Of a stretch of DNA of 64,000 nucleotides, positions 1 to 64,000 are shown piece by piece. The stretch comes from a virus. The notes under the pieces were generated by a model. The model searched no databases. It had not been told where the DNA came from and saw only the letters and a program-made list of their open reading frames with translations. A program made the translations under genes and the position numbers. Position 1 is the stretch's first letter. Every line of letters starts with the position of its first letter. The stretch is from the IMG/VR virus record IMGVR_UViG_3300031957_002643, positions 248,001 through 312,000 of that record. The stretch is one strand, 5' to 3'.

Positions 1-27
1 GTGTGTTTGAATTCGAGAGGATCACAC

Positions 28-1173
28 ATGTACGGACTTATTATTGCTGTCGGGCTTCTTATTCCGATTATTGCAAAAGTTGTTTTCCACCGTAATATTA
101 CCATTCTTGAAATGGTGATCCAGATCACGGTCGTTATGGGTCTGGTCATTGGTGGTTACAATATCGCGAAGTGGGGTTCTCTTCAGGATACCGAAGTTTG
201 GAATGGTGCGCTTGTCAGCCACAACCGTGTCAATGATTCTCATATGGAATCCTATTCGTGTAATTGTCGAACTGTGTGTTCTGGTTCCGGCAACACCAGA
301 TCGTGTTCGACACATTGTGATACCTGTTGGCGTCGGCGGTATACGGTTGACTGGTATTACAATACCACGATTGGGAATTTCAGCGTTGGTCATCGTAACT
401 CTTTGAGCAGTAGTGTTCATCGCGTTGCTGATCCTGCACACTTCGTAGATGCATGGGATGGAATGCCGGTCAGCCGTGAACATGGATACACAAATTATAT
501 CCTTGGTGCTCGTCGTTCTTTGTTCAATGTTGATGGTACGATCATGGATCGTTGGGAAGATATGATTCCCGAATATCCCCGCGTGTATGATTACACAGAA
601 ATCGACCGTGTTGTTCCGGGTGGATATGAGACATTCCCCAACATGTCATTCGTCCGCGAACTCGATGAAGAACTGGACAACTGTCTTCGGGAGCTTGGAC
701 CAGAACAACAAGTCAATATCGTTGTGGTTCTTGCGAACTCACAATCGTCCAATTATGCCGACGCACTCGAAATGGAATGGAGTGGTGGTAAGAAAAATGA
801 TGTCATCGTGGTTATCGGTGCTCCGAATTATCCCGAAATTGCATGGGTCGATACGCTCACCCTTGCTGGGAACTTCGGCAACACACTGCTCGTTGACGCC
901 ATGGCTACCAGTCTGAATCAGATCGGTACACTTGAAGACGCACAGCTTATCTCTGAAACCATTCAGAATAACGTGCGTGAACATTTCGAACGTGTTCCGA
1001 TGGAGAATTTTGAATATCTCCGTTCGGAAGTTCGTCCAAATCCATGGGTGGTATGGACTCTGATGGTCGTATCCATTCTGGTTAGCGGTGGACTTACCAT
1101 CCTGTTCCAACGCTATGACATCAGCATCGAAGCATTCCGTAATCGCGGATACCGTCGCTATCGTCGCTGGTAA
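28..1173 (+). CDS. TPM-domain-like membrane protein
   Basis: 381-aa membrane protein. Two hydrophobic segments lie at the N terminus (about residues 3-19 and 25-42) and one near the C terminus (WVVWTLMVVSILVSGG). Between them are a Cys/His-rich stretch (about residues 73-95, several CxC/CxxC pairs, possibly metal-binding) and a region resembling the TPM (YgcG-like) domain, with a helix followed by VNIVVVLANSQ and NDVIVVIGAP strands. The start chosen is ATG 28 behind GAGAGG; a GTG in frame at 1 is possible. The next gene is LemA-like, and LemA and TPM proteins are often neighbours in bacteria, which supports the call. The basic C-terminal tail (RNRGYRRYRRW) probably stays in the cytoplasm. The exact function of the LemA/TPM pair is not known. 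Confidence 0.55.
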   Translation: MYGLIIAVGLLIPIIAKVVFHRNITILEMVIQITVVMGLVIGGYNIAKWGSLQDTEVWNGALVSHNRVNDSHMESYSCNCRTVCSGSGNTRSCSTHCDTCWRRRYTVDWYYNTTIGNFSVGHRNSLSSSVHRVADPAHFVDAWDGMPVSREHGYTNYILGARRSLFNVDGTIMDRWEDMIPEYPRVYDYTEIDRVVPGGYETFPNMSFVRELDEELDNCLRELGPEQQVNIVVVLANSQSSNYADALEMEWSGGKKNDVIVVIGAPNYPEIAWVDTLTLAGNFGNTLLVDAMATSLNQIGTLEDAQLISETIQNNVREHFERVPMENFEYLRSEVRPNPWVVWTLMVVSILVSGGLTILFQRYDISIEAFRNRGYRRYRRW

Positions 1174-1201
1174 GATTCAACGTGCTAGGAGGTAATACAC
1201 T

Positions 1202-1762
1202 ATGAATCGCACTCTGCTTGTAATCGGCGCTGTTGTTGGCGTCACTGCTATCACCATGGTTGGTGGATACATCGGCACCTACACTTATGCTGTCGAGACC
1301 GAAGAAGAAATTCGGGCTGTATACGAGAACAATGAAAACGTTCTGGGACAGTTCTATCAAGAAGTGAACGAAAGCTCACAAGTCGTGCAGCAATTCACTT
1401 CCGACTACCGCGATGTCATGACGGACATCGTTCAAGGTCGATATGGTGATGATGGCATTCGAGGGCTGGCAACGTGGATCAATGAATCCGGCGTCGAACT
1501 CGATCCCCAACTGTATACCGATCTTCAACAGGTCATCACACGTGGTCGAAATGATTTTCGTGACAATCAGACGCGCCTGATCGATCTTCGTCGTCAGTAT
1601 GCTACGCATCAGCGTGGCTTCTGGAACCGAATGTTCTATTCCATGATGGCCGAACCGACATTCGACCTCGATACGGAATATCTTCCGATCCGTGTTCGCG
1701 AAGCTTCCGAAGTCTTCGACTCCGGTATCGAAGAAGAACGCCAGATTTTCAATCGAAATTAA
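1202..1762 (+). CDS. LemA-like membrane protein
   Basis: 186 aa with one N-terminal membrane segment (residues 4-27, LLVIGAVVGVTAITMVGGYI) followed by a long helical domain, the layout of the LemA family. It starts at ATG 1202 with an excellent GGAGG site and follows the TPM-like gene by 28 nt, so the two are surely one operon. LemA proteins are membrane-anchored helical bundles of unclear function. Length and topology fit; the signature motifs are weak, so the name leans on the neighbour. A strong hairpin terminator follows. Confidence 0.5.
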   Translation: MNRTLLVIGAVVGVTAITMVGGYIGTYTYAVETEEEIRAVYENNENVLGQFYQEVNESSQVVQQFTSDYRDVMTDIVQGRYGDDGIRGLATWINESGVELDPQLYTDLQQVITRGRNDFRDNQTRLIDLRRQYATHQRGFWNRMFYSMMAEPTFDLDTEYLPIRVREASEVFDSGIEEERQIFNRN

Positions 1763-1790
1763 TTTTTCGATTTGAAAATTAAAAATTGAA

Positions 1791-1823
1791 ATGCCCCGTG
1801 GTTCGCTGCGGGGCATTTTGTTT
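1791..1823 (+). terminator. Rho-independent terminator
   Basis: ATGCCCCG and CGGGGCAT form an 8-bp stem around a short loop and are followed by TTTTGTTT. It closes the LemA/TPM operon. Confidence 0.8.
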
Positions 1824-1914
1824 AAATTAAGGCAACAATTCTTAAAGAAGTCTAAATGGTATCATCATGAGAACAAACTCTTAGGTTATAATTATAACCA
1901 TAGGAGATGTACCA

Positions 1915-2340
1915 ATGAAAACTCTTTTGATCGCCACGATGGTTGCCTTGTCTGGAACTTCTACTCCGACGACTGCCGATTCGAGTGACTTCATGCGGTT
2001 TGAACAAGAAGTCAATTCGATCAACGCAGAAATGATGCGGGCCTATGGTTATGATCCTGTTCGTATCGTTTTCGTTGATGATCTGACTTCGGTTTCTGAC
2101 AGCACGCTTGCGGCAACTCGGTGTCAACATGGAGAATGTTACATTGAGTTCCGGTACTGTGTTGCTGGCATCCGTGACATGACTCGTCCGACAATCATTG
2201 CTCATGAAATTGCTCACGTGATCAATGCGTATGAAAATCGCATTTATGATCATGGCCGTGAGTGGGCTGAAATCGTTTCGGATGCGGGTTATACGGTCAT
2301 GCCCGATTACATGCATCGGATCACTCGCGCGTGTTCCTGA
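1915..2340 (+). CDS. SprT-like secreted zinc metallopeptidase
   Basis: 141 aa. Residues 1-21 look like a signal peptide (MKTLLIATMVALSG, ending near TAD). The zinc motif HEIAH sits at about residues 95-99, followed by HGREWAEIV, which fits the SprT/WSS pattern HExxH...H-G-x-E/W. Two cysteines (CQHGEC) could form a disulfide in the periplasm. ATG 1915 has a GGAGAT ribosome site. A protease exported to the periplasm could act in lysis or envelope remodelling, but the substrate cannot be told from sequence. It stands alone between a terminator and a promoter. Confidence 0.6.
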   Translation: MKTLLIATMVALSGTSTPTTADSSDFMRFEQEVNSINAEMMRAYGYDPVRIVFVDDLTSVSDSTLAATRCQHGECYIEFRYCVAGIRDMTRPTIIAHEIAHVINAYENRIYDHGREWAEIVSDAGYTVMPDYMHRITRACS

Positions 2341-2368
2341 ATAAAATGCAGTAAAATGCATTTTATTG

Positions 2369-2397
2369 TTGACTCTTGGGATACACCCGTCTATAGT
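2369..2397 (+). promoter_or_regulatory. sigma70-like promoter
   Basis: TTGACT (2369-2374), 17-nt spacer, TATAGT (2392-2397). It drives the non-coding segment that follows and perhaps the tRNA-Ser behind it. Confidence 0.8.
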
Positions 2398-2403
2398 ACA
2401 AAG

Positions 2404-2700
2404 CATAGGGAGTGACGGCGACGTTACTACTGAAAAACACAGAGGAGAAAACGTTCACTACTCCACAGTTGAGGGCAGTGCAGAAGTATTAGGTAAATGG
2501 TTCCGAAGTATTTCGCAATGTCTCAGTTCGCCGTAAGGTGTGAAAACAGGCAAGACCAGATGACAATGTGAGCCTGAATTGAGAAAACAACACTGACTAA
2601 GAAACTGCAATGAAACGAACGTGACTGGCAAGAGAGTTGCCAACCCGTAATACCGAAGGGGCGGATGCGATGTCAAGCAGACCGCCCCTTCACCTTTTGT
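2404..2700 (+). ncRNA. Candidate non-coding RNA, about 300 nt
   Basis: No convincing ORF with a ribosome site lies here, yet the segment has its own strong promoter upstream and a strong terminator hairpin at its end. Visible helices: AGTGACG/CGTTACT near the 5' end, GGCAA/TTGCC near 2619-2633, and the terminal GAAGGGGCGG/CCGCCCCTTC stem. It does not match tmRNA, 6S or RNase P motifs that I know. An open frame on the minus strand has no ribosome site and looks accidental. Confidence 0.5.
2655..2699 (+). terminator. Rho-independent terminator
   Basis: GAAGGGGCGG (2655-2664) pairs perfectly with CCGCCCCTTC (2682-2691), followed by a short T-rich tail (CCTTTTGT). Confidence 0.75.
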
Positions 2701-2712
2701 AAATAGATATAT

Positions 2713-2797
2713 GGAAGATAGGTGCACGGGGTGCTAACGGGTTTCGAAAGCCCGCCCGACCTCACGGTCGATGGTTCGAGTCCATTATCTTCCGCCA
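2713..2797 (+). tRNA. tRNA-Ser(CGA)
   Basis: Acceptor GGAAGAT/ATCTTCC, discriminator G, encoded CCA. Anticodon loop TTCGAAA gives CGA. A long class II variable arm is present and the T arm is ATGG-TTCGAGT-CCAT. Confidence 0.93.
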
Positions 2798-2804
2798 TTA
2801 TCTG

Positions 2805-2831
2805 TTGACATGCCCAAATATGTCCTATAAG
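2805..2831 (+). promoter_or_regulatory. sigma70-like promoter for tRNA-Cys/tRNA-Ser
   Basis: TTGACA (2805-2810) and TATAAG (2826-2831) with a short 15-nt spacer, about 20 nt upstream of tRNA-Cys. Confidence 0.7.
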
Positions 2832-2851
2832 TAGAATACACAAGCCTTATA

Positions 2852-2927
2852 GAGCCGGTGGCGGAGTGGCTAACGCGGCAGCCTGCAAAGCTGTTATTCG
2901 AGGGTTCGAATCCCTCCCGGCTCTCCA
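2852..2927 (+). tRNA. tRNA-Cys(GCA)
   Basis: Acceptor GAGCCGG/CCGGCTC, discriminator T, encoded CCA, anticodon loop CTGCAAA (GCA), T arm GAGGG-TTCGAAT-CCCTC. Confidence 0.94.
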
Positions 2928-2931
2928 ATTT

Positions 2932-3019
2932 GGAAGGGTGGCTGAGTGGCTTAAAGCGGCGGTCTTGAAAACCGTTGAACCGAAAGGTTCCGGGGGTTCG
3001 AATCCCTCCCCTTCCGCCA
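2932..3019 (+). tRNA. tRNA-Ser(TGA)
   Basis: Acceptor GGAAGGG/CCCTTCC, discriminator G, encoded CCA, anticodon loop CTTGAAA (TGA), class II variable arm. It lies 4 nt behind tRNA-Cys, so the two are co-transcribed. Confidence 0.94.
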
Positions 3020-3032
3020 AAATCTCATCGAT

Positions 3033-3509
3033 ATGCGAAATACATTAATCAAAGAATCAACCGAGTATGGATACTGTTGGATGATGAATGGTCGTAAGCA
3101 CCATCCATCTCAACCTGCATCTGTAGGATATGTTCCGTGCTCCAAACTTCTAATCGAGGAATGGTTCCTTAATGATTTGCGCCATCGATTGGATGGGCCA
3201 GCGGTTATTCATTCCGATGGACATAAAGAATGGTGGGTAAATGGTGAGAAGGTTCGAGTTGAGCTTTCTCCTGCGGAAATTGATCGTATTCGACACAACA
3301 AATTTCTAGAACGGCAAAAAAGATTACACAGAACATGCCCGGTCACATGGGAAACTTACGGTTCCAATCTGAACCAGAACTCATGGTTGATTCAATTTTT
3401 GAAATGGTTCAATGACAATGTGCATGACATCAAGTTCAATAATCGTGTAAACAACAAGTATATCAATAATCCAAACTATCAAAAATTCCATAGAAAAAAT
3501 AAACGTTGA
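3033..3509 (+). CDS. Hypothetical protein with MORN-like motif
   Basis: 158 aa, unrecognised as a whole. Residues 51-75 contain [19 protein letters not shown], the L-x-GPA...DG-x-x-x-W-x-x-NG motif seen in MORN-like phage and bacterial proteins. The C-terminal third is rich in Asn and Lys. The start at ATG 3033, 14 nt behind the tRNA, has no clear ribosome site; ATG 3080 is an alternative that would still keep the motif. Confidence 0.6.
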
Positions 3510-3534
3510 CATAGTATTTGTAGTATAGTATCTT
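3506..3534 (+). promoter_or_regulatory. sigma70-like promoter
   Basis: TTGACA (3506-3511), 17 nt, TATCTT (3529-3534), directly upstream of the operon starting at 3557 and overlapping the stop codon of the gene before. Confidence 0.75.
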
Positions 3535-3556
3535 TCCGACAAAGGAGATAACTCAA

Positions 3557-3967
3557 ATGTCTACTCAGCTCGCAGAAAAAATTGCAGATGTACTCTGTCT
3601 TTCCATTATCAATGACGTACTGTCTGGCAAGGACTCGCTGAAACGCGCTATGACGTGTGCCGCGTATCCAATCATGTCAATGATCTATGACGCCAAGCGA
3701 GAAGAAGCCAAAGAAGACCAGAAGAACAACCCGACGCACAATTATCCGATCTATGGCATCGGCAAGACAGCACGCGATGCATGTGAGAATTGGGCATCAA
3801 TGCATCGTGACCGTGGTGTCATTGAAAATTTTGAATTCGAGACTCATCTTCTCAATGAGGCAAAAGGCGATTATGATTGGGAAGCGACCTTCACCGCGAA
3901 CGGCACCAGTATTAAAACTGCCGGGCGGTTTATCGAAGGCGCATTCATTATGACATGGTGGAAATAA
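3557..3967 (+). CDS. Hypothetical protein
   Basis: 136 aa, no recognised domain. Helical N-terminal half with a charged segment (KREEAKEDQKNN), then a region ending EGAFIMTWWK. It starts at ATG 3557 with a perfect AAAGGAG site and is first in a run of overlapping genes (3557-5509). Confidence 0.75.
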   Translation: MSTQLAEKIADVLCLSIINDVLSGKDSLKRAMTCAAYPIMSMIYDAKREEAKEDQKNNPTHNYPIYGIGKTARDACENWASMHRDRGVIENFEFETHLLNEAKGDYDWEATFTANGTSIKTAGRFIEGAFIMTWWK

Positions 3968-3968
3968 A

Positions 3969-4337
3969 ATGGCAACTATGAGTATCGACGGTAAAATCTA
4001 TACCGGAAACAACATCAACATTATCAATGGGGATGTTTACATCGATGGCGTGAAACAAGACCCGATGCCGGGAATTTCAAACCGTCCCAATATCGAAATT
4101 ACCGGAAATGTTGAATCTGTCGCAGTGGATGTCGGATCAGTAACGGTAAAAGGAAACGTGACCGGTAATGTCAAGGCTGGTGGTTCCGTCAATTGTGATG
4201 CTGTTGGTGGGGATGTCCACGCCAGCGGATCAGTTAATTGCGATGAGGTTGGCGGTTCGATCAATGCCGGTGGATCGGTTAACTGTGATGACGTTAATGG
4301 AAGCGTCTCTGCTGGTGGGAATGTGAGATACGGATGA
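3969..4337 (+). CDS. Repetitive bactofilin-like beta-solenoid protein
   Basis: 122 aa. After about 45 residues the sequence becomes a regular repeat: GNVTGNVKAGGSVNCDAVGG, then HASGSVNCDEVGG, NAGGSVNCDDVNG and SAGGNV, with alternating small and hydrophobic residues and a recurrent SVNCD. Such short Gly/Val repeats usually fold as a right-handed beta-solenoid, as in bactofilins or polymer-forming proteins. The repeated cysteine in each rung would form a ladder along the fibre. The role is unknown. It starts 1 nt behind the previous stop. Confidence 0.6.
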   Translation: MATMSIDGKIYTGNNINIINGDVYIDGVKQDPMPGISNRPNIEITGNVESVAVDVGSVTVKGNVTGNVKAGGSVNCDAVGGDVHASGSVNCDEVGGSINAGGSVNCDDVNGSVSAGGNVRYG

Positions 4338-4525
4338 TTAATCGTTATCTTTTATTTGCATACGATTATGCATGTGGTGGGTGGGACGATTTCGTTGATT
4401 CGTTCAATACAATTTCTGATGCCAAACAGCATGCAAAAGATGATGGACTGATTGATGATGGGATTACGGTATATGTGATCGATATCTCAGATGGTTCGAG
4501 AATCGATCTGGATAATCCAGCATGA
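4334..4525 (+). CDS. Small hypothetical protein
   Basis: 63 aa, acidic, unrecognised (pattern LFAYDYACGGWDDFVDSF). ATG overlaps the previous stop as ATGA and the next gene overlaps its own stop, indicating translational coupling. Confidence 0.65.
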   Translation: MINRYLLFAYDYACGGWDDFVDSFNTISDAKQHAKDDGLIDDGITVYVIDISDGSRIDLDNPA

Positions 4526-5073
4526 AAATTATCTTTCTAGATATTGACGGACCAATGATTCCTGATCAAGTGTCATTGCTCCCGAAGAAAGAACGATTCC
4601 CGTTGAAGAAAACAACGGGGTTCCCGTATCATTCTAAGTTCTCTCCGTATTCGATTGGCTTCATTCGTCAGTTGGTCACGACATATGATGCGAAAATAGT
4701 GACATGTAGTACTCACAACCATTATGGAGACATGCATATCCTTGATCTGTTTGCGATTAATGGAATGCCTCGATCATGGTTGCATGAAGACATCATGACC
4801 GAATTTCACAAACCGGGAACTGGTTGCAAGGAACGCGATGTTGCGTGCGTGAGATGGCTTCTTGGTAATTTGGACATTTGTGATGGCTTCGTGATCATTG
4901 ATGATGCCTTGGAAAACGAATATGATGAAACTTTGTGGGAATGGGGCATTAAAGCATCATATCAGCATGGTCTCGTGCCAACACAACTAAGAGAGGCCAG
5001 ACAAATCATGTTCAACCGAAAAAAGACGGGTTTCACTATGGATGACATCGAACTTTTTCAAAATATCCTATAA
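4522..5073 (+). CDS. HAD-superfamily phosphatase-like protein
   Basis: 183 aa. The N-terminal MKIIFLDIDGPM carries the DxDG nucleophile motif of HAD enzymes, CSTHN at about residue 55 fits motif II (hydrophobic strand ending in S/T), and VIIDDALENEYDE near residue 133 fits the acidic motif IV. The cap is small. It resembles the HAD domains seen in phage and RNA-repair contexts, which act on phosphate ends; the substrate is not deducible. Coupled by ATGA to the previous gene. Confidence 0.65.
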   Translation: MKIIFLDIDGPMIPDQVSLLPKKERFPLKKTTGFPYHSKFSPYSIGFIRQLVTTYDAKIVTCSTHNHYGDMHILDLFAINGMPRSWLHEDIMTEFHKPGTGCKERDVACVRWLLGNLDICDGFVIIDDALENEYDETLWEWGIKASYQHGLVPTQLREARQIMFNRKKTGFTMDDIELFQNIL

Positions 5074-5080
5074 TGGGTGT

Positions 5081-5509
5081 ATGAATAATGCTCATGTACA
5101 AATCGAATGCAATGACACAAAATTATTTTTAAGTTCCGGCTATGCCTTTGGAGCTAAACACAATTTTGGAGAGAAATTGTTTAAATACCTTCTAGAGAAA
5201 GTTGCTGAAGGTGTAGGTGATGAGGTCAATGTTCAGTCTTTATATCATTCGGTGAACGATGTTGTTAGATGGTTGCAGGATAACGGTGGAATTTATTTTC
5301 AGTCGTATCCCGAAAACATGGGCCACTATTGGTATCATATCAAAATTCATCCAGATAATTGGGGAATTGAGGTTCGCTACGTTGAGCGTGATTTTCATTT
5401 TCAACGAAACGGTGATGATGATTGGTTGGAAGAACCAGATCATGCCCTAAATAAAAGACTCTTGACAAGCGATCCCGTGCTTGTTATTGGAAAACAAATG
5501 CCATCATAG
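5081..5509 (+). CDS. Hypothetical protein ending inside a tRNA gene
   Basis: 142 aa, unrecognised, with a helical core and a C-terminal HFQRNGDDDWLEEPDHALNK. I place the start at ATG 5081 after the preceding stop; an in-frame ATG at 5042 lies inside the upstream gene. Its stop codon TAG (5507-5509) lies inside tRNA-Thr, whose first bases encode the last amino acids. The promoter of that tRNA is also inside this coding sequence. Confidence 0.65.
   Translation: MNNAHVQIECNDTKLFLSSGYAFGAKHNFGEKLFKYLLEKVAEGVGDEVNVQSLYHSVNDVVRWLQDNGGIYFQSYPENMGHYWYHIKIHPDNWGIEVRYVERDFHFQRNGDDDWLEEPDHALNKRLLTSDPVLVIGKQMPS
5462..5490 (+). promoter_or_regulatory. sigma70-like promoter for tRNA-Thr, within a CDS
   Basis: TTGACA (5462-5467), 17 nt, TATTGG (5485-5490). 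It lies in the 3' end of the gene at 5081 and 10 nt ahead of tRNA-Thr. Confidence 0.55.
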
Positions 5510-5575
5510 CTCAGTTGGTAGAGCGCTTGATTTGTAATCAAGATGTCCGGGGTTCGACTCCTCGTGGTGGCACCA
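5500..5575 (+). tRNA. tRNA-Thr(TGT)
   Basis: Acceptor GCCATCA/TGGTGGC (one G-T), discriminator A, encoded CCA, anticodon loop TTTGTAA (TGT). Bases 1-10 are shared with the end of the upstream coding sequence. Confidence 0.93.
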
Positions 5576-5595
5576 TTTCTTTATGGGAATATATC

Positions 5596-6018
5596 ATGAC
5601 ATACGAAGAAGCCATGCAGCTAAAAGATAAACTTTTAGTTTCTCTGGATGATTTGGAAATTGGTGACACAGTTTGGATCATGGATTCAAAATCCAATATC
5701 AATACGAGAACAAAGAAAACCATCAAAATTGATGGGGAAGAATGGTACCGTTGGGAATCTCCTATGTTTACGTATACAATTACTGAAATGAAATATGCGG
5801 GCCGTCTGAAAACACATTTTGAACAATCAAATCTTGATCCCAAAATTGTAAAATTTCTTTTAGAGGAATATGAGGACCCGCTTGAGGATGTTTACTTGAT
5901 GACTCCAGCAAATGGTTCTGTTATGAGCGATATGTGGGCATCACAGCTTTGGAATGCTTCCACCGATAAAAAAACTATTGTCGAAATAATGGATGCATTA
6001 AACAACAAATATGATTGA
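5596..6018 (+). CDS. Hypothetical protein
   Basis: 140 aa, acidic, unrecognised. A short beta-rich region (IGDTVWIMDS, IKIDGEEWYRWESP) is followed by helices. The reading frame is open into the tRNA upstream, but ATG 5596, 21 nt behind the tRNA, is the first sensible start. A tRNA-mRNA dicistronic transcript is likely. Confidence 0.65.
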   Translation: MTYEEAMQLKDKLLVSLDDLEIGDTVWIMDSKSNINTRTKKTIKIDGEEWYRWESPMFTYTITEMKYAGRLKTHFEQSNLDPKIVKFLLEEYEDPLEDVYLMTPANGSVMSDMWASQLWNASTDKKTIVEIMDALNNKYD

Positions 6019-6346
6019 TGTAATTGATATGTTTGAACATGAACTCATCCCAGAATTTAGAAAATTCATCTCATCTCTTCCTTATACTGGTGAACATTAT
6101 GAGGATGAAAGCAATGATGAGCCATATGGATATCAGGACCATCCACCGTCATATGATTTCAATAAGGAAATCATGGAACCATGCGAAAAATGGAAAGATG
6201 GGCTTTTAGCAATCCGATGCGATGATAATTTTTGGATTTGTGCAATCATTCCATACAAATTTAAAGACGTTCCAACAATGCAGATAATCAATGAACTGTG
6301 GCCGTCTATTGAGTCGCCAGAAATCTTACCGGACGAAGTTGTATGA
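6011..6346 (+). CDS. Hypothetical protein
   Basis: 111 aa, acidic, unrecognised (HYEDESNDEPYGYQDHPPS segment; FWICAIIPYKF strand). Overlaps the previous gene by 8 nt and the next by ATGA. Confidence 0.65.
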   Translation: MIDVIDMFEHELIPEFRKFISSLPYTGEHYEDESNDEPYGYQDHPPSYDFNKEIMEPCEKWKDGLLAIRCDDNFWICAIIPYKFKDVPTMQIINELWPSIESPEILPDEVV

Positions 6347-6453
6347 TTAAATGGCTGTTTGATAAGAACCACAGAGTAAGATTGTTGTTGGTGGCTATGG
6401 GTTTGTCTCCTGCGGTCGGTGCAATATTTTTGATTTTGATTTCTAGACTTTGA
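6343..6453 (+). CDS. Small single-pass membrane peptide
   Basis: 36 aa: a basic start (MIKWLFDKNHRVR) and one hydrophobic segment (LLLVAMGLSPAVGAIFLILI). Supported by the ATGA overlap with the preceding gene. Confidence 0.55.
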   Translation: MIKWLFDKNHRVRLLLVAMGLSPAVGAIFLILISRL

Positions 6454-6461
6454 CTTTTTCA

Positions 6462-6469
6462 AATAAATA
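6462..6469 (+). promoter_or_regulatory. Late promoter box (T4-type)
   Basis: AATAAATA, exactly 5 nt ahead of ATG 6475. This places the expected transcription start on the A of the start codon. Confidence 0.6.
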
Positions 6470-6474
6470 AGTTC

Positions 6475-6822
6475 ATGAAAGAACTTACTCTTGCTGTAAG
6501 GCACGAAAATCATTTAACTTTTGCCGAGTTCGATGCAATCGGAAACATTGCTCGCTGGAAGATCGGCATAGATGTGAAACATCTGAACGGGGCGTTTGAT
6601 GATGACCTTCCGTTCACTACAGTCCTTATTGTCGGCAAAGAGGAAGTTGACGGCATCGTCAAGTGTTCCATTTTTGACACATTCGATCTGAAAGAAGAAG
6701 TTGGATCGGAAGCGACAAACATTATAAACGCACCGGGATTTTCATATTATGCCGGTGAAATTCTGTCCATGTACATGCAAGAGAATGGATACATCAAAGA
6801 GGATACCGAAATCCTGCATTAA
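6475..6822 (+). CDS. Hypothetical protein, probable leaderless late gene
   Basis: 115 aa, unrecognised. Starts MKELTLAVRHENH and contains a beta-rich core (WKIGIDVKHL, FTTVLIVGKEEVDG). No ribosome site is visible, but a late promoter box lies 5 nt upstream, as with five other genes here, so translation from a leaderless mRNA is likely. It lacks the LxE peptide shared by several of the others. Confidence 0.65.
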   Translation: MKELTLAVRHENHLTFAEFDAIGNIARWKIGIDVKHLNGAFDDDLPFTTVLIVGKEEVDGIVKCSIFDTFDLKEEVGSEATNIINAPGFSYYAGEILSMYMQENGYIKEDTEILH

Positions 6823-6826
6823 GTAG

Positions 6827-6855
6827 TTGACGGATCAAAATATAACCCTTATAGT
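6827..6855 (+). promoter_or_regulatory. sigma70-like promoter for tRNA-Arg
   Basis: TTGACG (6827-6832), 17 nt, TATAGT (6850-6855), 11 nt before the tRNA. Confidence 0.8.
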
Positions 6856-6866
6856 AAAATCAACAT

Positions 6867-6942
6867 GGCCCCGTAGCTCAGCGGTTAGAGCAGATGCCTC
6901 TAAAACATTTGGTCGTGGGTTCGAATCCCACCGGGGCCACCA
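6867..6942 (+). tRNA. tRNA-Arg(TCT)
   Basis: Acceptor GGCCCCG/CGGGGCC, discriminator A, encoded CCA, anticodon loop CTCTAAA (TCT). The pair next to the anticodon loop is a C-A mismatch. Confidence 0.9.
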
Positions 6943-6960
6943 AATTTGTAAGGCTTGAAG

Positions 6961-7233
6961 ATGTCTAATACGCTTACCATCGAAGAATATATGAAGGCAC
7001 AATCCCTTAAGTGGTGGGGTCTGTTCCCTTCTAGTAATTCAGGTCTTTCCGATCTCAAGCAAGAATTAATCACCTCCAAGAACAAGTACGGTCGCTTTAG
7101 CGCCACAAATGATGGAATTTTCATCTGCGATTCTGATTGCTTCTCACAGCTTTGTGAGTTTGCCAAAGAGCAAGGTATCGAATGCGAGATGAAAATTTAT
7201 GGTGAGATTCAAACAAGATTCCCCTTGACGTAA
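6961..7233 (+). CDS. Small hypothetical protein
   Basis: 90 aa, unrecognised; an alpha/beta pattern with FICDSDCFSQLCEFAKEQG near the C terminus resembling a small ACT/SPOR-like fold by eye only. ATG 6961 follows AAGG; it shares the promoter of tRNA-Arg. Confidence 0.65.
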   Translation: MSNTLTIEEYMKAQSLKWWGLFPSSNSGLSDLKQELITSKNKYGRFSATNDGIFICDSDCFSQLCEFAKEQGIECEMKIYGEIQTRFPLT

Positions 7234-7253
7234 GGGTATAACTACTGTATAGT
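7225..7253 (+). promoter_or_regulatory. sigma70-like promoter for PTH2/HD operon
   Basis: TTGACG (7225-7230), 17 nt, TATAGT (7248-7253), overlapping the end of the upstream gene. Confidence 0.8.
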
Positions 7254-7282
7254 ATCAGTATTGGTCAGCAAAGGAGAAAGAA

Positions 7283-7708
7283 ATGACCTAGATCACTCGT
7301 GAAGAAATTCTGGAACGCAATGCGAATGACGTTTCGGATAACAATCTGTATATGTATGCTATCATTCGCAAAGACCTTGATATGCCTCCGGGAAAATTGG
7401 CTTCTCAAGCCGGTCATGCCTTCACTGATTCTCTCAGTGCCGCATTAGACCAAGACCCTGATCGCTACCACAACTACCGTCAAGGCGGTGGTGGTTCCAA
7501 AGTGGTCCTCAAGGCAAAAAGCGATCTCCAACTCATCAACACGTATAATCGCATTCTCGAACTCGGTATTCCGTGTGCGATGATTGTCGATCAGAAGCAC
7601 GTGATGCCTCCCCACTTTGACGGTTCTCCCGTCATCACGGCGCTGGGCATTGGTCCGTGTTATCGTGATGAGGTCCATCAAATCGTCAAAAAATATGGGT
7701 GCGTGTAA
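7283..7708 (+). CDS. Peptidyl-tRNA hydrolase PTH2 family, copy 1, amber at codon 3
   Basis: PTH2 enzymes release peptides from stalled peptidyl-tRNA. The domain starts at MYAIIRKDLDMPPGK (ATG 7352, 118 aa) and shows the family motif K-x-x-x-Q-x-GHA (KLASQAGHAF) and the conserved end TALGIGP. The strong ribosome site (AAAGGAG) serves ATG 7283 instead, which is in the same frame; codon 3 of that reading is TAG. The intervening 20 codons look like normal coding sequence (ITREEILERNANDVSDNN). Either the gene carries a nonsense codon and restarts at 7352, or the amber is read through, or ATG-ACC-TAG is a minimal regulatory ORF. No CTA-anticodon tRNA was found. The next gene overlaps as TAATG. Confidence 0.7.
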
Positions 7709-8298
7709 TGTGTAAGGATTATACGAAACTCAAGTCTCTTGACGAACTTGGCTGTGCGATGATGAAATGTCAGCAGACCAAGACACAGGATGTGTTGGAA
7801 CACGGTTATTCCATTCACAATTACTTCCGCGATCTTAAAGATCACATTCTTTATGGTTCGGAACTGCAATACGAATGGAAACTACCGGATTGGATTTATG
7901 AAGAAAATCTCTGGGACCAACTTTTGGATTACCAGACGATCCGATCCTATCACATCTATCATGATTGTGGTAAGCCGTTCTGTCGATACGTTGACGATGA
8001 GGGAAGACAGCACTTCCCAAACCATGAAACCATCTCTGGCCAAGTGTGGCGACACATTGGGGGTGATGAGCAAATCGCTCGGTTGATGGAAATGGATATG
8101 GATATTCATCGCCTTCGTACTGATGGTGTTGAAGAATTCGCGTCCAGACCGGAAGCGGCAACCCTTTTGATCACTGGTTTGTGTGAAATCAATTCGAACG
8201 CTCGAATGTTCGGCGGTATTCATTCTACCAGTTTCAAAATCAAATATAAAAATTTGGCCAAGTATGGTGGTCGAATTGCTGAACGTCTTTGTGCGTAA
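7708..8298 (+). CDS. HD-domain-like hydrolase
   Basis: 196 aa. IYHDCGKPFCR at about residue 87 matches the HD...GK motif of HD phosphohydrolases, with further His residues (HFPNHETISGQVW) spaced as metal ligands. Substrate unknown; HD enzymes act on nucleotides or 2',3'-cyclic/oligonucleotides. ATG overlaps the PTH2 stop (TAATG), so the two products are made together, and a tRNA- or nucleotide-linked role is an inference. Confidence 0.6.
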   Translation: MCKDYTKLKSLDELGCAMMKCQQTKTQDVLEHGYSIHNYFRDLKDHILYGSELQYEWKLPDWIYEENLWDQLLDYQTIRSYHIYHDCGKPFCRYVDDEGRQHFPNHETISGQVWRHIGGDEQIARLMEMDMDIHRLRTDGVEEFASRPEAATLLITGLCEINSNARMFGGIHSTSFKIKYKNLAKYGGRIAERLCA

Positions 8299-8300
8299 CT

Positions 8301-8330
8301 GGAAAGCCCTCAGAAATGGGGGCTTTTCTT
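8301..8330 (+). terminator. Rho-independent terminator
   Basis: GAAAGCCC/GGGCTTTTC hairpin followed by TTTTATT, right behind the HD gene. Confidence 0.75.
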
Positions 8331-8381
8331 TTATTCCCAATTGATGTAAGTATTCATGGAGAGAATAAATGGAGGAACAAA

Positions 8382-8864
8382 ATGTCTTTTCGATTAAAGA
8401 AGAAGCCGGTATTCAAGCCGTTGGAAGAAATTGTATTAAGTGTTGAGCTTGATTATGGCGACACCGTGCTTTGGGCTATTGATGAATTAAAAGAACAGGC
8501 TAGACGCCGTTCTGAAGATCGCTTTTTTTGTTATCAGTTGATCATCCCAGATGATTTGGATTTGTCAAAACTGATATGCAGATCAGAAACAGATTATTAT
8601 GAAGGGTACAGTTCTCTTGTCCTTTCATATGGGTTTCAACCTACTGGAAAGATTTTGGAAGAGCACGAAGCTCGGTTTGAGAAGAAATTGGCCGAGTGGG
8701 AAAAGTGGAAAACTGAAAACCGCGATCTAATCAAGGCGGAAATGGAACGCCGCGAGCTTGCGAAGGAAAAAAGAAAGCAAACTCAGAAAGAAAAATCTGA
8801 AGCTTTGAAAAATGAAAAGATCAAAAAGTTGGAAGCTGAGATCAAACAACTCAAAGCCTCATAA
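8382..8864 (+). CDS. Hypothetical coiled-coil protein
   Basis: 160 aa. N-terminal beta/alpha part (residues 1-95), then about 65 residues of highly charged coiled coil (KAEMERRELAKEKRKQTQKE and onward). ATG 8382 has a GGAGG site; an upstream in-frame GTG has none. Unrecognised. Confidence 0.7.
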   Translation: MSFRLKKKPVFKPLEEIVLSVELDYGDTVLWAIDELKEQARRRSEDRFFCYQLIIPDDLDLSKLICRSETDYYEGYSSLVLSYGFQPTGKILEEHEARFEKKLAEWEKWKTENRDLIKAEMERRELAKEKRKQTQKEKSEALKNEKIKKLEAEIKQLKAS

Positions 8865-8868
8865 GTAT

Positions 8869-8897
8869 TTGTGTTCTTTCTGAATATGTGCTATCAT
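8869..8897 (+). promoter_or_regulatory. sigma70-like promoter for tRNA-Thr(CGT)
   Basis: TTGTGT (8869-8874), 17 nt, TATCAT (8892-8897), 8 nt before the tRNA. Confidence 0.55.
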
Positions 8898-8905
8898 GGG
8901 CATAT

Positions 8906-8979
8906 GCCGGTTTCGTCTAATGGCAAGACACCTGTTTCGTAATCAGGGAATAGGGGTTCGATTCCTCTATCCGGCACCA
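8906..8979 (+). tRNA. tRNA-Thr(CGT)
   Basis: Acceptor GCCGG/CCGGC with weaker inner pairs, discriminator A, encoded CCA, anticodon loop TTCGTAA (CGT), T arm AGGGG-TTCGATT-CCTCT. The last CCA base is also the A of an in-frame ATG of the next gene. Confidence 0.88.
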
Positions 8980-8990
8980 TGAGGTTTGAA

Positions 8991-9395
8991 ATGAGCGACT
9001 TGAAATTAAAATTGTTCATCCTACAAGATGCAGAGTTTACAATCGAAACTCTGATCAAGGCACATCGGCATTGCGTCAAAAACAAATCATGGTTTGATGC
9101 AGAGGATGTCATGATTGTTGATGCATTGTATCGAGCAGGTCTTGTGCACCGTTCTGCCGATCCTAATTCAACCATGATCAGAACTCATTCTGATACTAAG
9201 GAATTTTTCGTCGATCTGGTAGAACGTGCGACACTGGATGAGTGCCATCCAATCAATCTTACAGATGATGAAATGAACGAATATCAAAATACCAAGAAGG
9301 CTCACGCAATGGGCATTGCCCTTGCTGAAGCTCATGAGATTCGTAAAGAGGCACGGGCTAATGCACAAAGACTAGCCGCAAAAGGAAATTCATAA
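8991..9395 (+). CDS. Hypothetical protein
   Basis: 134 aa, mostly helical, unrecognised; C-terminal Ala/Arg-rich helix (AEAHEIRKEARANAQRLAAK). ATG 8991 follows GAGG; an in-frame ATG at 8979 overlaps the tRNA CCA end. Confidence 0.68.
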   Translation: MSDLKLKLFILQDAEFTIETLIKAHRHCVKNKSWFDAEDVMIVDALYRAGLVHRSADPNSTMIRTHSDTKEFFVDLVERATLDECHPINLTDDEMNEYQNTKKAHAMGIALAEAHEIRKEARANAQRLAAKGNS

Positions 9396-9701
9396 GTGTT
9401 GCTCTTTTTGTTTTTCTTTTTGCGCGTCCTTGTGGTGATGATACTGGCATATCTAGCTGTTTCATTCTTGGTGCTAGCCATCCGTTTCCTTATTGATAAA
9501 GACCGAGTTCTTCATGAAATCGAATTGGCGAAACTAAAGAGAGACGGTAGAGTCATCAATGAGACGTATGTTGATTTGGATGGTTCCATTGTTTATCACA
9601 GAACGGTTGGTGCCAAACGAGAGTATAACAAAAAGAAAAAAGAATTGCGTAACAAAAGAAACTCTGCTATCAATAGAAGTCTTTGGGGAAGACGCCCATA
9701 A
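9396..9701 (+). CDS. Small membrane protein
   Basis: 101 aa. Starts with GTG directly behind the previous stop. One long hydrophobic segment (residues 1-30, LFLFFFLRVLVVMILAYLAV), then a basic cytoplasmic tail (KREYNKKKKELRNKRN). Function unknown. Confidence 0.65.
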   Translation: MLLFLFFFLRVLVVMILAYLAVSFLVLAIRFLIDKDRVLHEIELAKLKRDGRVINETYVDLDGSIVYHRTVGAKREYNKKKKELRNKRNSAINRSLWGRRP

Positions 9702-9704
9702 ATA
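9697..9704 (+). promoter_or_regulatory. Late promoter box ahead of tRNA-Thr(GGT)
   Basis: CATAAATA overlapping the stop of the gene at 9396; the expected start falls near 9710, 2 nt before the tRNA. Confidence 0.5.
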
Positions 9705-9711
9705 GAAATAT

Positions 9712-9787
9712 GCTCTCTTAGTTCAGTTGGCTAGAACGCGGCTTTGGTAAGGCTGAAACATTGGTTCGATCCCAATAGAGAGCACCA
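9712..9787 (+). tRNA. tRNA-Thr(GGT)
   Basis: Acceptor GCTCTCT/AGAGAGC, discriminator A, encoded CCA, anticodon loop TTGGTAA (GGT), T arm ATTGG-TTCGATC-CCAAT. Confidence 0.93.
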
Positions 9788-9799
9788 CTATTTTATGGG

Positions 9800-9828
9800 T
9801 TGACAAATGAATAATAACCGTGTAAAAG
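9800..9828 (+). promoter_or_regulatory. sigma70-like promoter
   Basis: TTGACA (9800-9805), 17 nt, TAAAAG (9823-9828), ahead of the small gene at 9852. Confidence 0.65.
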
Positions 9829-9851
9829 ATAAGGTAACAGGGAGAACGACC

Positions 9852-9980
9852 ATGAACATTGTTGAACAAGTCATCGCTGCTACTGATATCGCTGAAGACG
9901 ACAACGCGATTGTCGAAACGCTCGATGCGGCTGATCTGATCGCTCGCAACGAACGCCTCATGGAGTCCATGGAAGACTAA
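9852..9980 (+). CDS. Small acidic protein
   Basis: 42 aa, strongly acidic and helical (MNIVEQVIAATDIAEDDN...). Good GGGAGA ribosome site and own promoter. Its stop codon forms part of the late promoter box of the next gene. Small acidic phage proteins often bind and inhibit host proteins, but that is speculation here. Confidence 0.65.
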   Translation: MNIVEQVIAATDIAEDDNAIVETLDAADLIARNERLMESMED

Positions 9981-9983
9981 ATA
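9976..9983 (+). promoter_or_regulatory. Late promoter box (T4-type)
   Basis: ACTAAATA, exactly 5 nt before ATG 9989. Confidence 0.6.
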
Positions 9984-9988
9984 CTTCC

Positions 9989-10381
9989 ATGAGAATTCAA
10001 GACCTTTACGAAACCAGTGGTTCAATTCAAAAGACCGAATTTACCAGCCGGTACAACAAAAATAAGAAATCACTTTCCAAGTCCGACAAGGTTCTATCCA
10101 AGAGTATTGTCGAACTAGAAACTCTTTTGGCCAAGGGCGAAAAAAGGCCATCCGAGGAAGATAATAAGCTTCAGTCGTATCGTCCCCATGCAATTCCTCA
10201 TATTCGATCCAAAAAAGGTAAAGCCCTCCTTGGTCCACACCAACAAGAGGGCTTTAAACTTTATCAGGCACATCTGAATTCACAGCAGAAAAAAGGCCGT
10301 TTTGTTATGGTCTATGGCGTGAAGGGAACAACATTACGTTTTGTCATTGTGGGAACACATGATGATACAACAGGCGGTTAA
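9989..10381 (+). CDS. Candidate internal head protein with RelE-like C terminus
   Basis: 130 aa. Begins MRIQDLYETSGS: LYE followed by a small residue fits the L-x-E cut site of T4-type prohead protease, as in capsid-targeting peptides. The C-terminal half (PHIRSKKGKALLGP... FVMVYGVKGTTLRFVIVGTHDD) parallels the product of the gene at 17492 and loosely resembles the last strands of RelE/YafQ-type toxins (a strand of VYxx then GTHD). Late promoter 5 nt upstream and no ribosome site. A protein packaged in the head and injected is the working idea. Confidence 0.55.
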   Translation: MRIQDLYETSGSIQKTEFTSRYNKNKKSLSKSDKVLSKSIVELETLLAKGEKRPSEEDNKLQSYRPHAIPHIRSKKGKALLGPHQQEGFKLYQAHLNSQQKKGRFVMVYGVKGTTLRFVIVGTHDDTTGG

Positions 10382-10932
10382 TCATCAGGTTCATAGAAAT
10401 CAAGAACAAGCGATACAGGTTGACTTGATCCCGCAATATTCGTGATTTCGATATAATATAAAGTGTCATTTTTAAAGATAAATTCTTCAAACATACCAGA
10501 CGAATGACCAACCGATTGTGATCGTCCTATCCCGCCCGGTCCAAATTTATCATATAAAATAGTACCAACATCATCAACGGTTGGATTATACCTATATTCA
10601 CTGGTTGCAATATTTGATGAATACCTATTTCTATTAACAGGCACGACAGTGGTACCCACGTTCGTAAACGTAGTACCTTCAAATATGCGAAATCTAGCAT
10701 CACCACCGGTTTGCGCTTCCGCCCGGAGATGGATGCTCTGGCCGTTGGGATTAATGTACATACCAAGGGTGGAATTGTTATTTACAGAGATATCGACCCA
10801 GCTCACCGTATAGAAGATGCCATTATGAATAAGCGCATGAATTTCAGACATACAAATTAGATAATTAGATGTATCATCGACTCCCACGTTTATGCCGCCG
10901 TGTTGTCTGTTTGGAATATTAATGTTCGTCAT
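10378..10932 (-). CDS. Probable virion-associated beta protein
   Basis: 184 aa, beta-rich throughout. Carries a pattern common in phage capsid-associated or decoration-type proteins: IHLRAEAQTGGDARFRIFEG, then VVPVNRNRYSS and a C-terminal NDTLYYIEITNIAG strand. The ribosome site is weak (AGGC). Convergent with the gene at 9989, sharing 4 nt. Virion location is inferred. Confidence 0.5.
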   Translation of the reverse strand: MTNINIPNRQHGGINVGVDDTSNYLICMSEIHALIHNGIFYTVSWVDISVNNNSTLGMYINPNGQSIHLRAEAQTGGDARFRIFEGTTFTNVGTTVVPVNRNRYSSNIATSEYRYNPTVDDVGTILYDKFGPGGIGRSQSVGHSSGMFEEFIFKNDTLYYIEITNIAGSSQPVSLVLDFYEPDD

Positions 10933-10939
10933 TTTGTGC

Positions 10940-11125
10940 CTAGTGTGCTTTTAATCTTTTGAATGTCATTGCCTTGATCGATGCTTTTTCGATTTTCCCT
11001 CGACCTCGCAAAAACACAAAACGTCCCTTATTGTCCTCAAATTGATCCACAAAGGAACACCCGTCTTTCAGTTTAACAAAGACGTGTGTTCCTTTTCTGA
11101 ATGACGTATGTGGACTACCAGCCAT
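10940..11125 (-). CDS. Small basic protein
   Basis: 61 aa, Lys/Arg-rich with a strand-rich core (GTHVFVKLKDG, GRFVFLRGRGKIEKA) that could be an SH3-like/OB-like nucleic acid binder. Unrecognised. It follows the gene ending at 11130 by a few bases, so it is part of a small minus-strand operon. Confidence 0.55.
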   Translation of the reverse strand: MAGSPHTSFRKGTHVFVKLKDGCSFVDQFEDNKGRFVFLRGRGKIEKASIKAMTFKRLKAH

Positions 11126-11129
11126 AACA

Positions 11130-11312
11130 TTATTTAATGGTCATTGGGATTACTTCTGCGAATGTCTCGCCGTGGATGTTCTTCTGAGTATTATCCTTAG
11201 CATATCCATCCGCTACTTCAAAGTCCGTAAAGGCATGGCATTTTTGGGGAATAAGCGTTTTCCCTCTACCAGTACCGAAATCATAAACCAATACAGTGAA
11301 AATTCGTTGCAT
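11130..11312 (-). CDS. Small hypothetical protein
   Basis: 60 aa from ATG 11312, which has an AAGGAG site; a longer reading from 11327 lacks one. Sequence MQRIFTVLVYDFGTGRGK then acidic/basic mix. Unrecognised. Confidence 0.6.
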   Translation of the reverse strand: MQRIFTVLVYDFGTGRGKTLIPQKCHAFTDFEVADGYAKDNTQKNIHGETFAEVIPMTIK

Positions 11313-11351
11313 GATGTTCTCCTTCATCTTTTCTCTATAATAAGCGGTGTG

Positions 11352-11359
11352 TATAAATA
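11352..11359 (+). promoter_or_regulatory. Late promoter box (T4-type)
   Basis: Perfect TATAAATA, exactly 5 nt before ATG 11365. Confidence 0.75.
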
Positions 11360-11364
11360 TGTGT

Positions 11365-11871
11365 ATGAAAATTGAAGCTCTTTTCGAAAACGAAGATCAC
11401 AAGCAATATCTCAGATCACTCGGATATCGTGTAGACAATCCGGGCGGTGAATGGTTAGAAAATGCTATTGATCGTTATGGTAGGCCTGCATATCCACGAG
11501 CTGCATCTGGAAAGAACACGGCAACCATTGGAATCTTCAAACCAGTAGAGGTCAACGTTTCTTACTTCATCAAATTTCGAGGCGAACTAGGCGAAGAAAA
11601 TTGGCGACACACCAGCACAAAACGCGAAGCTCTTGCGCGCTCAGTTGAAGAAAATGGCTGGAATGAGGAAGATGCCCATATCATGGTGTTCGTTGCATAT
11701 AATGGAACACCAACAATCGGAGAGGGCAATCACCGATTAGCGTATGCGTTTGATCATGGTATCGAATGGATTCGAGCAGATATTAGATATTTCAATGGTG
11801 GTGAAAGGCCTGATGGTCCATTGAACCCAAAAGACCTTTCACCAAAGATTATCCGGCCTCTTTCACAATAG
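11365..11871 (+). CDS. ParB/sulfiredoxin-like protein with capsid-targeting-like N terminus
   Basis: 168 aa from ATG 11365. N terminus MKIEALFENED has LFE followed by N, an L-x-E prohead protease-like site. The C-terminal half contains MVFVAYNGTPTIGEGNHRLA, the G-E-G-N-H-R core of ParB/Srx-fold domains that hydrolyse ATP or nick DNA. No ribosome site, but a perfect late promoter box 5 nt upstream suggests a leaderless mRNA. The gene at 32540 has the same design. Two in-frame upstream starts (11347, 11359) would begin inside or before the box. Confidence 0.65.
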   Translation: MKIEALFENEDHKQYLRSLGYRVDNPGGEWLENAIDRYGRPAYPRAASGKNTATIGIFKPVEVNVSYFIKFRGELGEENWRHTSTKREALARSVEENGWNEEDAHIMVFVAYNGTPTIGEGNHRLAYAFDHGIEWIRADIRYFNGGERPDGPLNPKDLSPKIIRPLSQ

Positions 11872-12394
11872 CCCAATCGCGTGCCATGATTTCAAGCACA
11901 TCTCGGAACAATGATGGATGACCGTCCGTCAAGACACCAAGCATCTTGACTTTTTCTTTCATGTACAATGGCGCGAATGACGGATCGTTTTGAGCAATAT
12001 CTTTCAAATTGCTTTTCAGATCAGCAAGCTTGATCGTCTTGACCGGAATCGGTGCCTTCTTGATATGGGCGCGATCCATGGCTTTACGAACTCTACGTGG
12101 TTCGCTCGAACCAATACTGATGTTTGTCAGAAAATAAACATATTCAGCAATGGTCGGATTAAATTCACGTTTGATGTCGTCGTGTGTCCATTCCGTGTCT
12201 TCAACCACATCATGAAGATAAGCAGCAGCAACCATATCCTCAGAACCACCAAGGGCTTGAACATAACCTGCGACTTCTTCTACATGCGTGAAATAAGGTT
12301 CACCGGTATACTTTCGTTCGGTACCGGCGTGAGCGTCTTCTGCAACTAGACGGGCTTTTTCTACAATATTCATCATAAGAATATGATATGCCAT
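11849..12394 (-). CDS. HD-domain (p)ppGpp hydrolase-like (MESH1/SpoT-type)
   Basis: 181 aa. Shows the RelA/SpoT hydrolase-type HD motifs: GEPYFTHVEEVAGYV (first His), AAYLHDVVEDTEWT (HD...ED) and VKTIKLADLKSNLKD (KLxDxxxN). The size fits single-domain MESH1-like enzymes, which remove the 3' pyrophosphate of (p)ppGpp or NADPH phosphate. In a phage it could lower alarmone levels. Start uncertain (12394, 12376 or 12373). Overlaps the end of the gene at 11365. Confidence 0.75.
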   Translation of the reverse strand: MAYHILMMNIVEKARLVAEDAHAGTERKYTGEPYFTHVEEVAGYVQALGGSEDMVAAAYLHDVVEDTEWTHDDIKREFNPTIAEYVYFLTNISIGSSEPRRVRKAMDRAHIKKAPIPVKTIKLADLKSNLKDIAQNDPSFAPLYMKEKVKMLGVLTDGHPSLFRDVLEIMARDWAIVKEAG

Positions 12395-12428
12395 AAAAAT
12401 CGAAAATACAATAGAAAATCACATTAAA

Positions 12429-12436
12429 CATAAATA
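12429..12436 (+). promoter_or_regulatory. Late promoter box
   Basis: CATAAATA about 27 nt upstream of the HNH gene start, leaving room for its ribosome site. Confidence 0.45.
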
Positions 12437-12462
12437 CTTCGTGTCTGCGGAGTATATTGAAG

Positions 12463-13020
12463 ATGAAAAATATTTCAGCGTATATGAAACTGTCTTTAGA
12501 GGTTCGACAGCAACATTTGAATTTAAATGAGTCATGTATATATCGTGGCGGTTATTCATATCAATTTCGAGGATTATTGGCTCACTACTTGGATACCACC
12601 ATACCAAATGGTCATCAAGCTCATGCGGCTCACGCATGTCATGATAGTGAATGTTGCAATCCAAACCATTTATATTGGGCAACCGCAAGTGAAAATTGTA
12701 AAGATAAATTCTCATCTCCACAAGGAAAAGAACATAGAAAAATATTATCTGAAAAAATGTTAGGTGATAAAAATATAAATCATAACAAAAAGCCATGGCT
12801 GGTTACTAACGCCAAAATACATGGTTGGGCAAAAGCAGGAGACATATACAATCAGACTGTTATGAATGGTTGGGATTTTAATAAACACGGACAAGGCCCA
12901 TCATATTTGATAAATGAATTTGATTTGGCAATGGGAACCGCTAGAGCCATGGTTAGGATGTTCAAATCTGGGTGGAATCCGCACACTGATGGTGATTGGA
13001 AAAATAGGTTTACAGTTTGA
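12463..13020 (+). CDS. HNH homing endonuclease-like protein
   Basis: 185 aa. AHACHDSECCNPNHLYWAT and SENCKDK follow the pattern of phage HNH homing nucleases (HxC...C-x-NPxHL...GT..EN). A C-terminal DNA-binding part follows. Codon use is more A/T-rich than its neighbours, suggesting a late arrival as a free-standing mobile gene. ATG 12463 sits behind CGGAG. Confidence 0.75.
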   Translation: MKNISAYMKLSLEVRQQHLNLNESCIYRGGYSYQFRGLLAHYLDTTIPNGHQAHAAHACHDSECCNPNHLYWATASENCKDKFSSPQGKEHRKILSEKMLGDKNINHNKKPWLVTNAKIHGWAKAGDIYNQTVMNGWDFNKHGQGPSYLINEFDLAMGTARAMVRMFKSGWNPHTDGDWKNRFTV

Positions 13021-13048
13021 TCGATTTGTTCTATAAATAATAAATATC

Positions 13049-13133
13049 GCGGGTATGGCGGAACTGGTAGACGCGCGGGTTTTAGGTACCCGTTCCTTAA
13101 GGAGTGGGGGTTCGAGTCCCTCTACCCGCACCA
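13049..13133 (+). tRNA. tRNA-Leu(TAG)
   Basis: Acceptor GCGGGTA/TACCCGC, discriminator A, encoded CCA, anticodon loop TTTAGGT (TAG), class II variable arm. A TATAAATA box (13032-13039) lies 9 nt upstream. Confidence 0.93.
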
Positions 13134-13231
13134 AAACACAAACTAGGTCATTGCGCCATCATCCTCTTTGGAGGACATCCAAGGCCTTCGCGCCACTTTA
13201 TAAACACAAATCGGATGGGCCGATTGTGTTG

Positions 13232-13495
13232 ATGTACGTGAGAGATATGAAAGAACAACAGAAAGAATTTTATGATCGATGTGCCGAATTGTTAGGTATT
13301 GATCATGAATACACTGAGCCGGTTCTCAAGAGAACCAGATGGAATTCCAGAAGAAATGGTAATGGTAGATATCCGGGTTTCGGATTGATCAGATGTTACG
13401 GTGACACCGTAGTCATTATCACTTCGAAATACGGAACAAAGACTTTTCCAAACTTTGATGAAGTTTATAAATTCTTAGAAGAAATAAACAAATGA
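13232..13495 (+). CDS. Small hypothetical protein
   Basis: 87 aa from ATG 13232 (ATG 13247 is the alternative; neither has a good ribosome site). Basic N-terminal half, C-terminal YGDTVVIITSKYGTKTFPNF strand-rich. Unrecognised. The stretch 13134-13231 between the tRNA and this gene contains nothing I recognise. Confidence 0.55.
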   Translation: MYVRDMKEQQKEFYDRCAELLGIDHEYTEPVLKRTRWNSRRNGNGRYPGFGLIRCYGDTVVIITSKYGTKTFPNFDEVYKFLEEINK

Positions 13496-13761
13496 AAACG
13501 ACATTAACCTATCAGGAAAAACTGCATGCATCAGAAGTTGCTGATGATTTAATGTTTATGTTTACACCACTTGGAGTATACTTTACAGGTGGAGACCCAA
13601 CTAATGTTCGACCTGATCCATTTGAAGCCGCCAAAGAAGAATTAGCCGCTTTATATCATAGTGAACCTAATGCGAACGATGCGTTTTTTGCATATGCGTT
13701 ATTTTGTATAATTGATCGAGAGAAGAGATGCAAAAATGACGAAACACAAACCGATCAGTGA
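13492..13761 (+). CDS. Hypothetical protein
   Basis: 89 aa, helical, unrecognised. Starts by ATGA overlap with the gene before. Confidence 0.65.
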   Translation: MKTTLTYQEKLHASEVADDLMFMFTPLGVYFTGGDPTNVRPDPFEAAKEELAALYHSEPNANDAFFAYALFCIIDREKRCKNDETQTDQ

Positions 13762-13951
13762 GGAGCTAGAATATACAGAGATGTATGATACTGTATCCGA
13801 ACTGGCTCGTTCATTTTTGACTAAAGATGTGTTAATGGATATTAATGGTGTCGATATTTTGACCATTGCGGTTTTGAAAGAAACCGATTACAGCGAAGGT
13901 GACATTCGTGATATTGTCGATAGCATTATTATGAGTGAGTTGGGTTATTGA
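13736..13951 (+). CDS. Small acidic protein
   Basis: 71 aa, acidic and helical (SEELEYTEMYDTVSELARSF). ATG 13736 follows AGAGATG and overlaps the previous gene by 26 nt. Confidence 0.6.
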   Translation: MTKHKPISEELEYTEMYDTVSELARSFLTKDVLMDINGVDILTIAVLKETDYSEGDIRDIVDSIIMSELGY

Positions 13952-14103
13952 ACTGTGATACGGGATGCCCACTGTCTTGATACGTTTAGACGCTAGTCAC
14001 GTCGCGCAAAGATAAGCCACCGTAGGCCTACCTGAATTTGGGTGACTTCTTATTTGGGTCTCAGCAAAGGTCGTGAGTTATCTAATAGGTGCTCACACAT
14101 TTC
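13952..14103 (+). other. Non-coding stretch with helices
   Basis: About 150 nt without an ORF. ATAAG/CTTAT and CACC/GGGTG pairings around 14010-14050 suggest a folded RNA tail or a small RNA, but no terminator run is clear. Confidence 0.3.
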
Positions 14104-14132
14104 TTGACATTCTATCATTTATAATGTATTGT
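14104..14132 (+). promoter_or_regulatory. sigma70-like promoter
   Basis: TTGACA (14104-14109), 17 nt, TATTGT (14127-14132); a TATAAT at 14120 is too close to serve this -35. Confidence 0.6.
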
Positions 14133-14158
14133 GTTCTAGAAAAATGGAGCACAATAAG

Positions 14159-14500
14159 ATGGTTAATGAATACTCAAAAACACCAAATAAACGGCTGGAC
14201 AACAATCAGCGTCGAGCGGCGGCAGTCTTCCACTTCATCAAACGGTGCAAGCAGCGCGGCCTGAATATCATGGACCAGAAAATGGCCATGCGATTGAATG
14301 TTATGGCTTTGGGAAATAATGAAACGTATCTCACCAAAATCACTACACTCATAAATGGAACTGTTGTCTATGAAGTAAAATTCGAAGACAAGAAGTTTTA
14401 CCTGTATTACAAGCCAAGCATTTCTTCCTTCGTCACAGTACTGACAGAGGAAATGTTTTTGGAAAATATGAACAATGGAGAAGACGATGAAACTTTGTAA
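14159..14500 (+). CDS. Hypothetical protein
   Basis: 113 aa from ATG 14159 (GGAG 9 nt upstream). N-terminal basic helix (KRLDNNQRRAAAVFHFIKRC), then a beta-rich part (GTVVYEVKFEDKKFYLYYKP). Unrecognised. Confidence 0.65.
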   Translation: MVNEYSKTPNKRLDNNQRRAAAVFHFIKRCKQRGLNIMDQKMAMRLNVMALGNNETYLTKITTLINGTVVYEVKFEDKKFYLYYKPSISSFVTVLTEEMFLENMNNGEDDETL

Positions 14501-14661
14501 TAAATGTGAAGGCAGTGGAGGGTTGGTTTACCTTCGTTAAAGGGAAACCAAAATTTTCGAATTGCGATGAATGCAATGGTCATGGAACCGATGTTGCACC
14601 AACCAATTACGAAATACGATTGAATCGTAAACAATCGAAATTCATGAGCCGTCATAAATAA
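14487..14661 (+). pseudogene. DnaJ-type zinc-finger mini-protein split by a frameshift
   Basis: From ATG 14487 the frame reads MKLCNKCEGSGGLVYLR and stops at 14538. The +1 frame continues as TFVKGKPKFSNCDECNGHG... up to TAA 14659-14661. Joined, they give two CxxCxGxG motifs, the paired zinc-binding layout of DnaJ-like fingers, so one ORF of about 58 aa seems to have been broken by one base near 14520-14530. A programmed +1 shift or a sequencing slip would look the same. The final TAA lies in the late promoter box of the next gene. Confidence 0.55.
14653..14660 (+). promoter_or_regulatory. Late promoter box (T4-type)
   Basis: CATAAATA, exactly 5 nt before ATG 14666. Confidence 0.7.
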
Positions 14662-14665
14662 CTGC

Positions 14666-15058
14666 ATGAAGATTGCAGATATTCAATACAAGTTCTTGAA
14701 GACAAAAGAGTTTGAGAAGCGGGGTCTACCACTGCCCCGCTTCTTCAATAATGTTCGAGACGCCTATAAAAGCGAAATCTACGGTGAGTTTGTAGCCTTA
14801 GCGCCAGATTATGATTGGGACAATCCTGTTCCAGAAAAAATCTACGGCTATATCGATTACACCATGGAAAAATCGGACAATATCACCCGCATCAATATGA
14901 TCGAAACCAATAAGCTCTATAAACGTATGGGTATTGGTGCCGAACTTATCCACCAGATGGCGCTAAACCATGAGACCAGTCTTGAACCAACACTGGCGAC
15001 CGAGGATGGTTCCAAATTGATTTCATTTTTACAGAAGCATGGATATTTTAAATCTTGA
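14666..15058 (+). CDS. GNAT-like acetyltransferase, probable leaderless late gene
   Basis: 130 aa. The C-terminal half has the acetyl-CoA loop pattern YKRMGIGAELIHQMALNHE (R-x-x-G-x-G/A) and the late GNAT strand-helix LISFLQKHGYF. The N terminus MKIADIQYKFLKTKEFEKRG resembles the MKI-x-x start of other late genes here but lacks a clear LxE site. No ribosome site; late box 5 nt upstream. Substrate unknown. Confidence 0.65.
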   Translation: MKIADIQYKFLKTKEFEKRGLPLPRFFNNVRDAYKSEIYGEFVALAPDYDWDNPVPEKIYGYIDYTMEKSDNITRINMIETNKLYKRMGIGAELIHQMALNHETSLEPTLATEDGSKLISFLQKHGYFKS

Positions 15059-15089
15059 CATTATGGTCTATGTCATATCTATATAAATA
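15055..15089 (+). promoter_or_regulatory. Overlapping sigma70-like and late promoters for tRNA-Ser(GGA)
   Basis: TTGACA (15055-15060) with a possible -10 around 15078-15083, and a perfect TATAAATA (15082-15089) placing a late start at 15095, 2 nt before the tRNA. Confidence 0.6.
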
Positions 15090-15096
15090 GATGAAT

Positions 15097-15183
15097 GGAG
15101 GGTAGGTGAACGGGTGTTCTAACGTGTCTGGAAAGCACGCCCAACCTCATGGGTTGATGGTTCGAGTCCATTACCTTCCGCCA
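15097..15183 (+). tRNA. tRNA-Ser(GGA)
   Basis: Acceptor GGAGGGT/ACCTTCC (one G-T), discriminator G, encoded CCA, anticodon loop CTGGAAA (GGA), class II variable arm. Confidence 0.92.
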
Positions 15184-15198
15184 AAATTAGGATTTGAT

Positions 15199-15534
15199 AT
15201 GCCACGGCTTGTTGAAATTATGGAATATAATACGGATGCGCCAGACGTACTGCATCGTGTTATGGTTCCCACGATTTCAGAACAAGGTGGATATCGTTCT
15301 ATTTTAACCACAACAGCATTTGGTAATTTTTGGACGAATAAGAAATTTCCTTTTGATAAAAAGAAAAATCATTGCGTGCCCAAAATCATTTCCAAATGGT
15401 TTTCTGTCAGATTCATCCACCATGAATTTGAAAAGTTTGATCTATTATTGAAACCTACAATTCAAGAACATGTTTCCATTTGGGATTTCTATAAATCCAT
15501 CAATTGGGACTACAAGAAGAAAAAAATCATATGA
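15199..15534 (+). CDS. Hypothetical protein
   Basis: 111 aa, basic, unrecognised; aromatic-rich (NFWTNKKFPFDKKKNH, WFSVRFIHHEFEKFD). ATG 15199 follows AGGAT, 15 nt behind the tRNA. Confidence 0.65.
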   Translation: MPRLVEIMEYNTDAPDVLHRVMVPTISEQGGYRSILTTTAFGNFWTNKKFPFDKKKNHCVPKIISKWFSVRFIHHEFEKFDLLLKPTIQEHVSIWDFYKSINWDYKKKKII

Positions 15535-15538
15535 CCGT

Positions 15539-15613
15539 GGGCGTGTAGCTTAACGGTTAGAGCAACCACCTTATAAGTGGCAGATGAAGGTTCGATTCCT
15601 TCCACGCCAACCA
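15539..15613 (+). tRNA. tRNA-Ile(TAT)
   Basis: Acceptor GGGCGTG/CACGCCA with a G-A first position, discriminator A, encoded CCA, anticodon loop CTTATAA (TAT), T arm GAAGG-TTCGATT-CCTTC. It would read the rare AUA codon. Confidence 0.87.
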
Positions 15614-15616
15614 ACC

Positions 15617-15645
15617 TTGACAATTGAACTGATGCCCGTTATGGT
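15617..15645 (+). promoter_or_regulatory. sigma70-like promoter
   Basis: TTGACA (15617-15622), 17 nt, TATGGT (15640-15645), ahead of the HNH gene at 15670. Confidence 0.7.
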
Positions 15646-15669
15646 GTTGACCAGTAACAGGAATTTCAT

Positions 15670-16203
15670 ATGTCTGCTCACAAGTTCGCAAACTTTACCG
15701 AAGATAGAGCACAAATTCAATATCTTCTCGAATTGATGCATTTTGTTCAAGGCGGCAGATGTATGATTTGTCGCGAACGATTAGACATTCCTAATCCCAA
15801 AACTGGTAAAAAGTTGGGTAACGGGAAAATTCGCTTAGAAGACCTCCCCGATCATCCAACCATCGATCATGTGATTCCCAAATGGGGAACTGAGGGCATC
15901 AATCATCTTGCAAATTACAGTTTGGTTCATAACAAATGTAACCATTCGAAAAGCAATCAGCGCCCTCCAAACGAGATGATTCATGAGGCCATTGAAAATT
16001 TCGGAACGCTGATTTCAATTTTACAAGTTCGTCAGAACATCTATGAAGCGGAATATTTGGAACTGAACGTTGCCGGACGAACAGTAATGACTAATCCATT
16101 TGACATCTACAATAAACGGATTCAAAAAAGAAGAATTCTTGTTACAGCAAAAGAACATTTCGATAAAATTGTAGCAGATCATCATGGTTTTGTAATAGGG
16201 TAA
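15670..16203 (+). CDS. HNH endonuclease
   Basis: 177 aa. CMICRERLDI supplies the first CxxC, PTIDHVIPKWG the DH of the HNH motif, and LVHNKCNHSKSNQRPP the N-x-x-C-N-x-x-K end. Small stand-alone nuclease; may be a homing enzyme or a DNA-cutting enzyme used on host DNA. AGGA ribosome site and own promoter. Confidence 0.8.
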   Translation: MSAHKFANFTEDRAQIQYLLELMHFVQGGRCMICRERLDIPNPKTGKKLGNGKIRLEDLPDHPTIDHVIPKWGTEGINHLANYSLVHNKCNHSKSNQRPPNEMIHEAIENFGTLISILQVRQNIYEAEYLELNVAGRTVMTNPFDIYNKRIQKRRILVTAKEHFDKIVADHHGFVIG

Positions 16204-16207
16204 CCCT

Positions 16208-17059
16208 GTGTCTTTTTCAGATGATATGAACATCGAAGTAATGTCGCTCATCATTGGTGATGATGCGAAATTTCAAGACATTTGTGATGATGTCACAGAA
16301 GCGGTGTTCGCTTACAGTCAATGGTCTCGGTCATATCCGCGAGAACAATCGTTTGAAGAGTATTACCCATCAGAACACGTCAAAGAATTCTATGGCGAAT
16401 CGGGTGGCGGCAAGCATTTGACCTATGATGCCGGGTTTGAACTCCATGTTAACAAATACATTTATGACATGGAAATATTTTTTGATGAACTCGAAGGGAT
16501 AACTGTAAATCGAATTGTTCCTCATTATTGCTCCTGTCCAAAGGACAAAAGAATTATTCCCTTGGATGTTGATGCGCTTTTGAATAAGCCAATCGAAACG
16601 ATGATCCGAGAAATGAGCACCGTTCATTATCTGGATGGTCATCCGGCAGCACGACACGCTGCGTATCGAAATTCTGAGAATGCTAATCTGCGTAATGAGA
16701 TTCGATTGGTTGGATTCCGTGAATATAGTGATTATTGGAAAACAGTATCCGATGATTTGTGTCAACGAAAACTTGGTGTCGCTCATCCTCATTTGAATTG
16801 GGAAAAAGTGTCTTTGGATGATATCGGCATGATGATTTTGAATATGGATACAACCATGTACACGGAAAATGGTTATTTTGCCAATCACTGGCAAAAGCTG
16901 AATACACTTCTTCGTGGCGTTTATGCAAATAATATCAACCAACTTCGCTCAACCATTCATTCTATCAACGGTCGATACAAAATCGTTCCGATTGAAGAAT
17001 CAGACAGACAAAGAATGATGCTACTAAATGCAGTTATTCCTTTAGAATTAGAGGGTTGA
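16208..17059 (+). CDS. Hypothetical protein
   Basis: 283 aa from GTG 16208 (an ATG lies at 16226). Acidic N-terminal half, motif HYCSCPKDKRIIPLD and HYLDGHPAARHAAY in the middle. Unrecognised; 4 nt behind the HNH gene, so same operon. Confidence 0.65.
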   Translation: MSFSDDMNIEVMSLIIGDDAKFQDICDDVTEAVFAYSQWSRSYPREQSFEEYYPSEHVKEFYGESGGGKHLTYDAGFELHVNKYIYDMEIFFDELEGITVNRIVPHYCSCPKDKRIIPLDVDALLNKPIETMIREMSTVHYLDGHPAARHAAYRNSENANLRNEIRLVGFREYSDYWKTVSDDLCQRKLGVAHPHLNWEKVSLDDIGMMILNMDTTMYTENGYFANHWQKLNTLLRGVYANNINQLRSTIHSINGRYKIVPIEESDRQRMMLLNAVIPLELEG

Positions 17060-17084
17060 CTTGTTCGATTGATCCTGTTATTAT
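17056..17084 (+). promoter_or_regulatory. sigma70-like promoter
   Basis: TTGACT (17056-17061), 17 nt, TATTAT (17079-17084), overlapping the stop codon of the upstream gene. Confidence 0.75.
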
Positions 17085-17109
17085 GATTCTACCAATTGAG
17101 GATTAACAA

Positions 17110-17502
17110 ATGGCAGAGATGTGGGAAATCTTGGTTCCGACCGTCTTTAATGATGGCAGGCCTATCCGTACTCGGTACCACAGGAAGTGGGACGAAAAGG
17201 TTCGTGCCTTGACTGGTGGTATGACCATTCTCCCCGCAGCCAAAGGACAATGGGTGTCCAGTGATGGCAATCTCTTCAAAGAACGCATGATCCCCGTTCG
17301 CATCATGACCGAACGCAAGACCATGCAGGAAATCGCACAGATGACCATGGACCACTACGAGCAGTTGGCAGTCATGGTCTATCGTGTTTCTGATGATGCA
17401 TTCATTGTGAATGCCGATCCTGATATGACTGCTGCGTGGAAGAGCAAGAACAAAATCGGGATGAAAGATTATTCGTGGTTGGAGAATACAGATGAAGCGT
17501 GA
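17110..17502 (+). CDS. Hypothetical protein
   Basis: 130 aa. The pattern IPVxxDG... LTGGMTILPAAKGQWVS...GNLFKERMIPVRIM matches an often-seen small phage/bacterial protein of unknown role. GAGG ribosome site, own promoter, coupled to the next gene by a 10-nt overlap. Confidence 0.7.
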   Translation: MAEMWEILVPTVFNDGRPIRTRYHRKWDEKVRALTGGMTILPAAKGQWVSSDGNLFKERMIPVRIMTERKTMQEIAQMTMDHYEQLAVMVYRVSDDAFIVNADPDMTAAWKSKNKIGMKDYSWLENTDEA

Positions 17503-17833
17503 AGTTGAAAAACGGAGGGCTTATCTCAAAAGCCGTTCCAGACTGATCAAAGACAAAATCTACAAGAAAAATATCGAACTTCTGGAACGGCTGATCATCA
17601 ATAATGAACCTATTCCAGATTCGTTCCGGTCTCATCTGATCAAGCATCCGGCAAATCCGAAGGGGCGTGCAACCACATCATCATTTGGTCCGAACTGGCG
17701 CTTCTATCAGTGTCATGTTCCATCACAGTCAAATGGTGGCAAGACACAAATTATTTTGTGCTATGCAATCAATACTAAAGAAAACATGGTGTGCTTTGTT
17801 GCAACCGGCAATCACAAAGAAGTCAGCGGCTAA
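17492..17833 (+). CDS. RelE-like paralogue of the gene at 9989
   Basis: 113 aa. Basic helical N terminus, then SFGPNWRFYQCHVPSQSNGG... IILCYAINTKENMVCFVATGNH, which lines up with the C-terminal half of the product at 9989 (GPHQQEGFKLYQAHLNSQQ... VYGVKGTTLRFVIVGTHDD). It lacks the capsid-targeting-like N terminus. The relation to RelE-type toxins is by strand pattern only. Confidence 0.5.
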   Translation: MKREVEKRRAYLKSRSRLIKDKIYKKNIELLERLIINNEPIPDSFRSHLIKHPANPKGRATTSSFGPNWRFYQCHVPSQSNGGKTQIILCYAINTKENMVCFVATGNHKEVSG

Positions 17834-18237
17834 AGCTGATCAGCCAAATCGTTGAGTTCGGACTGTAGTCGATCACGAAGAGTGACGAGAGATTGATAAT
17901 CCTCGTCTTCCGTGTTCCCTTGGTTCACAGCCTTGTCAATAAGACCATTCAACCCATCAATATCATCTTGAAGCTGTGCCCTACGCTGCGCAATGTTGAT
18001 CAAGGTGATCGTCCATTCTTGAAGTTCGGTTTCTAACACGACCAACGATGCTTGGTCCTGAATTTCATTATCGTTTCTTACATATTCTTCAACATATTCT
18101 TCAACATAGCCTCTTGTCGCCGGAAAAAAATCCATCTGACGAATTGTCATATATCCACCGACGATGACCGTTAGTGAGCCAACTACACCTGCGATCAATC
18201 CAAGCTTTTTTTGCAGCGTTTGAAGAAACTTGTCCAT
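17830..18237 (-). CDS. Membrane-anchored coiled-coil protein
   Basis: 135 aa. One membrane segment (about residues 13-30, LGLIAGVVGSLTVIVGGY) followed by an acidic linker and a coiled coil to the end. GGAAAG ribosome site; late promoter box upstream. Convergent with the gene at 17492, sharing 4 nt. Could be a late holin/spanin-like protein, but nothing specific shows that. Confidence 0.6.
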   Translation of the reverse strand: MDKFLQTLQKKLGLIAGVVGSLTVIVGGYMTIRQMDFFPATRGYVEEYVEEYVRNDNEIQDQASLVVLETELQEWTITLINIAQRRAQLQDDIDGLNGLIDKAVNQGNTEDEDYQSLVTLRDRLQSELNDLADQL

Positions 18238-18258
18238 AATGAAACTTTCCGTTGAAAA

Positions 18259-18266
18259 TATTTATC
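18259..18266 (-). promoter_or_regulatory. Late promoter box
   Basis: GATAAATA on the minus strand, about 21 nt upstream of the gene ending at 17830. Confidence 0.55.
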
Positions 18267-18279
18267 GGTTTGTTGTATT

Positions 18280-18669
18280 ATGAATGTCATGCGTGTTCTA
18301 GTGTGTGGTGGACGCGACTTTCATGATATTGAACTCGTGAATGTTGTGCTTGCCGAACTTGATAAATCGATTGGCATTACAACGATCATCCATGGCAAGG
18401 CCAAGGGTGCAGATACACTTGGTGGTGTTTGGGGCGAAGCAAATCAAAAAGAAATTTTAGTTTTTCCTGCTGATTGGAAAAAGCACGGTAAACGGGCCGG
18501 TCCAATTCGAAATCAACAGATGTTGGATGAGGGACATCCTGATCTGGTTGTGGCGTTTCCGGGTGGGAATGGAACAGAACATATGAAAAAAATATCTAGA
18601 CGAAGTAATGTTGATGTGATAGGTGTATCTGGAACAGCGCGAAAACCAATTCTAAAGGATTTCTTTTGA
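18280..18669 (+). CDS. YspA-type SLOG-domain protein
   Basis: 129 aa. MRVLVCGGRDFHD, IIHGKAKGADTLGG, VFPADWKKHGKRAGPIRNQQ and VVAFPGGNGTEHM are the signature blocks of the YspA/cpYpsA-related SLOG family, a Rossmann-like fold that binds nucleotides such as NAD or ADP-ribose derivatives. SLOG proteins occur in phages and in nucleotide-signalling defence. Start ATG 18280 or 18289; no ribosome site is visible. Coupled to the PTH2 gene behind it (TGATG). Confidence 0.85.
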   Translation: MNVMRVLVCGGRDFHDIELVNVVLAELDKSIGITTIIHGKAKGADTLGGVWGEANQKEILVFPADWKKHGKRAGPIRNQQMLDEGHPDLVVAFPGGNGTEHMKKISRRSNVDVIGVSGTARKPILKDFF

Positions 18670-19085
18670 TGCCCGATTATCCCGTTCAGTACATTCTGAT
18701 GAGAAGCGATCTGGATTCAATGAATCCGGGCAAGGCAATGGCACAAGCTGCACATGCGTCAACCGTGATGACCCGTGCGTTTGAAAATACGCCATCTATG
18801 CCGCAGTATGATGATTATGTCGAATGGGTTAAAGCCACCAAGCAGGGCTTTGGGACGTGCATCGTTCTCGATGGCAAAAATGATGCTGTGTTGGATTACG
18901 TCACACGGGAAGCAATTCGCACCGGCATCTACGCTCAAATCATTCACGATCCGACTTATCCCGTTTCAGACGGTGGTGTTTGTCATCTGATCCCGGTTAA
19001 TACTTGTGTTGTTCTGTTTGGTATGAAATCACAGATGGACGCATTTTTTGGATCACTCATGATTAAATTGGAGCTTCACTCATGA
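18669..19085 (+). CDS. Peptidyl-tRNA hydrolase PTH2 family, copy 2
   Basis: 138 aa. YILMRSDLDSMNPGKAMAQA and AHAST correspond to the PTH2 motif (D-L-x-M-x-x-GK-x-x-A-Q-x-x-HA), and DGGVCHLIPVNTCVVLFG replaces the usual T-x-LGIGP end, so this is a divergent member. Overlaps the SLOG gene upstream (TGATG) and a membrane protein downstream (ATGA). Confidence 0.7.
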   Translation: MPDYPVQYILMRSDLDSMNPGKAMAQAAHASTVMTRAFENTPSMPQYDDYVEWVKATKQGFGTCIVLDGKNDAVLDYVTREAIRTGIYAQIIHDPTYPVSDGGVCHLIPVNTCVVLFGMKSQMDAFFGSLMIKLELHS

Positions 19086-19375
19086 TTGATATCCCAACTG
19101 GATTGTGCCCGGCTGTCTTTATCTTTGGCCCATTGATCGTATGGTTTCTACATGTGATCTTTTGGCAACTGATCTGGATCGCCATGGAACAAGTTCTCCA
19201 TGGCATGGAAATGGACAGTGATGACTTCATTCGAAAGTATGGATCAAAGTCCTTGATGCCTGCATTCTGGAAGATCACATACATTCCGGGCTTTTTCTTG
19301 TACTTCATTGTCAAAGAAACTGTGAAGTTCATTCTTCGTCAAATCGGTAGTTATATTCGATTGATGACGAACTAA
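19082..19375 (+). CDS. Membrane protein
   Basis: 97 aa with two hydrophobic segments (CPAVFIFGPLIVWFLHVIFW and PGFFLYFIVKETVKFIL). Coupled by ATGA to PTH2 copy 2. Function unknown. Confidence 0.65.
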   Translation: MIDIPTGLCPAVFIFGPLIVWFLHVIFWQLIWIAMEQVLHGMEMDSDDFIRKYGSKSLMPAFWKITYIPGFFLYFIVKETVKFILRQIGSYIRLMTN

Positions 19376-19382
19376 TTGATTA

Positions 19383-19458
19383 GGGGGTATAGCTCAGCGG
19401 TAAGAGCCGTCGCCTCATAAGCGATTGGTCGTGTGTTCGAATCACACTGCCCCCACCA
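19383..19458 (+). tRNA. tRNA-Met or tRNA-Ile2 (CAT)
   Basis: Acceptor GGGGGTA/TGCCCCC, discriminator A, encoded CCA, anticodon loop CTCATAA (CAT). Whether C34 is modified to lysidine (Ile) cannot be told from sequence. Confidence 0.9.
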
Positions 19459-19477
19459 CTCTTTAAGGAGGAACAGA

Positions 19478-19978
19478 ATGCTTAGAACTATCTTTGAGGC
19501 TGTGATTGGCCCACTTGGTGCAATGTGGGAATTTATTCTTGGTTCCAAATGGTATAGCCATTGGTTCTTTTTTGGAGATTGGTCCGAAGCAACATATTGG
19601 ACCAATGATTGGTACTTTTATGTTGTCGCTGTCACTACTCTAATTGCGTTCATTCTCATTTACTACCTCGCGCAAATTGTAGAACCCAGAAGCAATCTGG
19701 AAGAATATAATCGTCGCAATTATTCATATAATGCAGGGTGCACTGTTCAACATCAGAATCTTGTATGGCACATCGCCGCATTTCCAGTCTCATTGTTGAT
19801 CGGGGTTGGTGTTTCTGTCGTGCTATTCGTGGTACTCTTCGGACTACCAGTGATCCTCATGGGCGTGTTTAGTATCTGTTGGTTCATGGTTCCAGTATTC
19901 CTCTTTTCTTGGATTGTTGGCCAAGGCTTCAGTATTCTTGAAAAAAGAAAGCCTACTGTATCTGCAAATACTGATTGA
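19478..19978 (+). CDS. Multi-pass membrane protein
   Basis: 166 aa with about four hydrophobic stretches (residues 5-16, 46-64, 95-117, 118-143). Excellent AAGGAGG site at ATG 19478, 19 nt behind the tRNA. No recognised family. Confidence 0.7.
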   Translation: MLRTIFEAVIGPLGAMWEFILGSKWYSHWFFFGDWSEATYWTNDWYFYVVAVTTLIAFILIYYLAQIVEPRSNLEEYNRRNYSYNAGCTVQHQNLVWHIAAFPVSLLIGVGVSVVLFVVLFGLPVILMGVFSICWFMVPVFLFSWIVGQGFSILEKRKPTVSANTD

Positions 19979-20003
19979 CAAACAGTTCTCTCCCGTGTAT
20001 AAA
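19975..20003 (+). promoter_or_regulatory. sigma70-like promoter of the CCA enzyme gene
   Basis: TTGACA (19975-19980), 17 nt, TATAAA (19998-20003), overlapping the end of the upstream gene. The -10 overlaps one arm of an inverted repeat. Confidence 0.8.
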
Positions 20004-20021
20004 GAATATAACACGGGAGAA
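19988..20021. repeat. Inverted repeat over promoter and ribosome site
   Basis: TCTCCCGTGT on the left and ACACGGGAGA on the right, about 12 nt apart. The left arm overlaps the -10 of the CCA gene promoter; the right arm contains its ribosome site. It could be an operator, or a hairpin hiding the ribosome site on read-through transcripts only. Confidence 0.5.
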
Positions 20022-20027
20022 CAACAC

Positions 20028-21179
20028 ATGGAAATCTATTTGGTCGGTGGTGCTGTCAGGGACATGCTCATGGAACGCGAAGTTCGTGACCGTGATTATG
20101 TCGTTGTGGGTTCCACCCCGGAAGAAATGCTGGCCAACGGCTTTAAGCAAGTTGGTGCTGATTTCCCTGTCTTCCTCCATCCTGAAACTGGTGAAGAATA
20201 CGCATTGGCTCGCCGTGAACGCAAGTCGGGCCGGGGCTACCACGGTTTTGAAGTTGAATTCGATCCGACCGTAACCCTTCATGAAGATTTGGCTCGTCGT
20301 GACCTGACCATCAATGCTATGGCGTTTCATGAAGCATCAGAGGAATTGATCGATCCGTTCGATGGTGCCGATGACATTGATGATTGTGTTCTTCGGCCAG
20401 TATCCGAAAAGGCATTCATGGAAGACCCGGTACGTGTTCTGCGTGCTATTCGGTTCCTTGCCCGGTTTGGCGATGAGTGGGACCTTTCATACGAAATTCA
20501 TGAATGTATTCGGAAGATGCTTGCCAACGGTGAATTCAAGCATCTCACCAAGGAACGTGTCCTTCTGGAATTGCAAAAAGCAATGAAGGAACCAAGTTGG
20601 GATGCATTCTTCTATACTTGTATGGCGGTGAATGATCGGTACAACCACACAAGTATATTCCGTACTATCCTGTGTGAAATGGACGGGACGCGCCGATTCG
20701 CAAAGATCGTGGACTATGACGAAGAATGGGAATTGTGTGAAGATATTGCCGAATGGTCAGATGCGAAGCGTATCTATTACATCGCAACTCAAATTCCTGA
20801 CCTCAGCGATATATTTGAATTCCTCAAGGCTCCGAGCGATGATATTCTTCGCGCCAAGATCGCCGGGAAATTTGAAGCCAAAGGCCTCATCTATCTCCTT
20901 ACCACCGCAGACCTGTTCAGTAAGGAGGCAGTCGTTGATGTTGCAGAATTGTTCAACCTCTTTAGCCCGGAAAGCAAACCGTTCCGGTTCATGGTTGATC
21001 TCAAGGATATGGGCAACGAAAACATTTTCGAAGACCTGTACTACGCATCTCGTGAAGCCCGCAAACTGAAGTTTTTTGATTTCGAATCATATAGCGGTGA
21101 TCCGAAAGTTGTTGCTAAAATCCTCAAGAATGCCAGACTTCATGCCGTGTCTGAGTTCTTGAAAAAGAAGGTCATATGA
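20028..21179 (+). CDS. cca: CCA tRNA nucleotidyltransferase
   Basis: 383 aa, class II CCA-adding (or poly(A)-like) polymerase. Template-independent addition or repair of CCA at tRNA 3' ends. Visible motifs: GGAVRD (7-12), DRD (21-23, catalytic aspartates), ARRDLTINAMA (89-99), DPFDGADDI near 109, and DPVRVLRAIRFLARF from 133. The C-terminal neck/body is divergent but full length. ATG 20028 behind GGGAGA; the longer frame upstream is only read-through of the promoter region. Since all phage tRNAs here encode CCA, the enzyme more likely repairs nuclease-clipped ends, or serves host tRNAs. Confidence 0.92.
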   Translation: MEIYLVGGAVRDMLMEREVRDRDYVVVGSTPEEMLANGFKQVGADFPVFLHPETGEEYALARRERKSGRGYHGFEVEFDPTVTLHEDLARRDLTINAMAFHEASEELIDPFDGADDIDDCVLRPVSEKAFMEDPVRVLRAIRFLARFGDEWDLSYEIHECIRKMLANGEFKHLTKERVLLELQKAMKEPSWDAFFYTCMAVNDRYNHTSIFRTILCEMDGTRRFAKIVDYDEEWELCEDIAEWSDAKRIYYIATQIPDLSDIFEFLKAPSDDILRAKIAGKFEAKGLIYLLTTADLFSKEAVVDVAELFNLFSPESKPFRFMVDLKDMGNENIFEDLYYASREARKLKFFDFESYSGDPKVVAKILKNARLHAVSEFLKKKVI

Positions 21180-21180
21180 G

Positions 21181-21205
21181 AAAGGGGGCCGTGAAGCCCC
21201 CTTTC
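21181..21205. terminator. Bidirectional terminator hairpin
   Basis: AAAGGGGGC/GCCCCCTTT stem between the CCA gene and the convergent minus-strand operon. Confidence 0.75.
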
Positions 21206-21673
21206 CTATGATCCGTATGGACCACCAATATTCCCCATACCTATAACCCTATATTTGGAAACCTTTCTTCCGTTGATTAAAACGGGATACTCGTAATTTC
21301 CTCTTTGGGTTCTTTTTGCGACACCCAAGCTCACATCAGCAACACGCAGCTTTAATTGAATGCGTTGAATGATTTCATCTCTTGTTGAAGTCGCATCAAT
21401 TTTGACCCACTTCTTAGGAGACGATTGCAAAATATAAAATATCCAAGGTAATGCTGTGGCTTCAGAAAGAATATTCTCTATCGTTTCTTTGAGTTTTGGC
21501 TTTTGTGGATTATTTTTTGGTGGCATCTGACGAAGCTGATCTTTCACCGTGCCAGCCTCCTCTTCATCATCGGAACCCCAATGGGCAACCTTGATACGAC
21601 CATGACGATCTAACGTTGGCTTTTCGTCTTCGTTCAAGATTGAATTTAATTGTTCTGATGTGACCGGTTTCAT
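21206..21673 (-). CDS. Candidate internal head protein
   Basis: 155 aa. N terminus KPVTSEQLNSILNEDEK shares a T-S-x-x-L-x-x-I-L-x-E pattern with the two genes upstream and contains an L-x-E (LNE) prohead protease-like site. An acidic patch (SDDEEEAG) follows, then a C-terminal domain with RTQRGNYEYPVLINGRKVS. Third gene of a minus-strand late operon; overlaps its neighbour by 4 nt. Confidence 0.5.
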   Translation of the reverse strand: MKPVTSEQLNSILNEDEKPTLDRHGRIKVAHWGSDDEEEAGTVKDQLRQMPPKNNPQKPKLKETIENILSEATALPWIFYILQSSPKKWVKIDATSTRDEIIQRIQLKLRVADVSLGVAKRTQRGNYEYPVLINGRKVSKYRVIGMGNIGGPYGS

Positions 21674-22023
21674 TTTTCTTTTGGACTCAATAGCGCTCTA
21701 AAACCCGAACGAGTCATGTACATATCAATGATGCGACCAACCGCGTCCTCAGCACGATCATAACCCATCATATCAAAATAGTGTTCAGCAACACTCATTG
21801 CAGCAGTTTCAATATTTTCAGGATTAACACCACCAAGCCTGTCCATTTCCTTTTCCATCATGTTGATGGCAGCAGACCAATCAGAAGAACCCCAATCTTC
21901 TTCAATGATCTGGTCCAACTTGGCTGATGTGACTCTTCCGGTACCAGAGTTCTTTTCTGGGCGACCTTCTGATTCTGTGAAGAGAATTTTATCTAAATCT
22001 TTGGATGTTGGTTTATAGTTCAT
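21670..22023 (-). CDS. Candidate internal head protein
   Basis: 117 aa. Contains the shared motif twice: PTSKDLDKILFTESEG at the start and VTSAKLDQIIEEDWGSSDW near residue 30. The rest is helical (AAMSVAEHYFDMMGYDRAED). Function unknown; the duplicated motif suggests a targeting or cleavage signal. Confidence 0.5.
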   Translation of the reverse strand: MNYKPTSKDLDKILFTESEGRPEKNSGTGRVTSAKLDQIIEEDWGSSDWSAAINMMEKEMDRLGGVNPENIETAAMSVAEHYFDMMGYDRAEDAVGRIIDMYMTRSGFRALLSPKEK

Positions 22024-22426
22024 TTTCTAGTGCCTGTCTCATTGCTTGCATCATTGCGCCTGCATCGAACATTCTATCTGGTCCCAATAGTTCATGCATC
22101 ATCTTGGTAGCACGGGCGACTTTATCCTGTGCAACCGCGAGGCCACCACTGATCAAAACGTTCTCAGTTCCAACCATATTGTCACCGCTCAAAACCGGCA
22201 TGACGATGTACCATTCACCGGCTTCACAATACAGAAGACCTGCATTCTTTGTTACCGTTGGGTCTTGACGCATCTGATGTTGCATCGCGGAATGAACGGT
22301 TTCAAATGGTCCTTCCATATTGCCTTCAATAGTATGGAAGATGAAATAGCCATCCTCATGGGTGCCATCAGATTCGACATATTCTCTGAGAATAGCATTC
22401 AACTTGTTGCGTGTTTTATCAGCCAT
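22013..22426 (-). CDS. Candidate internal head protein, first of late operon
   Basis: 137 aa. Begins MADKTRNKLNAILREYVESDG, again with an I-L-x-E block (LRE before Y). Middle part is beta-rich (GYFIFHTIEGNMEGPFETVH); ends with a Met-rich helix. AAGGA ribosome site, with a late box (ACTAAATA) at 22453-22460. Confidence 0.5.
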   Translation of the reverse strand: MADKTRNKLNAILREYVESDGTHEDGYFIFHTIEGNMEGPFETVHSAMQHQMRQDPTVTKNAGLLYCEAGEWYIVMPVLSGDNMVGTENVLISGGLAVAQDKVARATKMMHELLGPDRMFDAGAMMQAMRQALENEL

Positions 22427-22452
22427 TTGGGTAAATCCTTCGAAGTTTATAC

Positions 22453-22460
22453 TATTTAGT
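22453..22460 (-). promoter_or_regulatory. Late promoter box
   Basis: ACTAAATA on the minus strand, 26 nt upstream of ATG 22426. Confidence 0.5.
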
Positions 22461-22473
22461 CATTTCCTATCAT

Positions 22474-22962
22474 ATGATTGACAATAGGATCATGAAACAC
22501 AAAGACGTTATCATCTCTCATCTGAAGAAGCAAAAATTAAAGCCAACTAATCAAATAACAGTTGGGTGTAACGGATTCCTCCTTCAATCATCCGAAGCCG
22601 AAAAAAGAGTTGCAATTCATAAACTCGCGAAATCTCTTGCGCCTCGGATTTGGAAAAAATTAGACAAAAGACGATACCCGATTGATGACGAATTCAAATA
22701 CATCATCATTCCAGAACGATTTGGAAAATCATCAATCAATATCGGTTGGCATCTTCATATCATTCTTTTTCTAACCCCCGAAGAAAAAATAATTTACAAG
22801 CTCCACCGGGAAGCCATAAATCATATTATCAATAACCAGTGCTCGAAATTTTTTCGGTCCATCGATTTGAAAAGCTCATTTGTGAAGAATTACGGTTTTG
22901 TAGACTACGCTTTGAAACATTGTGAAGACTCCTTTGATATCCTTGTATCCAATGCTTTGTGA
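22474..22962 (+). CDS. Possible HUH-type Rep-like protein
   Basis: 162 aa, basic. FKYIIIPERFGKSSINIG is followed by WHLHIILF, resembling the H-x-H metal site of HUH (rolling-circle Rep/relaxase) enzymes, and GFVDYALKHC near residue 145 could be the Y-x-x-K catalytic segment. The spacing is plausible but no family is certain. Start ATG 22474, or 22492 behind AGGA. Stands alone. Confidence 0.4.
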   Translation: MIDNRIMKHKDVIISHLKKQKLKPTNQITVGCNGFLLQSSEAEKRVAIHKLAKSLAPRIWKKLDKRRYPIDDEFKYIIIPERFGKSSINIGWHLHIILFLTPEEKIIYKLHREAINHIINNQCSKFFRSIDLKSSFVKNYGFVDYALKHCEDSFDILVSNAL

Positions 22963-23126
22963 AATCCTCGATAACCAATCGGTTATGACATGCGATGCGC
23001 TGTTAACCCATTGAATTATCTAGACAATTTGTCTTCTCATTTCGTTGTTGGTTTGCCCATAACGTAGTGTCTAGTATTACCTAATGGTTAGAGATGAGAA
23101 TTCATCACTCATGTAAATCCCATAAG
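22963..23126 (+). other. Non-coding gap
   Basis: About 165 nt without an ORF. Short inverted repeats (ATAACC/GGTTAT near 22970; AGACAA/TTGTCT near 23025) may be a terminator-like or small RNA structure. Nothing more can be said. Confidence 0.3.
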
Positions 23127-23134
23127 GATAAATA
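23127..23134 (+). promoter_or_regulatory. Late promoter box
   Basis: GATAAATA, expected start near 23140, 22 nt before the collar-fibre gene. Confidence 0.55.
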
Positions 23135-23161
23135 CCAGTAAGCCATTATTGGGATTATGAG

Positions 23162-24379
23162 ATGACGACAACTATTACCGGATCAGTGTTATTAAAAGAT
23201 GGTTCTGTTACAGCGGCCAAACTAGCGGATGATTCTATTACCTCAGATAAGATTGCTGACAACGCTATTATTGAAAACGCTTATTCAGACAACAGTATTC
23301 CTTCAGCCGCATACAAAGCACAATCAATTGCGACCAGCGCATTAGCAGACGATGCAGTAACGGGTGCTAAGATTGCTGATAATACGATTTCCAGCAATCA
23401 TTACGCCAACACGTCTATTCCTACTGCCGCCTATCAACTTCTATCTGTCACAACTGCCATTCTTGCAAATGATGCTGTGACCAGTGCCAAACTGGCAGAC
23501 GATAGTGTTGGTTCCGAACATCTCATTGATGATAGTGTGATCCGTGCAGCAATCGGTTCTGCTGCTGTTGGCACCGATGAGATTGAAGATTATAAGGTTA
23601 CGCCTGCTAAGTTAGAAAAAGGCACGCAAGGTGATATTCTGGTCGCTACTGGTGGTGATGGAACATTTACTAGATTGAATGCGGGTGATGATGGTGCCGT
23701 TCTTTCTATGCAATCTGGTGTTCCGGCTTGGACAGGTAATGTTCTTCCTTCTGGTGTGATTATGGACTGGTGTGGACAATCCGCTCCTGATGGATGGGTA
23801 ATGGCGAATGGTAGGGCTATTGGTAATGCATCGTCTGGTGCCTCTGGTAGAGCAAATGATGATACTGAAGCCTTGTTCTTATTCTTGTGGGCAAACTTTG
23901 CCGATGCTCAACTTGCCGTTTCTGGTGGACGTGGTGCATCGGCTCAAGCAGACTTTGATGCGAATAAAACTATTGCATTGCCTGATCTGAGAGGCCGTAT
24001 GACGGTTGGTAGAGACAGCATGGGTTCGAGTAGTGCTGGACGAATTACAACGGCTACAGCGACCGCTGGTGGCAATATAATGGGTGCTACAGGTGGTGTG
24101 GAGCGTGTGACCTTGACGGAAGCACAGATGCCGACGCACAAACACTTTAGTGCAGCGGATAATGGTTTGGAGACGGAATTGGGTGGTTCATACTCGTATG
24201 TTTCTGATACGGTACCTATCCACATTCGTGGTAGGGACGTGAGTGGATTGGATTACTACTTTTGGGGATATAACGCTATATTGGCTCCCACGGTCGGGCC
24301 AACCAGTGAAACCGGTGGTTCGCAACCGCATAGTAATATGGCACCATTCTTTGTATTGAGTAAGATTATCAAGCTATGA
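23162..24379 (+). CDS. Tail fibre with phage tail-collar domain
   Basis: 405 aa. Residues 1-155 are imperfect repeats of the type SVTAAKLADDSITSDKIADN, a trimeric fibre shaft. Residues 200-405 form a collar domain: GVIMDWCGQSAPDGWVMANG, IALPDLRGRMTVGRD, LTEAQMPTHKH and the C-terminal QPHSNMAPFFVLSKIIKL. Such proteins are short fibre or tail-tip adhesins with a His-rich receptor tip. Late promoter upstream. The following gene overlaps its stop by ATGA. Confidence 0.85.
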   Translation: MTTTITGSVLLKDGSVTAAKLADDSITSDKIADNAIIENAYSDNSIPSAAYKAQSIATSALADDAVTGAKIADNTISSNHYANTSIPTAAYQLLSVTTAILANDAVTSAKLADDSVGSEHLIDDSVIRAAIGSAAVGTDEIEDYKVTPAKLEKGTQGDILVATGGDGTFTRLNAGDDGAVLSMQSGVPAWTGNVLPSGVIMDWCGQSAPDGWVMANGRAIGNASSGASGRANDDTEALFLFLWANFADAQLAVSGGRGASAQADFDANKTIALPDLRGRMTVGRDSMGSSSAGRITTATATAGGNIMGATGGVERVTLTEAQMPTHKHFSAADNGLETELGGSYSYVSDTVPIHIRGRDVSGLDYYFWGYNAILAPTVGPTSETGGSQPHSNMAPFFVLSKIIKL

Positions 24380-25224
24380 CATTTCTGATTGGATTATTTG
24401 AAAATGATTTCGATGTTAGTAAATCGTATACTCCGTCACGATCCAAGTTCTGGTATAATCCGAAACTGAACGATGTAATTTTTTTCTCTAATCAAAAACA
24501 TCATACAGAAGTTGCCATTGACCAATTTGATTTGGAGATGGAATTGAATGCTATTGAAGGTGATGCTGATGATGATATCATCAATGAGATGATCGATAAT
24601 GGTTGGGTCAGAGGACATTTCATAGAGAATGATCATATTGAAACCCATTTGAACCTGAACGGTAAACTTCGTGATGTTAGAAGAACACTAAAATGGGCGC
24701 TTTCTACTTTTGGTGAATTTGAATATCTGGTTATGGATGTCACAGACGATCCCTCTGTACCGACATATATCACCAGTGACCAATTTGATTTGTTTGTTCG
24801 GAAAGGTATCAGAAAGCGTTTAGGTGAAAGTCAAGATTATGGTGAAATTTACAAGTCGTGGTACAATACCGCAACTGGTGAGTATTTCGTTATTGATAAC
24901 GCTTTTGACTATCATCATTCTCAATGGATGATCGATCATGGATATTACGAGGGTAATATTGATGTACCATTGGATAGTGATGTGGTCGATAGAGCAGTTC
25001 TTGAAGGATGGGTTCGGATCAGACTAGACCATAGTCATATGCTCGATGCCTACAAATTGAACATTCATGCTTTCAATTACGAGAATGCCAAATTAGGATA
25101 CAGGGCGTTGAAGAAACATGCTCGTGGTGTCAAAATCAGTGGCGTGAATATAGAAACTGCACAGCACTATGAGTCATTCAATTACGAAGCTGACTTCATC
25201 AGATTTATTAATCGCGTGACGTGA
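24376..25224 (+). CDS. Candidate injected protein with duplicated GWVR domain
   Basis: 282 aa. N terminus MTFLIGLFENDF with an L-F-E cut-like site. A unit with a GWVR strand and a basic helix occurs twice (INEMIDNGWVRGHFIEND near 75; RAVLEGWVRIRLDHSHM near 205), and once in the convergent gene at 25208. Acidic, otherwise unrecognised. Overlaps the convergent neighbour by 17 nt. Confidence 0.5.
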   Translation: MTFLIGLFENDFDVSKSYTPSRSKFWYNPKLNDVIFFSNQKHHTEVAIDQFDLEMELNAIEGDADDDIINEMIDNGWVRGHFIENDHIETHLNLNGKLRDVRRTLKWALSTFGEFEYLVMDVTDDPSVPTYITSDQFDLFVRKGIRKRLGESQDYGEIYKSWYNTATGEYFVIDNAFDYHHSQWMIDHGYYEGNIDVPLDSDVVDRAVLEGWVRIRLDHSHMLDAYKLNIHAFNYENAKLGYRALKKHARGVKISGVNIETAQHYESFNYEADFIRFINRVT

Positions 25225-25732
25225 CCATGTGAGTATCATTTAGTCTTCCATATTTGGCGAAGGCTTCTAATGATCTATCATGATCGTGCAATAGATACAC
25301 ATCAGCATTATTATCATCGCCACTATATCTGACTGCAATGAAGAGAGATTGGATATTAGGCTTTTTGTTGAGAAGCCATTTTACGCATCGTTTGATCTTT
25401 TTGATATCAGTGCCTTCAATATTGGAATTGGTTTCCTGTGCTCTGATATCAATCAGTAGACGAACCCATCCTTCTTTCATTGCGGCATACAGGGCTGGAC
25501 CAAAATAACTCAATCCTTCATCTTCAACTGGTTCGTCGATCCCAAAGAAATTTGGATTATCGATGACCAATCTAGAATGGCTTCCATTGGAAAATGATTT
25601 CACCATGGCACAGGTGTTTGATTCCAGATTGATCCAGATTTGGGAATTAGCTCGTGACGTTCCCGGCATGATGTCATCACAGGATGTTGTTACTAGGTTG
25701 GAATTATCGTCTTCAAAAAGGGCCATGAGCAT
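25208..25732 (-). CDS. Candidate injected protein, GWVR-domain paralogue, leaderless
   Basis: 174 aa from ATG 25732, which lies exactly 5 nt behind a minus-strand late box and reads MLMALFEDDNSN (L-F-E site). Longer in-frame readings exist upstream but would start before the box. MKEGWVRLLID and KKIKRCVKWLLNKK parallel the gene at 24376. Confidence 0.55.
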   Translation of the reverse strand: MLMALFEDDNSNLVTTSCDDIMPGTSRANSQIWINLESNTCAMVKSFSNGSHSRLVIDNPNFFGIDEPVEDEGLSYFGPALYAAMKEGWVRLLIDIRAQETNSNIEGTDIKKIKRCVKWLLNKKPNIQSLFIAVRYSGDDNNADVYLLHDHDRSLEAFAKYGRLNDTHMVTSRD

Positions 25733-25737
25733 CCTGA

Positions 25738-25745
25738 TATTTATC
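25738..25745 (-). promoter_or_regulatory. Late promoter box (T4-type)
   Basis: GATAAATA on the minus strand, exactly 5 nt before ATG 25732. Confidence 0.65.
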
Positions 25746-26056
25746 ATTCCATGGTACTTAGAGATCGTGAAAAATGTCATATAGATAGAACTGAAGCCTT
25801 TAAGTGATGAAGAGTACTGGCTTCCCGCATATGGGTAAGGATGAGGTGGCGACATCCGGTGTGACATATGTTAACCTTGTGAGCGTTTGTAGAACACACA
25901 CTGCACCAAGTTGGACAGCCATCCAGCGGCATCAATGGTAGAGAGGAATGTATCATTGGTGTAATGCAATGTTTATTATAGTATGGTGACTTAATACCAC
26001 GGTGTGCGCATCTAGAGTTTTGTCGGCTCTACATTCCTCCACCGTGGTATTTTTAT
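25746..26056 (+). ncRNA. Candidate structured RNA region
   Basis: About 310 nt without a supported ORF. GAGGAATGTA (about 25941-25950) is complementary to TACATTCCTC near 26030-26039, and a perfect 12-bp terminator stem closes the region. A -10-like TATAGT lies at about 25977-25982. It may be one long RNA with long-range pairing, or a short RNA of about 65 nt from the internal promoter. Confidence 0.4.
25993..26055 (+). terminator. Terminator with long loop
   Basis: AATACCACGGTG (25993-26004) pairs perfectly with CACCGTGGTATT (26040-26051), followed by TTTAT; the loop of 35 nt is itself complementary to upstream sequence. Confidence 0.65.
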
Positions 26057-26086
26057 TTGACACATGGTTGATATATGTGATAAATA
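26057..26086 (+). promoter_or_regulatory. Promoter region for tRNA-Leu(CAA)
   Basis: TTGACA (26057-26062) followed 17 nt later by ATAAAT, which overlaps a late box GATAAATA (26079-26086). Confidence 0.55.
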
Positions 26087-26104
26087 GATTACTCTAATGG
26101 TTAT

Positions 26105-26189
26105 GGGGATGTGGCGGAACTGGTAGACGCGACGGATTCAAAATCCGTTTCCTTATGGAGTGGGGGTTCGAGTCCCTCCATCCCTACCA
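26105..26189 (+). tRNA. tRNA-Leu(CAA)
   Basis: Acceptor GGGGATG/CATCCCT (one G-T), discriminator A, encoded CCA, anticodon loop TTCAAAA (CAA), class II variable arm. Confidence 0.93.
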
Positions 26190-26207
26190 AAACCATAGAG
26201 GTTCAAT

Positions 26208-26408
26208 ATGAATAATCTTGTACATTGTTATCGGTGTTCGGGAACGTATAATTCGAATTTACAATACACTCGTGGATTTGTGACAAAGAGTCATGATACT
26301 ACCGGTGATGACAATTTTGTTCATACATCAAGTGTGTCAAGCGGCGATTGTCCCTTTTGTAATAAACCGCCATTATTGGTACCCAAGCAACAATCGTCTG
26401 CGATGTAG
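26208..26408 (+). CDS. Small zinc-ribbon protein
   Basis: 66 aa with CYRC (residues 7-10) and CPFC (about 48-51), spaced as a four-cysteine zinc ribbon. AGAGG ribosome site. Function unknown. Confidence 0.65.
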   Translation: MNNLVHCYRCSGTYNSNLQYTRGFVTKSHDTTGDDNFVHTSSVSSGDCPFCNKPPLLVPKQQSSAM

Positions 26409-26410
26409 TC

Positions 26411-27016
26411 ATGCCTAATAAGAACCCACCGTTTGATAAATCCGTTCTCACCGACTGTGAATGTCCGGCATCCCTAACACATGACATCCGTAGATATTCA
26501 TACATAGAACGTGAAGCCCGTCGCAGAAAGCAAGTTGCTGAAGAAGCAAAACGGGATATGCGCCAAATCAAAACGGATCGTATCCGTAATGGTGACGATA
26601 TCATGGTGTCTGAACATGCTGTGCTTAGATATCTTGAAAGAGCCAAGGGCATAGATGTTGATGCAATCAGAAAGCATATAATCGGTCTATACCTTGAAGC
26701 TGAAGAAGAATATCCGAATGAGTTCGTTACGGATGATTGTGTTCTTCTGCGATCCCAAGACAATGAGAACGTGATAACCACGGTTATCACTAAAGAGATG
26801 TTCGATGCGGCTGAGCGTCAAATTTCCAGAGATGGTTGGAAACGTGCTAAAGTAACAAAGCTCAAAGGTCACATGTTTAAAATGTGTGAAACCGACGAAA
26901 CTATGCTGGAATGCAATCATTGTCATATGATGATGCCGTACACATTTGCGCGTAAAGAGGTGTTGGATTATCTCAATGAACACGCTCCGGGTAGATGCGT
27001 TGATGAACCGATGTAG
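26411..27016 (+). CDS. Hypothetical protein with C-terminal zinc knuckle
   Basis: 201 aa. Basic coiled-coil N-terminal half (YIEREARRRKQVAEEAKRDM), then SEHAVLRYLERAKGIDVDAI, a motif seen in small phage proteins, and a Cys pair plus His (ECNHCHMMM) near the end. Unrecognised function; 2 nt behind the zinc-ribbon gene. Confidence 0.65.
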   Translation: MPNKNPPFDKSVLTDCECPASLTHDIRRYSYIEREARRRKQVAEEAKRDMRQIKTDRIRNGDDIMVSEHAVLRYLERAKGIDVDAIRKHIIGLYLEAEEEYPNEFVTDDCVLLRSQDNENVITTVITKEMFDAAERQISRDGWKRAKVTKLKGHMFKMCETDETMLECNHCHMMMPYTFARKEVLDYLNEHAPGRCVDEPM

Positions 27017-27027
27017 GAGAACGTCTT

Positions 27028-27357
27028 ATGTATCAACCAGATGGATGGAAATTCGTAAAAATAATTTGGCCAACAGGACTTGAAGATATCAGACTTGCTG
27101 GTGGATGGTCTGGTGGTTATACCACGGGAGATTCATGGAAGCTCAATTCTGGTGTGAACCGAATTGAGAAAGGCGATGGATATTATGATGTTGTTGGTGA
27201 TTCCGGTTCGGTTTATCGGATTAATGAGCACGGTGAAGATCGATCCTTGGCGCTGACCATGGCTTTTTCTTATCTGGACCAACAATTAGAGAATGGAACT
27301 ATTGTTTCTTGGGAGAGACTTGATAGTTCTGAGATATTGAATAAAGAATTTGACTAA
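27028..27357 (+). CDS. Hypothetical protein
   Basis: 109 aa, Gly- and Trp-rich beta pattern (WPTGLEDIRLAGGWSGGYTT). GGAGA ribosome site. Unrecognised. Confidence 0.65.
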   Translation: MYQPDGWKFVKIIWPTGLEDIRLAGGWSGGYTTGDSWKLNSGVNRIEKGDGYYDVVGDSGSVYRINEHGEDRSLALTMAFSYLDQQLENGTIVSWERLDSSEILNKEFD

Positions 27358-27378
27358 GGTTTGATTTTGTAATATAAG
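27350..27378 (+). promoter_or_regulatory. sigma70-like promoter for tRNA-Ser(GCT)
   Basis: TTGACT (27350-27355), 17 nt, TATAAG (27373-27378); the -35 overlaps the end of the upstream gene. Confidence 0.8.
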
Positions 27379-27391
27379 TATTAGTGAACTT

Positions 27392-27482
27392 GGATAGGTG
27401 GCTGAGTGGCTTAAGGCGCTCCCCTGCTAAGGGAGTGGGCACATTGTGTGTCCCGTGGGTTCAAATCCCACCCTATCCGCCA
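27392..27482 (+). tRNA. tRNA-Ser(GCT)
   Basis: Acceptor GGATAGG/CCTATCC, discriminator G, encoded CCA, anticodon loop CTGCTAA (GCT), long class II variable arm. Confidence 0.93.
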
Positions 27483-27510
27483 ATATCACTCGTGACCAGA
27501 AGGAAAGAAA

Positions 27511-27675
27511 ATGGTTACTGTTAATTCAATCTCGTGGACAGGTGATGCTGATGTTCATGTCCCCGTGTCGAATCAAATCCATGCCGGTCTAGAAATTGCA
27601 ACGATTGCGGTTCTGTCGGTTGCAGTCGCCGCAGTGGTCTTGAACCTCGACAAGATCGTTTCCTATTTCGTATAA
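27511..27675 (+). CDS. Small membrane protein
   Basis: 54 aa; polar N terminus, then one membrane segment (LEIATIAVLSVAVAAVVLNL). AAGGAAAG ribosome site, 28 nt behind the tRNA. Function unknown. Confidence 0.6.
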   Translation: MVTVNSISWTGDADVHVPVSNQIHAGLEIATIAVLSVAVAAVVLNLDKIVSYFV

Positions 27676-27692
27676 TTTGATTGGACCGCCAA

Positions 27693-27860
27693 ATGGTCAA
27701 GAAACAGGTTGATGATTCTGATCGGTATATCGAAATTTCGTGTCCTTGTTGTACGAAGTGTCGATATGATCGAATGAGAAATTGCTGTTTGTTTGGCGGT
27801 CCATTCAAAGGATATGCCAATGTCAAGGATTCGAAGACTGGACAAGATAAAGAGAATTGA
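27693..27860 (+). CDS. Small Cys-rich protein
   Basis: 55 aa with CPCCTKC and NCC, a likely metal-binding knot. No strong ribosome site; overlaps the next gene by 41 nt in another frame, so it is less certain than its neighbours. Confidence 0.45.
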   Translation: MVKKQVDDSDRYIEISCPCCTKCRYDRMRNCCLFGGPFKGYANVKDSKTGQDKEN

Positions 27861-28155
27861 TCTCTTTATCAATAATTTCGGACTAAAACCAGAACAAAAG
27901 TTACCCTTCATCCGTCCATGGTTGGGAAGAGGGTATCGGTTATATGTATTTGTTGATTATAGATATATTCAGAAGTGTCCAGAACGCATTAATGTAATGG
28001 CGGACTATGCTGCCATTTATAAAGGCCTCCATGAAAAGGCCTTTAAAGATAGATCAGGCAAGAAGATACCATGTTTGGTTAGTGATCCATATGAGAGATC
28101 AATGGTCAGAGGGTGCATGATCGCACTACCTGATCAGTTTGAATTCAAGCGTTAA
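27820..28155 (+). CDS. Hypothetical protein
   Basis: 111 aa, basic, unrecognised (LFINNFGLKPEQKLPFIRPW). ATG 27820 follows AAAGGA. Nearly abuts the convergent PTH2 gene with no terminator between. Confidence 0.65.
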   Translation: MSRIRRLDKIKRIDLFINNFGLKPEQKLPFIRPWLGRGYRLYVFVDYRYIQKCPERINVMADYAAIYKGLHEKAFKDRSGKKIPCLVSDPYERSMVRGCMIALPDQFEFKR

Positions 28156-28156
28156 C

Positions 28157-28528
28157 TTAGATAAGCATTTTCAGGTTGCTTAGTGTTTCTTCACGGTCTG
28201 CCGGATCAATCGGACCAATTCCCAGACAGGTCACAGTCGGTTCATTGAATACAGTACGACCAGCATCTTTTACCAAAGATACACCACATTTCTTTTTGTA
28301 AAGATCAAATAACTCGAACAATTCTTTTGTGGTTTCAACTGCGAGTGTGATTTTCACTGCGGACTGGCTGTCCTTATATTGGGTTGCAAGTTCCGGTGTT
28401 CGTTCCAAAGCATCCCAATAAGCATGTAGGTAGGCATGCCCGGCTTGTGCGGCCAGTTTACCTCTGTTGCCGTTCATGGCCTTCAGTGCTTCTTTACTGA
28501 CGACACAATAGATTTTCAATTCACTCAT
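28157..28528 (-). CDS. Peptidyl-tRNA hydrolase PTH2 family, copy 3
   Basis: 123 aa from ATG 28528 (GAGGAG site). KIYCVVSKEALKAMNGNRGK, LAAQAGHAYLHA and TVTCLGIGPIDP match the PTH2 fold: the catalytic GK...AQ-x-GHA and the C-terminal LGIGP. It lies directly behind the Ro-like gene, separated by a very stable hairpin, which ties peptidyl-tRNA rescue to the Ro RNP. Confidence 0.82.
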   Translation of the reverse strand: MSELKIYCVVSKEALKAMNGNRGKLAAQAGHAYLHAYWDALERTPELATQYKDSQSAVKITLAVETTKELFELFDLYKKKCGVSLVKDAGRTVFNEPTVTCLGIGPIDPADREETLSNLKMLI

Positions 28529-28545
28529 TTTGGTCTCCTCATATG

Positions 28546-28569
28546 AGAATGGGGACCGAAGTCCCCATT
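28546..28569 (-). promoter_or_regulatory. UUCG hairpin between Ro and PTH2 genes
   Basis: On the minus strand GAATGGGGAC-TTCG-GTCCCCATTC: a perfect 10-bp stem with a C(UUCG)G tetraloop and no U-tract. More likely an RNA-stabilising or partial-attenuation element than a full terminator. Confidence 0.6.
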
Positions 28570-28578
28570 CCAATCAGC

Positions 28579-30195
28579 TTAGCGAACAAAGTCCGCCATA
28601 ACGTTTGGTGCATTGGAATCAAATCCAACAACGTCGAGCATGCCCGGATCATCAGGATTTGCAATCGTGAAGCCCGTTGAGGTCATGCCAACAACGATGA
28701 GCTTCGCATCGATGCCCATCTTGCGACGGTAATCACGAAGCGCTTCGTGTGGATGGATATTACCTGCCCAAGTTTCATTATCCGTGTAGATAACGAAAGC
28801 ATCAGCTTCGATCTTGTTTTCCATTGCGTAAAGCATTGGAGCAGCACAATCAGTTCCACCGAATGGAAGATTGCTGATCTTACGGATAACACCATCAAGT
28901 GTTGATGCACGACCAAAGTCAAGCGGAGTTACCGCATTAGAGCCACGGTAAGACGAATAACGCGAACCACTGGTAAAACCGACAGTGTGTGTAACTGGTT
29001 CGGTCTTCATAGTGATAAGTGCCATTGCCGCAGATGCGTCACGTGGCGTGATGTTTGAATTCATGATGTTCGAAAACGTCATAGAACCTGAAACATCAAG
29101 CGCAAGAAGATGACGCTTTCCAGTCGGAACAACATTCTTGAAAGAAAGCTTGAATGCATCTTCAAGTGCAGACACAATGTTTCCATTGACCTTCCACGTG
29201 TTGCTTCCACGGAAACCACGACCAGACTTATACGTTGTGAGTGCAAGAAGCACCGCAAACGGATGAATCATCGAATCGTGAAGCGTCTTCTGATCCGTGA
29301 GCCGACGAACTGCCTCCTGTTCAAACTTGGACATCGGCTTGAAAAGATTAATCTTTTCAGAAGACATGTTGCCAAGATTTTTGATCATAGCAGTCATCGG
29401 CATCTTTTCGAAAAGTGCTTCCCATACCTTTGGATCATTAAGAGCCTCGGTCGGAAGTGCTTCACGTGGAAGATTTGCTTCACGGATAAGGCCCGGAAGT
29501 TCCTTCACAGATGCAGTCTTTGCTTCTTCGTATGCCTTGATGATTGGCGGAAGCGTTTCGGTATCAACCGGGCGACCACAAATCCAATCAAAGATCACGC
29601 GACGTTCTGCTTCTGGCGTCTTTGGATGAGAAAGACGAAGAAGGTCACGGTGCGTCCAACCATCACGTTGACGATACTTGACCGCTTGGTAAGCGACCTT
29701 GTTTGCATCAACTTCGGTATACCAGTTCGCAACTGCACGCTTAAGCGCACGTCCCCAACCACGGAACTGTTCGACAAATTCCGCGTAATGGAAAAGATGC
29801 GTACCAATGCGTGCAACCTTTGGAAGTGCCGCGAGCGCATATGCACGAGTCTTGTCATCTTGTGCAGCCGAAGCCATAGCAAGAGCGAAAAGAGCAGCAT
29901 CATTACGGTATGCACGACCGTTCGTGGACACGTCAACAATCATATCGACAGCACGAATACCGTCAGAATCAATTGCCTTCTGTACTGCCGAAGCGTTAGC
30001 TACGGTAAGTTCACGAGACGATGCGTAGTAGGTTGGTGCATCAGAACCGAGCACAAGGAAGCGCTCAAGGCGACCGAACTCATCAAGTGTGAATGAGAAA
30101 CCGCCAGCATTGTTCTTGGATTGCTTTGGGGAAGCCGCTTCATTTTGCGGCGTAACGCGATTGCGCGTTCCAACATTACGGTAAGCTTTAGACAT
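28579..30195 (-). CDS. Ro60-like TROVE/vWA RNA-binding protein
   Basis: 538 aa, full length for the family. Residues 1-350 are the TROVE HEAT-repeat ring: the N-terminal TPQNEAASPKQSKNNAGGFS block, FHYAEFVEQFRGWGRALKRA, and YKSGRGFRGSNTWKVN before the vWA part. The vWA domain carries the MIDAS motif DVSGS (367-371), plus GGTDCAAPM and YTDNETW. Ro proteins bind misfolded RNAs through the ring and Y RNAs on its outer face; in bacteria Ro (Rsr) with a Y RNA tethers PNPase or takes part in rRNA/tRNA quality control. AAGGAGAAGGAAA ribosome site. Its leader holds two Y-RNA-like genes with tRNA mimics, and PTH2 follows, so this looks like a phage-borne Ro RNP operon. Confidence 0.93.
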   Translation of the reverse strand: MSKAYRNVGTRNRVTPQNEAASPKQSKNNAGGFSFTLDEFGRLERFLVLGSDAPTYYASSRELTVANASAVQKAIDSDGIRAVDMIVDVSTNGRAYRNDAALFALAMASAAQDDKTRAYALAALPKVARIGTHLFHYAEFVEQFRGWGRALKRAVANWYTEVDANKVAYQAVKYRQRDGWTHRDLLRLSHPKTPEAERRVIFDWICGRPVDTETLPPIIKAYEEAKTASVKELPGLIREANLPREALPTEALNDPKVWEALFEKMPMTAMIKNLGNMSSEKINLFKPMSKFEQEAVRRLTDQKTLHDSMIHPFAVLLALTTYKSGRGFRGSNTWKVNGNIVSALEDAFKLSFKNVVPTGKRHLLALDVSGSMTFSNIMNSNITPRDASAAMALITMKTEPVTHTVGFTSGSRYSSYRGSNAVTPLDFGRASTLDGVIRKISNLPFGGTDCAAPMLYAMENKIEADAFVIYTDNETWAGNIHPHEALRDYRRKMGIDAKLIVVGMTSTGFTIANPDDPGMLDVVGFDSNAPNVMADFVR

Positions 30196-30249
30196 TTTCC
30201 TTCTCCTTTACGTCTTTTGTGAACTAAGGATTAGGACGAGTCAAGAGGG

Positions 30250-30318
30250 TTGAATGAACATGTTAGTTGCGGTGGGTGTTTCATCGAAAAAGATAACCCA
30301 TTGCATCCGGCTCATTCA
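30250..30318 (-). repeat. Direct repeat R2, proximal to the Ro gene
   Basis: About 68 nt, matching R1 (30656-30724). The plus-strand core TTGAATGAACATGTTAGTTG is identical in both, as are AGATAACCCA and GCATCCGGCTCATTC. On the RNA strand TGGGT can pair with ACCCA, and GATGAA with TTCATT; both pairings also exist in R1. A repeated structured leader element is likely. Confidence 0.7.
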
Positions 30319-30327
30319 AATTTCATA

Positions 30328-30497
30328 CAGTTGTACCTTAGAAGGATGGACGTGTTTTTGAAAAACGACGTTTAGACGCTCTAACCGTTGAGCTACCGGC
30401 CCATAAATGGTGGGCCAGACAGGATTCGAACCTGTAACCTTCCCTTTGTAAGAGGATAACCGTCTCTCAGCCGGTCCATCCTTCTAAGATACAACTG
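30328..30497 (-). ncRNA. Y-RNA-like gene 2 with permuted tRNA mimic
   Basis: A 24-bp stem, perfect apart from one G-U, joins 30474-30497 and 30328-30351. Inside, in RNA order, come: an anticodon-stem-like helix (AGACG with CGTCT), an extra hairpin (TCCT-CTTACAA-AGGGA), a T arm (ACAGG-TTCGAAT-CCTGT), an acceptor-like hairpin CTGGCCC-ACCATTTAT-GGGCCGG, and a D arm GCTC-AACGGTTA-GAGC. So 3' and 5' tRNA halves are in swapped order and the acceptor is closed by a loop that still carries ACCA. This is the layout known for bacterial YrlA-type Y RNAs, whose tRNA-like module is circularly permuted. Position between promoter and Ro gene supports it. Confidence 0.8.
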
Positions 30498-30631
30498 GAC
30501 GAATGTGTTTGCGACTAGGGGGTGTTGAGACCAATGCTTCTACCAATTCAGCCACACCCAACAATGTGTTGAGTGACAGGATTCGAACCTGCACTTCTCG
30601 GTTTTGATAACCCTATGTCTCCGACTCGTCC
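30497..30631 (-). ncRNA. Y-RNA-like gene 1 with permuted tRNA mimic
   Basis: Second unit, directly upstream. Outer stem GGACGA/TCGTCC (30626-30631 with 30497-30502), then GAGAC/GTCTC, hairpin GGTT-ATCAA-AACC, T arm GCAGG-TTCGAAT-CCTGT, acceptor-like hairpin CACTCAAC-ACATT-GTTGGGTG (8 bp), and a D-like arm GGCTGAATTGGTAGAAGC. Same permuted order as gene 2 but different sequence and a shorter outer stem. The loop lacks CCA. Confidence 0.72.
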
Positions 30632-30655
30632 GAAATCTTTTGTTCCTCCCATTGA

Positions 30656-30724
30656 TTGAATGAACATGTTAGTTGTGATGGATGTTCATCATTACCAAGA
30701 TAACCCACCGCATCCGGCTCATTC
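30656..30724 (-). repeat. Direct repeat R1, upstream of Y-RNA-like gene 1
   Basis: Partner of R2, about 406 bp away. On the RNA strand TGGGT pairs with ATCCA (G-U where R2 has G-C) and ATGAACAT with ATGTTCAT, so the structure is kept while bases change. Confidence 0.7.
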
Positions 30725-30734
30725 GTTGTTCCGT

Positions 30735-30766
30735 GATATACTTATAGAGGATAATAGGGGTGTCAA
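30735..30766 (-). promoter_or_regulatory. Promoter of the Y-RNA/Ro/PTH2 transcript
   Basis: Minus-strand TTGACA (30761-30766). TATAAG follows 14 nt later (30741-30746) and AAGTAT at 17 nt, so the exact -10 is uncertain. Confidence 0.55.
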
Positions 30767-30801
30767 CCGGTTTTTTGTAAAAAATCGAAAATTTTTTGTA
30801 A

Positions 30802-30830
30802 TTGACAGGAATTCCTCTGTGTCATATAAG
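30802..30830 (+). promoter_or_regulatory. sigma70-like promoter for initiator-like tRNA
   Basis: TTGACA (30802-30807), 17 nt, TATAAG (30825-30830); divergent from the Ro promoter. Confidence 0.85.
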
Positions 30831-30848
30831 TATTAGCACACATCTTGA

Positions 30849-30925
30849 AGCGGGGTGGAGCAGTCCGGTAGCTCGTCAGACTCATAATCTGAAGGTCGTA
30901 GGTTCAAATCCTGCCCCCGCACCCA
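30849..30925 (+). tRNA. Initiator-like tRNA-Met(CAT)
   Basis: Very close to bacterial tRNA-fMet: GCGGGG TG GAGC AGTCCGGTA GCTC, anticodon loop CTCATAA, T arm GTAGG-TTCAAAT-CCTGC, acceptor end CCCCGCA, then C and encoded CCA. Position 1 would be A opposite A72, an unpaired 1-72 as in initiators. The anticodon stem is TCAGA/TCTGA, lacking the three G-C pairs typical of initiators, so its use in initiation is uncertain. Confidence 0.85.
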
Positions 30926-30939
30926 TTATAGGAATGATC

Positions 30940-31140
30940 ATGTCCAAGCATTCGAATGAACCCGAAGAAATTACGAATGATCGGAAATCAATCCATATCA
31001 CGATTCCATCAAAGGGATGGAAGACAATTAGTGCTTGTGCAATGATTGTCGCAGCCATTTCATTCGCAGTTGCGGGCGGTGATCAAAGTTATCTGGCTGG
31101 ATGGTGTATTCTTGGAGCATTCGTGGCATTGTGGGATTAA
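30940..31140 (+). CDS. Small membrane protein
   Basis: 66 aa: polar N terminus, then two hydrophobic segments (TISACAMIVAAISFAVAGG; SYLAGWCILGAFVALWD). ATG 30940 follows GGAATG, 15 nt behind the tRNA. Confidence 0.6.
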   Translation: MSKHSNEPEEITNDRKSIHITIPSKGWKTISACAMIVAAISFAVAGGDQSYLAGWCILGAFVALWD

Positions 31141-31256
31141 TCGAGTTTCTAATTATTGGTGCTGTTCTGAGTGCGTTGATTGTACCGGCAGTTCCAATTC
31201 TTTTTAGAAAATTCATCGACGAACCGCTTATGAAAATGCTTCGGAATATATTTTAA
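31131..31256 (+). CDS. Small membrane protein
   Basis: 41 aa from GTG 31131; one hydrophobic segment (LIEFLIIGAVLSALIVPAVP) and a basic tail. GGAG 14 nt upstream; overlaps the gene before it. Confidence 0.5.
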   Translation: MGLIEFLIIGAVLSALIVPAVPILFRKFIDEPLMKMLRNIF

Positions 31257-31266
31257 CGGGGTTGTA

Positions 31267-32010
31267 ATGAGAATTCTTTCATCCTTCAGTGATTATTATG
31301 ATGCAGGTATTGCTTACGGTGTTGATCGCGAATTGACGTTTGTTCGTGAAACGTCAACTCATATGGTTGATATTCCCCGAGAAGCAAAAAATATTGGATG
31401 GCGCGTCATGATCGATCATGAGCGTGGTCGCAGACGCTTTAAGGATCAAGATAGATGGAATTATAGAAGTCAACATTATTTGCACTTTTGTGGTAAGATT
31501 TATCCCTTCTATTATTTTGATATGATCAAATATAGAGACCCGAAGAATGGTAGAGTATTTGAGGTCAATGGTGCACTAAACGCTCATCGTAATATGGTCT
31601 CTTATGATGAAGTTTCTAGAAATAGAATTTTCATCTGGAACGAAGAAACTGCTCTGACTTATTTTGAACCGGGGAAACAAGACTGGTACAATAAGTTCGA
31701 TTATTCCCAAGAATGGAATGTAATTTCAGATGATCGGTTGAATCGAAAATACAACTCACCAGTTGTATTGGAGTACATTGGACGTAATGCTGGGCGTAGA
31801 ATCGATTTGGTTGTCAATCCGTGTTTGAAGGATATGAACTTCAAAGATGTGATTGATCCATATACTGCTTTTCAAGAAGTAAGCATGTATTTGGCCATGT
31901 TGCAAAATCCTGAAGACAAGGATTTGGACCCGGCAGCAACCGATGTCGAAAAAATCCGCCAACATGGAATGGATGAGAAATATGGTTTCCGCAAACCACC
32001 ATCAAAATGA
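31267..32010 (+). CDS. Conserved phage-type hypothetical protein
   Basis: 247 aa. Starts MRILSSFSDYYDAGIAYGVD, a beginning I associate with a hypothetical protein found in many large phages. Aromatic-rich middle (YPFYYFDMIKYRD), no catalytic motif. GGGG ribosome site. Confidence 0.7.
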   Translation: MRILSSFSDYYDAGIAYGVDRELTFVRETSTHMVDIPREAKNIGWRVMIDHERGRRRFKDQDRWNYRSQHYLHFCGKIYPFYYFDMIKYRDPKNGRVFEVNGALNAHRNMVSYDEVSRNRIFIWNEETALTYFEPGKQDWYNKFDYSQEWNVISDDRLNRKYNSPVVLEYIGRNAGRRIDLVVNPCLKDMNFKDVIDPYTAFQEVSMYLAMLQNPEDKDLDPAATDVEKIRQHGMDEKYGFRKPPSK

Positions 32011-32356
32011 TCAGCAATCACAAATCGCTGTATTGAAGGAAAAGAACAAAAAACTTCAAGAAGCGTTGGACTCTGAACGAAGTAAACGTAAGAAGTCGGC
32101 CCGTGTCACACGAGCGATGTGGAAGAAATATCACAAACTCTTTTCAGCAACGGGAAGAGGATATGAGCAACTTCTTCAAGATGCAGTGGTTGCACGGATG
32201 CGAATGGCGTTACCGGATCATACAATCATTGATTTTGATGGAATCATGATGCATCAATTTTCCTTCAGAGAAGTAGTGATCCGTGTGCCTGTTTCTGAAA
32301 TGGATGAACCGAAATACCAATATCCATCAAATGGAGTTGAAAATGAAGAAGACTGA
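31964..32356 (+). CDS. Hypothetical coiled-coil protein
   Basis: 130 aa; start uncertain (31964, 31973 or 31982). Coiled coil in the first half (IAVLKEKNKKLQEALDSERS), then a compact C-terminal part. Overlaps the gene upstream. Confidence 0.6.
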   Translation: MEWMRNMVSANHHQNDQQSQIAVLKEKNKKLQEALDSERSKRKKSARVTRAMWKKYHKLFSATGRGYEQLLQDAVVARMRMALPDHTIIDFDGIMMHQFSFREVVIRVPVSEMDEPKYQYPSNGVENEED

Positions 32357-32531
32357 CGATACTACTAAATGGTTTATAATCGGAATGGTTGGGTTGATGT
32401 GTGCCTTTACTGTTGGATCGACAGTGCAGTCGTATATAAACCTCAGACGTAGTGAAGCTATTCTTCGCTTCCATGAGGCATGTGTTTCCCATCACTCTCT
32501 CGAAGAATGTGGAGAAATCACTTTTCGATAA
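32343..32531 (+). CDS. Small membrane protein
   Basis: 62 aa; one membrane segment (WFIIGMVGLMCAFTVGSTV) and a C-terminal tail with two cysteines. GGAG site; overlaps its neighbour. Topology recalls small spanin-like or inner-membrane phage proteins, no closer call possible. Confidence 0.6.
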   Translation: MKKTDDTTKWFIIGMVGLMCAFTVGSTVQSYINLRRSEAILRFHEACVSHHSLEECGEITFR

Positions 32532-32534
32532 ATA
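32527..32534 (+). promoter_or_regulatory. Late promoter box (T4-type)
   Basis: GATAAATA, exactly 5 nt before ATG 32540, overlapping the stop of the previous gene. Confidence 0.7.
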
Positions 32535-32539
32535 GATGA

Positions 32540-32917
32540 ATGAAAATTGATCGTCTATTTGAAGAAACCGTGAAACTCTCCGACATGTATGATGTCGATG
32601 ATCTGCATGATGATGCAGAAATCCTGTATCATTACATCGATCCAGACCAGTTGGATGATGAATTCGAAGTTAAAGAATTATCTTTTGATGAAGCCAAGAA
32701 ATTAAAAACGCCTCGTGGTGATATGACTGTTTGGCAAGCGTATAAAGATCATGCGATGCCTGAACAGGAAGACATCATCAAAAAGAAATTGAAAAATTAT
32801 GATTCGGATCGAGTGATTGTTGTTTATGATGATCAGGTTTTAGACGGGAACCATCATTTGATTGCATCATTGAAACAAAAACTTGGCGTTCGCCTGATTG
32901 ATATTAAGACGATCTAA
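32540..32917 (+). CDS. ParB/sulfiredoxin-like protein with capsid-targeting-like N terminus
   Basis: 125 aa. MKIDRLFEETVKL supplies the L-F-E site. VIVVYDDQVLDGNHHLIASL near residue 95 is a ParB/Srx-type D-G-N-H-H core, shared with the gene at 11365. Leaderless arrangement with the late box. Convergent with the NADAR gene, overlapping by 14 nt. Confidence 0.62.
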   Translation: MKIDRLFEETVKLSDMYDVDDLHDDAEILYHYIDPDQLDDEFEVKELSFDEAKKLKTPRGDMTVWQAYKDHAMPEQEDIIKKKLKNYDSDRVIVVYDDQVLDGNHHLIASLKQKLGVRLIDIKTI

Positions 32918-33401
32918 TTTTCATCCACAATTCACCGAGCACATTGTACCCAACCCAATTATCACCTTCTCTGGCAGCGCCCCAAAACTTCCCGCTACCA
33001 TGAGGACGACTGGTGACATCTTCAATTAATCGTCTTTCTCCGGTTTCGGCCAACATATTCATGAGTTCTTCATGCTGTTGGACCTTCAACATCAAACACA
33101 GTTCCATGTTGTCGAGGTCTTCGGTGCCAGTTTGAAGAACAGTCATATGTTCGGCATTCCCTTTGGCGTAGAATTTTGCCGACATTGGAGACTTGATAGT
33201 CTTGAGATGCAGAAAGTGTTCACTTTCAAAAGGAAAGCGCATAGCCTGAAACAAATGTTCAGTCGTTGGAAATAGGTGATCTTTGTAAGTGACTGAAAAT
33301 GCAGCCATATTTTGCATCCAACCAAAAGGAAGTTTCACTTTAGTGAAAGCGATGTCATCTTCTTGGCATGGATTAATCGGGTAGTCTGTAAGTTTGCTCA
33401 T
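32904..33401 (-). CDS. NADAR (YbiA-like) family protein
   Basis: 165 aa from ATG 33401 (GGAAG site). LPFGWMQNMAAFSVTYKDH, FPTTEHLFQAMRF and NVLGELWMKIR are the family landmarks; a conserved Trp-Gly (FWGAAREGDNWVGYN) is also present. NADAR proteins act as N-glycosidases on modified ribosides or remove ADP-ribose from guanine, and are linked to NAD/ADP-ribose metabolism and to defence conflicts. Next to the NAD salvage genes here. Starts inside the end of the gene at 33373, so translationally coupled. Confidence 0.85.
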   Translation of the reverse strand: MSKLTDYPINPCQEDDIAFTKVKLPFGWMQNMAAFSVTYKDHLFPTTEHLFQAMRFPFESEHFLHLKTIKSPMSAKFYAKGNAEHMTVLQTGTEDLDNMELCLMLKVQQHEELMNMLAETGERRLIEDVTSRPHGSGKFWGAAREGDNWVGYNVLGELWMKIRSS

Positions 33402-33819
33402 CGTTTTCTTCCATGAAATTAAAAATTCGGTCGGACCAGTAGTCATCGAATGATGCAAGAGTCCGTGTAAGCTTATATACAGCAGTTGTCAATGCGTCAT
33501 AATCTTTTGCCTTCCAACTTGTATATGTGCGAGCACAAAGACCAAGTATAGACATAGTATAAGCTAATGGGTTATCTTTATTATTTCGATCTTCAATTTC
33601 TTTTTTGACCAATTCAAAACGGTCTTCTGTTGTGAAATGGCTTTCATTGTTTGCCGCAATGCGGAGTGCACAATGAAGCGTCAGGTCAACCAAAATCTGT
33701 CTGCGAAAATTAGAACATCCATAGATGATTTTTCTTATTTCTTCCTTTGGATCAAATAATTGTTTGATTTCATTATCCAAATCGTCGAGGTCAATATCTA
33801 TGTCGATTTCATTTTCCAT
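33373..33819 (-). CDS. Hypothetical helical protein
   Basis: 148 aa from ATG 33819. Acidic start (MENEIDIDIDLDDLDNEI), then helices. Unrecognised. Operon partner of the NADAR gene. Confidence 0.62.
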   Translation of the reverse strand: MENEIDIDIDLDDLDNEIKQLFDPKEEIRKIIYGCSNFRRQILVDLTLHCALRIAANNESHFTTEDRFELVKKEIEDRNNKDNPLAYTMSILGLCARTYTSWKAKDYDALTTAVYKLTRTLASFDDYWSDRIFNFMEENDEQTYRLPD

Positions 33820-33848
33820 GGCAATATGTATATATCGAATTTTTCTTG

Positions 33849-33877
33849 TTGACAAAAGAAATCGAAACACCTATAAG
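33849..33877 (+). promoter_or_regulatory. sigma70-like promoter of the NAD salvage operon
   Basis: TTGACA (33849-33854), 17 nt, TATAAG (33872-33877). The leader that follows has a small GCACC/GGTGC hairpin at about 33890-33905. Confidence 0.85.
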
Positions 33878-33933
33878 TATGCATAACGAAGCACCGCCGA
33901 AGGTGCATTGACGATAGTAGCGTGGAGTATGCT

Positions 33934-35067
33934 ATGCCTGTGAATGGAAAACCATCCATCCGTGATGGGTTCGTGAAAACGAATACACTCGGATATGAAG
34001 AAGAATACGATTACCTCGTATTCATTGGAAGATTTCAACCTCTCCATTACGGGCATATGCGTGTCATTGACATTGCGCTACAACTCTCCAAAAAAGTAGT
34101 TCTGCTCGTTGGTTCGTCCAATGTTGGTCGCACCCTGCGTAACCCGTTCACTTTTCAAGAACGTTACGCCATGATCGCAACACAATACGATCATGCCATC
34201 AAGGATGGTCGTCTCATCATCGACTCAATCGATGATATGATGTATGAAGATGACCGCTGGATCGAGCAGGTTCAGACCAAAGTCAACAGCAAAGTTGGCG
34301 ATACCAAAAATGTCGGTCTGATTGGATGTGAGAAAGATCACACCAGTTATTATCTCAGCCTCTTCCCGAACTGGCATAATGTCGGTGTGGAATTCAAGGT
34401 TCCACTCAACAGTACCGATATCCGCAAGGCTGTGTTCCTTCAGGACAAGCTCTGGGATGATCGTGGTTTTGGTGAAACGCAACATGCCAAGAATGAATTC
34501 TACAAATTCTTGGACAAGGCGTGCCCGCCAGAAATCGCTCAAATCCTTCACGCATTTATGTACAATCCAACAGCAGAAGAAATTCGTGAAGAATGGAAGT
34601 GGATCAATGAATATCGTGCAAAGCGCCAGACCAGCAATTATCCGGTGATTGATATCACTGTTGATGCCTGCGTGGTTCAATCTGGTCATGTTCTGGTTGT
34701 TCGCCGCAAGAATTATCCGGGCAAAGGTCTTCTTGCCCTTCCGGGTGGTTTCTTGAATGAAAACGAAATTCGCGAGAAGGGCATGCTTCGTGAATTGCGA
34801 GAAGAAACTTGCATCGATCTCTCGGATACTGTCCTTCGCGCAAATATCGTGAAAGAAAAAGTTTTCGAAGACCCACACCGTTCAGATCGTGGTCGTCTGA
34901 TTACGACTGCATATCTGATCAAACTTCAGGATCGCCCGGAACTTCCCAAGGTGAAGGGTGCTGATGATGCAGAGAAAGCATTCTGGTTGCCATTGTCCGA
35001 AGTAAAACCTTCGATCTTCTTTGAAGACCATGGATTCATTATCCGAAATCTCACGAGCGGAATCTAA
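33934..35067 (+). CDS. nadM: Bifunctional NMN adenylyltransferase/Nudix hydrolase
   Basis: 377 aa. N-terminal nucleotidyltransferase: YLVFIGRFQPLHYGH, with the H-x-G-H site at 38-41, VLLVGSSN, and the late STDIRKA (ISSTxxR-like) motif. C-terminal Nudix domain with LPGGFLNENE then REKGMLRELREETC, matching G-x5-E-x7-R-E-U-x-E-E. The first half joins NMN and ATP to NAD; the second likely hydrolyses ADP-ribose. This fusion is known from cyanobacteria and many large phages. Start ATG 33934 (GGAG); GTG 33922 is less likely. Operon with NadV. Confidence 0.92.
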   Translation: MPVNGKPSIRDGFVKTNTLGYEEEYDYLVFIGRFQPLHYGHMRVIDIALQLSKKVVLLVGSSNVGRTLRNPFTFQERYAMIATQYDHAIKDGRLIIDSIDDMMYEDDRWIEQVQTKVNSKVGDTKNVGLIGCEKDHTSYYLSLFPNWHNVGVEFKVPLNSTDIRKAVFLQDKLWDDRGFGETQHAKNEFYKFLDKACPPEIAQILHAFMYNPTAEEIREEWKWINEYRAKRQTSNYPVIDITVDACVVQSGHVLVVRRKNYPGKGLLALPGGFLNENEIREKGMLRELREETCIDLSDTVLRANIVKEKVFEDPHRSDRGRLITTAYLIKLQDRPELPKVKGADDAEKAFWLPLSEVKPSIFFEDHGFIIRNLTSGI

Positions 35068-35078
35068 GGAGAATCGTC

Positions 35079-35264
35079 ATGGCAGTTAAAGTAAGTGAAA
35101 TGTGTAAGCTGACGAGAACTTGTCGCAAGTGTGAAACCGTTCTCGAATTCGAATACACGGATATTACAACCCATAAGGTCAATTTTGATTATCTGGGAGA
35201 TTACGATACCCGAAGAGGTGTAAAGTGTCCCGTATGTGAAAACGTAGTGGAGGTTACGAAATGA
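35079..35264 (+). CDS. Small zinc-ribbon protein
   Basis: 61 aa; TCRKCE and CPVCEN give a four-cysteine zinc ribbon. GGAG site; lies between the NAD genes. Function unknown. Confidence 0.7.
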   Translation: MAVKVSEMCKLTRTCRKCETVLEFEYTDITTHKVNFDYLGDYDTRRGVKCPVCENVVEVTK

Positions 35265-35635
35265 CTATCAATTTTGAAGATAAAGAGCGTGCTATCGAAC
35301 GCGAGCGTCGTGCTATCGAAGATGAACGTGTTCGACTGGCAGAACGCCAAAAGGCTCTAGAACAGGAAGAAACCGACAACAGAGAACTTGCGGCGAAAAT
35401 GAAATACGAGAATGATCCTCGTATCCCTATCGCCATCCAGCTTCACACGCTCATGTGTAATCACAATCATATTGATGGTTGTAGCTGGTCGTATGAGAGC
35501 AAGTGGCACGACTGGAATATTGGTTGGGCACGCAAGGAATATCTCAAAAAGGCGACCCGTGTCGTGGACATGGCAAATAAATTGGGCATCAAACCTGAAG
35601 ATGCTCTGGAAATCATCAAAGCAGTGAAAGGGTAA
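35261..35635 (+). CDS. Hypothetical coiled-coil protein
   Basis: 124 aa. Residues 5-50 form a charged coiled coil (ERAIERERRAIEDERVRLAE); the C-terminal part has a His/Cys cluster (LMCNHNHIDGCSW). ATGA overlap with the zinc-ribbon gene. Confidence 0.65.
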   Translation: MTINFEDKERAIERERRAIEDERVRLAERQKALEQEETDNRELAAKMKYENDPRIPIAIQLHTLMCNHNHIDGCSWSYESKWHDWNIGWARKEYLKKATRVVDMANKLGIKPEDALEIIKAVKG

Positions 35636-35639
35636 TCCA

Positions 35640-37094
35640 ATGCTTAATAATCCTATTATCGAACTCATTCTCGCAAACAAAGTCATTTCAACGGACAGCT
35701 ACAAGTTCTCTCACTGGACTCAGTATCCGCCGAATACGACACATGTTTCGAGCTACATCGAATCCCGTGGTCTTTCCAGTGAAGTGAAAGATGATTGGGA
35801 AGATGAAGTCGTTTTCTTCGGCCTGCAAGGCTTCATCAAACGTTACCTCATGACGCCGATCACCATGAAGATGGTCGATGAAGCCGAAGAATACTGCAAG
35901 GCGCATGGTGAACCATTCAACCGTGCTGGTTTCGAAATCATCGTGAATGAATATGATGGCTTCTATCCTGTTGAAATTGAAGCGGTTCCAGAAGGAACTG
36001 TTATGCGTTCTCACAACGCACAGGTTCAAGTCGTCAATACGGATGAACGTCTGTTTTGGGTGACTTCATTCCTCGAAACGTCTCTTCTCCGTGCAGTGTG
36101 GTATCCTTCTACGGTTGCTACTCAAAGCCGCGAAATCAAAAAAGTCATTGCATCCTACATGGATGAAACGGCTGGACATCGTGAAGGTCTCGATTTTAAA
36201 CTCCATGACTTTGGTGCTCGCGGTGTAAGCAGTGCAGAATCCGCTATGATCGGTGGTTCCTCCCATCTGGTCAATTTCATGGGGACTGATACTGGTGAAG
36301 CAAATCTCTGGCTTCGTGCTCTCTATGGTGAAGACATGGCAGCATTCTCTGTGCCTGCCAGTGAACACAGCACCATGACGAGTTGGGGTGGTCCTGCTGG
36401 CGAGGTGGATGCATGTCGCAACATGTTGGAAACCTTTGCTGGTCGCTTCCCGATCATCTCTGTGGTTTCTGACAGCTATGACATTTATCGTTGCATCACT
36501 GACATTTGGGGTGGTGAACTGTACGAAGATGTCAAGGCGCTTGAAAAGGTCGGAAGCAAACTTGTTGTTCGTCCTGACTCGGGTGACCCGACGACTGTTC
36601 CTGTTGAATGCATCAAGCTTCTGATGGAAAAGTTCGGGTACACCACGAATGAACGTGGTTACAAGGTTCTTCCTCCGTTCGTCGGTGTTCTTCAAGGTGA
36701 TGGTATCAACATCCGTTCGATCCGCCAAATCCTTGAAAACATGAAGAAAGAAGGCCTGTCCGCCGAAAACATCGTGTTCGGTATGGGTGGTGCCCTTCTT
36801 CAAAAGGTTGACCGTGATACCTTGAAGTATGCGATGAAGGCATCTGCTCGAAAGACTGATGGTGAATGGCATGATGTCTTCAAGCAGCCGGTCACGGATA
36901 AGGGCAAGATGTCCAAGAAAGGCCGTCTGGTTGTTGTTGAAACTTTGGGTGTTGGTGCTCGTGGTCATCTGACTGTTCGTGCCGATGCCATGCTTTCGAC
37001 CGACAAGAACTTGCTTCGCCCGGTCTATCGTAATGGGGAACTTCTCATGGATGATAGCTTGACGGATATCCGCAAACGCGCTAGTATCCGTTAG
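35640..37094 (+). CDS. nadV: Nicotinamide phosphoribosyltransferase
   Basis: 484 aa, the usual NAMPT length. Near the start VISTDSYKFSHWTQYP (D-x-Y-K-x-S-H) is the family signature; LHDFGARGVSS, GTDTGEAN, EHSTMTSWGG and VVRPDSGDPTTV line the active site. Converts nicotinamide and PRPP to NMN, the substrate of the NMNAT four genes upstream. Together they rebuild NAD from its breakdown product, the known NARP2-type answer to NAD-depleting defence systems. Strong terminator follows. Confidence 0.95.
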   Translation: MLNNPIIELILANKVISTDSYKFSHWTQYPPNTTHVSSYIESRGLSSEVKDDWEDEVVFFGLQGFIKRYLMTPITMKMVDEAEEYCKAHGEPFNRAGFEIIVNEYDGFYPVEIEAVPEGTVMRSHNAQVQVVNTDERLFWVTSFLETSLLRAVWYPSTVATQSREIKKVIASYMDETAGHREGLDFKLHDFGARGVSSAESAMIGGSSHLVNFMGTDTGEANLWLRALYGEDMAAFSVPASEHSTMTSWGGPAGEVDACRNMLETFAGRFPIISVVSDSYDIYRCITDIWGGELYEDVKALEKVGSKLVVRPDSGDPTTVPVECIKLLMEKFGYTTNERGYKVLPPFVGVLQGDGINIRSIRQILENMKKEGLSAENIVFGMGGALLQKVDRDTLKYAMKASARKTDGEWHDVFKQPVTDKGKMSKKGRLVVVETLGVGARGHLTVRADAMLSTDKNLLRPVYRNGELLMDDSLTDIRKRASIR

Positions 37095-37132
37095 TCACAG
37101 GTTGCAGGGATCGTGCCTGTGATTGCCGAAGA

Positions 37133-37170
37133 TAAAGGGGGTGGATTTGATTATCCACCCCCTTTATTTT
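37133..37170 (+). terminator. Rho-independent terminator
   Basis: TAAAGGGGGTGGAT and ATCCACCCCCTTTA form a 14-bp perfect stem with a short loop, then TTTT. Confidence 0.88.
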
Positions 37171-37828
37171 AATCATCAAATACCGGCTTGCGCTTTGTCT
37201 TCAATTTTTTGAAATAGACATTTAGGTCTAGTTCTTTTGGATAATGGCCTGTGATATCGACGAACTCTTTGATTAGTTTATTGAATTCTGATCTTGCCAT
37301 ATCGATCATGGCATCTTTTTCATTGCCATAATAATTTCTTCGATTCAAATCAGTTACAACTAATTCCAATGCATCCTTCAGGATGTTCAATTGTGTCGCA
37401 TATGCTTGATTGCCGGACTGCTTAGAATTTCTATGAAGAGCATCAACCATGTTCTTTTTGATCTCTTCCATTTTCAATTCAATTTCCGCGCGGCGTTGTT
37501 CAATCTGGCCTTGTTTACTTTCTGCATCAGTTTTAGCAATCGAACCCTTTTGTTCGATTGCTTTTTTGATCTTGGCAGGAGTAACAGCAATCGACTGTAC
37601 GGAATTGTCAAGATTGGTAACATCCTTACCCAAGGTATAAACCTTACCGTTACTAGCAATCACTTTTAGATAAAATTTTCCTTTTGAGGTCTGATAAAGA
37701 TAATAGTTCTTGATTTTCAATGAACTGATTTGCTCCTTCAGGACATCAGAATCGATAAGGGCTTCTTCGTTTGGTACACCGTATTGTGCCAATAGTTGTT
37801 TTCTGGATGAGAATGGTCTGACGTTCAT
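37169..37828 (-). CDS. Hypothetical helical protein
   Basis: 219 aa. N-terminal part with GKFYLKVIASNGKVYTLGKD, then a long helix/coiled-coil (QGQIEQRRAEIELKMEEIKK). Unrecognised. Directly behind the gene at 37830, same late operon. Confidence 0.6.
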   Translation of the reverse strand: MNVRPFSSRKQLLAQYGVPNEEALIDSDVLKEQISSLKIKNYYLYQTSKGKFYLKVIASNGKVYTLGKDVTNLDNSVQSIAVTPAKIKKAIEQKGSIAKTDAESKQGQIEQRRAEIELKMEEIKKNMVDALHRNSKQSGNQAYATQLNILKDALELVVTDLNRRNYYGNEKDAMIDMARSEFNKLIKEFVDITGHYPKELDLNVYFKKLKTKRKPVFDD

Positions 37829-37829
37829 T

Positions 37830-38288
37830 TTAAATTCTCGGTCTCGTATCTATTCCACCGGTAGGCATTGTGTTGGTGGCAGGCTTTGTTCCACCAGCAG
37901 CCGGTGTTTTGTTTTTTGGTTTTGGTGCTGGTGGTTTTGTGAATGGGAACACTTCAGTGCGAACGCTTCCAGAAAAATCAGAACCAATGTTGATGATCAT
38001 CTTATCGGCAGAAAAATAAGCACCAAGGTAAACACCAGCTTCATCGTAATCTATGAAAATCTTTTGTGGATATGCGTTCTGGAAGATTTCTAGAAATTTG
38101 TTGGAAGCGATGATTTGTGGAAAGTTGTGAGCTTCGAAAGCCGCCAACAATTCATTTTCATCTTTGAATGGTTTGATCTTTTCTTTACTGGAAAAGATAT
38201 TCTTCAAAATATCGAGAAGTCCCTCATCAAGTTGTTCGATTTGGGACTCAGATAGGATTTGAGAAATTTTGGATTTTACATCAATCAT
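37830..38288 (-). CDS. Candidate internal head protein
   Basis: 152 aa. Starts MIDVKSKISQILSESQIEQL followed by DEG, so L-D-E before G is a good prohead-protease-like site. The middle is a small alpha/beta domain; the last 40 residues are Pro/Lys/Thr-rich. A late box lies in the hairpin loop upstream. Confidence 0.5.
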   Translation of the reverse strand: MIDVKSKISQILSESQIEQLDEGLLDILKNIFSSKEKIKPFKDENELLAAFEAHNFPQIIASNKFLEIFQNAYPQKIFIDYDEAGVYLGAYFSADKMIINIGSDFSGSVRTEVFPFTKPPAPKPKNKTPAAGGTKPATNTMPTGGIDTRPRI

Positions 38289-38290
38289 GA

Positions 38291-38332
38291 AGATACCCGC
38301 TGTTCATAGTATTTATTGAACAGCGGGTATCT
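38291..38332. terminator. Bidirectional terminator containing a late promoter
   Basis: A perfect 16-bp stem (AGATACCCGCTGTTCA with its complement at 38317-38332). On the minus strand the loop edge reads AATAAATA (38310-38317), a late box for the gene at 37830; a transcript starting from it lacks one stem arm. Confidence 0.7.
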
Positions 38333-38339
38333 TCTGTAT

Positions 38340-39047
38340 CTAGTATCCGAGTTCTTCGGATTCGATTGGATCACTGTCGGGTCCACTCAGTTGGTAAGTT
38401 CTGCCCGCCTTGTTTCCGAGATACAGCGGACCTTCCCAATAAATGAAGTCTTCCCAACCAGAACCTTCAGGAATGATAAGCTTGCGCTTCTTCATCTTCC
38501 CTGCAAGATCGAAATAGCTTGGCTTGTATGGCTTCTTAAGAGGCCCCTTCTTACCAATCGGGCTGACCCAATGTTCATTGTTGCCTTTCTTGCGGTTACA
38601 AGAATCACAAGCAGAAACAATGTTATACCAGTCGGTTCCGCCGCCCTTAGAACGAGGAATAACGTGGTCAAAGGTCAGTTCAGACCCAGCGAATTCGTGT
38701 CCGCAATACTGACAGGTGTACTCATCCCGCAAGAAGATGTTGTTCTTGCTGAACGGAATCGTCTGGTCAGGGTTACGGTACTCCCTTGCAGCGACAATGG
38801 ATGGAAGAGGGATGGTCACGGAAGGTGACCGAATTGCTATGCCTTCGTATTCCTTAACAATATCGTACTTGTCAAGAATCACTCCAACGATTGCATCTCT
38901 CCAATTAATCGCAGACAGCGGGATCACAGAGAAAGGCGAGTAATCCGCGTTAAGAACAAGAGTTCTGAAGCCGTCAAGATGATTAATAGAACCAGCGCCA
39001 GATGCAAGGAAATCTTGATAAACCCGCTTGTCTAAAGTCGTGCTCAT
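38340..39047 (-). CDS. HNH endonuclease
   Basis: 235 aa. CQYCGHEFAGSELTFDHVIP and ACDSCNRKKG hold two zinc CxxC pairs around the DHVIPRSKGG active site. N-terminal RTLVLNADYSPFSVIPLSAI is typical of a broadly conserved HNH family found in bacteria and phages. GGAGA site and a good sigma70-like promoter. Confidence 0.88.
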   Translation of the reverse strand: MSTTLDKRVYQDFLASGAGSINHLDGFRTLVLNADYSPFSVIPLSAINWRDAIVGVILDKYDIVKEYEGIAIRSPSVTIPLPSIVAAREYRNPDQTIPFSKNNIFLRDEYTCQYCGHEFAGSELTFDHVIPRSKGGGTDWYNIVSACDSCNRKKGNNEHWVSPIGKKGPLKKPYKPSYFDLAGKMKKRKLIIPEGSGWEDFIYWEGPLYLGNKAGRTYQLSGPDSDPIESEELGY

Positions 39048-39072
39048 TTCAATCTCCTATAGCATACACAAG

Positions 39073-39101
39073 TATTTACCCGATTTTGGTATTGCTGTCA
39101 A
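39073..39101 (-). promoter_or_regulatory. sigma70-like promoter of the HNH gene
   Basis: Minus strand TTGACA (39096-39101), 17 nt, TAAATA (39073-39078). Confidence 0.75.
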
Positions 39102-39125
39102 TGATGTTTATAGGATTATATGATA

Positions 39126-41492
39126 CTATCCGAGATTGAGGTCTGGAAACTGGTCGTATAAATGAGTTTCAAAACTTTCCTTAGCAGAATCAATATCATA
39201 ACCAGAGAAACCATAATATGGTTCTTCCATAGATAAGAATTCTTGATCGCTATTGTAATTTGGAAGATCATCAAAATAGTAAGACGACCAATGCTCGTGA
39301 AAATATGGATCATTAAATGCTTCTAGGATTCGATCTTTTGCAACGACCACCCAAACCTTGGCGTCATACTCATACTCTTTACTTGTATTTTCGTATGTTG
39401 GCTCATATTTCACAGGATTATGATTGCCATCATACTTTGGTGACTGGTACCTAATTTCGGCATTTAGACTATCAGAAATTTTGAATACAGCTTCATTGAT
39501 TGCTGATTTGAAATATTCATATGCTTCATTTTCGGCACCGGTTCTTGCACCATCCTGATACGCATATTTTGCCGCCGTCTCAAACTCATCGATTTCGCTC
39601 ATCGCAAAGTCAACAATTTCTCCCAGATCATCTAGATCAATGTCTTCATAATCGTCATCTTCATAATTTTCGATAATGAACTTTTTCAATGCTGCATGAA
39701 TTTCATCCGTCATCAGATCAACGACATCCGAATTATCCGGCGTATCATAACTTGTGTCATAAAATTCATGGCCGTCACCAACAAGACTACCATAATAGTT
39801 TTTCATGAGATCGTTTCCGAACTCGTCAATAAAATCACCGATAGACATACCAGACGGAGATTCTAGATAGTAATGATTTTTATCGAATGTGCTTAATCCA
39901 TCATCAATGTTTTCGGAAAGCGCCATGTATCGCTGCATTGCAATTTTGGAATCGGTCCCAAACATGTCGATATACGTTTGAAGACTTAATGCGTTTGGCT
40001 TGTTCTTTATGAGAATAGACTTTGCTTCTTTTGATAGCCGATCAGCGCCTTCGAGTGTGATGCGATCTGAATCATCCTCATCCAAATCAACTTCTTCCAG
40101 TCCATTAACGTAGTCTATGAATTCTTTTGATTTCACGCCGAACAATCTATCAAGGTCATAGGCTTCCAAAAAGTCAGGACGAGCGGATTTCAATTTATCC
40201 TTTACGCTTTCCTCTTTAATTCTTTCCATAAGACGAGTGAAAGCGTAGCGACTATCGATCAATTTCACGTGTTTGATCATTTGTTCCGAGTCGGCACCAT
40301 AGACTCTCAAAATATCATTTGTTTCTGCAAATTCTGGATGTTTATCAAATATATGACGAAGATAGTTGTCAGAAAGATGTTTTTTCAAATCCATAAATTT
40401 TTGACGAGAAGAGATGTTATCAATGTATGTTTCAAGTTCTTGGGAACCTTCTGGGAAATATCGAACAACTTCTTCCGGTGATGCTAATCCCGGCTTTGCC
40501 TTGATGAGTGATCGCGCTTGTGCCTCTGGTAGATCATTAAGGACAAAATTGTTTTCAGGTTTGTATCCGCCACCATTCATATCATCGATGTAATCGCTTT
40601 TCAGAAGTGCAATCAGATATGGATGATATCTCTCATTTGGCTTTTGATTGTTGTAGCCTTTGATCTCGTAAAGCTCTCTGTCCTTGATCATGGCTGTCAC
40701 ACGAGGAATGACACCCTCTTTTCCAACATCCTGTCTCAAAGAATAAACAGTACCGCCATGTTGTGTTCTTGGATCGGTACAGCAGTGCACCATTGCTGTT
40801 GCTTCTTGCCGACTTACAGATGTATTCAAATCATACCATGCAAATCCATCATTAAAATCAATGATCTTTGTGGCATCATCGGTAACATTCTTGATTGCGC
40901 GTTTTGCTCTTGATGCGATTTCTTGGTAATCCTTCTCCAATTTTTCAAAATGTGACAAAATTTCTTTAGTTGACTGATTTCCAAAAATATAAGCTTGGAT
41001 TGGATTGTATTGAATTCCTAGAAAATGTGATAGATTTTGCAATCTCTTGAAGGTATGACCAGATGGTTGATAGTCACTTTCAAGATTGCGAATATCTTCA
41101 CCAACTTTGACTAGACCCCACATCCCTTGTAGTGATCCTTTTGGTTCTCCTGCGGCAATAGCACGAGCATAATATGTATTCAAAACTTCGGTTGTTGCCT
41201 TGCCGGGTCTGTACTTGTTAGAAACCACGAAATCTAAACAAAGGGCAGCGCGTGATCTATTGAGAAACCACGTGACCCGATCATTTCTGTTTAACAGAGC
41301 AGTTCTAATTCTCTTTACACTATTATTGATCATCTTCTGCGCCGCCAGAGATATGATAGTCGCCTCATCTTCGGATTCGCCACTTGCAACGGCATCTTGA
41401 TAGCAGGCATTGATGAAGGCTTCGAACATTGGTGCATACTGCTTGCGTTCGATTAGTAACTCACCTTCGAATAGATCAATGAGAAATGACAT
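39126..41492 (-). CDS. Large candidate internal/injected protein, PcfJ-like region
   Basis: 788 aa, acidic. N terminus MSFLIDLFEGELL has an L-F-E/G site, the best match here to a T4 prohead protease site. Residues about 215-300 (SRQEATAMVHCCTDPRTQHG, TVYSLRQD, MIKDRELYEIKGYNN) resemble the PcfJ-type domain of plasmid and phage proteins. The last third is very rich in Asp, Glu and Tyr. Candidate for a large head protein delivered with DNA. Lies 6 nt behind the stop of the gene at 41499, same transcript. Confidence 0.55.
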   Translation of the reverse strand: MSFLIDLFEGELLIERKQYAPMFEAFINACYQDAVASGESEDEATIISLAAQKMINNSVKRIRTALLNRNDRVTWFLNRSRAALCLDFVVSNKYRPGKATTEVLNTYYARAIAAGEPKGSLQGMWGLVKVGEDIRNLESDYQPSGHTFKRLQNLSHFLGIQYNPIQAYIFGNQSTKEILSHFEKLEKDYQEIASRAKRAIKNVTDDATKIIDFNDGFAWYDLNTSVSRQEATAMVHCCTDPRTQHGGTVYSLRQDVGKEGVIPRVTAMIKDRELYEIKGYNNQKPNERYHPYLIALLKSDYIDDMNGGGYKPENNFVLNDLPEAQARSLIKAKPGLASPEEVVRYFPEGSQELETYIDNISSRQKFMDLKKHLSDNYLRHIFDKHPEFAETNDILRVYGADSEQMIKHVKLIDSRYAFTRLMERIKEESVKDKLKSARPDFLEAYDLDRLFGVKSKEFIDYVNGLEEVDLDEDDSDRITLEGADRLSKEAKSILIKNKPNALSLQTYIDMFGTDSKIAMQRYMALSENIDDGLSTFDKNHYYLESPSGMSIGDFIDEFGNDLMKNYYGSLVGDGHEFYDTSYDTPDNSDVVDLMTDEIHAALKKFIIENYEDDDYEDIDLDDLGEIVDFAMSEIDEFETAAKYAYQDGARTGAENEAYEYFKSAINEAVFKISDSLNAEIRYQSPKYDGNHNPVKYEPTYENTSKEYEYDAKVWVVVAKDRILEAFNDPYFHEHWSSYYFDDLPNYNSDQEFLSMEEPYYGFSGYDIDSAKESFETHLYDQFPDLNLG

Positions 41493-41498
41493 TTGGAA

Positions 41499-41834
41499 CT
41501 ATACCGTCCAAACAACCTCAGAATCATTGGATGATCCGGCTGTTCGTTGAATGATCCAGATTGGAAGCGGCTGTTCTTCGACGATTGCGCTGGTGGTATA
41601 CGAAGCAACTTCAATCCAATCGTCTGCTGCCCTGAATTTACCAAACAGCTTCAATGTGTCGCCCGAACCAATCTTCACGTACAATTTTAATTTTGCGCCA
41701 TCGTATCTGTCTTTCCAAATACGAAATCCATCATTGAAACCATCGTCAGTTGTGGTTTCAAAATCGACCTCAGAACCATAACCACTTCCGTCTTCGTCCG
41801 CTGTGGTATAGACTACATAAGATTCAGTCGCCAT
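41499..41834 (-). CDS. Hypothetical beta-rich protein
   Basis: 111 aa, beta strands throughout (KLKLYVKIGSGDTLKLFGKF), WIIQR near the end. Could be a small virion protein. AAAGGAA site and late box GCTAAATA upstream (41867-41874). Confidence 0.55.
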   Translation of the reverse strand: MATESYVVYTTADEDGSGYGSEVDFETTTDDGFNDGFRIWKDRYDGAKLKLYVKIGSGDTLKLFGKFRAADDWIEVASYTTSAIVEEQPLPIWIIQRTAGSSNDSEVVWTV

Positions 41835-41866
41835 TAGAATATTCCTTTATGATTGCAATCATTCTA

Positions 41867-41874
41867 TATTTAGC
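41867..41874 (-). promoter_or_regulatory. Late promoter box
   Basis: GCTAAATA on the minus strand, 32 nt ahead of the gene at 41499; drives it and probably the 788-aa gene. Confidence 0.5.
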
Positions 41875-41892
41875 GAATCTTACTCATTTCAT

Positions 41893-41921
41893 TTGACCCC
41901 TCTGTAAAAATGTGTTAACTT
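41893..41921 (+). promoter_or_regulatory. sigma70-like promoter of the rII region
   Basis: TTGACC (41893-41898), 17 nt, TAACTT (41916-41921). Confidence 0.6.
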
Positions 41922-41953
41922 GTGTAATCAATTGGTAATAGAGGGTTGACACC

Positions 41954-42148
41954 ATGCAACCATTTCGTGCAAAGTCATTCATCGTTCTTGCCCCTAGTGG
42001 TAAGAGTATGGTTGATGCAATCGGACAAACGATGACATCTGCTTGGGATAATGCAGTAAGCGTTCTCGGAAACAAAATAACAGTTGACAAACTGAAAATA
42101 CTCGGTTATAAATGTATCCAAGTTGATCTTACGGAAGTAAAACCGTAA
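41954..42148 (+). CDS. Small hypothetical protein
   Basis: 64 aa, alpha/beta (FIVLAPSGKSMVDAIGQTMT, LGYKCIQVDLTEV). GAGG site. Precedes rIIA by 15 nt in the same operon. Confidence 0.65.
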   Translation: MQPFRAKSFIVLAPSGKSMVDAIGQTMTSAWDNAVSVLGNKITVDKLKILGYKCIQVDLTEVKP

Positions 42149-42163
42149 ACAAGGAGAACACTT

Positions 42164-44386
42164 ATGCGAGTCGATGGTGATAACCGGGCAGTTGCGGTCA
42201 CGGGTGCTGCTGAGCAAAACAACTTCAGCATCGCAATGGACCAAAAAATCTTCGATATGCTTTCGAAGAAGATTTACGAGAACCCGGAAGAAGCGGTTCT
42301 TCGTGAAATCTGCGCCAACGCCTATGACTCCAATCGTGAAGCCGGTAAGGGCGATACGCCCATCAAGGTTGTTCTTCCGACTCGTATTGATCCGGTCCTT
42401 CGTGTCCGTGATGATGGTCTGGGCATGTCTCATGAATTCCTCATGAAGACGTACACTACCTATGGTTCGTCCACCAAAGACGAATCCAATGAATCCATCG
42501 GTGGTTTCGGTCTGGGCAGCAAGTCTCCGTTCGCCATCACTGATACCTTCACCGTTATTTCCCGTTATAACGGGAAGAAGACTACCTATGCCGCAATCAT
42601 CGGTGAAAAGGGTATCCCCCAAATCAATTGCCTTGGTTCCGTCGATACGGATGAATGCAATGGTGTTGAAGTTATTGTTCCGTGCTCTGAAAGCATGGTC
42701 TCTGCCTTCCACCGGGTTGCACCGAAGGTGTTCGAATTTTACGATCCGCTTCCGAATTTTTCGGGTGCCGATATCCATGATATCAAGGCCAATCGGAATC
42801 GTTACTCCCGTGAAACCGAAACCTTTATGACGATTGACATTTCGGATTATAGCTATCGGCGTCAACATGATGTCCGTGTGCTCATGGGTGTAGTTGCGTA
42901 TCCGATTTCTCTCGATCAGCTCGAAATGGATCGAAATGTTCGTCATTTTGCCGAACATATCGGTTTGGTTGTCAAACTGCCGATTGGTTCTGTGCCTCTT
43001 GCCCCGTCGCGTGAACGTCTCAACTATGACGAAAATTGCATCAAGGTTCTGTCTGATGCAGTTAGTGATGCAATTGGTACGCTGATTGATGAAACGCTTG
43101 GTCGTCTGCGGACTATCAATGATGTTTTTGATGCAAACGTCGAATTTACCAAAATTCGCCAAGAATTTTCCTTCATTCCTGAAGAATACGAATTCGAAGG
43201 CCGGAAGTATGTGACTGAGAAGTATTTGAAGCTTCCGTATGGTCATCGTGGTATCTCGGTTGACAAGAAGCATCGCCATGAGTTCATGGGTGAGCGGATG
43301 CCGAAAGGTGGCGGTGATTACCTTCGTCTGCACTACAACACTAATTTTGTGTTCGTCATTGATGACGTGTTCCGTTGCTTCCGTCGCCATGAACGCATCG
43401 AAAGAGCCACTTATGGTTTCGACACGGTGGTGTATGTTTCAGATATCAATATCTCGAAGCACAATGAATCTCGTGCGCGCCGTCGCATGGAAGAAGCGGT
43501 TCTTTCGCTGTTCTCTGAATTCGGTATCCCGAATGAAAATCAAGTCATCTTCTTGTCTGAAACGGAAGAAGTGAAGCGCGAGGCGTATCACGGTTGGGCG
43601 AAAGCAAATGCTGCTGGTATTCGCAAAATTCATGATTGGTATTTCGGCAACTCGACCGATTTGATCAATAATAATGAAGTTTCTAGCGCTTCCGAAGAAA
43701 TTGATGATGTGGACGTACTGCCGGATGAAGCTCTGTATGTCATGATGTCTCGTGGCATTCCTGAAGTTACCGGTTCTCATTTGTATCACATGGCTTCGTT
43801 GCGCGGACTTCCGATCTTTCTGATTCCCAAATCTCTGGCCAAAAAGGTTCCGTCTTCTTGGACTCCGATGTTGGATGGTCTGGAAGAAGAGATCAAAAAA
43901 GTTCGCGTTGGTCGCTACATGAAAATTGCCGCCTATGCCAATACTAGCTCTTTGACCGGATATAATGATCTGTCCCGTGTGCTGTCTGATATGCATGAAC
44001 ACATCACCGGTATTGAAGCTAAGGATGTTCGTAAGCGCCGTAGCCGTGATCGCAATTCTGAAAAATATGAATCCATCTACAAGATGATTCAGGCATTGCC
44101 GGAACATCCGCTTTCCAAGCTGTACGAATTGTATTTGCTTTCGCTGAAGCACAAGCATGATCGCAAGCTGGATGCCATTATCAAGTTTGCGCATGCCGAC
44201 CGCGAACGTAAAACTGCTTATCGTGTCAAGAAGAAAGTGGATTCTCTGGTCGAGCAATTCAAAAAAGAAAATTTCGTCTTGAACGATTTTATCGAGCGCC
44301 GTTTTCACAATGCTTCTTACGGTGACGATGATGCGAAAAAAGTCCTTGACGAAATCCTTCGTCAGTACTATAATGTGAACGTCTAA
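42164..44386 (+). CDS. rIIA: rIIA-like GHKL ATPase
   Basis: 740 aa. The N-terminal GHKL fold is clear: REICANAYDS (N box), VRDDGLGMS (G1), GGFGLGSKSPFA (G2 loop), and LPIGSVPLAPSRERLNY later. In T4, rIIA with rIIB protects against RexAB and other membrane or abortive defences and affects host membrane/DNA. AAGGAG site. rIIB follows by 15 nt, the T4 order. Confidence 0.9.
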   Translation: MRVDGDNRAVAVTGAAEQNNFSIAMDQKIFDMLSKKIYENPEEAVLREICANAYDSNREAGKGDTPIKVVLPTRIDPVLRVRDDGLGMSHEFLMKTYTTYGSSTKDESNESIGGFGLGSKSPFAITDTFTVISRYNGKKTTYAAIIGEKGIPQINCLGSVDTDECNGVEVIVPCSESMVSAFHRVAPKVFEFYDPLPNFSGADIHDIKANRNRYSRETETFMTIDISDYSYRRQHDVRVLMGVVAYPISLDQLEMDRNVRHFAEHIGLVVKLPIGSVPLAPSRERLNYDENCIKVLSDAVSDAIGTLIDETLGRLRTINDVFDANVEFTKIRQEFSFIPEEYEFEGRKYVTEKYLKLPYGHRGISVDKKHRHEFMGERMPKGGGDYLRLHYNTNFVFVIDDVFRCFRRHERIERATYGFDTVVYVSDINISKHNESRARRRMEEAVLSLFSEFGIPNENQVIFLSETEEVKREAYHGWAKANAAGIRKIHDWYFGNSTDLINNNEVSSASEEIDDVDVLPDEALYVMMSRGIPEVTGSHLYHMASLRGLPIFLIPKSLAKKVPSSWTPMLDGLEEEIKKVRVGRYMKIAAYANTSSLTGYNDLSRVLSDMHEHITGIEAKDVRKRRSRDRNSEKYESIYKMIQALPEHPLSKLYELYLLSLKHKHDRKLDAIIKFAHADRERKTAYRVKKKVDSLVEQFKKENFVLNDFIERRFHNASYGDDDAKKVLDEILRQYYNVNV

Positions 44387-44401
44387 TGGGAGACTAAAAC
44401 A

Positions 44402-45718
44402 ATGTCACTGCCGCACATTATTTCTGAACAAAGCGTCACGGTCTATTTCGAGGACGGAATTCCCGAAACGATTCACCGTGACCACAAGAACTTCGACCGT
44501 GTTCTTGGCGCTATCAAGAACGGTCACTGGTCAATCGTTCGCCCCCTCATGAACATTCCGAAGGGGATTGAACAGTTCTCCCTTGGCAATGTCTACATCA
44601 TTGACAATGAATTCTACTTCAAAGGTATGCCGATCACCGGTTATATCGCTGAACGTATTGTCGAAATGTTCGAAGAAGGTTTCGACATCAAACCTATGGT
44701 TCGATACTTCGAAAACCTGATGATGAACCCGAATCCGCGTGCCCGCGCTGACCAATACAAATGGCTGGAAGCAGGCAATATGCCTATCACCGAAGATGGC
44801 TATATCATCGCCTACAAGTATGTGGACAAGAATTTCAAATCTTGCCATGCCGGTGTCTGGGAACAGGACAAGAATGGTGAATGGGTGCACAACAAAAGTG
44901 CATCTTACGATCACACGCCCGGTTCTATCGTGGAGATGCCTCGTGAGAAGTGTGATGACGATCCGAACCGCACTTGTTCATCTGGCCTACACTTCTGTGC
45001 ATATGGGTATCTCGGTCATTACAGTTCTTCTACGAAGATCGTGATGGTCAAGGTTCACCCGCGTGATGTGGTTGCAATTCCGACTGACTACAGCTTCTTC
45101 AAGGCTCGCTGCTGCCGTTATGAAGTCCTTCAGGAAATCAATACCAACGAAACTGGTGATTTCCTTGCGGGCACCAAGGTTGTTCGAGCCGGTCAGGGCG
45201 TGGGTCTGGATGACATGATATTCGATCCGACAACGGATACATCCACGATGGAAGATGGTGGTGTTGATGGTTGGGATTATTTCGATCAAGATGATCATGA
45301 TGATGCTGACGACGAGTACGACGACGATGAGTATGATGAAGATGATGAGTATGATGAAGACGAAGGCGACGAGCCTGAAGCTTTGATCTTCACCCATGAA
45401 CGCACCAACAAGACGTTCACGGAAGAAGAACTCATCGCGATCTATTCGGAAGTCGGTTCGACTTACCAGATGGAGAAGCGCATTGGCGTCCCCCGCTCCA
45501 CGTTGGATGGTTGGATCAAGCGCATCGAAGAAGCACAAGAAGCACGTGATGAAGTGTCCACTGTCGAACTGTCGTTCACCCATGAGCGCACCGGTAAGAC
45601 ATTCACCTCTTCACAACTTCTCGGTCTTCTGAAGCAATTCGGAACTCCGTATCGAATTGAAAAAGAAACTGGTGTGCCTCGTTCTACTATCTCTGGATGG
45701 CTCGACCGTATCGAGTAA
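44402..45718 (+). CDS. rIIB: rIIB-like protein with duplicated C-terminal helix-turn-helix
   Basis: 438 aa. The conserved rIIB part (about 1-280) includes MITEDGYIIAYKYVDKNF-like PITEDGYIIAYKYVDKNF, SSGLHFCAYGYL and VVAIPTDYSFFKARCCRYEV. A stretch of about 35 Asp/Glu/Tyr residues (YDDDEYDEDDEYDEDEGDE) links to two related tails, FTHERTNKTFTEEELIAIYS...GVPRSTLDGWIKRI and FTHERTGKTFTSSQLLGLLK...GVPRSTISGWLDRI, each like a small HTH. GGGAG site. Confidence 0.88.
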   Translation: MSLPHIISEQSVTVYFEDGIPETIHRDHKNFDRVLGAIKNGHWSIVRPLMNIPKGIEQFSLGNVYIIDNEFYFKGMPITGYIAERIVEMFEEGFDIKPMVRYFENLMMNPNPRARADQYKWLEAGNMPITEDGYIIAYKYVDKNFKSCHAGVWEQDKNGEWVHNKSASYDHTPGSIVEMPREKCDDDPNRTCSSGLHFCAYGYLGHYSSSTKIVMVKVHPRDVVAIPTDYSFFKARCCRYEVLQEINTNETGDFLAGTKVVRAGQGVGLDDMIFDPTTDTSTMEDGGVDGWDYFDQDDHDDADDEYDDDEYDEDDEYDEDEGDEPEALIFTHERTNKTFTEEELIAIYSEVGSTYQMEKRIGVPRSTLDGWIKRIEEAQEARDEVSTVELSFTHERTGKTFTSSQLLGLLKQFGTPYRIEKETGVPRSTISGWLDRIE

Positions 45719-45769
45719 TCCGCAACTTCCGCCTCTGCATCGTCCATGACTCGCGTGACGATGCCACCT

Positions 45770-45815
45770 TGCCGCTCTGTGTTTTCCGCGCCTTTGGACA
45801 CAGAGCGGCATTTTC
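45770..45815 (+). terminator. Rho-independent terminator of the rII operon
   Basis: TGCCGCTCTGTG (45770-45781) pairs perfectly with CACAGAGCGGCA (45799-45810), followed by TTTTCTATTT. Confidence 0.85.
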
Positions 45816-45818
45816 TAT

Positions 45819-45846
45819 TTGACAGATAGTAAATTTGTACTATAAG
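45819..45846 (+). promoter_or_regulatory. sigma70-like promoter for the two tRNAs
   Basis: TTGACA (45819-45824), 16 nt, TATAAG (45841-45846). Confidence 0.82.
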
Positions 45847-45857
45847 TAAATCTGTAT

Positions 45858-45931
45858 GCGGGTGTAGCTCAATGGTAGAGCCACTGCCTTCCAAGCAGAA
45901 GACGAGAGTTCGATTCTCTCCATCCGCTCCA
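45858..45931 (+). tRNA. tRNA-Gly(TCC)
   Basis: Acceptor GCGGGTG/CATCCGC, discriminator T, encoded CCA, anticodon loop CTTCCAA (TCC). Confidence 0.93.
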
Positions 45932-45940
45932 AACATTCAT

Positions 45941-46016
45941 GGCGCTGTAGCTCAGTTGGCAGAGCAGGAGACTCATATTCTCTGTGTCGGCGGTTCGATC
46001 CCGTCCAGCGCTACCA
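45941..46016 (+). tRNA. tRNA-Met or tRNA-Ile2 (CAT)
   Basis: Acceptor GGCGCTG/CAGCGCT, discriminator A, encoded CCA, anticodon loop CTCATAT (CAT). Third CAT tRNA here; one of them may be the lysidine-modified Ile2. Confidence 0.9.
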
Positions 46017-46022
46017 AATCTC

Positions 46023-46051
46023 TTTACAATTGAAATTTCATGTGATATGGT
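46023..46051 (+). promoter_or_regulatory. sigma70-like promoter of the paralogue cluster
   Basis: TTTACA (46023-46028), 17 nt, TATGGT (46046-46051). Confidence 0.6.
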
Positions 46052-46073
46052 TTTTGAAACATCAGGATAAGCC

Positions 46074-46442
46074 ATGCTCAAGACTTCACTCTATAAAGCG
46101 CCATCCGGTCAATTCATTGATTTGGATCGGATTCTGATTATCGATGTAGTAAAACATGATAGTGATTTTAATTATGTACATTTTGATGTAATTTTTCAAC
46201 TTATGGATAAGCCTGTTCATTATGGCTTCGAACCTACTGCGGAGATAGTCAATAGAGGTCGGGAACAAACCGAAGTGGAGGTAAAGGAGTTTGTTCGTAA
46301 CGAGCTGATTGAACTTGCTGAAAAAGAGCGAGATGATCTCATTGCTGCTTGGAAAAGCTATAAAGATGATACGTTGACTGGAAATGAAAATTTGATTATG
46401 CATGCGATTGAAGTTGTTGCTAAAGGAATGATCGATGAGTGA
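46074..46442 (+). CDS. Paralogue family member 1
   Basis: 122 aa. Beta-rich N-terminal half starting SGQFIDLDRILIIDVV, then a helix with ERDDLIAAWKSYK. This last block recurs in the next three genes. Unrecognised family; first of four in tandem. Confidence 0.62.
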   Translation: MLKTSLYKAPSGQFIDLDRILIIDVVKHDSDFNYVHFDVIFQLMDKPVHYGFEPTAEIVNRGREQTEVEVKEFVRNELIELAEKERDDLIAAWKSYKDDTLTGNENLIMHAIEVVAKGMIDE

Positions 46443-46806
46443 TAGTCAAATTTTTGAACTGGTGGGCGACGCTGATTCGACGTGGTTCATCGATGTTGCC
46501 GATTTGGTTTATGTTTCGGAACTCAGCATCAAATCAGTAGAAGTAAGATTTTATTTGAGAACTAAATCATTGCCAGAAATAAGATTTGTATCCAGTGTAA
46601 CTATTCCGTATAGAATGAGTTTGACAGATGCGAGAACTCCCGACGAGATTGAAAAAATCAAATCAAATATCGAAAATAGAGATCGTTTGATAGAACGATC
46701 AAAACAAAATCGACTTGATCTGATTAAGGCGTGGCGCGATCACAGAAGTGGTGTAATGCTGGCGAATTTTTTAGAAAAAGAAATGGATAACAATAATGTC
46801 AACTAG
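46435..46806 (+). CDS. Paralogue family member 2
   Basis: 123 aa. STWFIDVADLVYVSEL near the start and RLDLIKAWRDHRSGVMLANF at the end. Overlaps both neighbours. Confidence 0.65.
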   Translation: MSDSQIFELVGDADSTWFIDVADLVYVSELSIKSVEVRFYLRTKSLPEIRFVSSVTIPYRMSLTDARTPDEIEKIKSNIENRDRLIERSKQNRLDLIKAWRDHRSGVMLANFLEKEMDNNNVN

Positions 46807-47095
46807 CCCGATTTTTATTCTGTATGATGGTGAAGCCATCGATCTGGAAGAGATTTGTTATGTTTCCCTGCCATACATCAATGGGGATAGATTGAAATAT
46901 TATTGCCTGTCTAAAAGAACGAACAATAAAATGTTTGAAGATGTTCAACTTCCGAGTCAAAATAATGAAAAACGGTCACAACGAGTCAAGGAAGTCAAAG
47001 AGCACCGGAAAAAGTTGATCCAAGCATGGAGTGACTATAAGTCCGGTGTGATGTTGGCAAACCTCATAGAACAAGAGATTGCTAAAAATGAATAG
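46796..47095 (+). CDS. Paralogue family member 3
   Basis: 99 aa. DGEAIDLEEICYVSLPY near the start and KKLIQAWSDYKSGVMLANLI at the end, clearly a sister of members 2 and 4. Confidence 0.65.
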   Translation: MSTSPIFILYDGEAIDLEEICYVSLPYINGDRLKYYCLSKRTNNKMFEDVQLPSQNNEKRSQRVKEVKEHRKKLIQAWSDYKSGVMLANLIEQEIAKNE

Positions 47096-47381
47096 TCCAT
47101 TTTTTGAATTCTGTGATGGTTCTGTTGTTGAATTGGAACAGGTCTATCGTGTGTCACAGCCATATGAAAGTAGTAGTTATGCTACTTTTTACTACGGTTT
47201 TACCTATAGAACAAAGGTGAATGATACTGAAATAGAAGTATCTATGAGAGTATTAGACACAGAAAAAGAAAATACCATTGAGATTGTGAATAAAAACAGA
47301 GAGGACTTTATTAAAGCACTGAATGATCATCGAAGTGGCGTCTTGGTTGCCACCCTTTTGGAAAAGGCCATTTCTGAATAA
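47088..47381 (+). CDS. Paralogue family member 4
   Basis: 97 aa from ATG 47088. DGSVVELEQVYRVSQPY and EDFIKALNDHRSGVLVATLL. Overlaps member 3 by 8 nt and the ATP-grasp gene by TAATG. Confidence 0.65.
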   Translation: MNSPFFEFCDGSVVELEQVYRVSQPYESSSYATFYYGFTYRTKVNDTEIEVSMRVLDTEKENTIEIVNKNREDFIKALNDHRSGVLVATLLEKAISE

Positions 47382-48181
47382 TGTTCTGGATTGTTCAAGA
47401 AGATTTGTACAATGAGTACAAGTATGACGAATTCCTCAATGCTCTTGATCGTATGAATATCGATCACGTATTGGTGAAGCCGATTCCATTTACAAACACG
47501 CTCGTGAACGAAGATGAAATCCATATCGATGATTCTCAGCCGATTATTGTTTCGGGTTCTGTCTCATTAGTTCGTGTCGCCAGACGCCGTGGTTGGTTGC
47601 CGGGAAGTTTCCATGACCACGATTTCTTTTTTCAAGAGTGGCGAGATGGATTTGGAAAAGACAATTGTCTAAACGGGCATGCCAAAATCGTAAAGCTCAA
47701 AGATGCGACATTCAATGGTCATGATATCTTTGTTCGACCGATTTTGGATAACAAGTCCTTTTCTGGTGTAGTCATGAATCGAGAAGAATTTATGTCGTGG
47801 CAATCGCATTATGCGTATGTCGAAAGAACGGATGAATTTCAAACACTACATCAAGATACCGAAATCATGATGTGTCGGCCTAAGAACATCATGGCTGAAT
47901 ATCGATTTTTTGTCGCAGATGGAAAAGTTGTCACTGGCAGTCTTTATGTTCGTGGTCGTCGCGTTGTCTATGAAGAATGCCATGAAGAAGATGTTATCGA
48001 GTTCACGCAATCAATGGTAGATAAATTTCAACCAGCTAAAGCGTTTGTGTTGGACGTTGCAAGAATCGATGGTGGATTCAAAATTATCGAAGTGAACAAT
48101 TTCAATTCTGCGGGCTTTTATGCATGTGATGTCGTCAAGATAATTAATGCAGTAGAAGAAATGACTGAATTTTATTCTTGA
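47381..48181 (+). CDS. ATP-grasp (R2K-type) protein
   Basis: 266 aa. HDIFVRPILDNKSFSGVVM, ITAEYRFF-like MAEYRFFVADGKVVTGSLY and DVARIDGGFKIIEVNNFNSA are the ATP- and metal-binding blocks of the R2K clade of ATP-grasp ligases, known from phages and polyvalent proteins. They likely join a carboxylate to an amine on a peptide or small molecule; partner unknown. Last gene of the paralogue operon. Confidence 0.8.
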   Translation: MFWIVQEDLYNEYKYDEFLNALDRMNIDHVLVKPIPFTNTLVNEDEIHIDDSQPIIVSGSVSLVRVARRRGWLPGSFHDHDFFFQEWRDGFGKDNCLNGHAKIVKLKDATFNGHDIFVRPILDNKSFSGVVMNREEFMSWQSHYAYVERTDEFQTLHQDTEIMMCRPKNIMAEYRFFVADGKVVTGSLYVRGRRVVYEECHEEDVIEFTQSMVDKFQPAKAFVLDVARIDGGFKIIEVNNFNSAGFYACDVVKIINAVEEMTEFYS

Positions 48182-48206
48182 CGAGAATATAACTACCGTA
48201 TATAAG
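48178..48206 (+). promoter_or_regulatory. sigma70-like promoter of the structured-RNA locus
   Basis: TTGACG (48178-48183), 17 nt, TATAAG (48201-48206), overlapping the stop of the ATP-grasp gene. Confidence 0.82.
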
Positions 48207-48247
48207 AGTTTTCATCGGGATTGGCCCGCACGATTTGGAGAAATTAA

Positions 48248-48391
48248 ATGGCAAAGAAGACGAATGCATCGAATGCAAGCAATCGGCGTGATCCGGTGAA
48301 GAAGCGTACTTCCATCGGCAATTCTACTCGTTCGCGTCCGACGAACAAGCATTCGACGTTCAAGCGTACTCGCGGGCAGGGTCGTCCGTAA
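48248..48391 (+). CDS. Tiny, highly basic protein
   Basis: 47 aa, rich in Arg/Lys/Ser/Thr/Asn (NRRDPVKKRTSIGNSTRSRP, ending KRTRGQGRP) and with no hydrophobic core. GGAG site 7 nt ahead of ATG 48248 and its own promoter. Looks like an unstructured nucleic-acid binder. The only coding gene between the ATP-grasp gene and the long structured region, so an RNA partner role is a reasonable guess. Confidence 0.65.
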   Translation: MAKKTNASNASNRRDPVKKRTSIGNSTRSRPTNKHSTFKRTRGQGRP

Positions 48392-48785
48392 GAGTTAAGG
48401 GAAACTAGGCGTCTGGCCAAGAGGACGTAGGGTCAATCCGCCCAAGCGAAGCGCGAGATACCCGATAAGCTCAGTGTAGACATGATTAGATCGCTGCAAT
48501 GTTCGTGTCGTCGGTCTAGTGGAACTTTGCTGGTGGTAGGCGATAAAAAATCCTACCTGACAAGGATACAAGCAAAACGAACGTATATCGGTTTTGTCGT
48601 CGGTCAGGTACCATCAGTTAATACAGTTTGGTAGCAGAGCGCGGAATGGAATGCCTTTCGCGGGGTAAGGGCAGCGGAGTAATTGACCGCCAGCTAAATC
48701 CCCTCAAGCACCGGGCGCGAAGGACGAGAACAGAGACTCGTTAAGTGACAGTTTAGCACCTGATCCTACCAATCCAATTTTCTTC
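48392..48785 (+). ncRNA. Structured RNA region A
   Basis: About 390 nt directly behind the tiny basic gene, with no ORF. Helices visible: CCTACCTGAC with GTCAGGTA, CAAAACGA with TCGGTTTTG nested inside, GTAGG/CCTAC, and ACGAG/CTCGT near 48723-48741. A motif GCGAAGGACGAGA...AGAGACTCG (48716-48740) recurs in region B. Not tmRNA, RNase P or 6S by their known motifs. Confidence 0.55.
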
Positions 48786-48814
48786 TTGACTTATATCACT
48801 GGTACGTATATAAG
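48786..48814 (+). promoter_or_regulatory. sigma70-like promoter for region B
   Basis: TTGACT (48786-48791), 17 nt, TATAAG (48809-48814). Confidence 0.82.
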
Positions 48815-48873
48815 TAAGAACACAGTCGGCAACAAAGATCGACAAGAAAACTGACAAATACTGAAAAAACTTC

Positions 48874-48902
48874 TTGACTTTTGTTTGTGTGTCCTATATA
48901 AA
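48874..48902 (+). promoter_or_regulatory. Second sigma70-like promoter for region B
   Basis: TTGACT (48874-48879), 17 nt, TATAAA (48897-48902). Tandem strong promoters with no gene behind them for 3 kb. Confidence 0.85.
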
Positions 48903-49298
48903 GGTTACAACGAAAGTTGCTCTTTGACATTGTTGGGAAATAAGTGAGACGAACCGATCTTCACGGGTCCATCGGACCTTTGATTAGCATGTATCTCTAT
49001 TGTTCTGCCTTAACAGACCTGTTCTTTACCGGGCAGAATGGTGCGAAGACGAGAGTAGAGACTCGATCCTTAGACTTGATGTGGAGTTTGCAAGCTGCCA
49101 CGAGATAAGGACAAACTCTGATGGCCCCTTGAAGGTCGGTTCGTTGGCAAAGCGTTGATCCGGGCGTGTAGATGGTGTGGACACCATACCGGATAACCCT
49201 TTAATAATCGCCTGACTTAAATATCGGGCTAACCCAGAAAGAAAACACTCCTAAAGAAATAAGGCGTAGTGTTCCTTCCGAGGCGATTAACAAGTTTT

Positions 49299-49374
49299 GC
49301 GGGATGATGGTGTAATGGAAACACGGTCTACAGTAGTAGGACATCTAGTAAGGTTCAATTCCTTACCCCTCGCA
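49299..49374 (+). other. tRNA-like module 1 within region B
   Basis: Acceptor-like TGCGGG/CCTCGCA, D-like arm GGTGTAATGGAAACAC, hairpin GTC-TAC-AGTA-GTA-GGAC with a bulged G, and T arm GTAAGG-TTCAATT-CCTTAC. No proper anticodon loop and no CCA. Mimic or decayed tRNA. Confidence 0.5.
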
Positions 49375-49902
49375 TTTGAGAATTTGCATCTGACCCTGTT
49401 TTGGCTTGGTGACCGATAGCGCTAAGACCACCGCGTGTGGAGAAAAGGCGTGTGTAGGAGCTTCGTCTGAAACTGTGGCGACACGGCACTTTAAAGCCGG
49501 TGATGTAATGTGGATGGGCGTTTTTGGAAGCCACGATCCACCGCGTTGCAACTGAGAGCACATAAAGCCGACAGTACATCGGTAAAAGTGCAGCCCCAAA
49601 GGCCACGGGGAACCGAAAACATCTTCCGCAACGGTTTCTATAAGATGTGATCGGGCAGCGCGTTAAATCTTTATCTAGTTGATAGACTAATTGAAAGAGT
49701 GAAAGTACTTTCGAGAAAGTGGAACCTCTGCATCGATGAACTCATCTGAAATACCAATTGTAACAATCGCAAATGCTATAAAAACCGTGAGCAAGGAGAA
49801 TGGCCTTGACAGGCAATTGGTAGGAAGGATGTTTAGTAGTCGATATATGCGAAGCGAAGTGTAGAAGGTATGGAAACTTTAGTAAGGGGAAGTCGCCCGG
49901 AC

Positions 49903-49957
49903 AGCAGTTGCGATTTAAACCGGGAAATATTGGTTCGATTCCAATGAAACTAGGCCT
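49903..49957 (+). other. Half-tRNA-like module (anticodon stem plus T arm)
   Basis: CCCGG/CCGGG stem with a 19-nt loop, then a short linker and a canonical T arm ATTGG-TTCGATT-CCAAT. No matching 5' acceptor or D arm found upstream. Confidence 0.45.
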
Positions 49958-50079
49958 CATTTGTGCGAATGCACACAACATAATCCGTGAGCAAGTGCTG
50001 GTTCGGGACGTGATACTAGTTAGTCACTGAACCTGTAAAATAAAGGCACCGATCCTTTCGAGGTGGACGCCACGACCTG

Positions 50080-50154
50080 ACCGGCTGGTGTATGATAGGA
50101 AACACGCCCCTATTAACGGGGAATACGGTAGATGCAAGTTCTGCCCGGTCCAAT
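50080..50154 (+). other. tRNA-like module 2 within region B
   Basis: GACCGG/CCGGTC acceptor-like stem, D-like arm GTGTATGATAGGAAACAC (very like module 1), CCCC-TATTAAC-GGGG hairpin, and a T-like arm GGTAGA-TGCAAGT-TCTGCC, then CA. Cloverleaf-shaped but lacks U33 and the normal T loop. Confidence 0.5.
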
Positions 50155-51661
50155 AAATTCCTCTATCATGAGGATATGTAATTGCAGTAACGCCGATTAT
50201 GGTGATCGAACCTTACTGTAATAAATCCCGTTCATACCGGGTAAAAGGCCTAACCAGCCAGTATGACCGCATCGTGACTAGTGTAAAGCCCACATCTGAT
50301 TCGAACGGGTGTGTGGATAAAAGAAGCACGTCCCTCTTCGATAGGGCAAGTGTCGGTTGCAAGTCCGCCGCACGATGCAACAGGTTTTGGTGAGCAGTTG
50401 GTTTTGAAACCTTCGGAATGCCGACAGTCGTAGTAGCGCACGGCCACCACATTTGTTCTACTTAGGACCGACAAAACGATTGATCCCCATAATCTTTCGT
50501 ACAAAACGGTCGCCTACTGATGGAGTAGGAGAATTCGGATCATGAAGCCCACGAAAAGGGTGGATTGTTTCGGAGTATAGCAATCCGGGGCTTGATCTCT
50601 CCGGGGAACAATAGACTGGTGTGGAAATGCAGATATCTCAGCAGGGGACATCAATGCGCCATGTAAAAGGATGCGCGCTCCTGACCAGTTGAGTTCCGAA
50701 TTAAAACCATCGTTCGCCAGATGCATATGGCCAATCTTGGGAGAACACGTGCTGTGTCGCGGTGATTGCAGTAAATAATACGTGAGGTAAAAGTCCTAAC
50801 AACGCCGCGTCGTTTCAAAGAATGCGGTTCCTAGCACATTTGTGGAGTGGATAGGAGCAAAAGCCTGATGCCCATGACAAAGTTCTCTTTGCCCATCAGG
50901 AAATAGCATTTGGGGACTACCGGGAGAGTTCGGTGCTACATACGAGTCCAGACCGTGATGGTATGTTTTCCGAGATAAGCAAAGAAAACATGAAGGCCTC
51001 CATCATGGAACAGCGTACAGATGTCCTTTTTGTCTAAATGGCAGGGTTGATGCTTATCGTCTAATGTCGTGGCCGATTAGGACCTGAAATCGTATGTATT
51101 CTCGTGACGATGATGTAACCGTTAAGACACATCTTCGTTTATTGCATGCACAATGGTGGGAAGATCGGTTCTGTCAGACCGTGATTTGCCAGAGATGCTT
51201 GCTGCGAGAATGAAACTTGAAGTTCCTACATGCCCTGATGGCGAAGCCGGTAGGATTAAATTAGTTGGATGCGCTCAGCTTCAAGTTTCAAAGTTCCGCT
51301 AGTGCACATGCGGAAGCAAGTGTGTGAAGGTATCCGTCAAACGTAAAAGTTTTGGTCCCCTTCTGACCTGTATAAACTAAGACGCCAGAACACAACGTAA
51401 CAGGAGTTGTTTTGGCCATGGGTTAGCTACCATGACTTTGAGCGTCACCACACTTGCACAAGTTTTAGCTGCCACCATCGTATGGTTCGGACAGCCTATT
51501 GAATGAAATAGGAATAAGCAGTGATTGATCTGAAAGCCGTGATGATCAAATTAATAGAATCTGTGAACGAGTAAATGAAGCAAAAGTCATCAGGAGTGAT
51601 CATTACTGGTGGTGAGTAGTGAAACTGAAAGGGAACAAGGAGATCAAGCAGGGAGCAGGTC

Positions 51662-51716
51662 CACAACCTTTAGGGCGTCCGTGGAATTAGAGGTTCGAGT
51701 CCTCTTTTGGTCTATA
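51662..51716 (+). other. Second half-tRNA-like module
   Basis: TCCAC/GTGGA stem with a 16-nt loop, a short linker, then a canonical T arm AGAGG-TTCGAGT-CCTCT. Same plan as the module at 49903. Confidence 0.45.
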
Positions 51717-51826
51717 TTCCGGTTGCCGGGAATGAAATACTCGCCCCTGTTGTAAAGGGAAATGAGATAGCTGATCGCTTGATGCCTTGGCGGGTGGATG
51801 GTGTGATGTACGTGGCATTAAAGTTT

Positions 51827-51877
51827 CAGGACGTTCTTTTGTCGTTCTCTCCCCGATTAAAACGAGAGAACGTCCTG
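51827..51877 (+). promoter_or_regulatory. Mutually exclusive hairpins at the end of region B
   Basis: AGAACGTCCTG (51867-51877) can pair with CAGGACGTTCT (51827-51837, 11 bp), while GAGAGAAC (51864-51871) can instead pair with GTTCTCTC (51844-51851). The two helices share bases, as in a terminator/antiterminator pair or switch. Confidence 0.5.
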
Positions 51878-52031
51878 CATCCATATCAGGGAAAGGAGAT
51901 CATAACCGGGTCGGTACAAAGGAATGATCTCTGGTAGTGAGGATGGTAGTCCGATTAACCCCATGGACATTGCCCCCTGATCGTTATAACTCACTTATTT
52001 TCCAACAATGCATTCCTAGAGGAATAAACCA

Positions 52032-52436
52032 ATGGACATCTGGATCAAACACGACCTTTCACATGCACGTATCAAAAAGACCGAATCTTGGAATTATGAA
52101 CAGGATTGCGTTAATGGTATGTTGACGCCCGGTGATACTTTGTACGGTGTTCAACTTATTACATACGCATATGATTCATTTGGAAAATCAAAAGAGCCAT
52201 CAAAAACATGGCTTTATTTGACTGGTGATCCTACCGATCTTCTTGACTTAATCGATGAGATCGATGAATATCTGTCTTCTTATTCCGAAGATGAGTTGAA
52301 CCAATCCCAATTCGAGTATATCAATCTTGAAACTAAAAAGTTCAAGTTTCGCGATTCGGATAGATATATTGGAGATTTCAAGGGATGGGGCACATCGTAT
52401 GATTCTGTGAATATAAAGATTATCCCCGTTCTATAA
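52032..52436 (+). CDS. Hypothetical acidic protein
   Basis: 134 aa, unrecognised; helical acidic middle (DPTDLLDLIDEIDEYLSSYS) between beta-rich ends. AGAGGA site at ATG 52032. Confidence 0.68.
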   Translation: MDIWIKHDLSHARIKKTESWNYEQDCVNGMLTPGDTLYGVQLITYAYDSFGKSKEPSKTWLYLTGDPTDLLDLIDEIDEYLSSYSEDELNQSQFEYINLETKKFKFRDSDRYIGDFKGWGTSYDSVNIKIIPVL

Positions 52437-52453
52437 GAGACCCCTGATCACAC

Positions 52454-52510
52454 ATCCTTGGCTCTGGTGATTTGGGTGTAACACCAAGGACAGCCCCCTT
52501 CGAGGGCTGT
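52454..52510 (+). terminator. Tandem hairpins, probable terminator
   Basis: CCTTGG/CCAAGG around a long loop, then ACAGCCC-CCTTCGA-GGGCTGT. No U-tract follows. Confidence 0.45.
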
Positions 52511-52563
52511 ATGCAATCATATAATATTGACCGTATCAAGATTGGCCAACCAGTTAGATGCAG

Positions 52564-52595
52564 AAAAGGGCCGGGTTATCCCAGCCCTTTTCATT
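52564..52595. terminator. Bidirectional terminator
   Basis: AAAAGGGC/GCCCTTTT with an inner GGG/CCC: a U-rich tail on both strands between convergent genes. Confidence 0.8.
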
Positions 52596-53073
52596 ATTGT
52601 ACAAATTCGGAATTATAAGATGTGACAGTTTGCTTACCGTACTGATTGATTGATCTGTCATCATAGCAATCGATGACCTGCTTAACTCGGTTTCTGGCAT
52701 CGCCGTTATGTGTATCATCATACAATTTGAATTTAATACCCATGGCGGATTTCAATTCCAATGCACCGGTTGTTAACTCGTCGATACTTTTAGTGACTTC
52801 CACTCTTCCAGAGTCAATATATTTCGATGCAGACATTGATGCGTTCAAATCATGAAGCGTCTTGAGGGCATCATCAGAAGTTTCTAGAATTGCAGTGATC
52901 GTGTTATCAAATTGTTCATTGTGAGCACGAAGATGGTCTTCCCATTCATTATTTCTTTGTTTGAGATTTTCGATGGATTCGTTGATTTTGATTTCTTCAG
53001 CAGACAATTCTGGTTCTGGTTTGGAGAACCATCCGGTGACTGCATTCCATAAATGAGACAATGGATTTTTCAT
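52594..53073 (-). CDS. Hypothetical coiled-coil protein
   Basis: 159 aa from ATG 53073 (AAGGAA site). Amphipathic start (MKNPLSHLWNAVTGWFSKPE), then acidic helices. Unrecognised; possible membrane-surface association. Confidence 0.65.
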   Translation of the reverse strand: MKNPLSHLWNAVTGWFSKPEPELSAEEIKINESIENLKQRNNEWEDHLRAHNEQFDNTITAILETSDDALKTLHDLNASMSASKYIDSGRVEVTKSIDELTTGALELKSAMGIKFKLYDDTHNGDARNRVKQVIDCYDDRSINQYGKQTVTSYNSEFVQ

Positions 53074-53137
53074 TTTGGTTTCCTTTTGAATTTGCACTTT
53101 ACATCATATGATATTTGGTATAAGTAATAAGCACAAC

Positions 53138-53213
53138 GCGGGTGTAGCTTAGTGGCTAAAGCGTCTGGTTGCCATCCAGAAGATCGCGGGTTCGAATCCC
53201 GCCATCCGCTCCA
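53138..53213 (+). tRNA. tRNA-Gly(GCC)
   Basis: Acceptor GCGGGTG/CATCCGC, discriminator T, encoded CCA, anticodon loop TTGCCAT (GCC). A TATAAG box lies at 53119-53124 with a poor -35. Confidence 0.93.
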
Positions 53214-53222
53214 TTTTCAAAA

Positions 53223-53774
53223 TTATCGTAGTACAGATCGAGTAAGCATGATGTTGCTTACTTTCTTTTTGATTTCTTCAACGCCATCTTCATTCCCCTC
53301 AATTTCTTCATAGGTGATTTCGTAATCATCGAGCATGGTCTTGATGGTGGTATCGATTTCAACAGATTCTTTGAGCGAATGAACTCGACCTTTTGGATTG
53401 AATTTTTTCTGTCTGTTCAAAAAGAAATTCACATTATCATGCTGATCAAATTGCCAACGAACCAGTTCATCGAATGATTCTGGATAATGCTCGCCTCTGT
53501 AAATTGAACAGAGTAACAGTGGACTATCAGTGATCACTGCGTCCACTTTGTCTTTCAATATTTCAATTCTATTGGTTTGCTTCCCTAGCAAATAAATTTG
53601 ATTCCCAAGAGTCTGATTGCGTTCTTCCCAAACCAATTCTTTGGCGTATTCAGTAACCAATTCAACATTATACCCTTTTTGTTTGAGGGAACCAAATAGA
53701 AGGGCGGCAGTTGTTGATTTTCCACATCCGGGTCCACCGAAAAAATTAATGACGAGAGGTTTCTTGAAGATCAT
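53223..53774 (-). CDS. P-loop kinase-like protein (AAA_28/NadR-like)
   Basis: 183 aa. Walker A GGPGCGKST at residues 13-21, VELVTEYAKELVWEE resembling the lid/substrate segment of NadR-type nicotinamide riboside kinases and AAA_28 proteins, and VDAVITDSPLLLC as Walker B. Given the NAD genes elsewhere in the window, ribosylnicotinamide kinase activity is tempting but not shown; deoxynucleotide kinase is an alternative. Confidence 0.65.
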   Translation of the reverse strand: MIFKKPLVINFFGGPGCGKSTTAALLFGSLKQKGYNVELVTEYAKELVWEERNQTLGNQIYLLGKQTNRIEILKDKVDAVITDSPLLLCSIYRGEHYPESFDELVRWQFDQHDNVNFFLNRQKKFNPKGRVHSLKESVEIDTTIKTMLDDYEITYEEIEGNEDGVEEIKKKVSNIMLTRSVLR

Positions 53775-53853
53775 TGGGATAGTTGCTCCTATTTTCTTTA
53801 GAATATGACATGAAAAAACTTTTGCATGCGCTCTAAGTAATATTTGTGAAGGG

Positions 53854-53861
53854 CATAAATA
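53854..53861 (+). promoter_or_regulatory. Late promoter box of the structural block
   Basis: CATAAATA; expected start about 53867, 27 nt before ATG 53894 and its GGAG site. Confidence 0.6.
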
Positions 53862-53893
53862 TACCTGTCACAAATAAATGGAGCGACGATAAT

Positions 53894-54142
53894 ATGAGTG
53901 CTGATACTAAAGAAGCAACCCAAACAGAAACACCAGAAGTCTCTGCACCGCAAGTGCAAGAAGAGACGGCAAATAAACCGCTTGAAGATTTGGTGGTTAG
54001 AGATGGAATCATCATGTTGCAGCTTGTTGATAGGCTGTTCCAACGTGGTGCGGTCCAAGGCCGCGAAGCTCTTCCAGTCGGTATTCTCCGTCAGAAGATT
54101 GCTGAATCGCTTGCTAAGCAAGGCGTTTCGGAACAACAATAA
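53894..54142 (+). CDS. Small acidic protein, start of structural block
   Basis: 82 aa from ATG 53894 (GGAG site). Disordered acidic first half (ATQTETPEVSAPQVQEETAN), helical second half. Unrecognised. Confidence 0.62.
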   Translation: MSADTKEATQTETPEVSAPQVQEETANKPLEDLVVRDGIIMLQLVDRLFQRGAVQGREALPVGILRQKIAESLAKQGVSEQQ

Positions 54143-54152
54143 GGATATTGAT

Positions 54153-55031
54153 ATGAGACATTTTGGAGATCATGATGGCGATCCGTGCCTTCTACTCGGA
54201 TATAGAGCAGACAGCGGTAACCTTTTGCTCATACATTTAGATGATATTGCTGATGGTGCCGAAACCGATGCGTTGGTGAATTTCCTTCAACGATATCGTA
54301 ATAGTAATGATAGTTTGGCGGGAATTATTTCTTCCCATCAAGAATTGTTTATGGGTTATCCATCGTTGACGCTTTATTATGCTAGTAAGCGAGGCCATGA
54401 TGGACAAGCATCTGCATTGCGACAAATCCCAGAATTCTATGTGAAAATGTATGATCGTCAGCAGGCGGAAAGCTGGACTGGATCAGCAGCACGTTATTCA
54501 AATGCTGTGAAGTCACATAGATTCATTGATCGTCTTAATGGATCAATGGGAATCCCGCCAGCCCAACCACAACAGGATTTTCCTGAGACGGTTCAAACGG
54601 GTCAACCTTCAACAGTTGCAGAAGGGGATGCCGCATTGGAATATTTGCGTGCACAGGGGCTTCCTATTCCTGATGCATTTCGTGAACAGACAGTTGACAC
54701 TGCGGTAGTCGAAGATACTCATGAAACACCTGATCTTCCAGAAGCCGCAACTACTGGTCAAATGTCTTTGGCTACTGAATACGTATCAGAGCCAGTAAAT
54801 ACCAATATGGATAACGAATTAAGCCTAAAGATGCTATCCGCATTGGAACGTATCTCTGATCAGATCGCAGAACAAAATGGTAATTTCAAACGTGTGTTCA
54901 AACGCATGGATGATGTTGATACCTCTTTGCGTAGTGCTGCACGCAGCCTAGACAAAGCTGGATTTGATAAACCAGACACGCCTCCTACTCCTGCACAGAG
55001 AAAGAAGGCAAAGAGTGAAGCAAACAACTAA
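54153..55031 (+). CDS. Hypothetical structural-block protein
   Basis: 292 aa from ATG 54153 (AAGGA site). A globular N-terminal domain (about 1-120: HFGDHDGDPCLLLGYRADSG, PSLTLYYASKRG), a Pro/Gln/Thr-rich linker, and a C-terminal coiled coil (SALERISDQIAEQNGNFKRV) ending in a basic tail. Layout suits a tail or baseplate accessory or chaperone; no family recognised. Confidence 0.6.
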   Translation: MRHFGDHDGDPCLLLGYRADSGNLLLIHLDDIADGAETDALVNFLQRYRNSNDSLAGIISSHQELFMGYPSLTLYYASKRGHDGQASALRQIPEFYVKMYDRQQAESWTGSAARYSNAVKSHRFIDRLNGSMGIPPAQPQQDFPETVQTGQPSTVAEGDAALEYLRAQGLPIPDAFREQTVDTAVVEDTHETPDLPEAATTGQMSLATEYVSEPVNTNMDNELSLKMLSALERISDQIAEQNGNFKRVFKRMDDVDTSLRSAARSLDKAGFDKPDTPPTPAQRKKAKSEANN

Positions 55032-55428
55032 CAGTCGTGCCGCTCCGCTCGACATGGAGCTTCCTATCCAAGCTGAATATGGCGAGGACGGGAAGCTCCA
55101 TCTTCATATAAACGCGGATGTAGTCATTCATTATCATGGTGATAAAGCAGAGACTGTTGATGGGTCTGTAGCTGAATTCGTACAAGGTGATAGTTTTGTC
55201 GTCACCAAAGGATCACACCATACTAATCCATGGGGTGCAGAATTTTACGATCAGGTCATCGAGAAAATTCTATCAGATGAAAATCTCAGAGAAGTCATGG
55301 AAGCAAAGCTTCTGATGGAACGAGATCACAAACGTCAAATAAATAGACATATAAGAAAGCAAGAATTGAAACAAAAGCTTGCTAAGAGAAATATTAATCA
55401 CAGAAGAAGGAAGTGTTGTTGTGGCTAG
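55015..55428 (+). CDS. Hypothetical structural-block protein
   Basis: 137 aa from GTG 55015 behind AAGG (ATG 55054 is the alternative). Beta-rich N terminus (GKLHLHINADVVIHYHG), then a long basic helix ending in RRRKCCCG. Overlaps both neighbours. Confidence 0.58.
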   Translation: MKQTTNSRAAPLDMELPIQAEYGEDGKLHLHINADVVIHYHGDKAETVDGSVAEFVQGDSFVVTKGSHHTNPWGAEFYDQVIEKILSDENLREVMEAKLLMERDHKRQINRHIRKQELKQKLAKRNINHRRRKCCCG

Positions 55429-55783
55429 TGATAGTGAAAAGTTGGATAAAATTATTGATCTTCTGACGCAGTTGGTTAATGCGACAACCAATCCGTCAAA
55501 TATTGTTGTACAAGAGCGCCCTTGGTCATTCCGTCTTTTACAGGAACTTGCTACTGGTGAGGATCAAGATGATAATGGAATGGTCTATGGTCATGATTTT
55601 GTTTTCAATCATGTGACCGAATGGCATCCGCCAGCACTTCAAGCATCTGCTTCCAATCTGAAAAAGTCCTTTAAAGGAAAGTCTATTAGCTTTTTGGATT
55701 ACGCCAAGTCTCTAAAGCCGACTGATGAAAAGAAGGGTGCGATCTTGGATTACATTGAGAAGAAACAACAGTTGAATGGTTGA
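55421..55783 (+). CDS. Hypothetical structural-block protein
   Basis: 120 aa from GTG 55421 behind GAAGGA. Acidic; contains ERPWSFRLLQELATGEDQDD and a C-terminal helix. Unrecognised. Coupled to the PAAR-like gene. Confidence 0.58.
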   Translation: MASDSEKLDKIIDLLTQLVNATTNPSNIVVQERPWSFRLLQELATGEDQDDNGMVYGHDFVFNHVTEWHPPALQASASNLKKSFKGKSISFLDYAKSLKPTDEKKGAILDYIEKKQQLNG

Positions 55784-56196
55784 TGTCCAACGTAGCCTTT
55801 GTCACTTCCCAAAACACAATATTCTTTGGATGCACACCAGACCAAGCGATTGAAGGATCACCAGACACCTTTGTGAATGGCCTTCAAGTGCACCGCAAAC
55901 AGGACCTTTGGTCGGTGCACGTGTGTAATCATGGAAACAGTTATGATGCATATCTTCAAGAAGGTGCACCGACTCATTTCACAAATTCATTGAATACGGG
56001 AAGAGTCGGTGATCCGGTTCTTAGATACAGGCAAGTTGCCGGAACACAACCATATCGAACCGGCACTGCATTTGTATCAACAGGATCGCCAGATACGTTC
56101 ATCGGTGGCAATGCCGGTGGTGGTGTGGGTGATCCGTTTTTCCGTGCCGGTTCTGCTAGAGCAGGCCAGAAGCTTTATACTATTTTTGGTTCTTAA
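55783..56196 (+). CDS. PAAR-like tail spike tip protein
   Basis: 137 aa. Two PAAR-type units: GSPDTFVNGLQVHRKQDLWS followed by HG, and GSPDTFIGGNAGGGVGDPF. PAAR proteins cap the central spike of contractile tails with a metal-bound cone (T4 gp5.4). Its place near the tail-fibre gene fits. ATG overlaps the preceding stop. Confidence 0.75.
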   Translation: MSNVAFVTSQNTIFFGCTPDQAIEGSPDTFVNGLQVHRKQDLWSVHVCNHGNSYDAYLQEGAPTHFTNSLNTGRVGDPVLRYRQVAGTQPYRTGTAFVSTGSPDTFIGGNAGGGVGDPFFRAGSARAGQKLYTIFGS

Positions 56197-56444
56197 TAGA
56201 GAGCGAATGCAAACTGGCGAGAGCCATTCATTGCACTCTTGATGACTGAGAACGGCCCAATCACCAATGATACCACAAACAGCTTGGCGCGAATGGTCAC
56301 CGGTTTATCTCTGAGTTCTTCTTGGAACTCTTTGCTGACATGTTGATCGGGATAAAGGCGATACATTCCGAGATACCAGAAGTATTCGATAATACCAAAC
56401 ATGATCCAGAGAAGACCTAATGCATAACTTGGGTTGTCAATCAT
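56193..56444 (-). CDS. Small membrane protein
   Basis: 83 aa from ATG 56444, with two hydrophobic segments (YALGLLWIMFGIIEYFWYLG; LFVVSLVIGPFSVIKSAM). Overlaps the upstream gene by ATGA; last of a four-gene minus operon. Confidence 0.62.
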   Translation of the reverse strand: MIDNPSYALGLLWIMFGIIEYFWYLGMYRLYPDQHVSKEFQEELRDKPVTIRAKLFVVSLVIGPFSVIKSAMNGSRQFAFALY

Positions 56445-56671
56445 ATCCAAAACCTTAGTTTACCAGAGCAACAGATTTGAACTAATGCCCTTAAAGGTAC
56501 TATAACACAATAACATAAGACATGCAAGCGTATTTTTATTGGTGCGTAATAAGCGAACAGCCTATCATGCGGCGACACCATATGTGAAGATGGAAATTTA
56601 AACTGCCCCATGTATAACGAATACGTTATAACTGTTAACGAAATCCACAGACCAATCAACCACCAGCCCAT
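56441..56671 (-). CDS. Small membrane protein, relative of its neighbour
   Basis: 76 aa from ATG 56671 (a TTG at 56692 would add 7 residues). WWLIGLWISLTVITYSLYMG followed by KIRLHVLCYCVIVPLRAL; the topology and the K-x-R-x-x-x-x-C/V-x-V pattern resemble the gene at 56193, so they may be duplicates. Confidence 0.55.
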   Translation of the reverse strand: MGWWLIGLWISLTVITYSLYMGQFKFPSSHMVSPHDRLFAYYAPIKIRLHVLCYCVIVPLRALVQICCSGKLRFWI

Positions 56672-56702
56672 TTGCCACCCATGTTCAACCAAAAGTATTT
56701 AG

Positions 56703-56984
56703 TTAAACAGTGGCATTCGGCATCATGTTTTCCAATTGTGTTAGTAACTCAATAGCGCGTTCCTTGTTTGCCTCATCGGCTTTAGCATTATTGCGAATCA
56801 AGTTCCTAGTTTCGATCAGATTTTTATGGGTGAAACCTGTATCGAGTGATGCAGCGAAGCCAACGACAGGATCGCCAATTTTGATCCCGCCGTTGGACTT
56901 CGAAATTTTCCGAACCATTTTGAAGAATTCATCCTGTGGAAACTCATCTTTCGGAGTCAGGATGTAAAGAATTTCTTTTTTCAT
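56703..56984 (-). CDS. Hypothetical protein
   Basis: 93 aa, helical (TRNLIRNNAKADEANKERAI), unrecognised. ATGA overlap with the upstream membrane gene. Confidence 0.62.
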   Translation of the reverse strand: MKKEILYILTPKDEFPQDEFFKMVRKISKSNGGIKIGDPVVGFAASLDTGFTHKNLIETRNLIRNNAKADEANKERAIELLTQLENMMPNATV

Positions 56985-57259
56985 TCTTCAGTGTTCGAAC
57001 CCGTGCTGTCGATATTGATTTGTTGGAATTCTCGTCCGACCATGCCAAACATGATTGCAAAACAGAGCGCAACGAGTGACAGGAATGATAGGGTAGCGAA
57101 GAGAGGCCCAACAATCCACAAACCTGCGAACAGCGCAGAGAGCAGGGTGAAACCAATAAACAAGATAGCAGTATTGATGATGGGGCGACGTACAATAAGA
57201 TTGTAAATTCTCGCACCAGCATCAAAGATAGTTTCAAGCCATTTTTCAACTTCATTCAT
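56981..57259 (-). CDS. Small membrane protein, first of minus operon
   Basis: 92 aa with a long hydrophobic region of two segments (INTAILFIGFTLLSALFAGL; LFATLSFLSLVALCFAIMFG). GGAGAT site. Function unknown. Confidence 0.65.
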   Translation of the reverse strand: MNEVEKWLETIFDAGARIYNLIVRRPIINTAILFIGFTLLSALFAGLWIVGPLFATLSFLSLVALCFAIMFGMVGREFQQINIDSTGSNTEE

Positions 57260-57290
57260 AATGACGATCTCCGTGATTTGCGTCGTTGAA

Positions 57291-57319
57291 TAGTTATTAC
57301 AAAAAAATCCTTAAGTCAA
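57291..57319 (-). promoter_or_regulatory. sigma70-like promoter of the minus operon
   Basis: Minus strand TTGACT (57314-57319), 17 nt, TAACTA (57291-57296). Confidence 0.6.
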
Positions 57320-57343
57320 GCATAAAAGCCTGTCAATTGTAGC

Positions 57344-57351
57344 GATAAATA
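57344..57351 (+). promoter_or_regulatory. Late promoter box of the giant fibre gene
   Basis: GATAAATA; expected start about 57357, 25 nt before ATG 57382. Confidence 0.6.
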
Positions 57352-57381
57352 TTTCTAAAGAAATAGGAAACAAATCACCTC

Positions 57382-60300
57382 ATGCATCGTATTGATAGTG
57401 AAGGAAACGTCAATAATAGGTTCAGTGAAGGCAATCCGTCTCTTGGTATTGAAGGTACTAAGGTAACTGCTGATTGGCTCAATGATGTTCAAGAAAATAT
57501 TGCGTATACCATTGAAGCTGCTGGTTTAACTCTGGAAAAGGGCAACAGTGCCCTTTTGGCTAATGCTATTCTTACACTGGTCGGTGAAGGTGGTTCGTTC
57601 TCCAATCTGACTACCAGAATTAGAGAACTGAATGATTTCTATCTTTATGGTGCCCGTAATGTGTTCCGTCAGGATGATGAACCTGATGAAGCAACTCAAG
57701 GTCCATTCTTCGATAATGACATTTGGATTGAAACCGATCAAAATCCAGAAAAGGTATGGCTCTGGAATTCACTAACTGAGACATGGGTTGATACGACAGA
57801 AGAAGCAGCAGCCCGTGGCATTCTTGCAAAACAAAAACAACAAGCAATTGCTGATGGTCTAGTACAAATTTTCATTCAAACCGATACGCCTTCAGGCGCA
57901 TCCGAAGGTGACATCTGGTACAATAAACGAGATGATCTTCTCTTCGTTTATGAGAATAATATTTGGAACCGCGTATACGACGAGGTTGCCAAACGAAACA
58001 TTGTTGAATCTGTCATCAACTTTGCTGTCGATAGTGCACAAGGAACAGCAGATTCGAAAATTCTAACCTACTATCAAGATGATGCACCAACTGGCTTGAC
58101 GGCATTGAATGATGGTGACATTTGGTTTGATACGGATAATAACAACAAGCCGCATCGATATACTCATCCTAATTGGGTTGAAGTTCGTGATGGGCGCATT
58201 GAAGACGCAATCGATTACGTCATTCTACAGGGTGCCATCGCAGATGGCACTATTTTCGTTTACTTCTCTGAAGATGAACCTGATGCAATCAATCAGGCAG
58301 CATTAACACCACCAAATCCTGCACCATCTGAAGGTGATGTCTGGATCGATATCACAGATGAAGGTGGCTCTCCTCGCAATGATCCCTATCTCTTTAGTAG
58401 TGGGTCTTGGGTATTACAGAATGATCCAGAGTTCCGATCATTATTGCTCAGTTTTGCAACAGCCAGATCAATTCAGGATGGTGCGGTAACAATTTATTTC
58501 AGTCCGACCGAACCAGATGATACCTATATTCCGCCACCGCGTTATGGTGATATTTGGTTTGATACTGATGATGTGACCATTGATGATCCTGATGCTGCAA
58601 ATCCTTCTACTGATCCTCAGATCACAGTTCCAAAATGGGAGCAGTATCGTTATGACGGTACAAATTGGGTTCTCATTGAAGATTTCAAACTGAAAATTGT
58701 CGAAGCCAATTTGAAAATTGAAGAATTGGCAAGAGCTAGTGCTGATACTGCATTGTCCGGCCAGATCACAACGGCAACCACTCGTATTGGTGAAAATGAA
58801 GCGACCATTCAGCAATCTCTATTATCGATTAATGGTATTGCCGGTGCATATGGGGTTCGAACCAATGTCAATAATGAAATTGTTGGTTTCGGTTTCCTCA
58901 CTGATTATGAAAGAGAAATTGAATTCACCAAAACTGGATCGTTAGATTTCAATCCGGGTGATGAAGTTTTTATTGGTGCTGATTGGGCAACAAAAACGTA
59001 TTCCGCAGTCATCGTCACGGTAGACAATGTGAATGGCACCATGCGTGTCATCTCGGAAAGTGGAACGTTTGCTACTGGTGTAACAATCACGTCTCGATTG
59101 CGCTTGGACGCTAATGCTACTATCGACGCAGGAACCGTAAATCCGACACCGGGCACGTCAGAATTTGAAATCATCGTTGACAAATTCAAAGTCACCGATG
59201 GAACCACTTCTTCGACTCCATTCACTATTAGTGGGGGCGTTGTTTATGTCGGTGCTCTCGATACAAGCACCCCACAGGTTCAATTCATTGGTGATTTTGC
59301 TAATGAGCCAGATACCACATATGCAATCAATAGCATTTATAAGAACACGACAAACGGTAACACCTATATTCTTGAATATATTTCTGGTTCAAGTGGTCCA
59401 AAACAATGGGTGATCTTCCTAGAGAGAGGTGCTAACGCTAGAACGCTTGTTCTTTCATCCGACTCTCCGGGCTATCTATTTGACTCTAATGCTGTAAGCA
59501 CGCCATCAAACGCAAGCATCACATTCCGGGTTCAATATCAGGGCCAGTCGAGTGCAATTGGTTCTGGTGACATTACTGTTTATGATAAAGATGATGTCGC
59601 TTTAAGTCCTACGCTCTCAAATACAAATTCAGTAGATAGTACAGTCAATGACTCTGGCGGAACAACGCATTCCGGTTATTATGAATTTGATCTTGCATAC
59701 TCTGAATTCAGTAGTTCCGATTTTCCTCTTACCGTTGAAGTGGACGATGGAACTCTTACTGACACATTAGGTATTGTTCGTATCGTTGGTTCAACAGCAA
59801 AAACACTATCTATTAATCCAGACTCATTTGTGTTCTTGTTCGAAGATGACGTTGCAACCGATCCACAAAACTCATCGATCCATTTCCGCATTCAACACCA
59901 GAGCTTATCAACAGCACCAACAACTTCTGAGTTGACCATTGAAGATGCTGATAGCACCACGTATTCATCAACAAACTTCACATCTGCTGGATCAGGATCA
60001 GGCGTAACTAGCTTTGAGCTTCTATGGTCCACAGTATCAGCAGCAACGTTCCCAATCACGGTTACTGTTACGGATGAGGGAATCACTGATGTTGTTGTTA
60101 TCCGTCAGCTTATTGGTGGACTAGATGCTATTTCGGGCTTCCTGACAAATGAATCACATTTGGTTCCAGCGGACGAATTAGGCAATATCGAATCTGGTGG
60201 ATTGGATGGTGCAATTGGTACATTCGATGTGTATCAGGGCATCAGTAAAAAGAATACCGATGTCACTTATAGCGTAGCGTCATCAACCGGCTGTACCGCA

Positions 60301-63300
60301 ACAATTTCAGATGCAGCAGATGGAACTGCTGGTGATTATTCAATCACTGCGATGAGTGCCAATAAGGCAACCGCTGTTTTCCAAGCAGTCATCGATTCAG
60401 TTACCATCACAAAAACGATGAGTTTGACCAAATCTTTAGCAGGGGTTTCTGCTAAAGGTATTGCTCTATTTGCCACTGCACAAACGTTTGAGTTTGATGG
60501 CGATGATCAACCAAAAGATGCCGGTGCCAGTATCACATTGACCACAGTGCGAACAGGGCTTTCGGGCATCACGTGGTCTGCTGTTGATGAAAATGATGAT
60601 CCGGTTTCTCTTTCGGGAACCGGTGATGACACTCGAACGTTATCTATTGGTAACTTCGGATCATCTCAATACGTCACTGTGACCGTTACTAAAGTTGATG
60701 GTGGTGACACTTATACGGATAAAATTCGTGTCGTGCGATTGGTCGAAGGTAGTAGCTCTGTCCAAGTAGTTCTGTCCAACGAAGCACATACTTTCTTCGC
60801 AGACGAAAATGGTGACATCTCTTCTGGTGATTTTGATTCTGGCAATTGCACAATTTCAGTATATCGCGGAACTGCACAAATTTCATACAATGCATCTCCA
60901 ACAAACAACACGTTTAGATTCGGAACAATCACTGCTTCGGCAGGTGTCACACAAGATGGAACTGAAGTTGCACCAGAAGTAGGCATTTCTGCAATGACCA
61001 ACTTGTTTGGTTATCTGGATGTTCCGGTCATTTATCGCGACAATGCTGGAACAGATACGACTTATACCCGTAGAATTTCATATGTGAAATCGAGAGAAGG
61101 CGAAAAAAGTAGATCACTTCAACTTTACGGCAGTGATCAAGTATTCAGATTTGATGGCGATGATGATCCAATCGATGCGGGCCAAACTATCACGGTTACC
61201 GCGTTCAAGCAAAATCTTGGAACTCTAACGTTTGCTGCTGAAGATGATAGTGCAGTAGATGTTACCGCAGATTTGACCGGATCGGGCGACAGTAGAACCC
61301 TATCAATTACTGACTTTGGTGATGCTGAATTCGTTCGGGTGACTGCTTCTGCGGATTACACCGTCAACGGAAGCACCGAAACCGTAACAGATACTTTCAC
61401 GATTTATAGAATTCGTGGTGCAAAAGCAGCGGTGTCTGTAATTCTTACCAACGAATCTCATACCTTCTTTGCAGGACCAGATGGAAATATTGACAATGCA
61501 TTGTTTGATGCAGGCAATTGTACTATTCGTGTTTTCCGTGGAGCAGAAGAAATTTCTTACAATGGAACTCCAACCAATAATACATTCCGTTTCGGAACAA
61601 TTGTCGCTTCTTCTGGTTTAACTCTTGACGGAACGGAAATAGCCCCAACTGTTGGTCTCACTGCTATGGAAGAAGATAGTGGAACTTTGACGGTTCCGGT
61701 TATCTATCGCGATCCAAACGGAAATGATGAGACCTATAATCGTGTGATTTCATATTCGAAGGCAAAGGTTGGTGCACAGGCCCGTGGTCTGAGTATGAAT
61801 GCCACTTCTCAAGTATTCAGATTTGATGGCGAAGGCGTAGCCATCAATGGTGCTGACACGATCACCTTTACAACACTCAGAACACTCTTGGGAACAGCAC
61901 CTACGTGGGCGGCTATTGATGATCAAGGCGGCAATATCGCCCTTACCACGGTTGACGATGACACACGTAGATTGACGATTACCAACTTCGGAACGTCCCA
62001 ATGGGTCCGCGTATCAGCCGAAGTCACGACGAGCATTGATGGTAACCCTGTCACCTATAGAGATTACATTACCGTTGTTAGATTGCAGCGTGGACAGGAT
62101 GCAATTACTGCTATTATCGAAAATGAAACACACGTCTTCCCTGCTGATGAGGATGGTGTTGTTTCTGATTATTCTACAGGCGATACGCTTGTTCGGGTAT
62201 TTCTTGGCGATACCGAAGTTTCATATGGTGTCAACAATGAACAATTCCGTTTTGGTACGATTACGCCAACAAATGTTCAGGATGCAGAGCTAACCCCGCC
62301 TGAAGTTGGTATTTCGAATATGACGGCTGATACTGGTCGTTTGAGATTACCAATCATCTATAAAGATGCATCTGGTAATGATACGACTGTATACAAAGAA
62401 ATCACTTATACTAAATCTCGTGCGGGGGTTGCAGCTAGAAATCTAAGATTGTTCCCATCTGCATTCGTTTTCGAATTTGATTCTGATGACAATGCCATCA
62501 ACAATTCTGACGAAATCACCTTCACTGCCATTGCCACGAATGTTACTGGACTTTCATTTAGTGCAGTTGATCAAACCGACACACCAGTTAATCTCTCTGT
62601 GGTTTCAAATGTTGCGACATTGGCGATTACGGATTTCGATGATGCGGAAAATGTAACAGTAACAGTAACCGGTACTTCAACAGTCAACGGAAGCACTGTT
62701 AATTTTAGTGATAGTGCTACGATTGTGAGATTGCGAGAAGGCGGTGGTGGTGCCAGTGTCGTTCTCACGAATGAGTCTCACACTTTCTATGCTGATGAGG
62801 AAAATGAAGTTCTACCTTCTGAGTATGCTGGTGGTAATTCGGTTATCAAGGTCTACGTTGGAACTTCAGAAATCAGTTATAATGCAACTCCAACGAACGG
62901 AACATGGCGTTTGGGGAGTATAACGGAAACCAATGTCACTAGGAACGGTGGATTGAGTCTTCCGACTATTGGTATTTCCGATTTCGAAAAGGCATCGAAC
63001 ACAGGATCACTTGCGATCAATGTCATTTATCGTGACAATAATGGCAATGACAGAACGATCCCACGCCTGTTGACATATTCCAAATCAAAAGCTGGTACCG
63101 ATGCTAGATCACTTAGGTTGATCGCAACTTCCCAGCTATTCAACTTCGACACAGCCGGACAGCCAATCGACAGTGGTGATGAAATCACATTCAATGCCGT
63201 TCGTCAGTTCATTGATGGATCAGCGGTTTGGTCTGCTGTTGATGATCAGGGTGGAAACCCTTCTCTTACTCCGGGTGCGAACGGTGATGAGAAAGTATTA

Positions 63301-64000
63301 ACTATTGGTGATTTTGGTACGGCTGAAAGTGTCGTTGTTTCCGTATCAGCAACGGATAGTTACACAGGTGAAACTCTCTCGGATCAAATCACGATCTATA
63401 GACTCAACCAAGGTGCTGAAGGTCGAGATGGTATAACTGTAATTGTATCGAATGAGACACACACCTTTATTGCAGACGAAGCAGGATTGGTAGACGATTA
63501 TAGTACCGGAAATACCACTATCAGTGTTTATAATGCATCAACACAGGTGAACTATTCAGCAACGAAAGTTGATAACTCCTTCCGTTTTGGAACTATTGTC
63601 GCAAACAATGTAACCAGAAACAATCTATTGAGTGAGCCAATTCTTGGTATCTCTACGATGTCTGATGAATTTGGAAGCTTGACGGTTCCAGTAATTTACA
63701 CCAATGCTCAAGGCGAAGACACCACTTTCACAAAGGTGATTTCTTACACCAGAGCAAGAGCAGGTGTAAACGTTAGAAACATCAGATTACGAGCAGATTC
63801 ATTAACATTTGAATTCGATCAGTTTGGTGATCCTATCGACAGTAATCAGGTCATCACATTTACATCATTGGGAACAAATCTGCCTGATCCTACATGGACA
63901 ATCACTAGTGATGGAAGTGCGGTCTTTACGTCCTCGCCGGATGCTGACACCAGAACAATTGATATCGATGATTTTGGAACATCTACAGAAGCAACCGTTA
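57382..64000 (+). CDS. Giant tail fibre / host-specificity protein (partial)
   Basis: Open from ATG 57382 to the window end, at least 2206 aa. Residues 1-430 hold about five repeats of the type SEGDIWYNKRDD...NNIWNRV or GDIWFDTDN (G-D-I/V-W-x-D), small carbohydrate-binding-like modules. Next comes a helix (KLKIVEANLKIEELARAS) and a stretch like the central region of phage lambda J-type tip proteins (VTDGTTSSTPFTISGGVVYV). From about residue 910 a unit of about 220 aa repeats (NESHTF.AD, ISYNATPTNNTFRFGTI, VPVIYRD, FRFDGDG.PID, TLSITDFG), with starts near 60130, 60757, 61432, 62104, 62755 and 63436. Ig-like arrays of this kind extend the fibre and bind surface glycans. Late promoter box upstream. 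Confidence 0.85.
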   Translation, partial: MHRIDSEGNVNNRFSEGNPSLGIEGTKVTADWLNDVQENIAYTIEAAGLTLEKGNSALLANAILTLVGEGGSFSNLTTRIRELNDFYLYGARNVFRQDDEPDEATQGPFFDNDIWIETDQNPEKVWLWNSLTETWVDTTEEAAARGILAKQKQQAIADGLVQIFIQTDTPSGASEGDIWYNKRDDLLFVYENNIWNRVYDEVAKRNIVESVINFAVDSAQGTADSKILTYYQDDAPTGLTALNDGDIWFDTDNNNKPHRYTHPNWVEVRDGRIEDAIDYVILQGAIADGTIFVYFSEDEPDAINQAALTPPNPAPSEGDVWIDITDEGGSPRNDPYLFSSGSWVLQNDPEFRSLLLSFATARSIQDGAVTIYFSPTEPDDTYIPPPRYGDIWFDTDDVTIDDPDAANPSTDPQITVPKWEQYRYDGTNWVLIEDFKLKIVEANLKIEELARASADTALSGQITTATTRIGENEATIQQSLLSINGIAGAYGVRTNVNNEIVGFGFLTDYEREIEFTKTGSLDFNPGDEVFIGADWATKTYSAVIVTVDNVNGTMRVISESGTFATGVTITSRLRLDANATIDAGTVNPTPGTSEFEIIVDKFKVTDGTTSSTPFTISGGVVYVGALDTSTPQVQFIGDFANEPDTTYAINSIYKNTTNGNTYILEYISGSSGPKQWVIFLERGANARTLVLSSDSPGYLFDSNAVSTPSNASITFRVQYQGQSSAIGSGDITVYDKDDVALSPTLSNTNSVDSTVNDSGGTTHSGYYEFDLAYSEFSSSDFPLTVEVDDGTLTDTLGIVRIVGSTAKTLSINPDSFVFLFEDDVATDPQNSSIHFRIQHQSLSTAPTTSELTIEDADSTTYSSTNFTSAGSGSGVTSFELLWSTVSAATFPITVTVTDEGITDVVVIRQLIGGLDAISGFLTNESHLVPADELGNIESGGLDGAIGTFDVYQGISKKNTDVTYSVASSTGCTATISDAADGTAGDYSITAMSANKATAVFQAVIDSVTITKTMSLTKSLAGVSAKGIALFATAQTFEFDGDDQPKDAGASITLTTVRTGLSGITWSAVDENDDPVSLSGTGDDTRTLSIGNFGSSQYVTVTVTKVDGGDTYTDKIRVVRLVEGSSSVQVVLSNEAHTFFADENGDISSGDFDSGNCTISVYRGTAQISYNASPTNNTFRFGTITASAGVTQDGTEVAPEVGISAMTNLFGYLDVPVIYRDNAGTDTTYTRRISYVKSREGEKSRSLQLYGSDQVFRFDGDDDPIDAGQTITVTAFKQNLGTLTFAAEDDSAVDVTADLTGSGDSRTLSITDFGDAEFVRVTASADYTVNGSTETVTDTFTIYRIRGAKAAVSVILTNESHTFFAGPDGNIDNALFDAGNCTIRVFRGAEEISYNGTPTNNTFRFGTIVASSGLTLDGTEIAPTVGLTAMEEDSGTLTVPVIYRDPNGNDETYNRVISYSKAKVGAQARGLSMNATSQVFRFDGEGVAINGADTITFTTLRTLLGTAPTWAAIDDQGGNIALTTVDDDTRRLTITNFGTSQWVRVSAEVTTSIDGNPVTYRDYITVVRLQRGQDAITAIIENETHVFPADEDGVVSDYSTGDTLVRVFLGDTEVSYGVNNEQFRFGTITPTNVQDAELTPPEVGISNMTADTGRLRLPIIYKDASGNDTTVYKEITYTKSRAGVAARNLRLFPSAFVFEFDSDDNAINNSDEITFTAIATNVTGLSFSAVDQTDTPVNLSVVSNVATLAITDFDDAENVTVTVTGTSTVNGSTVNFSDSATIVRLREGGGGASVVLTNESHTFYADEENEVLPSEYAGGNSVIKVYVGTSEISYNATPTNGTWRLGSITETNVTRNGGLSLPTIGISDFEKASNTGSLAINVIYRDNNGNDRTIPRLLTYSKSKAGTDARSLRLIATSQLFNFDTAGQPIDSGDEITFNAVRQFIDGSAVWSAVDDQGGNPSLTPGANGDEKVLTIGDFGTAESVVVSVSATDSYTGETLSDQITIYRLNQGAEGRDGITVIVSNETHTFIADEAGLVDDYSTGNTTISVYNASTQVNYSATKVDNSFRFGTIVANNVTRNNLLSEPILGISTMSDEFGSLTVPVIYTNAQGEDTTFTKVISYTRARAGVNVRNIRLRADSLTFEFDQFGDPIDSNQVITFTSLGTNLPDPTWTITSDGSAVFTSSPDADTRTIDIDDFGTSTEATV

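What the first reader, a model, noticed from the sequence alone, without database searches (positions are those of the whole stretch)
28157..30770. Phage-borne Ro RNP operon: two Y-RNA-like genes with circularly permuted tRNA mimics, Ro60-like protein and PTH2
The leader of the Ro-like gene contains two adjacent RNA units in which the T arm comes first, then an acceptor-like hairpin closed by a loop, then a D arm. One loop still carries ACCA, and one outer stem is 24 bp with a single G-U. That is the plan of YrlA-type bacterial Y RNAs, which bind Ro and mimic tRNA. A peptidyl-tRNA hydrolase gene follows the Ro gene. Seen directly: order of arms, stems, TROVE/vWA motifs, operon. Inferred: that the phage runs its own Ro RNP, perhaps to sort, trap or protect tRNAs during infection.
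Basis: partly seen in the sequence, partly recalled or inferred. Interest (0 to 1): 0.92.

Follow-up and report, generated by a model that had tools for sequence, protein, structure and literature searches.

The report
Jumbo-phage Ro protein with four Y RNAs
A giant bacteriophage carries a gene for the RNA-quality-control protein Ro60 and, just in front of it, four small structured RNAs built to bind that protein, two of which imitate transfer RNAs; it is a clear and rich example of a kind of RNA-protein machine already reported from bacteria and some phages.

Summary
The leader of a full-length Ro60/Rsr gene (28579-30195, minus) holds four Y RNA units, not two: two plain hairpins (30724-30658, 30319-30250) flank two tRNA-mimicking units (30631-30497, 30483-30342). 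In the mimics, T arm, hairpin-closed acceptor stem and D arm follow in that order, and the Ro-binding stem stands where the anticodon arm would be.

Relatives support the structure: 32 of 34 pairs show double compensatory changes over 67 units (0 of 500 shuffles as good). The closest relative has the same block with five units. Bacterial Ro loci share the plan. In this 335-kb record the plain-hairpin model matches only here. The leader shares its -10 element with tRNA genes.

The PTH2 link is not supported: three PTH2 genes lie in this genome, and the nearest relative has none beside Ro. Rfam's YrlA cut-off is not reached (40.5 bits against 69), so Rfam membership fails while the architecture is met.

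Likely function: a phage-encoded Ro RNP acting in trans, its Y RNAs gating or tethering Ro to a nuclease and presenting tRNA mimics (inferred). Published work already reports phage Y RNAs: new member of a known kind.

The parts
30741..30766 (-). Promoter-like site: TTGACA (30766-30761) and TATAAGTAT (-10 from 30746), 22 bases before the first Y hairpin
   Evidence: 8 TATAAGTA sites in the window on both strands; 5 lie 17-26 bases upstream of tRNA genes, one is this site; consensus match only, no transcript data
30658..30724 (-). Y1: plain Y RNA hairpin with motif GCCGGAUG...GGGUUAUC...CAACUAACAUG
   Evidence: RF01656 28.8 bits; model R1 58.7 bits, one of only two matches in the 335,552-base record; covariation of A3
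30497..30631 (-). Unit A: tRNA-like Y RNA with a Leu-type D arm
   Evidence: model R2 74.7 bits (trained on it); RF02553 only 15.1 bits, E 4.2; covariation of A2 and A4
30536..30592 (-). tRNA-like module of unit A: T arm, acceptor hairpin CACTCAA/TTGGGTG, D arm TGGCTGAATTGGTAGAAGC
30328..30497 (-). Unit B with its extended 24-bp outer stem (30497-30474 with 30351-30328, one G-U)
30342..30483 (-). Unit B core: tRNA-like Y RNA with class I D arm and ACCA in the acceptor loop
   Evidence: RF02553 YrlA 40.5 bits, E 1.9e-7, below the gathering score 69; R2 114.5 bits
30378..30435 (-). tRNA-like module of unit B: T arm, acceptor hairpin CTGGCCC-ACCATTTAT-GGGCCGG, D arm TAGCTCAACGGTTAGAGC
30250..30319 (-). 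Y2: plain Y RNA hairpin
   Evidence: RF01656 35.8 bits, E 1.4e-5; R1 61.8 bits; folds better than all 200 shuffles
28579..30195 (-). Ro60/Rsr protein, 538 aa
   Evidence: Pfam; phmmer to Deinococcus Rsr 2nvo, E 5.3e-121 over residues 10-538; MIDAS-type residues D367, S369, S371, T448, D472 invariant in 14 Ro proteins
28547..28570 (-). 10-bp hairpin with UUCG loop between the Ro and PTH2 genes, no U run after it
   Evidence: sequence, read directly
28157..28528 (-). PTH2, next gene downstream; probably a chance neighbour
   Evidence: Pfam PTH2 1.4e-19; adjacency not conserved

Best explanation
This is a phage-encoded Ro ribonucleoprotein operon. One transcript from a tRNA-like promoter carries four Y RNAs and the Ro (Rsr) message. 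Shown by sequence comparison: each unit has the same conserved stem (outer helix, GYCGGA / UUAUC on the 5' side, CAnnnACAYG on the 3' side), and two units carry a permuted tRNA module on that stem in place of the anticodon arm. Inferred: the units are cut out, bind the outside of the Ro ring through that stem, and work in trans. The plain units gate or tether, as DrY RNA does for PNPase in Deinococcus; the tRNA mimics dock tRNA-binding enzymes or divert tRNA-cutting nucleases. The complex then tunes RNA decay and tRNA quality during infection of a host by a phage that brings many tRNAs of its own.
For: Full-length Ro. Four units in the leader. Covariation: 28 of 34 pairs in 30 units I picked from 53 candidates; 17 of 19 in 26 plain hairpins; 32 of 34 in all 67 model matches at E up to 1e-10, from 47 of 90 sources. 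Own-flank pairing of outer stems 50 of 60 against 25% for flanks swapped between loci. Strand: 120 of 120 R1 matches and 181 of 182 R2 matches lie on the Ro strand (these include training units, and some R2 matches are tandem tRNAs). Closest relative L082 (Ro 75% identical) has three plain and two tRNA-like units with one acceptor capped by UUCG. Trans action: 10 of 67 R2 matches lie downstream of the Ro gene, counted. Promoter shared with tRNA genes.
Against: No transcript, processing or binding data. Rfam cut-offs for RF02553 and RF01656 are not reached. No RNA unit was found beside Ro in several Ro-bearing jumbo phages (L068, L081, L090, L095, L099 and others gave no R1 or R2 match). No search was made for a phage or host PNPase; RtcB is absent from this record. 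The mechanism after binding is inference.
Confidence: 0.72

Rival explanations
1. Genuine circularly permuted tRNA genes whose halves are rejoined to give working tRNAs.
For: Order 3' half then 5' half, ACCA directly after the acceptor strand in unit B and in L082 unit A.
Against: No anticodon stem-loop: its place is taken by the covarying Y stem. Many relatives close the acceptor with short loops such as UUCG or GAAA and lack CCA. ARAGORN calls no tRNA here; Rfam tRNA gives 26.9 bits, below 29, on a misaligned frame.
Confidence: 0.03
2. A cis-acting leader only: the folds regulate translation or decay of the Ro message (autoregulation), without free Y RNAs.
For: All four units lie in the 5' leader. 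In the window and in L082 the 5' arm of unit A has a second complementary stretch close to the Ro start (GACTCGTCC at 30243-30235; 7 or more bases in 3 of 51 units, control 1.3%).
Against: Units occur downstream of Ro or inside tRNA clusters in other phages and bacteria (10 of 67 strong phage matches downstream). The second-arm signal is weak (12 of 51 at 6 or more against 7.5%).
Confidence: 0.12
3. Remains of tandem tRNA genes that look permuted by chance.
For: R2 and RF02553 do hit tandem tRNAs: window 45887-45973 and the 136-kb site of this record.
Against: Those artefacts score 20-29 bits and lack the Y stem; the leader units score 74.7 and 114.5, with covarying acceptor hairpins and Y stems.
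Confidence: 0.02
4. The PTH2 neighbour is part of the machine, so that the RNP sorts peptidyl-tRNAs.
For: PTH2 follows Ro on the same strand; PTH2 is common in these jumbo phages (11 of 16 records).
Against: 1 of 94 Ro loci has a PTH2 nearby; in G001 the PTH2 genes are far from Ro; three PTH2 genes here.
Confidence: 0.06

Closest known systems
Bacterial Rsr / YrlA-YrlB operons (Salmonella rsr-yrlBA-rtcBA; PMC7790460, passages read)
   Same: Ro gene with adjacent plain and tRNA-like Y RNAs
   Different: No RtcB in this record; four units instead of two; borne by a phage; YrlA cut-off of Rfam not reached
Deinococcus radiodurans Rsr-DrY-PNPase (RYPER; described in PMC4726728 and PMC8058203, passages read)
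   Same: Ro protein 2nvo is the best solved match; Y RNA beside Ro
   Different: Tethering to a nuclease is not tested here; two units carry tRNA modules
Phage Y RNAs: mycobacteriophages (Chen et al. 2014, not held, known only through citations in PMC12282133) and Ro in jumbo phage pir03 (PMC7765460, passages read)
   Same: Phage Ro with Y RNAs mimicking tRNA
   Different: Another phage lineage; here the unit array, both mimic types and covariation are laid out
Listeria phage CKA15 (PMC12282133, passages read)
   Same: Rsr homologue with very abundant transcripts within 2 kb upstream, suspected by its authors to be Y RNAs; promoters with TTGAC 15 bases before TATAMT
   Different: My models find no convincing Y RNA in its relative P100, and Pfam TROVE does not match there
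Nematode stem-bulge RNAs, RF01656 (homologues of vertebrate Y RNAs; PMC4450293, PMC4726728, passages read)
   Same: UUAUC loop motif, CCGGA 5' strand, CAAC-UUGAC-like 3' strand; best Rfam match of all five plain hairpins of the window and L082
   Different: Below the gathering score (35.8 at best against 38)

Membership tests
Ro60/Rsr proteins | TROVE HEAT-repeat domain plus vWA domain over the full length | tested here: met
Ro60/Rsr proteins | MIDAS-type metal residues D-x-S-x-S ... T ... D (motif recalled) | tested here: met
   D367, S369, S371, T448, D472 invariant in alignment A1
Ro60/Rsr proteins | Binds Y RNA | not testable with these tools
YrlA-type tRNA-like Y RNAs (as an architecture) | T arm, loop-closed acceptor stem, D arm, in that order, on a Ro-binding stem | tested here: met
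YrlA-type tRNA-like Y RNAs (as an architecture) | Encoded next to a Ro gene | tested here: met
YrlA-type tRNA-like Y RNAs (as an architecture) | Carries tRNA modifications and is bound by tRNA enzymes | not testable with these tools
   no RNA data
Rfam RF02553 YrlA | Score at or above the gathering cut-off (69 bits) | tested here: not met
   40.5 bits for unit B, 15.1 for unit A; 0 of 34 phage records reach it
Rfam RF01656 nematode sbRNA | Score at or above the gathering cut-off (38 bits) | tested here: not met
   35.8 and 28.8 bits
Permuted or ordinary tRNA genes | An anticodon stem-loop | tested here: not met
RYPER-type degradation complex | PNPase tethered to Ro by Y RNA | not tested
   no search for PNPase was made; needs co-purification
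Ro-PTH2 functional operon | Conserved adjacency of PTH2 and Ro | tested here: not met

The most novel reading that the evidence does not exclude
The phage brings a multi-RNA Ro complex as part of its tRNA programme. Two different tRNA mimics (one with a Leu-type, one with a class I D arm), driven by a promoter like those of its tRNA genes, act as decoys or nuclease guides against host defences that cut or disable tRNAs, possibly entering with the virion (a Ro homologue was reported among the virion proteins of Listeria phage CKA15). A second, separable reading: plain phage and bacterial Y RNAs share a homologous core including UUAUC with nematode stem-bulge RNAs, so the motif would be older than its known role in animal DNA replication.
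Probability: 0.2. Interest if true: 0.8.

Novelty: new member of a known kind. Interest (0 to 1): 0.47.

Why it matters
Phage Ro genes are common (345 of 50,697 phage records), but what the complex does in infection is unknown. This locus and its relatives give exact, covariation-supported boundaries for the RNAs and covariance models that find them, so northern blots, deletions and pull-downs become straightforward in laboratory phages such as Sparky or Sixama. The shared UUAUC core links phage, bacterial and nematode Y RNAs and can be tested.

Tried and rejected
PTH2 as partner: rejected. RtcB-style repair operon: RtcB absent; two RNA-ligase genes over the cut-off elsewhere in the record, no link to Ro shown. 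Further Y RNAs elsewhere in the record: the RF02553 and R2 matches at 136 kb and at window 45.9 kb are adjacent tRNAs or tRNA-like remnants. A Ro-proximal switch: weak signal. Single-sequence relatives search: nothing. The 15-base motif scan gave 66 viral loci that I did not use: the word is short. First version of my module finder had a wrong D-arm spacing and was corrected. Listeria P100 as a test of the CKA15 Y RNA idea: no R1 match; R2 best E 0.002, at positions inside annotated tRNA genes; no TROVE match; inconclusive, as no known positive of that lineage was at hand.

Selection to bear in mind: A2 holds 30 of 53 candidates, picked by eye for clean length; A3 holds 25 of 45 candidates plus one that my script missed (L082:2854-2936); outer stems were required to pair, the other helices were not. 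A4 is fitted to model R2. Five near-duplicate loci (L083, L104, L112, L122, L145) were left out; one search counts them. In one search, 60 of 67 units had enough flank. The search for related loci kept 80 of 341 viral and 80 of 239 cellular loci; a Ro ORF was found in 79 of the 80 cellular ones.
Full report
What was checked. The window is bases 248001-312000 of a 335,552-base virus record. On its minus strand a 538-residue protein (28579-30195) has Pfam TROVE and vWA_Ro60 domains and aligns over residues 10-538 with Deinococcus Rsr, 2nvo, E 5.3e-121. PTH2 follows (28157-28528). Between the divergent tRNA-Met (30849-30925) and the Ro start lies a structured leader, z -4.80, 0 of 100 shuffles as good.

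Anatomy. The leader holds four units. Y1 (30724-30658) and Y2 (30319-30250) are plain hairpins. Rfam's best match to both is RF01656, a nematode stem-bulge RNA: 28.8 and 35.8 bits, E 0.001 and 1.4e-5, gathering score 38. Unit A (30631-30497) and unit B (30483-30342, with the outer stem extended to 24 bp by 30497-30474 and 30351-30328) carry T arm, hairpin-closed acceptor stem and D arm in that order. Unit B matches RF02553 YrlA at 40.5 bits, E 1.9e-7; unit A only at 15.1 bits; the gathering score is 69.

The common core. All units share an outer helix, then GYCGGA, an inner helix, GGUUAUC (or UUACC in relatives), and on the 3' side CAnnnACAYG before the outer strand. In A and B the tRNA module sits on this core where a tRNA would have its anticodon arm. 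Unit A has a Leu-type D arm (its 5' half resembles the phage's own tRNA-Leu genes best, as does that of L082 unit A); unit B has a class I D arm. Against unit A being Leu-derived, its 3' half matches no Leu gene best.

Relatives. 345 of 50,697 phage records have a Ro relative. Two near-identical IMG/VR contigs, L082 and L083, have a Ro 75% identical. Their leader shows the same order (divergent tRNA-Met, Y array, Ro) with five units: three plain and two tRNA-like, one acceptor closed by UUCG. A script for permuted modules found 52 in 42 of 94 leaders (about 148 kb) and 9 in 1.07 Mb of the rest. Of 79 cellular Ro loci, 30 leaders hold such a module by the same script, and R2 gives 116 matches at E up to 1e-6 over the 80 cellular loci, all on the Ro strand (12 of the 30 training units are cellular).

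Covariation. Outer arms pair with their own partner (score 6 or more) in 50 of 60 units against 25% of flanks swapped between loci. In A2 (30 tRNA-like units) 28 of 34 pairs have double changes; in A3 (26 plain units) 17 of 19. On cells paired and on the covariation score no shuffle of 500 reached the observed value, and slid controls fall to 35-48% paired against 94.3% and 90.3%; for A3 one shuffle of 500 reached the count of pairs with a double change. In A4, all 67 model matches at E up to 1e-10 from 47 of 90 sources, it is 32 of 34; A4 is fitted to the model, so it leans that way.

Specificity. R1 (plain units) has 120 matches at E up to 0.1 in 90 sources, all on the Ro strand, and in this record only two at E up to 1, Y1 and Y2. 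R2 has 182 matches at E up to 0.01, 181 on the Ro strand; the exception, window 45887-45973, is two adjacent tRNA genes, and some other weak matches fall in tRNA clusters too. Both models were trained partly on these loci.

Transcription. TATAAGTA occurs eight times on the two strands of the window; five sites lie 17-26 bases upstream of tRNA genes, and one, at 30746 on the minus strand with TTGACA before it, lies 22 bases before Y1. So the leader seems to use the promoter type of the phage's stable RNAs. This is a consensus match, not a transcript.

PTH2. In the closest relative the PTH2 genes are away from Ro, the nearest about 8.5 kb off on the other strand. A PTH2 homologue appears in the ORFs of 1 of 94 related loci. 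This record has three PTH2 genes, all inside the window. The adjacency looks accidental.

How it most likely works. Shown: a complete Ro gene and four covarying Y units in one leader. From established knowledge of the family (passages in PMC4726728, PMC7790460, PMC8058203): Y RNAs bind Ro through the lower stem, gate it, and in Deinococcus tether it to PNPase; [quoted passage not shown] Inferred: the phage units are released and act in trans. In favour, 10 of 67 strong matches in relatives lie downstream of Ro (counted), some inside tRNA clusters, where a leader switch would make no sense. The phage carries 17 tRNA genes in this window, and RNA ligases elsewhere in the record, which fits a tRNA-centred programme but proves nothing.

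Novelty. Chen et al. 2014, Sim and Wolin 2018 and the structural work on YrlA are not held (tried; what I know of their content is recalled or comes from citations). PMC12282133 states that Y RNAs have been identified bioinformatically in mycobacteriophages, and PMC7765460 that several phages have YrlA-like tRNA mimics. Hence a new member of a known kind. Four to five units with two mimic types is a rich case, but arrays of several units are usual among these relatives (for example L138, L115 and L150). In the searches made I saw no paper that joins bacterial or phage Y RNAs to the nematode UUAUC core; PMC4726728 calls bacterial Y RNAs not homologous with the vertebrate clades. Four of eight further loci tested gave no RF01656 match at E up to 0.05, four matches came from three loci (L142, L173, L250), so that link is suggestive only.

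Noticed in passing
window 7349-7696 (+), 18684-19058 (+), 28163-28516 (-): Three PTH2 genes within one 64-kb stretch; related jumbo phages carry two or three each. Why a phage needs several is unexplained.
   Followed up: partly
window 6867-6942 (+): tRNA with anticodon CTA (amber suppressor type; ARAGORN labels it Pyl). TAG still ends 9 of 45 ATG-started ORFs of 150 or more residues, so no sign of general recoding.
   Followed up: partly
window 30746 (-), 2826, 27373, 30825, 45841, 53119 (+): Shared -10 element TATAAGTA before tRNA genes and the Y RNA leader; two more at 33872 and 48809 (+) have no tRNA behind them.
   Followed up: partly
L166 403-480 (-), record position about 136.7 kb: A tRNA-Ala-like sequence with a disordered 5' half directly before a normal tRNA-Ala; weak tmRNA match of 21.3 bits.
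   Followed up: no
window 30243-30235 (-) and L082 near 2950: A second copy of the 3' arm of unit A close to the Ro start in both phages, able to pair with the 5' arm of unit A; possible switch, weak statistics.
   Followed up: partly
window 32904-33458 (-) and 33922-35067 (+): NADAR gene and a nucleotidyltransferase-NUDIX fusion, suggesting NAD metabolism beside the Ro operon.
   Followed up: no
L069 4687-5047: Gordonia phage GMA2: a Y RNA match and a Pistol ribozyme match on either side of tRNA-Trp, just after a tmRNA, inside a tRNA cluster downstream of Ro.
   Followed up: no
L068, L081, L090, L095, L099-L102: Jumbo phages with Ro but no R1 or R2 match nearby: Y RNAs lost, elsewhere or too divergent.
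   Followed up: no

Follow-up and report, generated by a model that had tools for sequence, protein, structure and literature searches.

Results

A proposed pre-rRNA-like unit in a jumbo phage genome

A gene-free stretch in the genome of a jumbo phage appears, on balance, to be a transcription unit built like a bacterial pre-rRNA, which would yield one non-coding RNA of ~3.1 kb that is closed end to end. At the level of sequence, there is good support for reading this stretch as a stable-RNA unit that is non-coding and follows strong promoters. Its non-coding character, the identity of its boxA, an end-to-end helix, a first hairpin, a conserved structured module, and tRNA-like elements that lie on one strand can all be read from the DNA.

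The 64-kb window analyzed here corresponds to bases 248001-312000 of a 335,552-base virus record. The phage encodes rIIA/rIIB, a nicotinamide phosphoribosyltransferase, an ATP-grasp R2K protein, and a protein with a poly(A) polymerase/CCA-adding head domain; no NusB or RtcB gene was found in the record. A tRNA model gives ~41 strong matches genome-wide, and a tRNA with a CTA anticodon (amber suppressor type) is located at 6867-6942 of the window. The nearest IMG/VR relative is the 101-kb contig IMGVR_UViG_3300010368_000009 (labels L002, L003, and L229), in which synteny is kept with ~70% nucleotide identity in genes. Nothing close besides this sister phage was returned by protein-based searches for relatives, and a DNA similarity search of isolate phages and plasmids gave no matches. 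Most homologues of the ATP-grasp gene among isolates belong to large phages, including many alphaproteobacterial ones, and the host of the jumbo phage is probably an alphaproteobacterium.

Extent, coding potential, and promoters of the stretch

The original prediction placed the region at 48392-51960. The gene-free stretch is real, and its limits are redrawn here to about 48,909-52,010. The first ~400 nt of the earlier interval (48392-48785) lack support as RNA, with no helix above chance; considered as a second RNA, this segment also showed no homology to L002 11519-11952 and was rejected. The proposed absence of a supported ORF holds: the longest ORF within 48392-52020 is 84 aa, and the longest ORF in 97% of dinucleotide shuffles is at least as long. 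For the larger ORFs of the region, Pfam returned nothing and no PHROG match had an E value below 0.029. Recoded frames (TAG or TGA read through) were mostly antisense or mutually overlapping and were discarded.

The anticipated tandem promoters, two of one style, were located by inspection, and a third similar one lies 5' of a gene for a small protein. The following features flank or lead the unit.

48178-48206, + strand: promoter of similar style, ahead of the small basic protein gene
48248..48391, + strand: small basic protein gene, 47 aa, 5' of the boxA unit here and in L002
48786..48814, + strand: promoter-like TTGACT-N17-TATAAG, by sequence; shares direct repeat D1 with the second promoter
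48874..48902, + strand: promoter-like TTGACT-N17-TATAAA, by sequence and direct repeat D1; expected start near 48909
48918..48935, + strand: rrn-type boxA TGCTCTTTGACATTGTTG, an exact copy of the Alphaproteobacteria rrn leader boxA
52032..52436, + strand: next gene, 134 aa, unknown, with by-eye homology to L002 10813-11217
52573-52587, + strand: terminator-like hairpin behind the 134-aa gene, the first on this strand after the unit

The tandem promoters were omitted by a strict consensus scan because that scan requires a T at the last -10 position. A promoter of similar style precedes boxA in L002, L006, L008, L009, L010, and L011. At the other end, the 134-aa gene probably shares a transcript with the upstream RNA unit. 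The L002 homologue of the small basic protein (8213-8359) is immediately ahead of the L002 boxA unit, and relatives of this protein (KRTSIGNS...RGQGR), which has no PHROGs or Pfam assignment, are encoded on 488 viral contigs. Its use as a marker of boxA units was abandoned after none of 80 loci examined from these contigs had a boxA nearby.

The same boxA leads rRNA operons and phage RNA loci

Three features that the first reading of the DNA overlooked, namely the boxA, the end-to-end helix, and the conserved module, were all found on follow-up. The boxA directly follows the second promoter, with the expected RNA start ~9 bases 5' of it, and is an exact alphaproteobacterial 18-mer whose copy at 48918-48935 is the sole perfect one in the 335-kb genome. 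When this 18-mer was scanned against 84,980 bacterial and archaeal species genomes, the matches were chiefly in Alphaproteobacteria (Microvirga, Jiella, Tritonibacter, and others) and often at contig ends, as expected for rRNA repeats. In every locus where a 16S start was found, it lies 184-371 nt downstream. A minority of matches belong to other phyla and do not adjoin 16S.

Within IMG/VR, the 18-mer is present in 11 contigs, in most of which a TTGAC...TATA-type promoter is followed by the boxA and then by RNA. It stands ahead of GOLLD with tRNAs in L006, leads tRNA arrays in L009, L010, L011, and L014, and precedes an RNA unit shorter than that of the window in the sister phage (L002/L003). 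An ORF-poor stretch with no Rfam match follows it in L008 and L012 and possibly in L013, an uncertain case where an ORF overlaps the boxA; these three are possible candidates for further large phage RNAs. In L005 and L007, the 18-mer is next to or inside ORFs. In addition, GCTCTTTGACA was observed upstream of the tRNA-GOLLD-tmRNA cluster in the GOLLD isolates DSS3_MAL1 and Phaeobacter phage MD18, both Roseobacter phages; it was not found upstream of this cluster in Phosso or BL57.

L006, boxA 3006-3023 and GOLLD 1177-1643, minus strand: rrn-type boxA upstream of a GOLLD/tRNA cluster of an alphaproteobacterial phage
L215 2548 and L216 1610: rrn-type boxA ahead of the GOLLD/tRNA clusters of alphaproteobacterial phages

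In the jumbo relative G011, a site resembling boxA lies inside an ORF and was attributed to chance. A literature search, mostly outside subscription journals, found no description of boxA ahead of large phage RNAs. Two further observations were made at these loci. A group I intron is located just behind boxA in L010 (9806-9999, minus strand), apparently within a tRNA-Leu gene, and MD18 carries a two-piece alphaproteobacterial tmRNA gene (L216 4702-5117) that is absent from the annotation of its record.

A 21-pair helix frames the gene-free stretch

An unbiased search for long helices in the region, scored against shuffles, returned exactly two helices above every shuffle (shuffle maximum 40).

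48928..48948, + strand: leader arm of the end-to-end helix, pairing with 51990-52010; score 51.0-55.0, where shuffles reach at most 40 and 34
51990..52010, + strand: trailer arm of the end-to-end helix, pairing with 48928-48948
48949..49144, + strand: first domain, a long imperfect hairpin with arms 48949-48976 and 49117-49144

The best helix joins 48948-48976 to 49117-49145 (score 57.5 versus at most 40 in shuffles), and the end-to-end pair joins 48928-48959 to 51979-52010 (51.0 versus at most 40). The end-to-end helix has 21 pairs, beyond all shuffles and above the 17 bp that leader-trailer helices of rrn-type units exceed. Its leader arm takes in the base of boxA, and 21 nt separate the end of its trailer arm from the next start codon; the helix frames exactly the gene-free stretch. 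Covariation is not available for this helix because the body has no alignable relative.

The proposal of dense nested structure along the whole length was not borne out: other complementarity is at chance level, and the folding energy is not above chance. For 250-nt windows of the region, the mean folding z is -0.55, weaker than that of windows elsewhere in the phage (-1.38), and a 16S control gave about -0.9; because this control is also weak, the folding-energy test has low power and says little either way.

The sister phage has a leader of similar layout. In L002, the order is small basic protein, promoter, boxB-like hairpin, boxA, long hairpin, and 1.5 kb of RNA-like sequence. The hairpin after boxA has the same place and a similar size as the first domain in the window and scores 51.0 versus at most 38.5 in shuffles. 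The L002 RNA has no end helix; one tRNA-like match in it is clear, at 33 bits and with a 12-nt loop, and several T-arm fragments are also present. Homology between the whole RNAs was rejected (Smith-Waterman score of 36, below the shuffle maximum of 47), and a common motif seen by eye (49584-49616 and L002 8796-8827) was dropped as not significant. Because the boxA unit is before the ATP-grasp gene in L002 and after it in the window, the small protein and boxA unit appear to behave as a block that moved, with sequence changed past alignment.

tRNA-like elements and a covarying module lie in the body

The prediction of several tRNA-like arms was upheld, as three of the four strict + strand T-arms outside tRNA genes in the 64 kb fall in the region. 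A tRNA covariance model, built from tRNAs of the window phage and its sister and run unfiltered, gave four + strand matches with E values of 0.0007-0.014 for the region, or 0.01 to 0.2 for the full 64 kb. On the minus strand of the region, nothing better than E 2.2 was obtained.

49299..49375, + strand: tRNA-like element; model match 49301-49370, E 0.0007, and relaxed aragorn
49873..49953, + strand: tRNA-like element with a 19-nt anticodon loop; model match, E 0.014
50078..50152, + strand: tRNA-like element of 75 nt with a variant T-loop; model match 50079-50151, E 0.005
51641..51713, + strand: tRNA-like element with no normal anticodon loop; model match 51642-51713, E 0.0014
51213..51287, + strand: structured 75-nt module, common to L002 and L223

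The first element has a D-arm, a T-arm, and GTA at the anticodon place, with A instead of U at position 33. By eye, none of the four has a normal anticodon loop (16-19-nt loops or A at position 33), and their scores are far below those of real tRNAs. No complete tRNA gene was found between 46016 and 53138 with ARAGORN or Rfam, and the stretch thus does not qualify as a tRNA array. Introns inside tRNAs (aragorn -i) were tried and rejected, and a descriptor search found no permuted tRNAs within the giant RNA.

In two other phages, the 75-nt module stands by itself next to tRNA genes, after tRNA-Met in L002 and between tRNA-Gly and tRNA-Leu in L223. Each of its 11 pairs forms in the window, L002, and L223 alike, and four pairs are changed on both sides (compensatory), a result that comes from three sequences from which the structure itself was read; when the partner was slid by 1 to 3 columns as a control, pairing was at most 45%. 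The module pattern is present in six contigs; judged by eye and by context, L223 is the only true relative besides the sister, and the other four are chance matches. Of the elements in the unit, only this module has relatives that show covariation.

Comparison with known RNAs

The region has no match at gathering score or E<=5 to any Rfam family (Rfam 15, 4227 families), and the suggested covariance check against GOLLD and ROOL gave no match with the Rfam models. The 3' domain of GOLLD (RF02032) is absent at E<=5, and the window region gave no match to an HMM built on five GOLLDs of alphaproteobacterial phages. For ROOL, the same Rfam 15 result applies, its model being taken as among the 4227 families. 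An rRNA gene was rejected for lack of a match to rRNA models. By these tests, the window unit is not GOLLD, ROOL, rRNA, or a tRNA array.

Likenesses to each of these systems are nevertheless seen. GOLLD is also a large non-coding phage RNA near tRNA genes, and it stands behind boxA in L006, DSS3_MAL1, and MD18; the window unit differs in missing the conserved 3' domain and in having an end-to-end helix with boxA. Many GOLLD RNAs are >800 nt (PMC12286853), versus ~3.1 kb for the window unit. ROOL is a large phage RNA near tRNA islands, with an abundance equal to that of 16S rRNA in one strain (PMC12286853); it is ~660 nt, whereas the window unit is far longer and has no Rfam match. The boxA-led phage tRNA arrays (L009, L010, L011, and L014) share the promoter and the same 18-mer followed by stable RNA; they hold complete tRNAs, whereas the window unit has only decoding-incompetent tRNA-like elements. 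Bacterial rrn operons share the boxA, a leader arm just behind it, a leader-trailer helix of >17 bp, and a stable-RNA body of 1.5-3 kb, and the pre-rRNA order of promoter, boxA, leader arm, body, and trailer arm is matched. In pre-16S, boxA and a leader-trailer helix of >17 bp act together (PMC10250234). Unlike an rrn operon, the window unit is phage-encoded, lacks rRNA similarity, and carries tRNA-like elements unable to decode. It would be pre-rRNA-like in its leader and ends and, in kind, would belong with the large phage RNAs as a new, far larger variant.

Proposed mechanism and alternative readings

Transcription of the unit would begin near 48909 and would be strong. In the nascent RNA, the boxA is predicted to recruit the host NusB/S10 antitermination complex, and this loading would spare a 3-kb untranslated RNA from Rho termination. 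As in pre-rRNA, the leader arm may be held near the polymerase until the trailer emerges; the two arms would then pair co-transcriptionally into the 21-pair helix, which would join the two ends of the RNA and probably mark a processing site. Because the first terminator-like hairpin lies beyond the next gene, we infer that the 3' end is made by processing, as in rRNA. The body would present tRNA-like elbows unable to decode and at least one module common to other phages. Judged from its kind, the molecule may be a structural phage RNA made in abundance, in the manner of GOLLD or ROOL.

Between one 3-kb RNA and a string of several, both raised in the original prediction, the end-to-end helix together with the boxA favors a single RNA of ~3.1 kb. 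This reading draws support from the exact rrn boxA after a promoter, from the same boxA before GOLLD, tRNA arrays, and the sister RNA, from the restriction of the tRNA-like elements to the + strand, from the first hairpin that is matched in the sister, and from the covarying module. It is weakened by a folding energy not above chance, a body without an alignable relative, a sister RNA without the end helix, and the free-standing occurrence of the module.

The main rival, which we regard as rather unlikely, is a polycistronic stable-RNA operon, in which a precursor with boxA and end helix is cut into several small RNAs as in tRNA arrays. The string alternative has partial support because the module is free-standing beside tRNA genes in L002 and L223; the same boxA leads phage tRNA arrays, and the tRNA-like elements are scattered. 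Such an operon, however, has no need of a leader-trailer helix that spans 3 kb, and the unit holds no complete tRNA though the phage has ~41 elsewhere. An improbable reading is a relic, that is, a decayed tRNA operon with a leftover boxA. Elements with no normal anticodon loops and with scores well under those of real tRNAs, and a body not conserved in the sister phage, would fit decay; yet the promoter and boxA are kept in both phages, and decay would erase the 21-pair end helix and the covarying module that the window retains. Very improbable is the absence of any RNA gene, with the stretch instead holding small proteins that went unrecognised or a DNA element, for example an origin: short ORFs occur in every frame, but shuffles give longer ones, no family match is convincing, and boxA and T-arms act as RNA and lie on one strand.

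Taken in its full form, the single-RNA reading is put forward more tentatively: an rRNA-sized molecule of ~3.1 kb with host antitermination and leader-trailer design, a fold around tRNA-like elbows, and rRNA-like amounts, exceeding every known phage structural RNA in size and belonging to a wider boxA-led set. If true, this RNA would surpass all other phage non-coding RNAs by a wide margin, being several times the size of any known phage RNA. A possible general rule is that phages copy the host rrn boxA to make long untranslated RNAs despite Rho, which fits several boxA-led phage loci, GOLLD included. The boxA could also be used as a simple sequence marker in searches for new giant phage RNAs.

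A second non-coding unit with permuted tRNA-like elements

A separate non-coding unit was observed elsewhere in the window, with a counterpart in the sister phage.

Window 30240-30745, minus strand: second non-coding unit; long helices enclose two circularly permuted tRNA-like elements
L229 10230-10735, minus strand: sister counterpart with the same layout

Each element has the order T-arm, acceptor hairpin, and D-arm, and the fold z of the unit is -5.0 in the window and -3.4 in L229. Order and fold are kept in the sister, while the sequences differ with compensating changes: the acceptor is CTGGCCC-ACCATTTAT-GGGCCGG in the window versus CAGGTCG-TTCG-CGGCTTG in L229, and the long helix around the elements differs entirely in sequence between the two. 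Algae and archaea are known to have permuted tRNA genes, and a literature search found no paper on such genes in phages. The permuted-tRNA descriptor (T-arm, short acceptor hairpin, D-arm) also matches L004 16986 (Tunturiibacter phage Tunturi_5, + strand) and L011 727 (minus strand), and in one of these two matches the acceptor is Watson-Crick paired at 7 of 7 positions.
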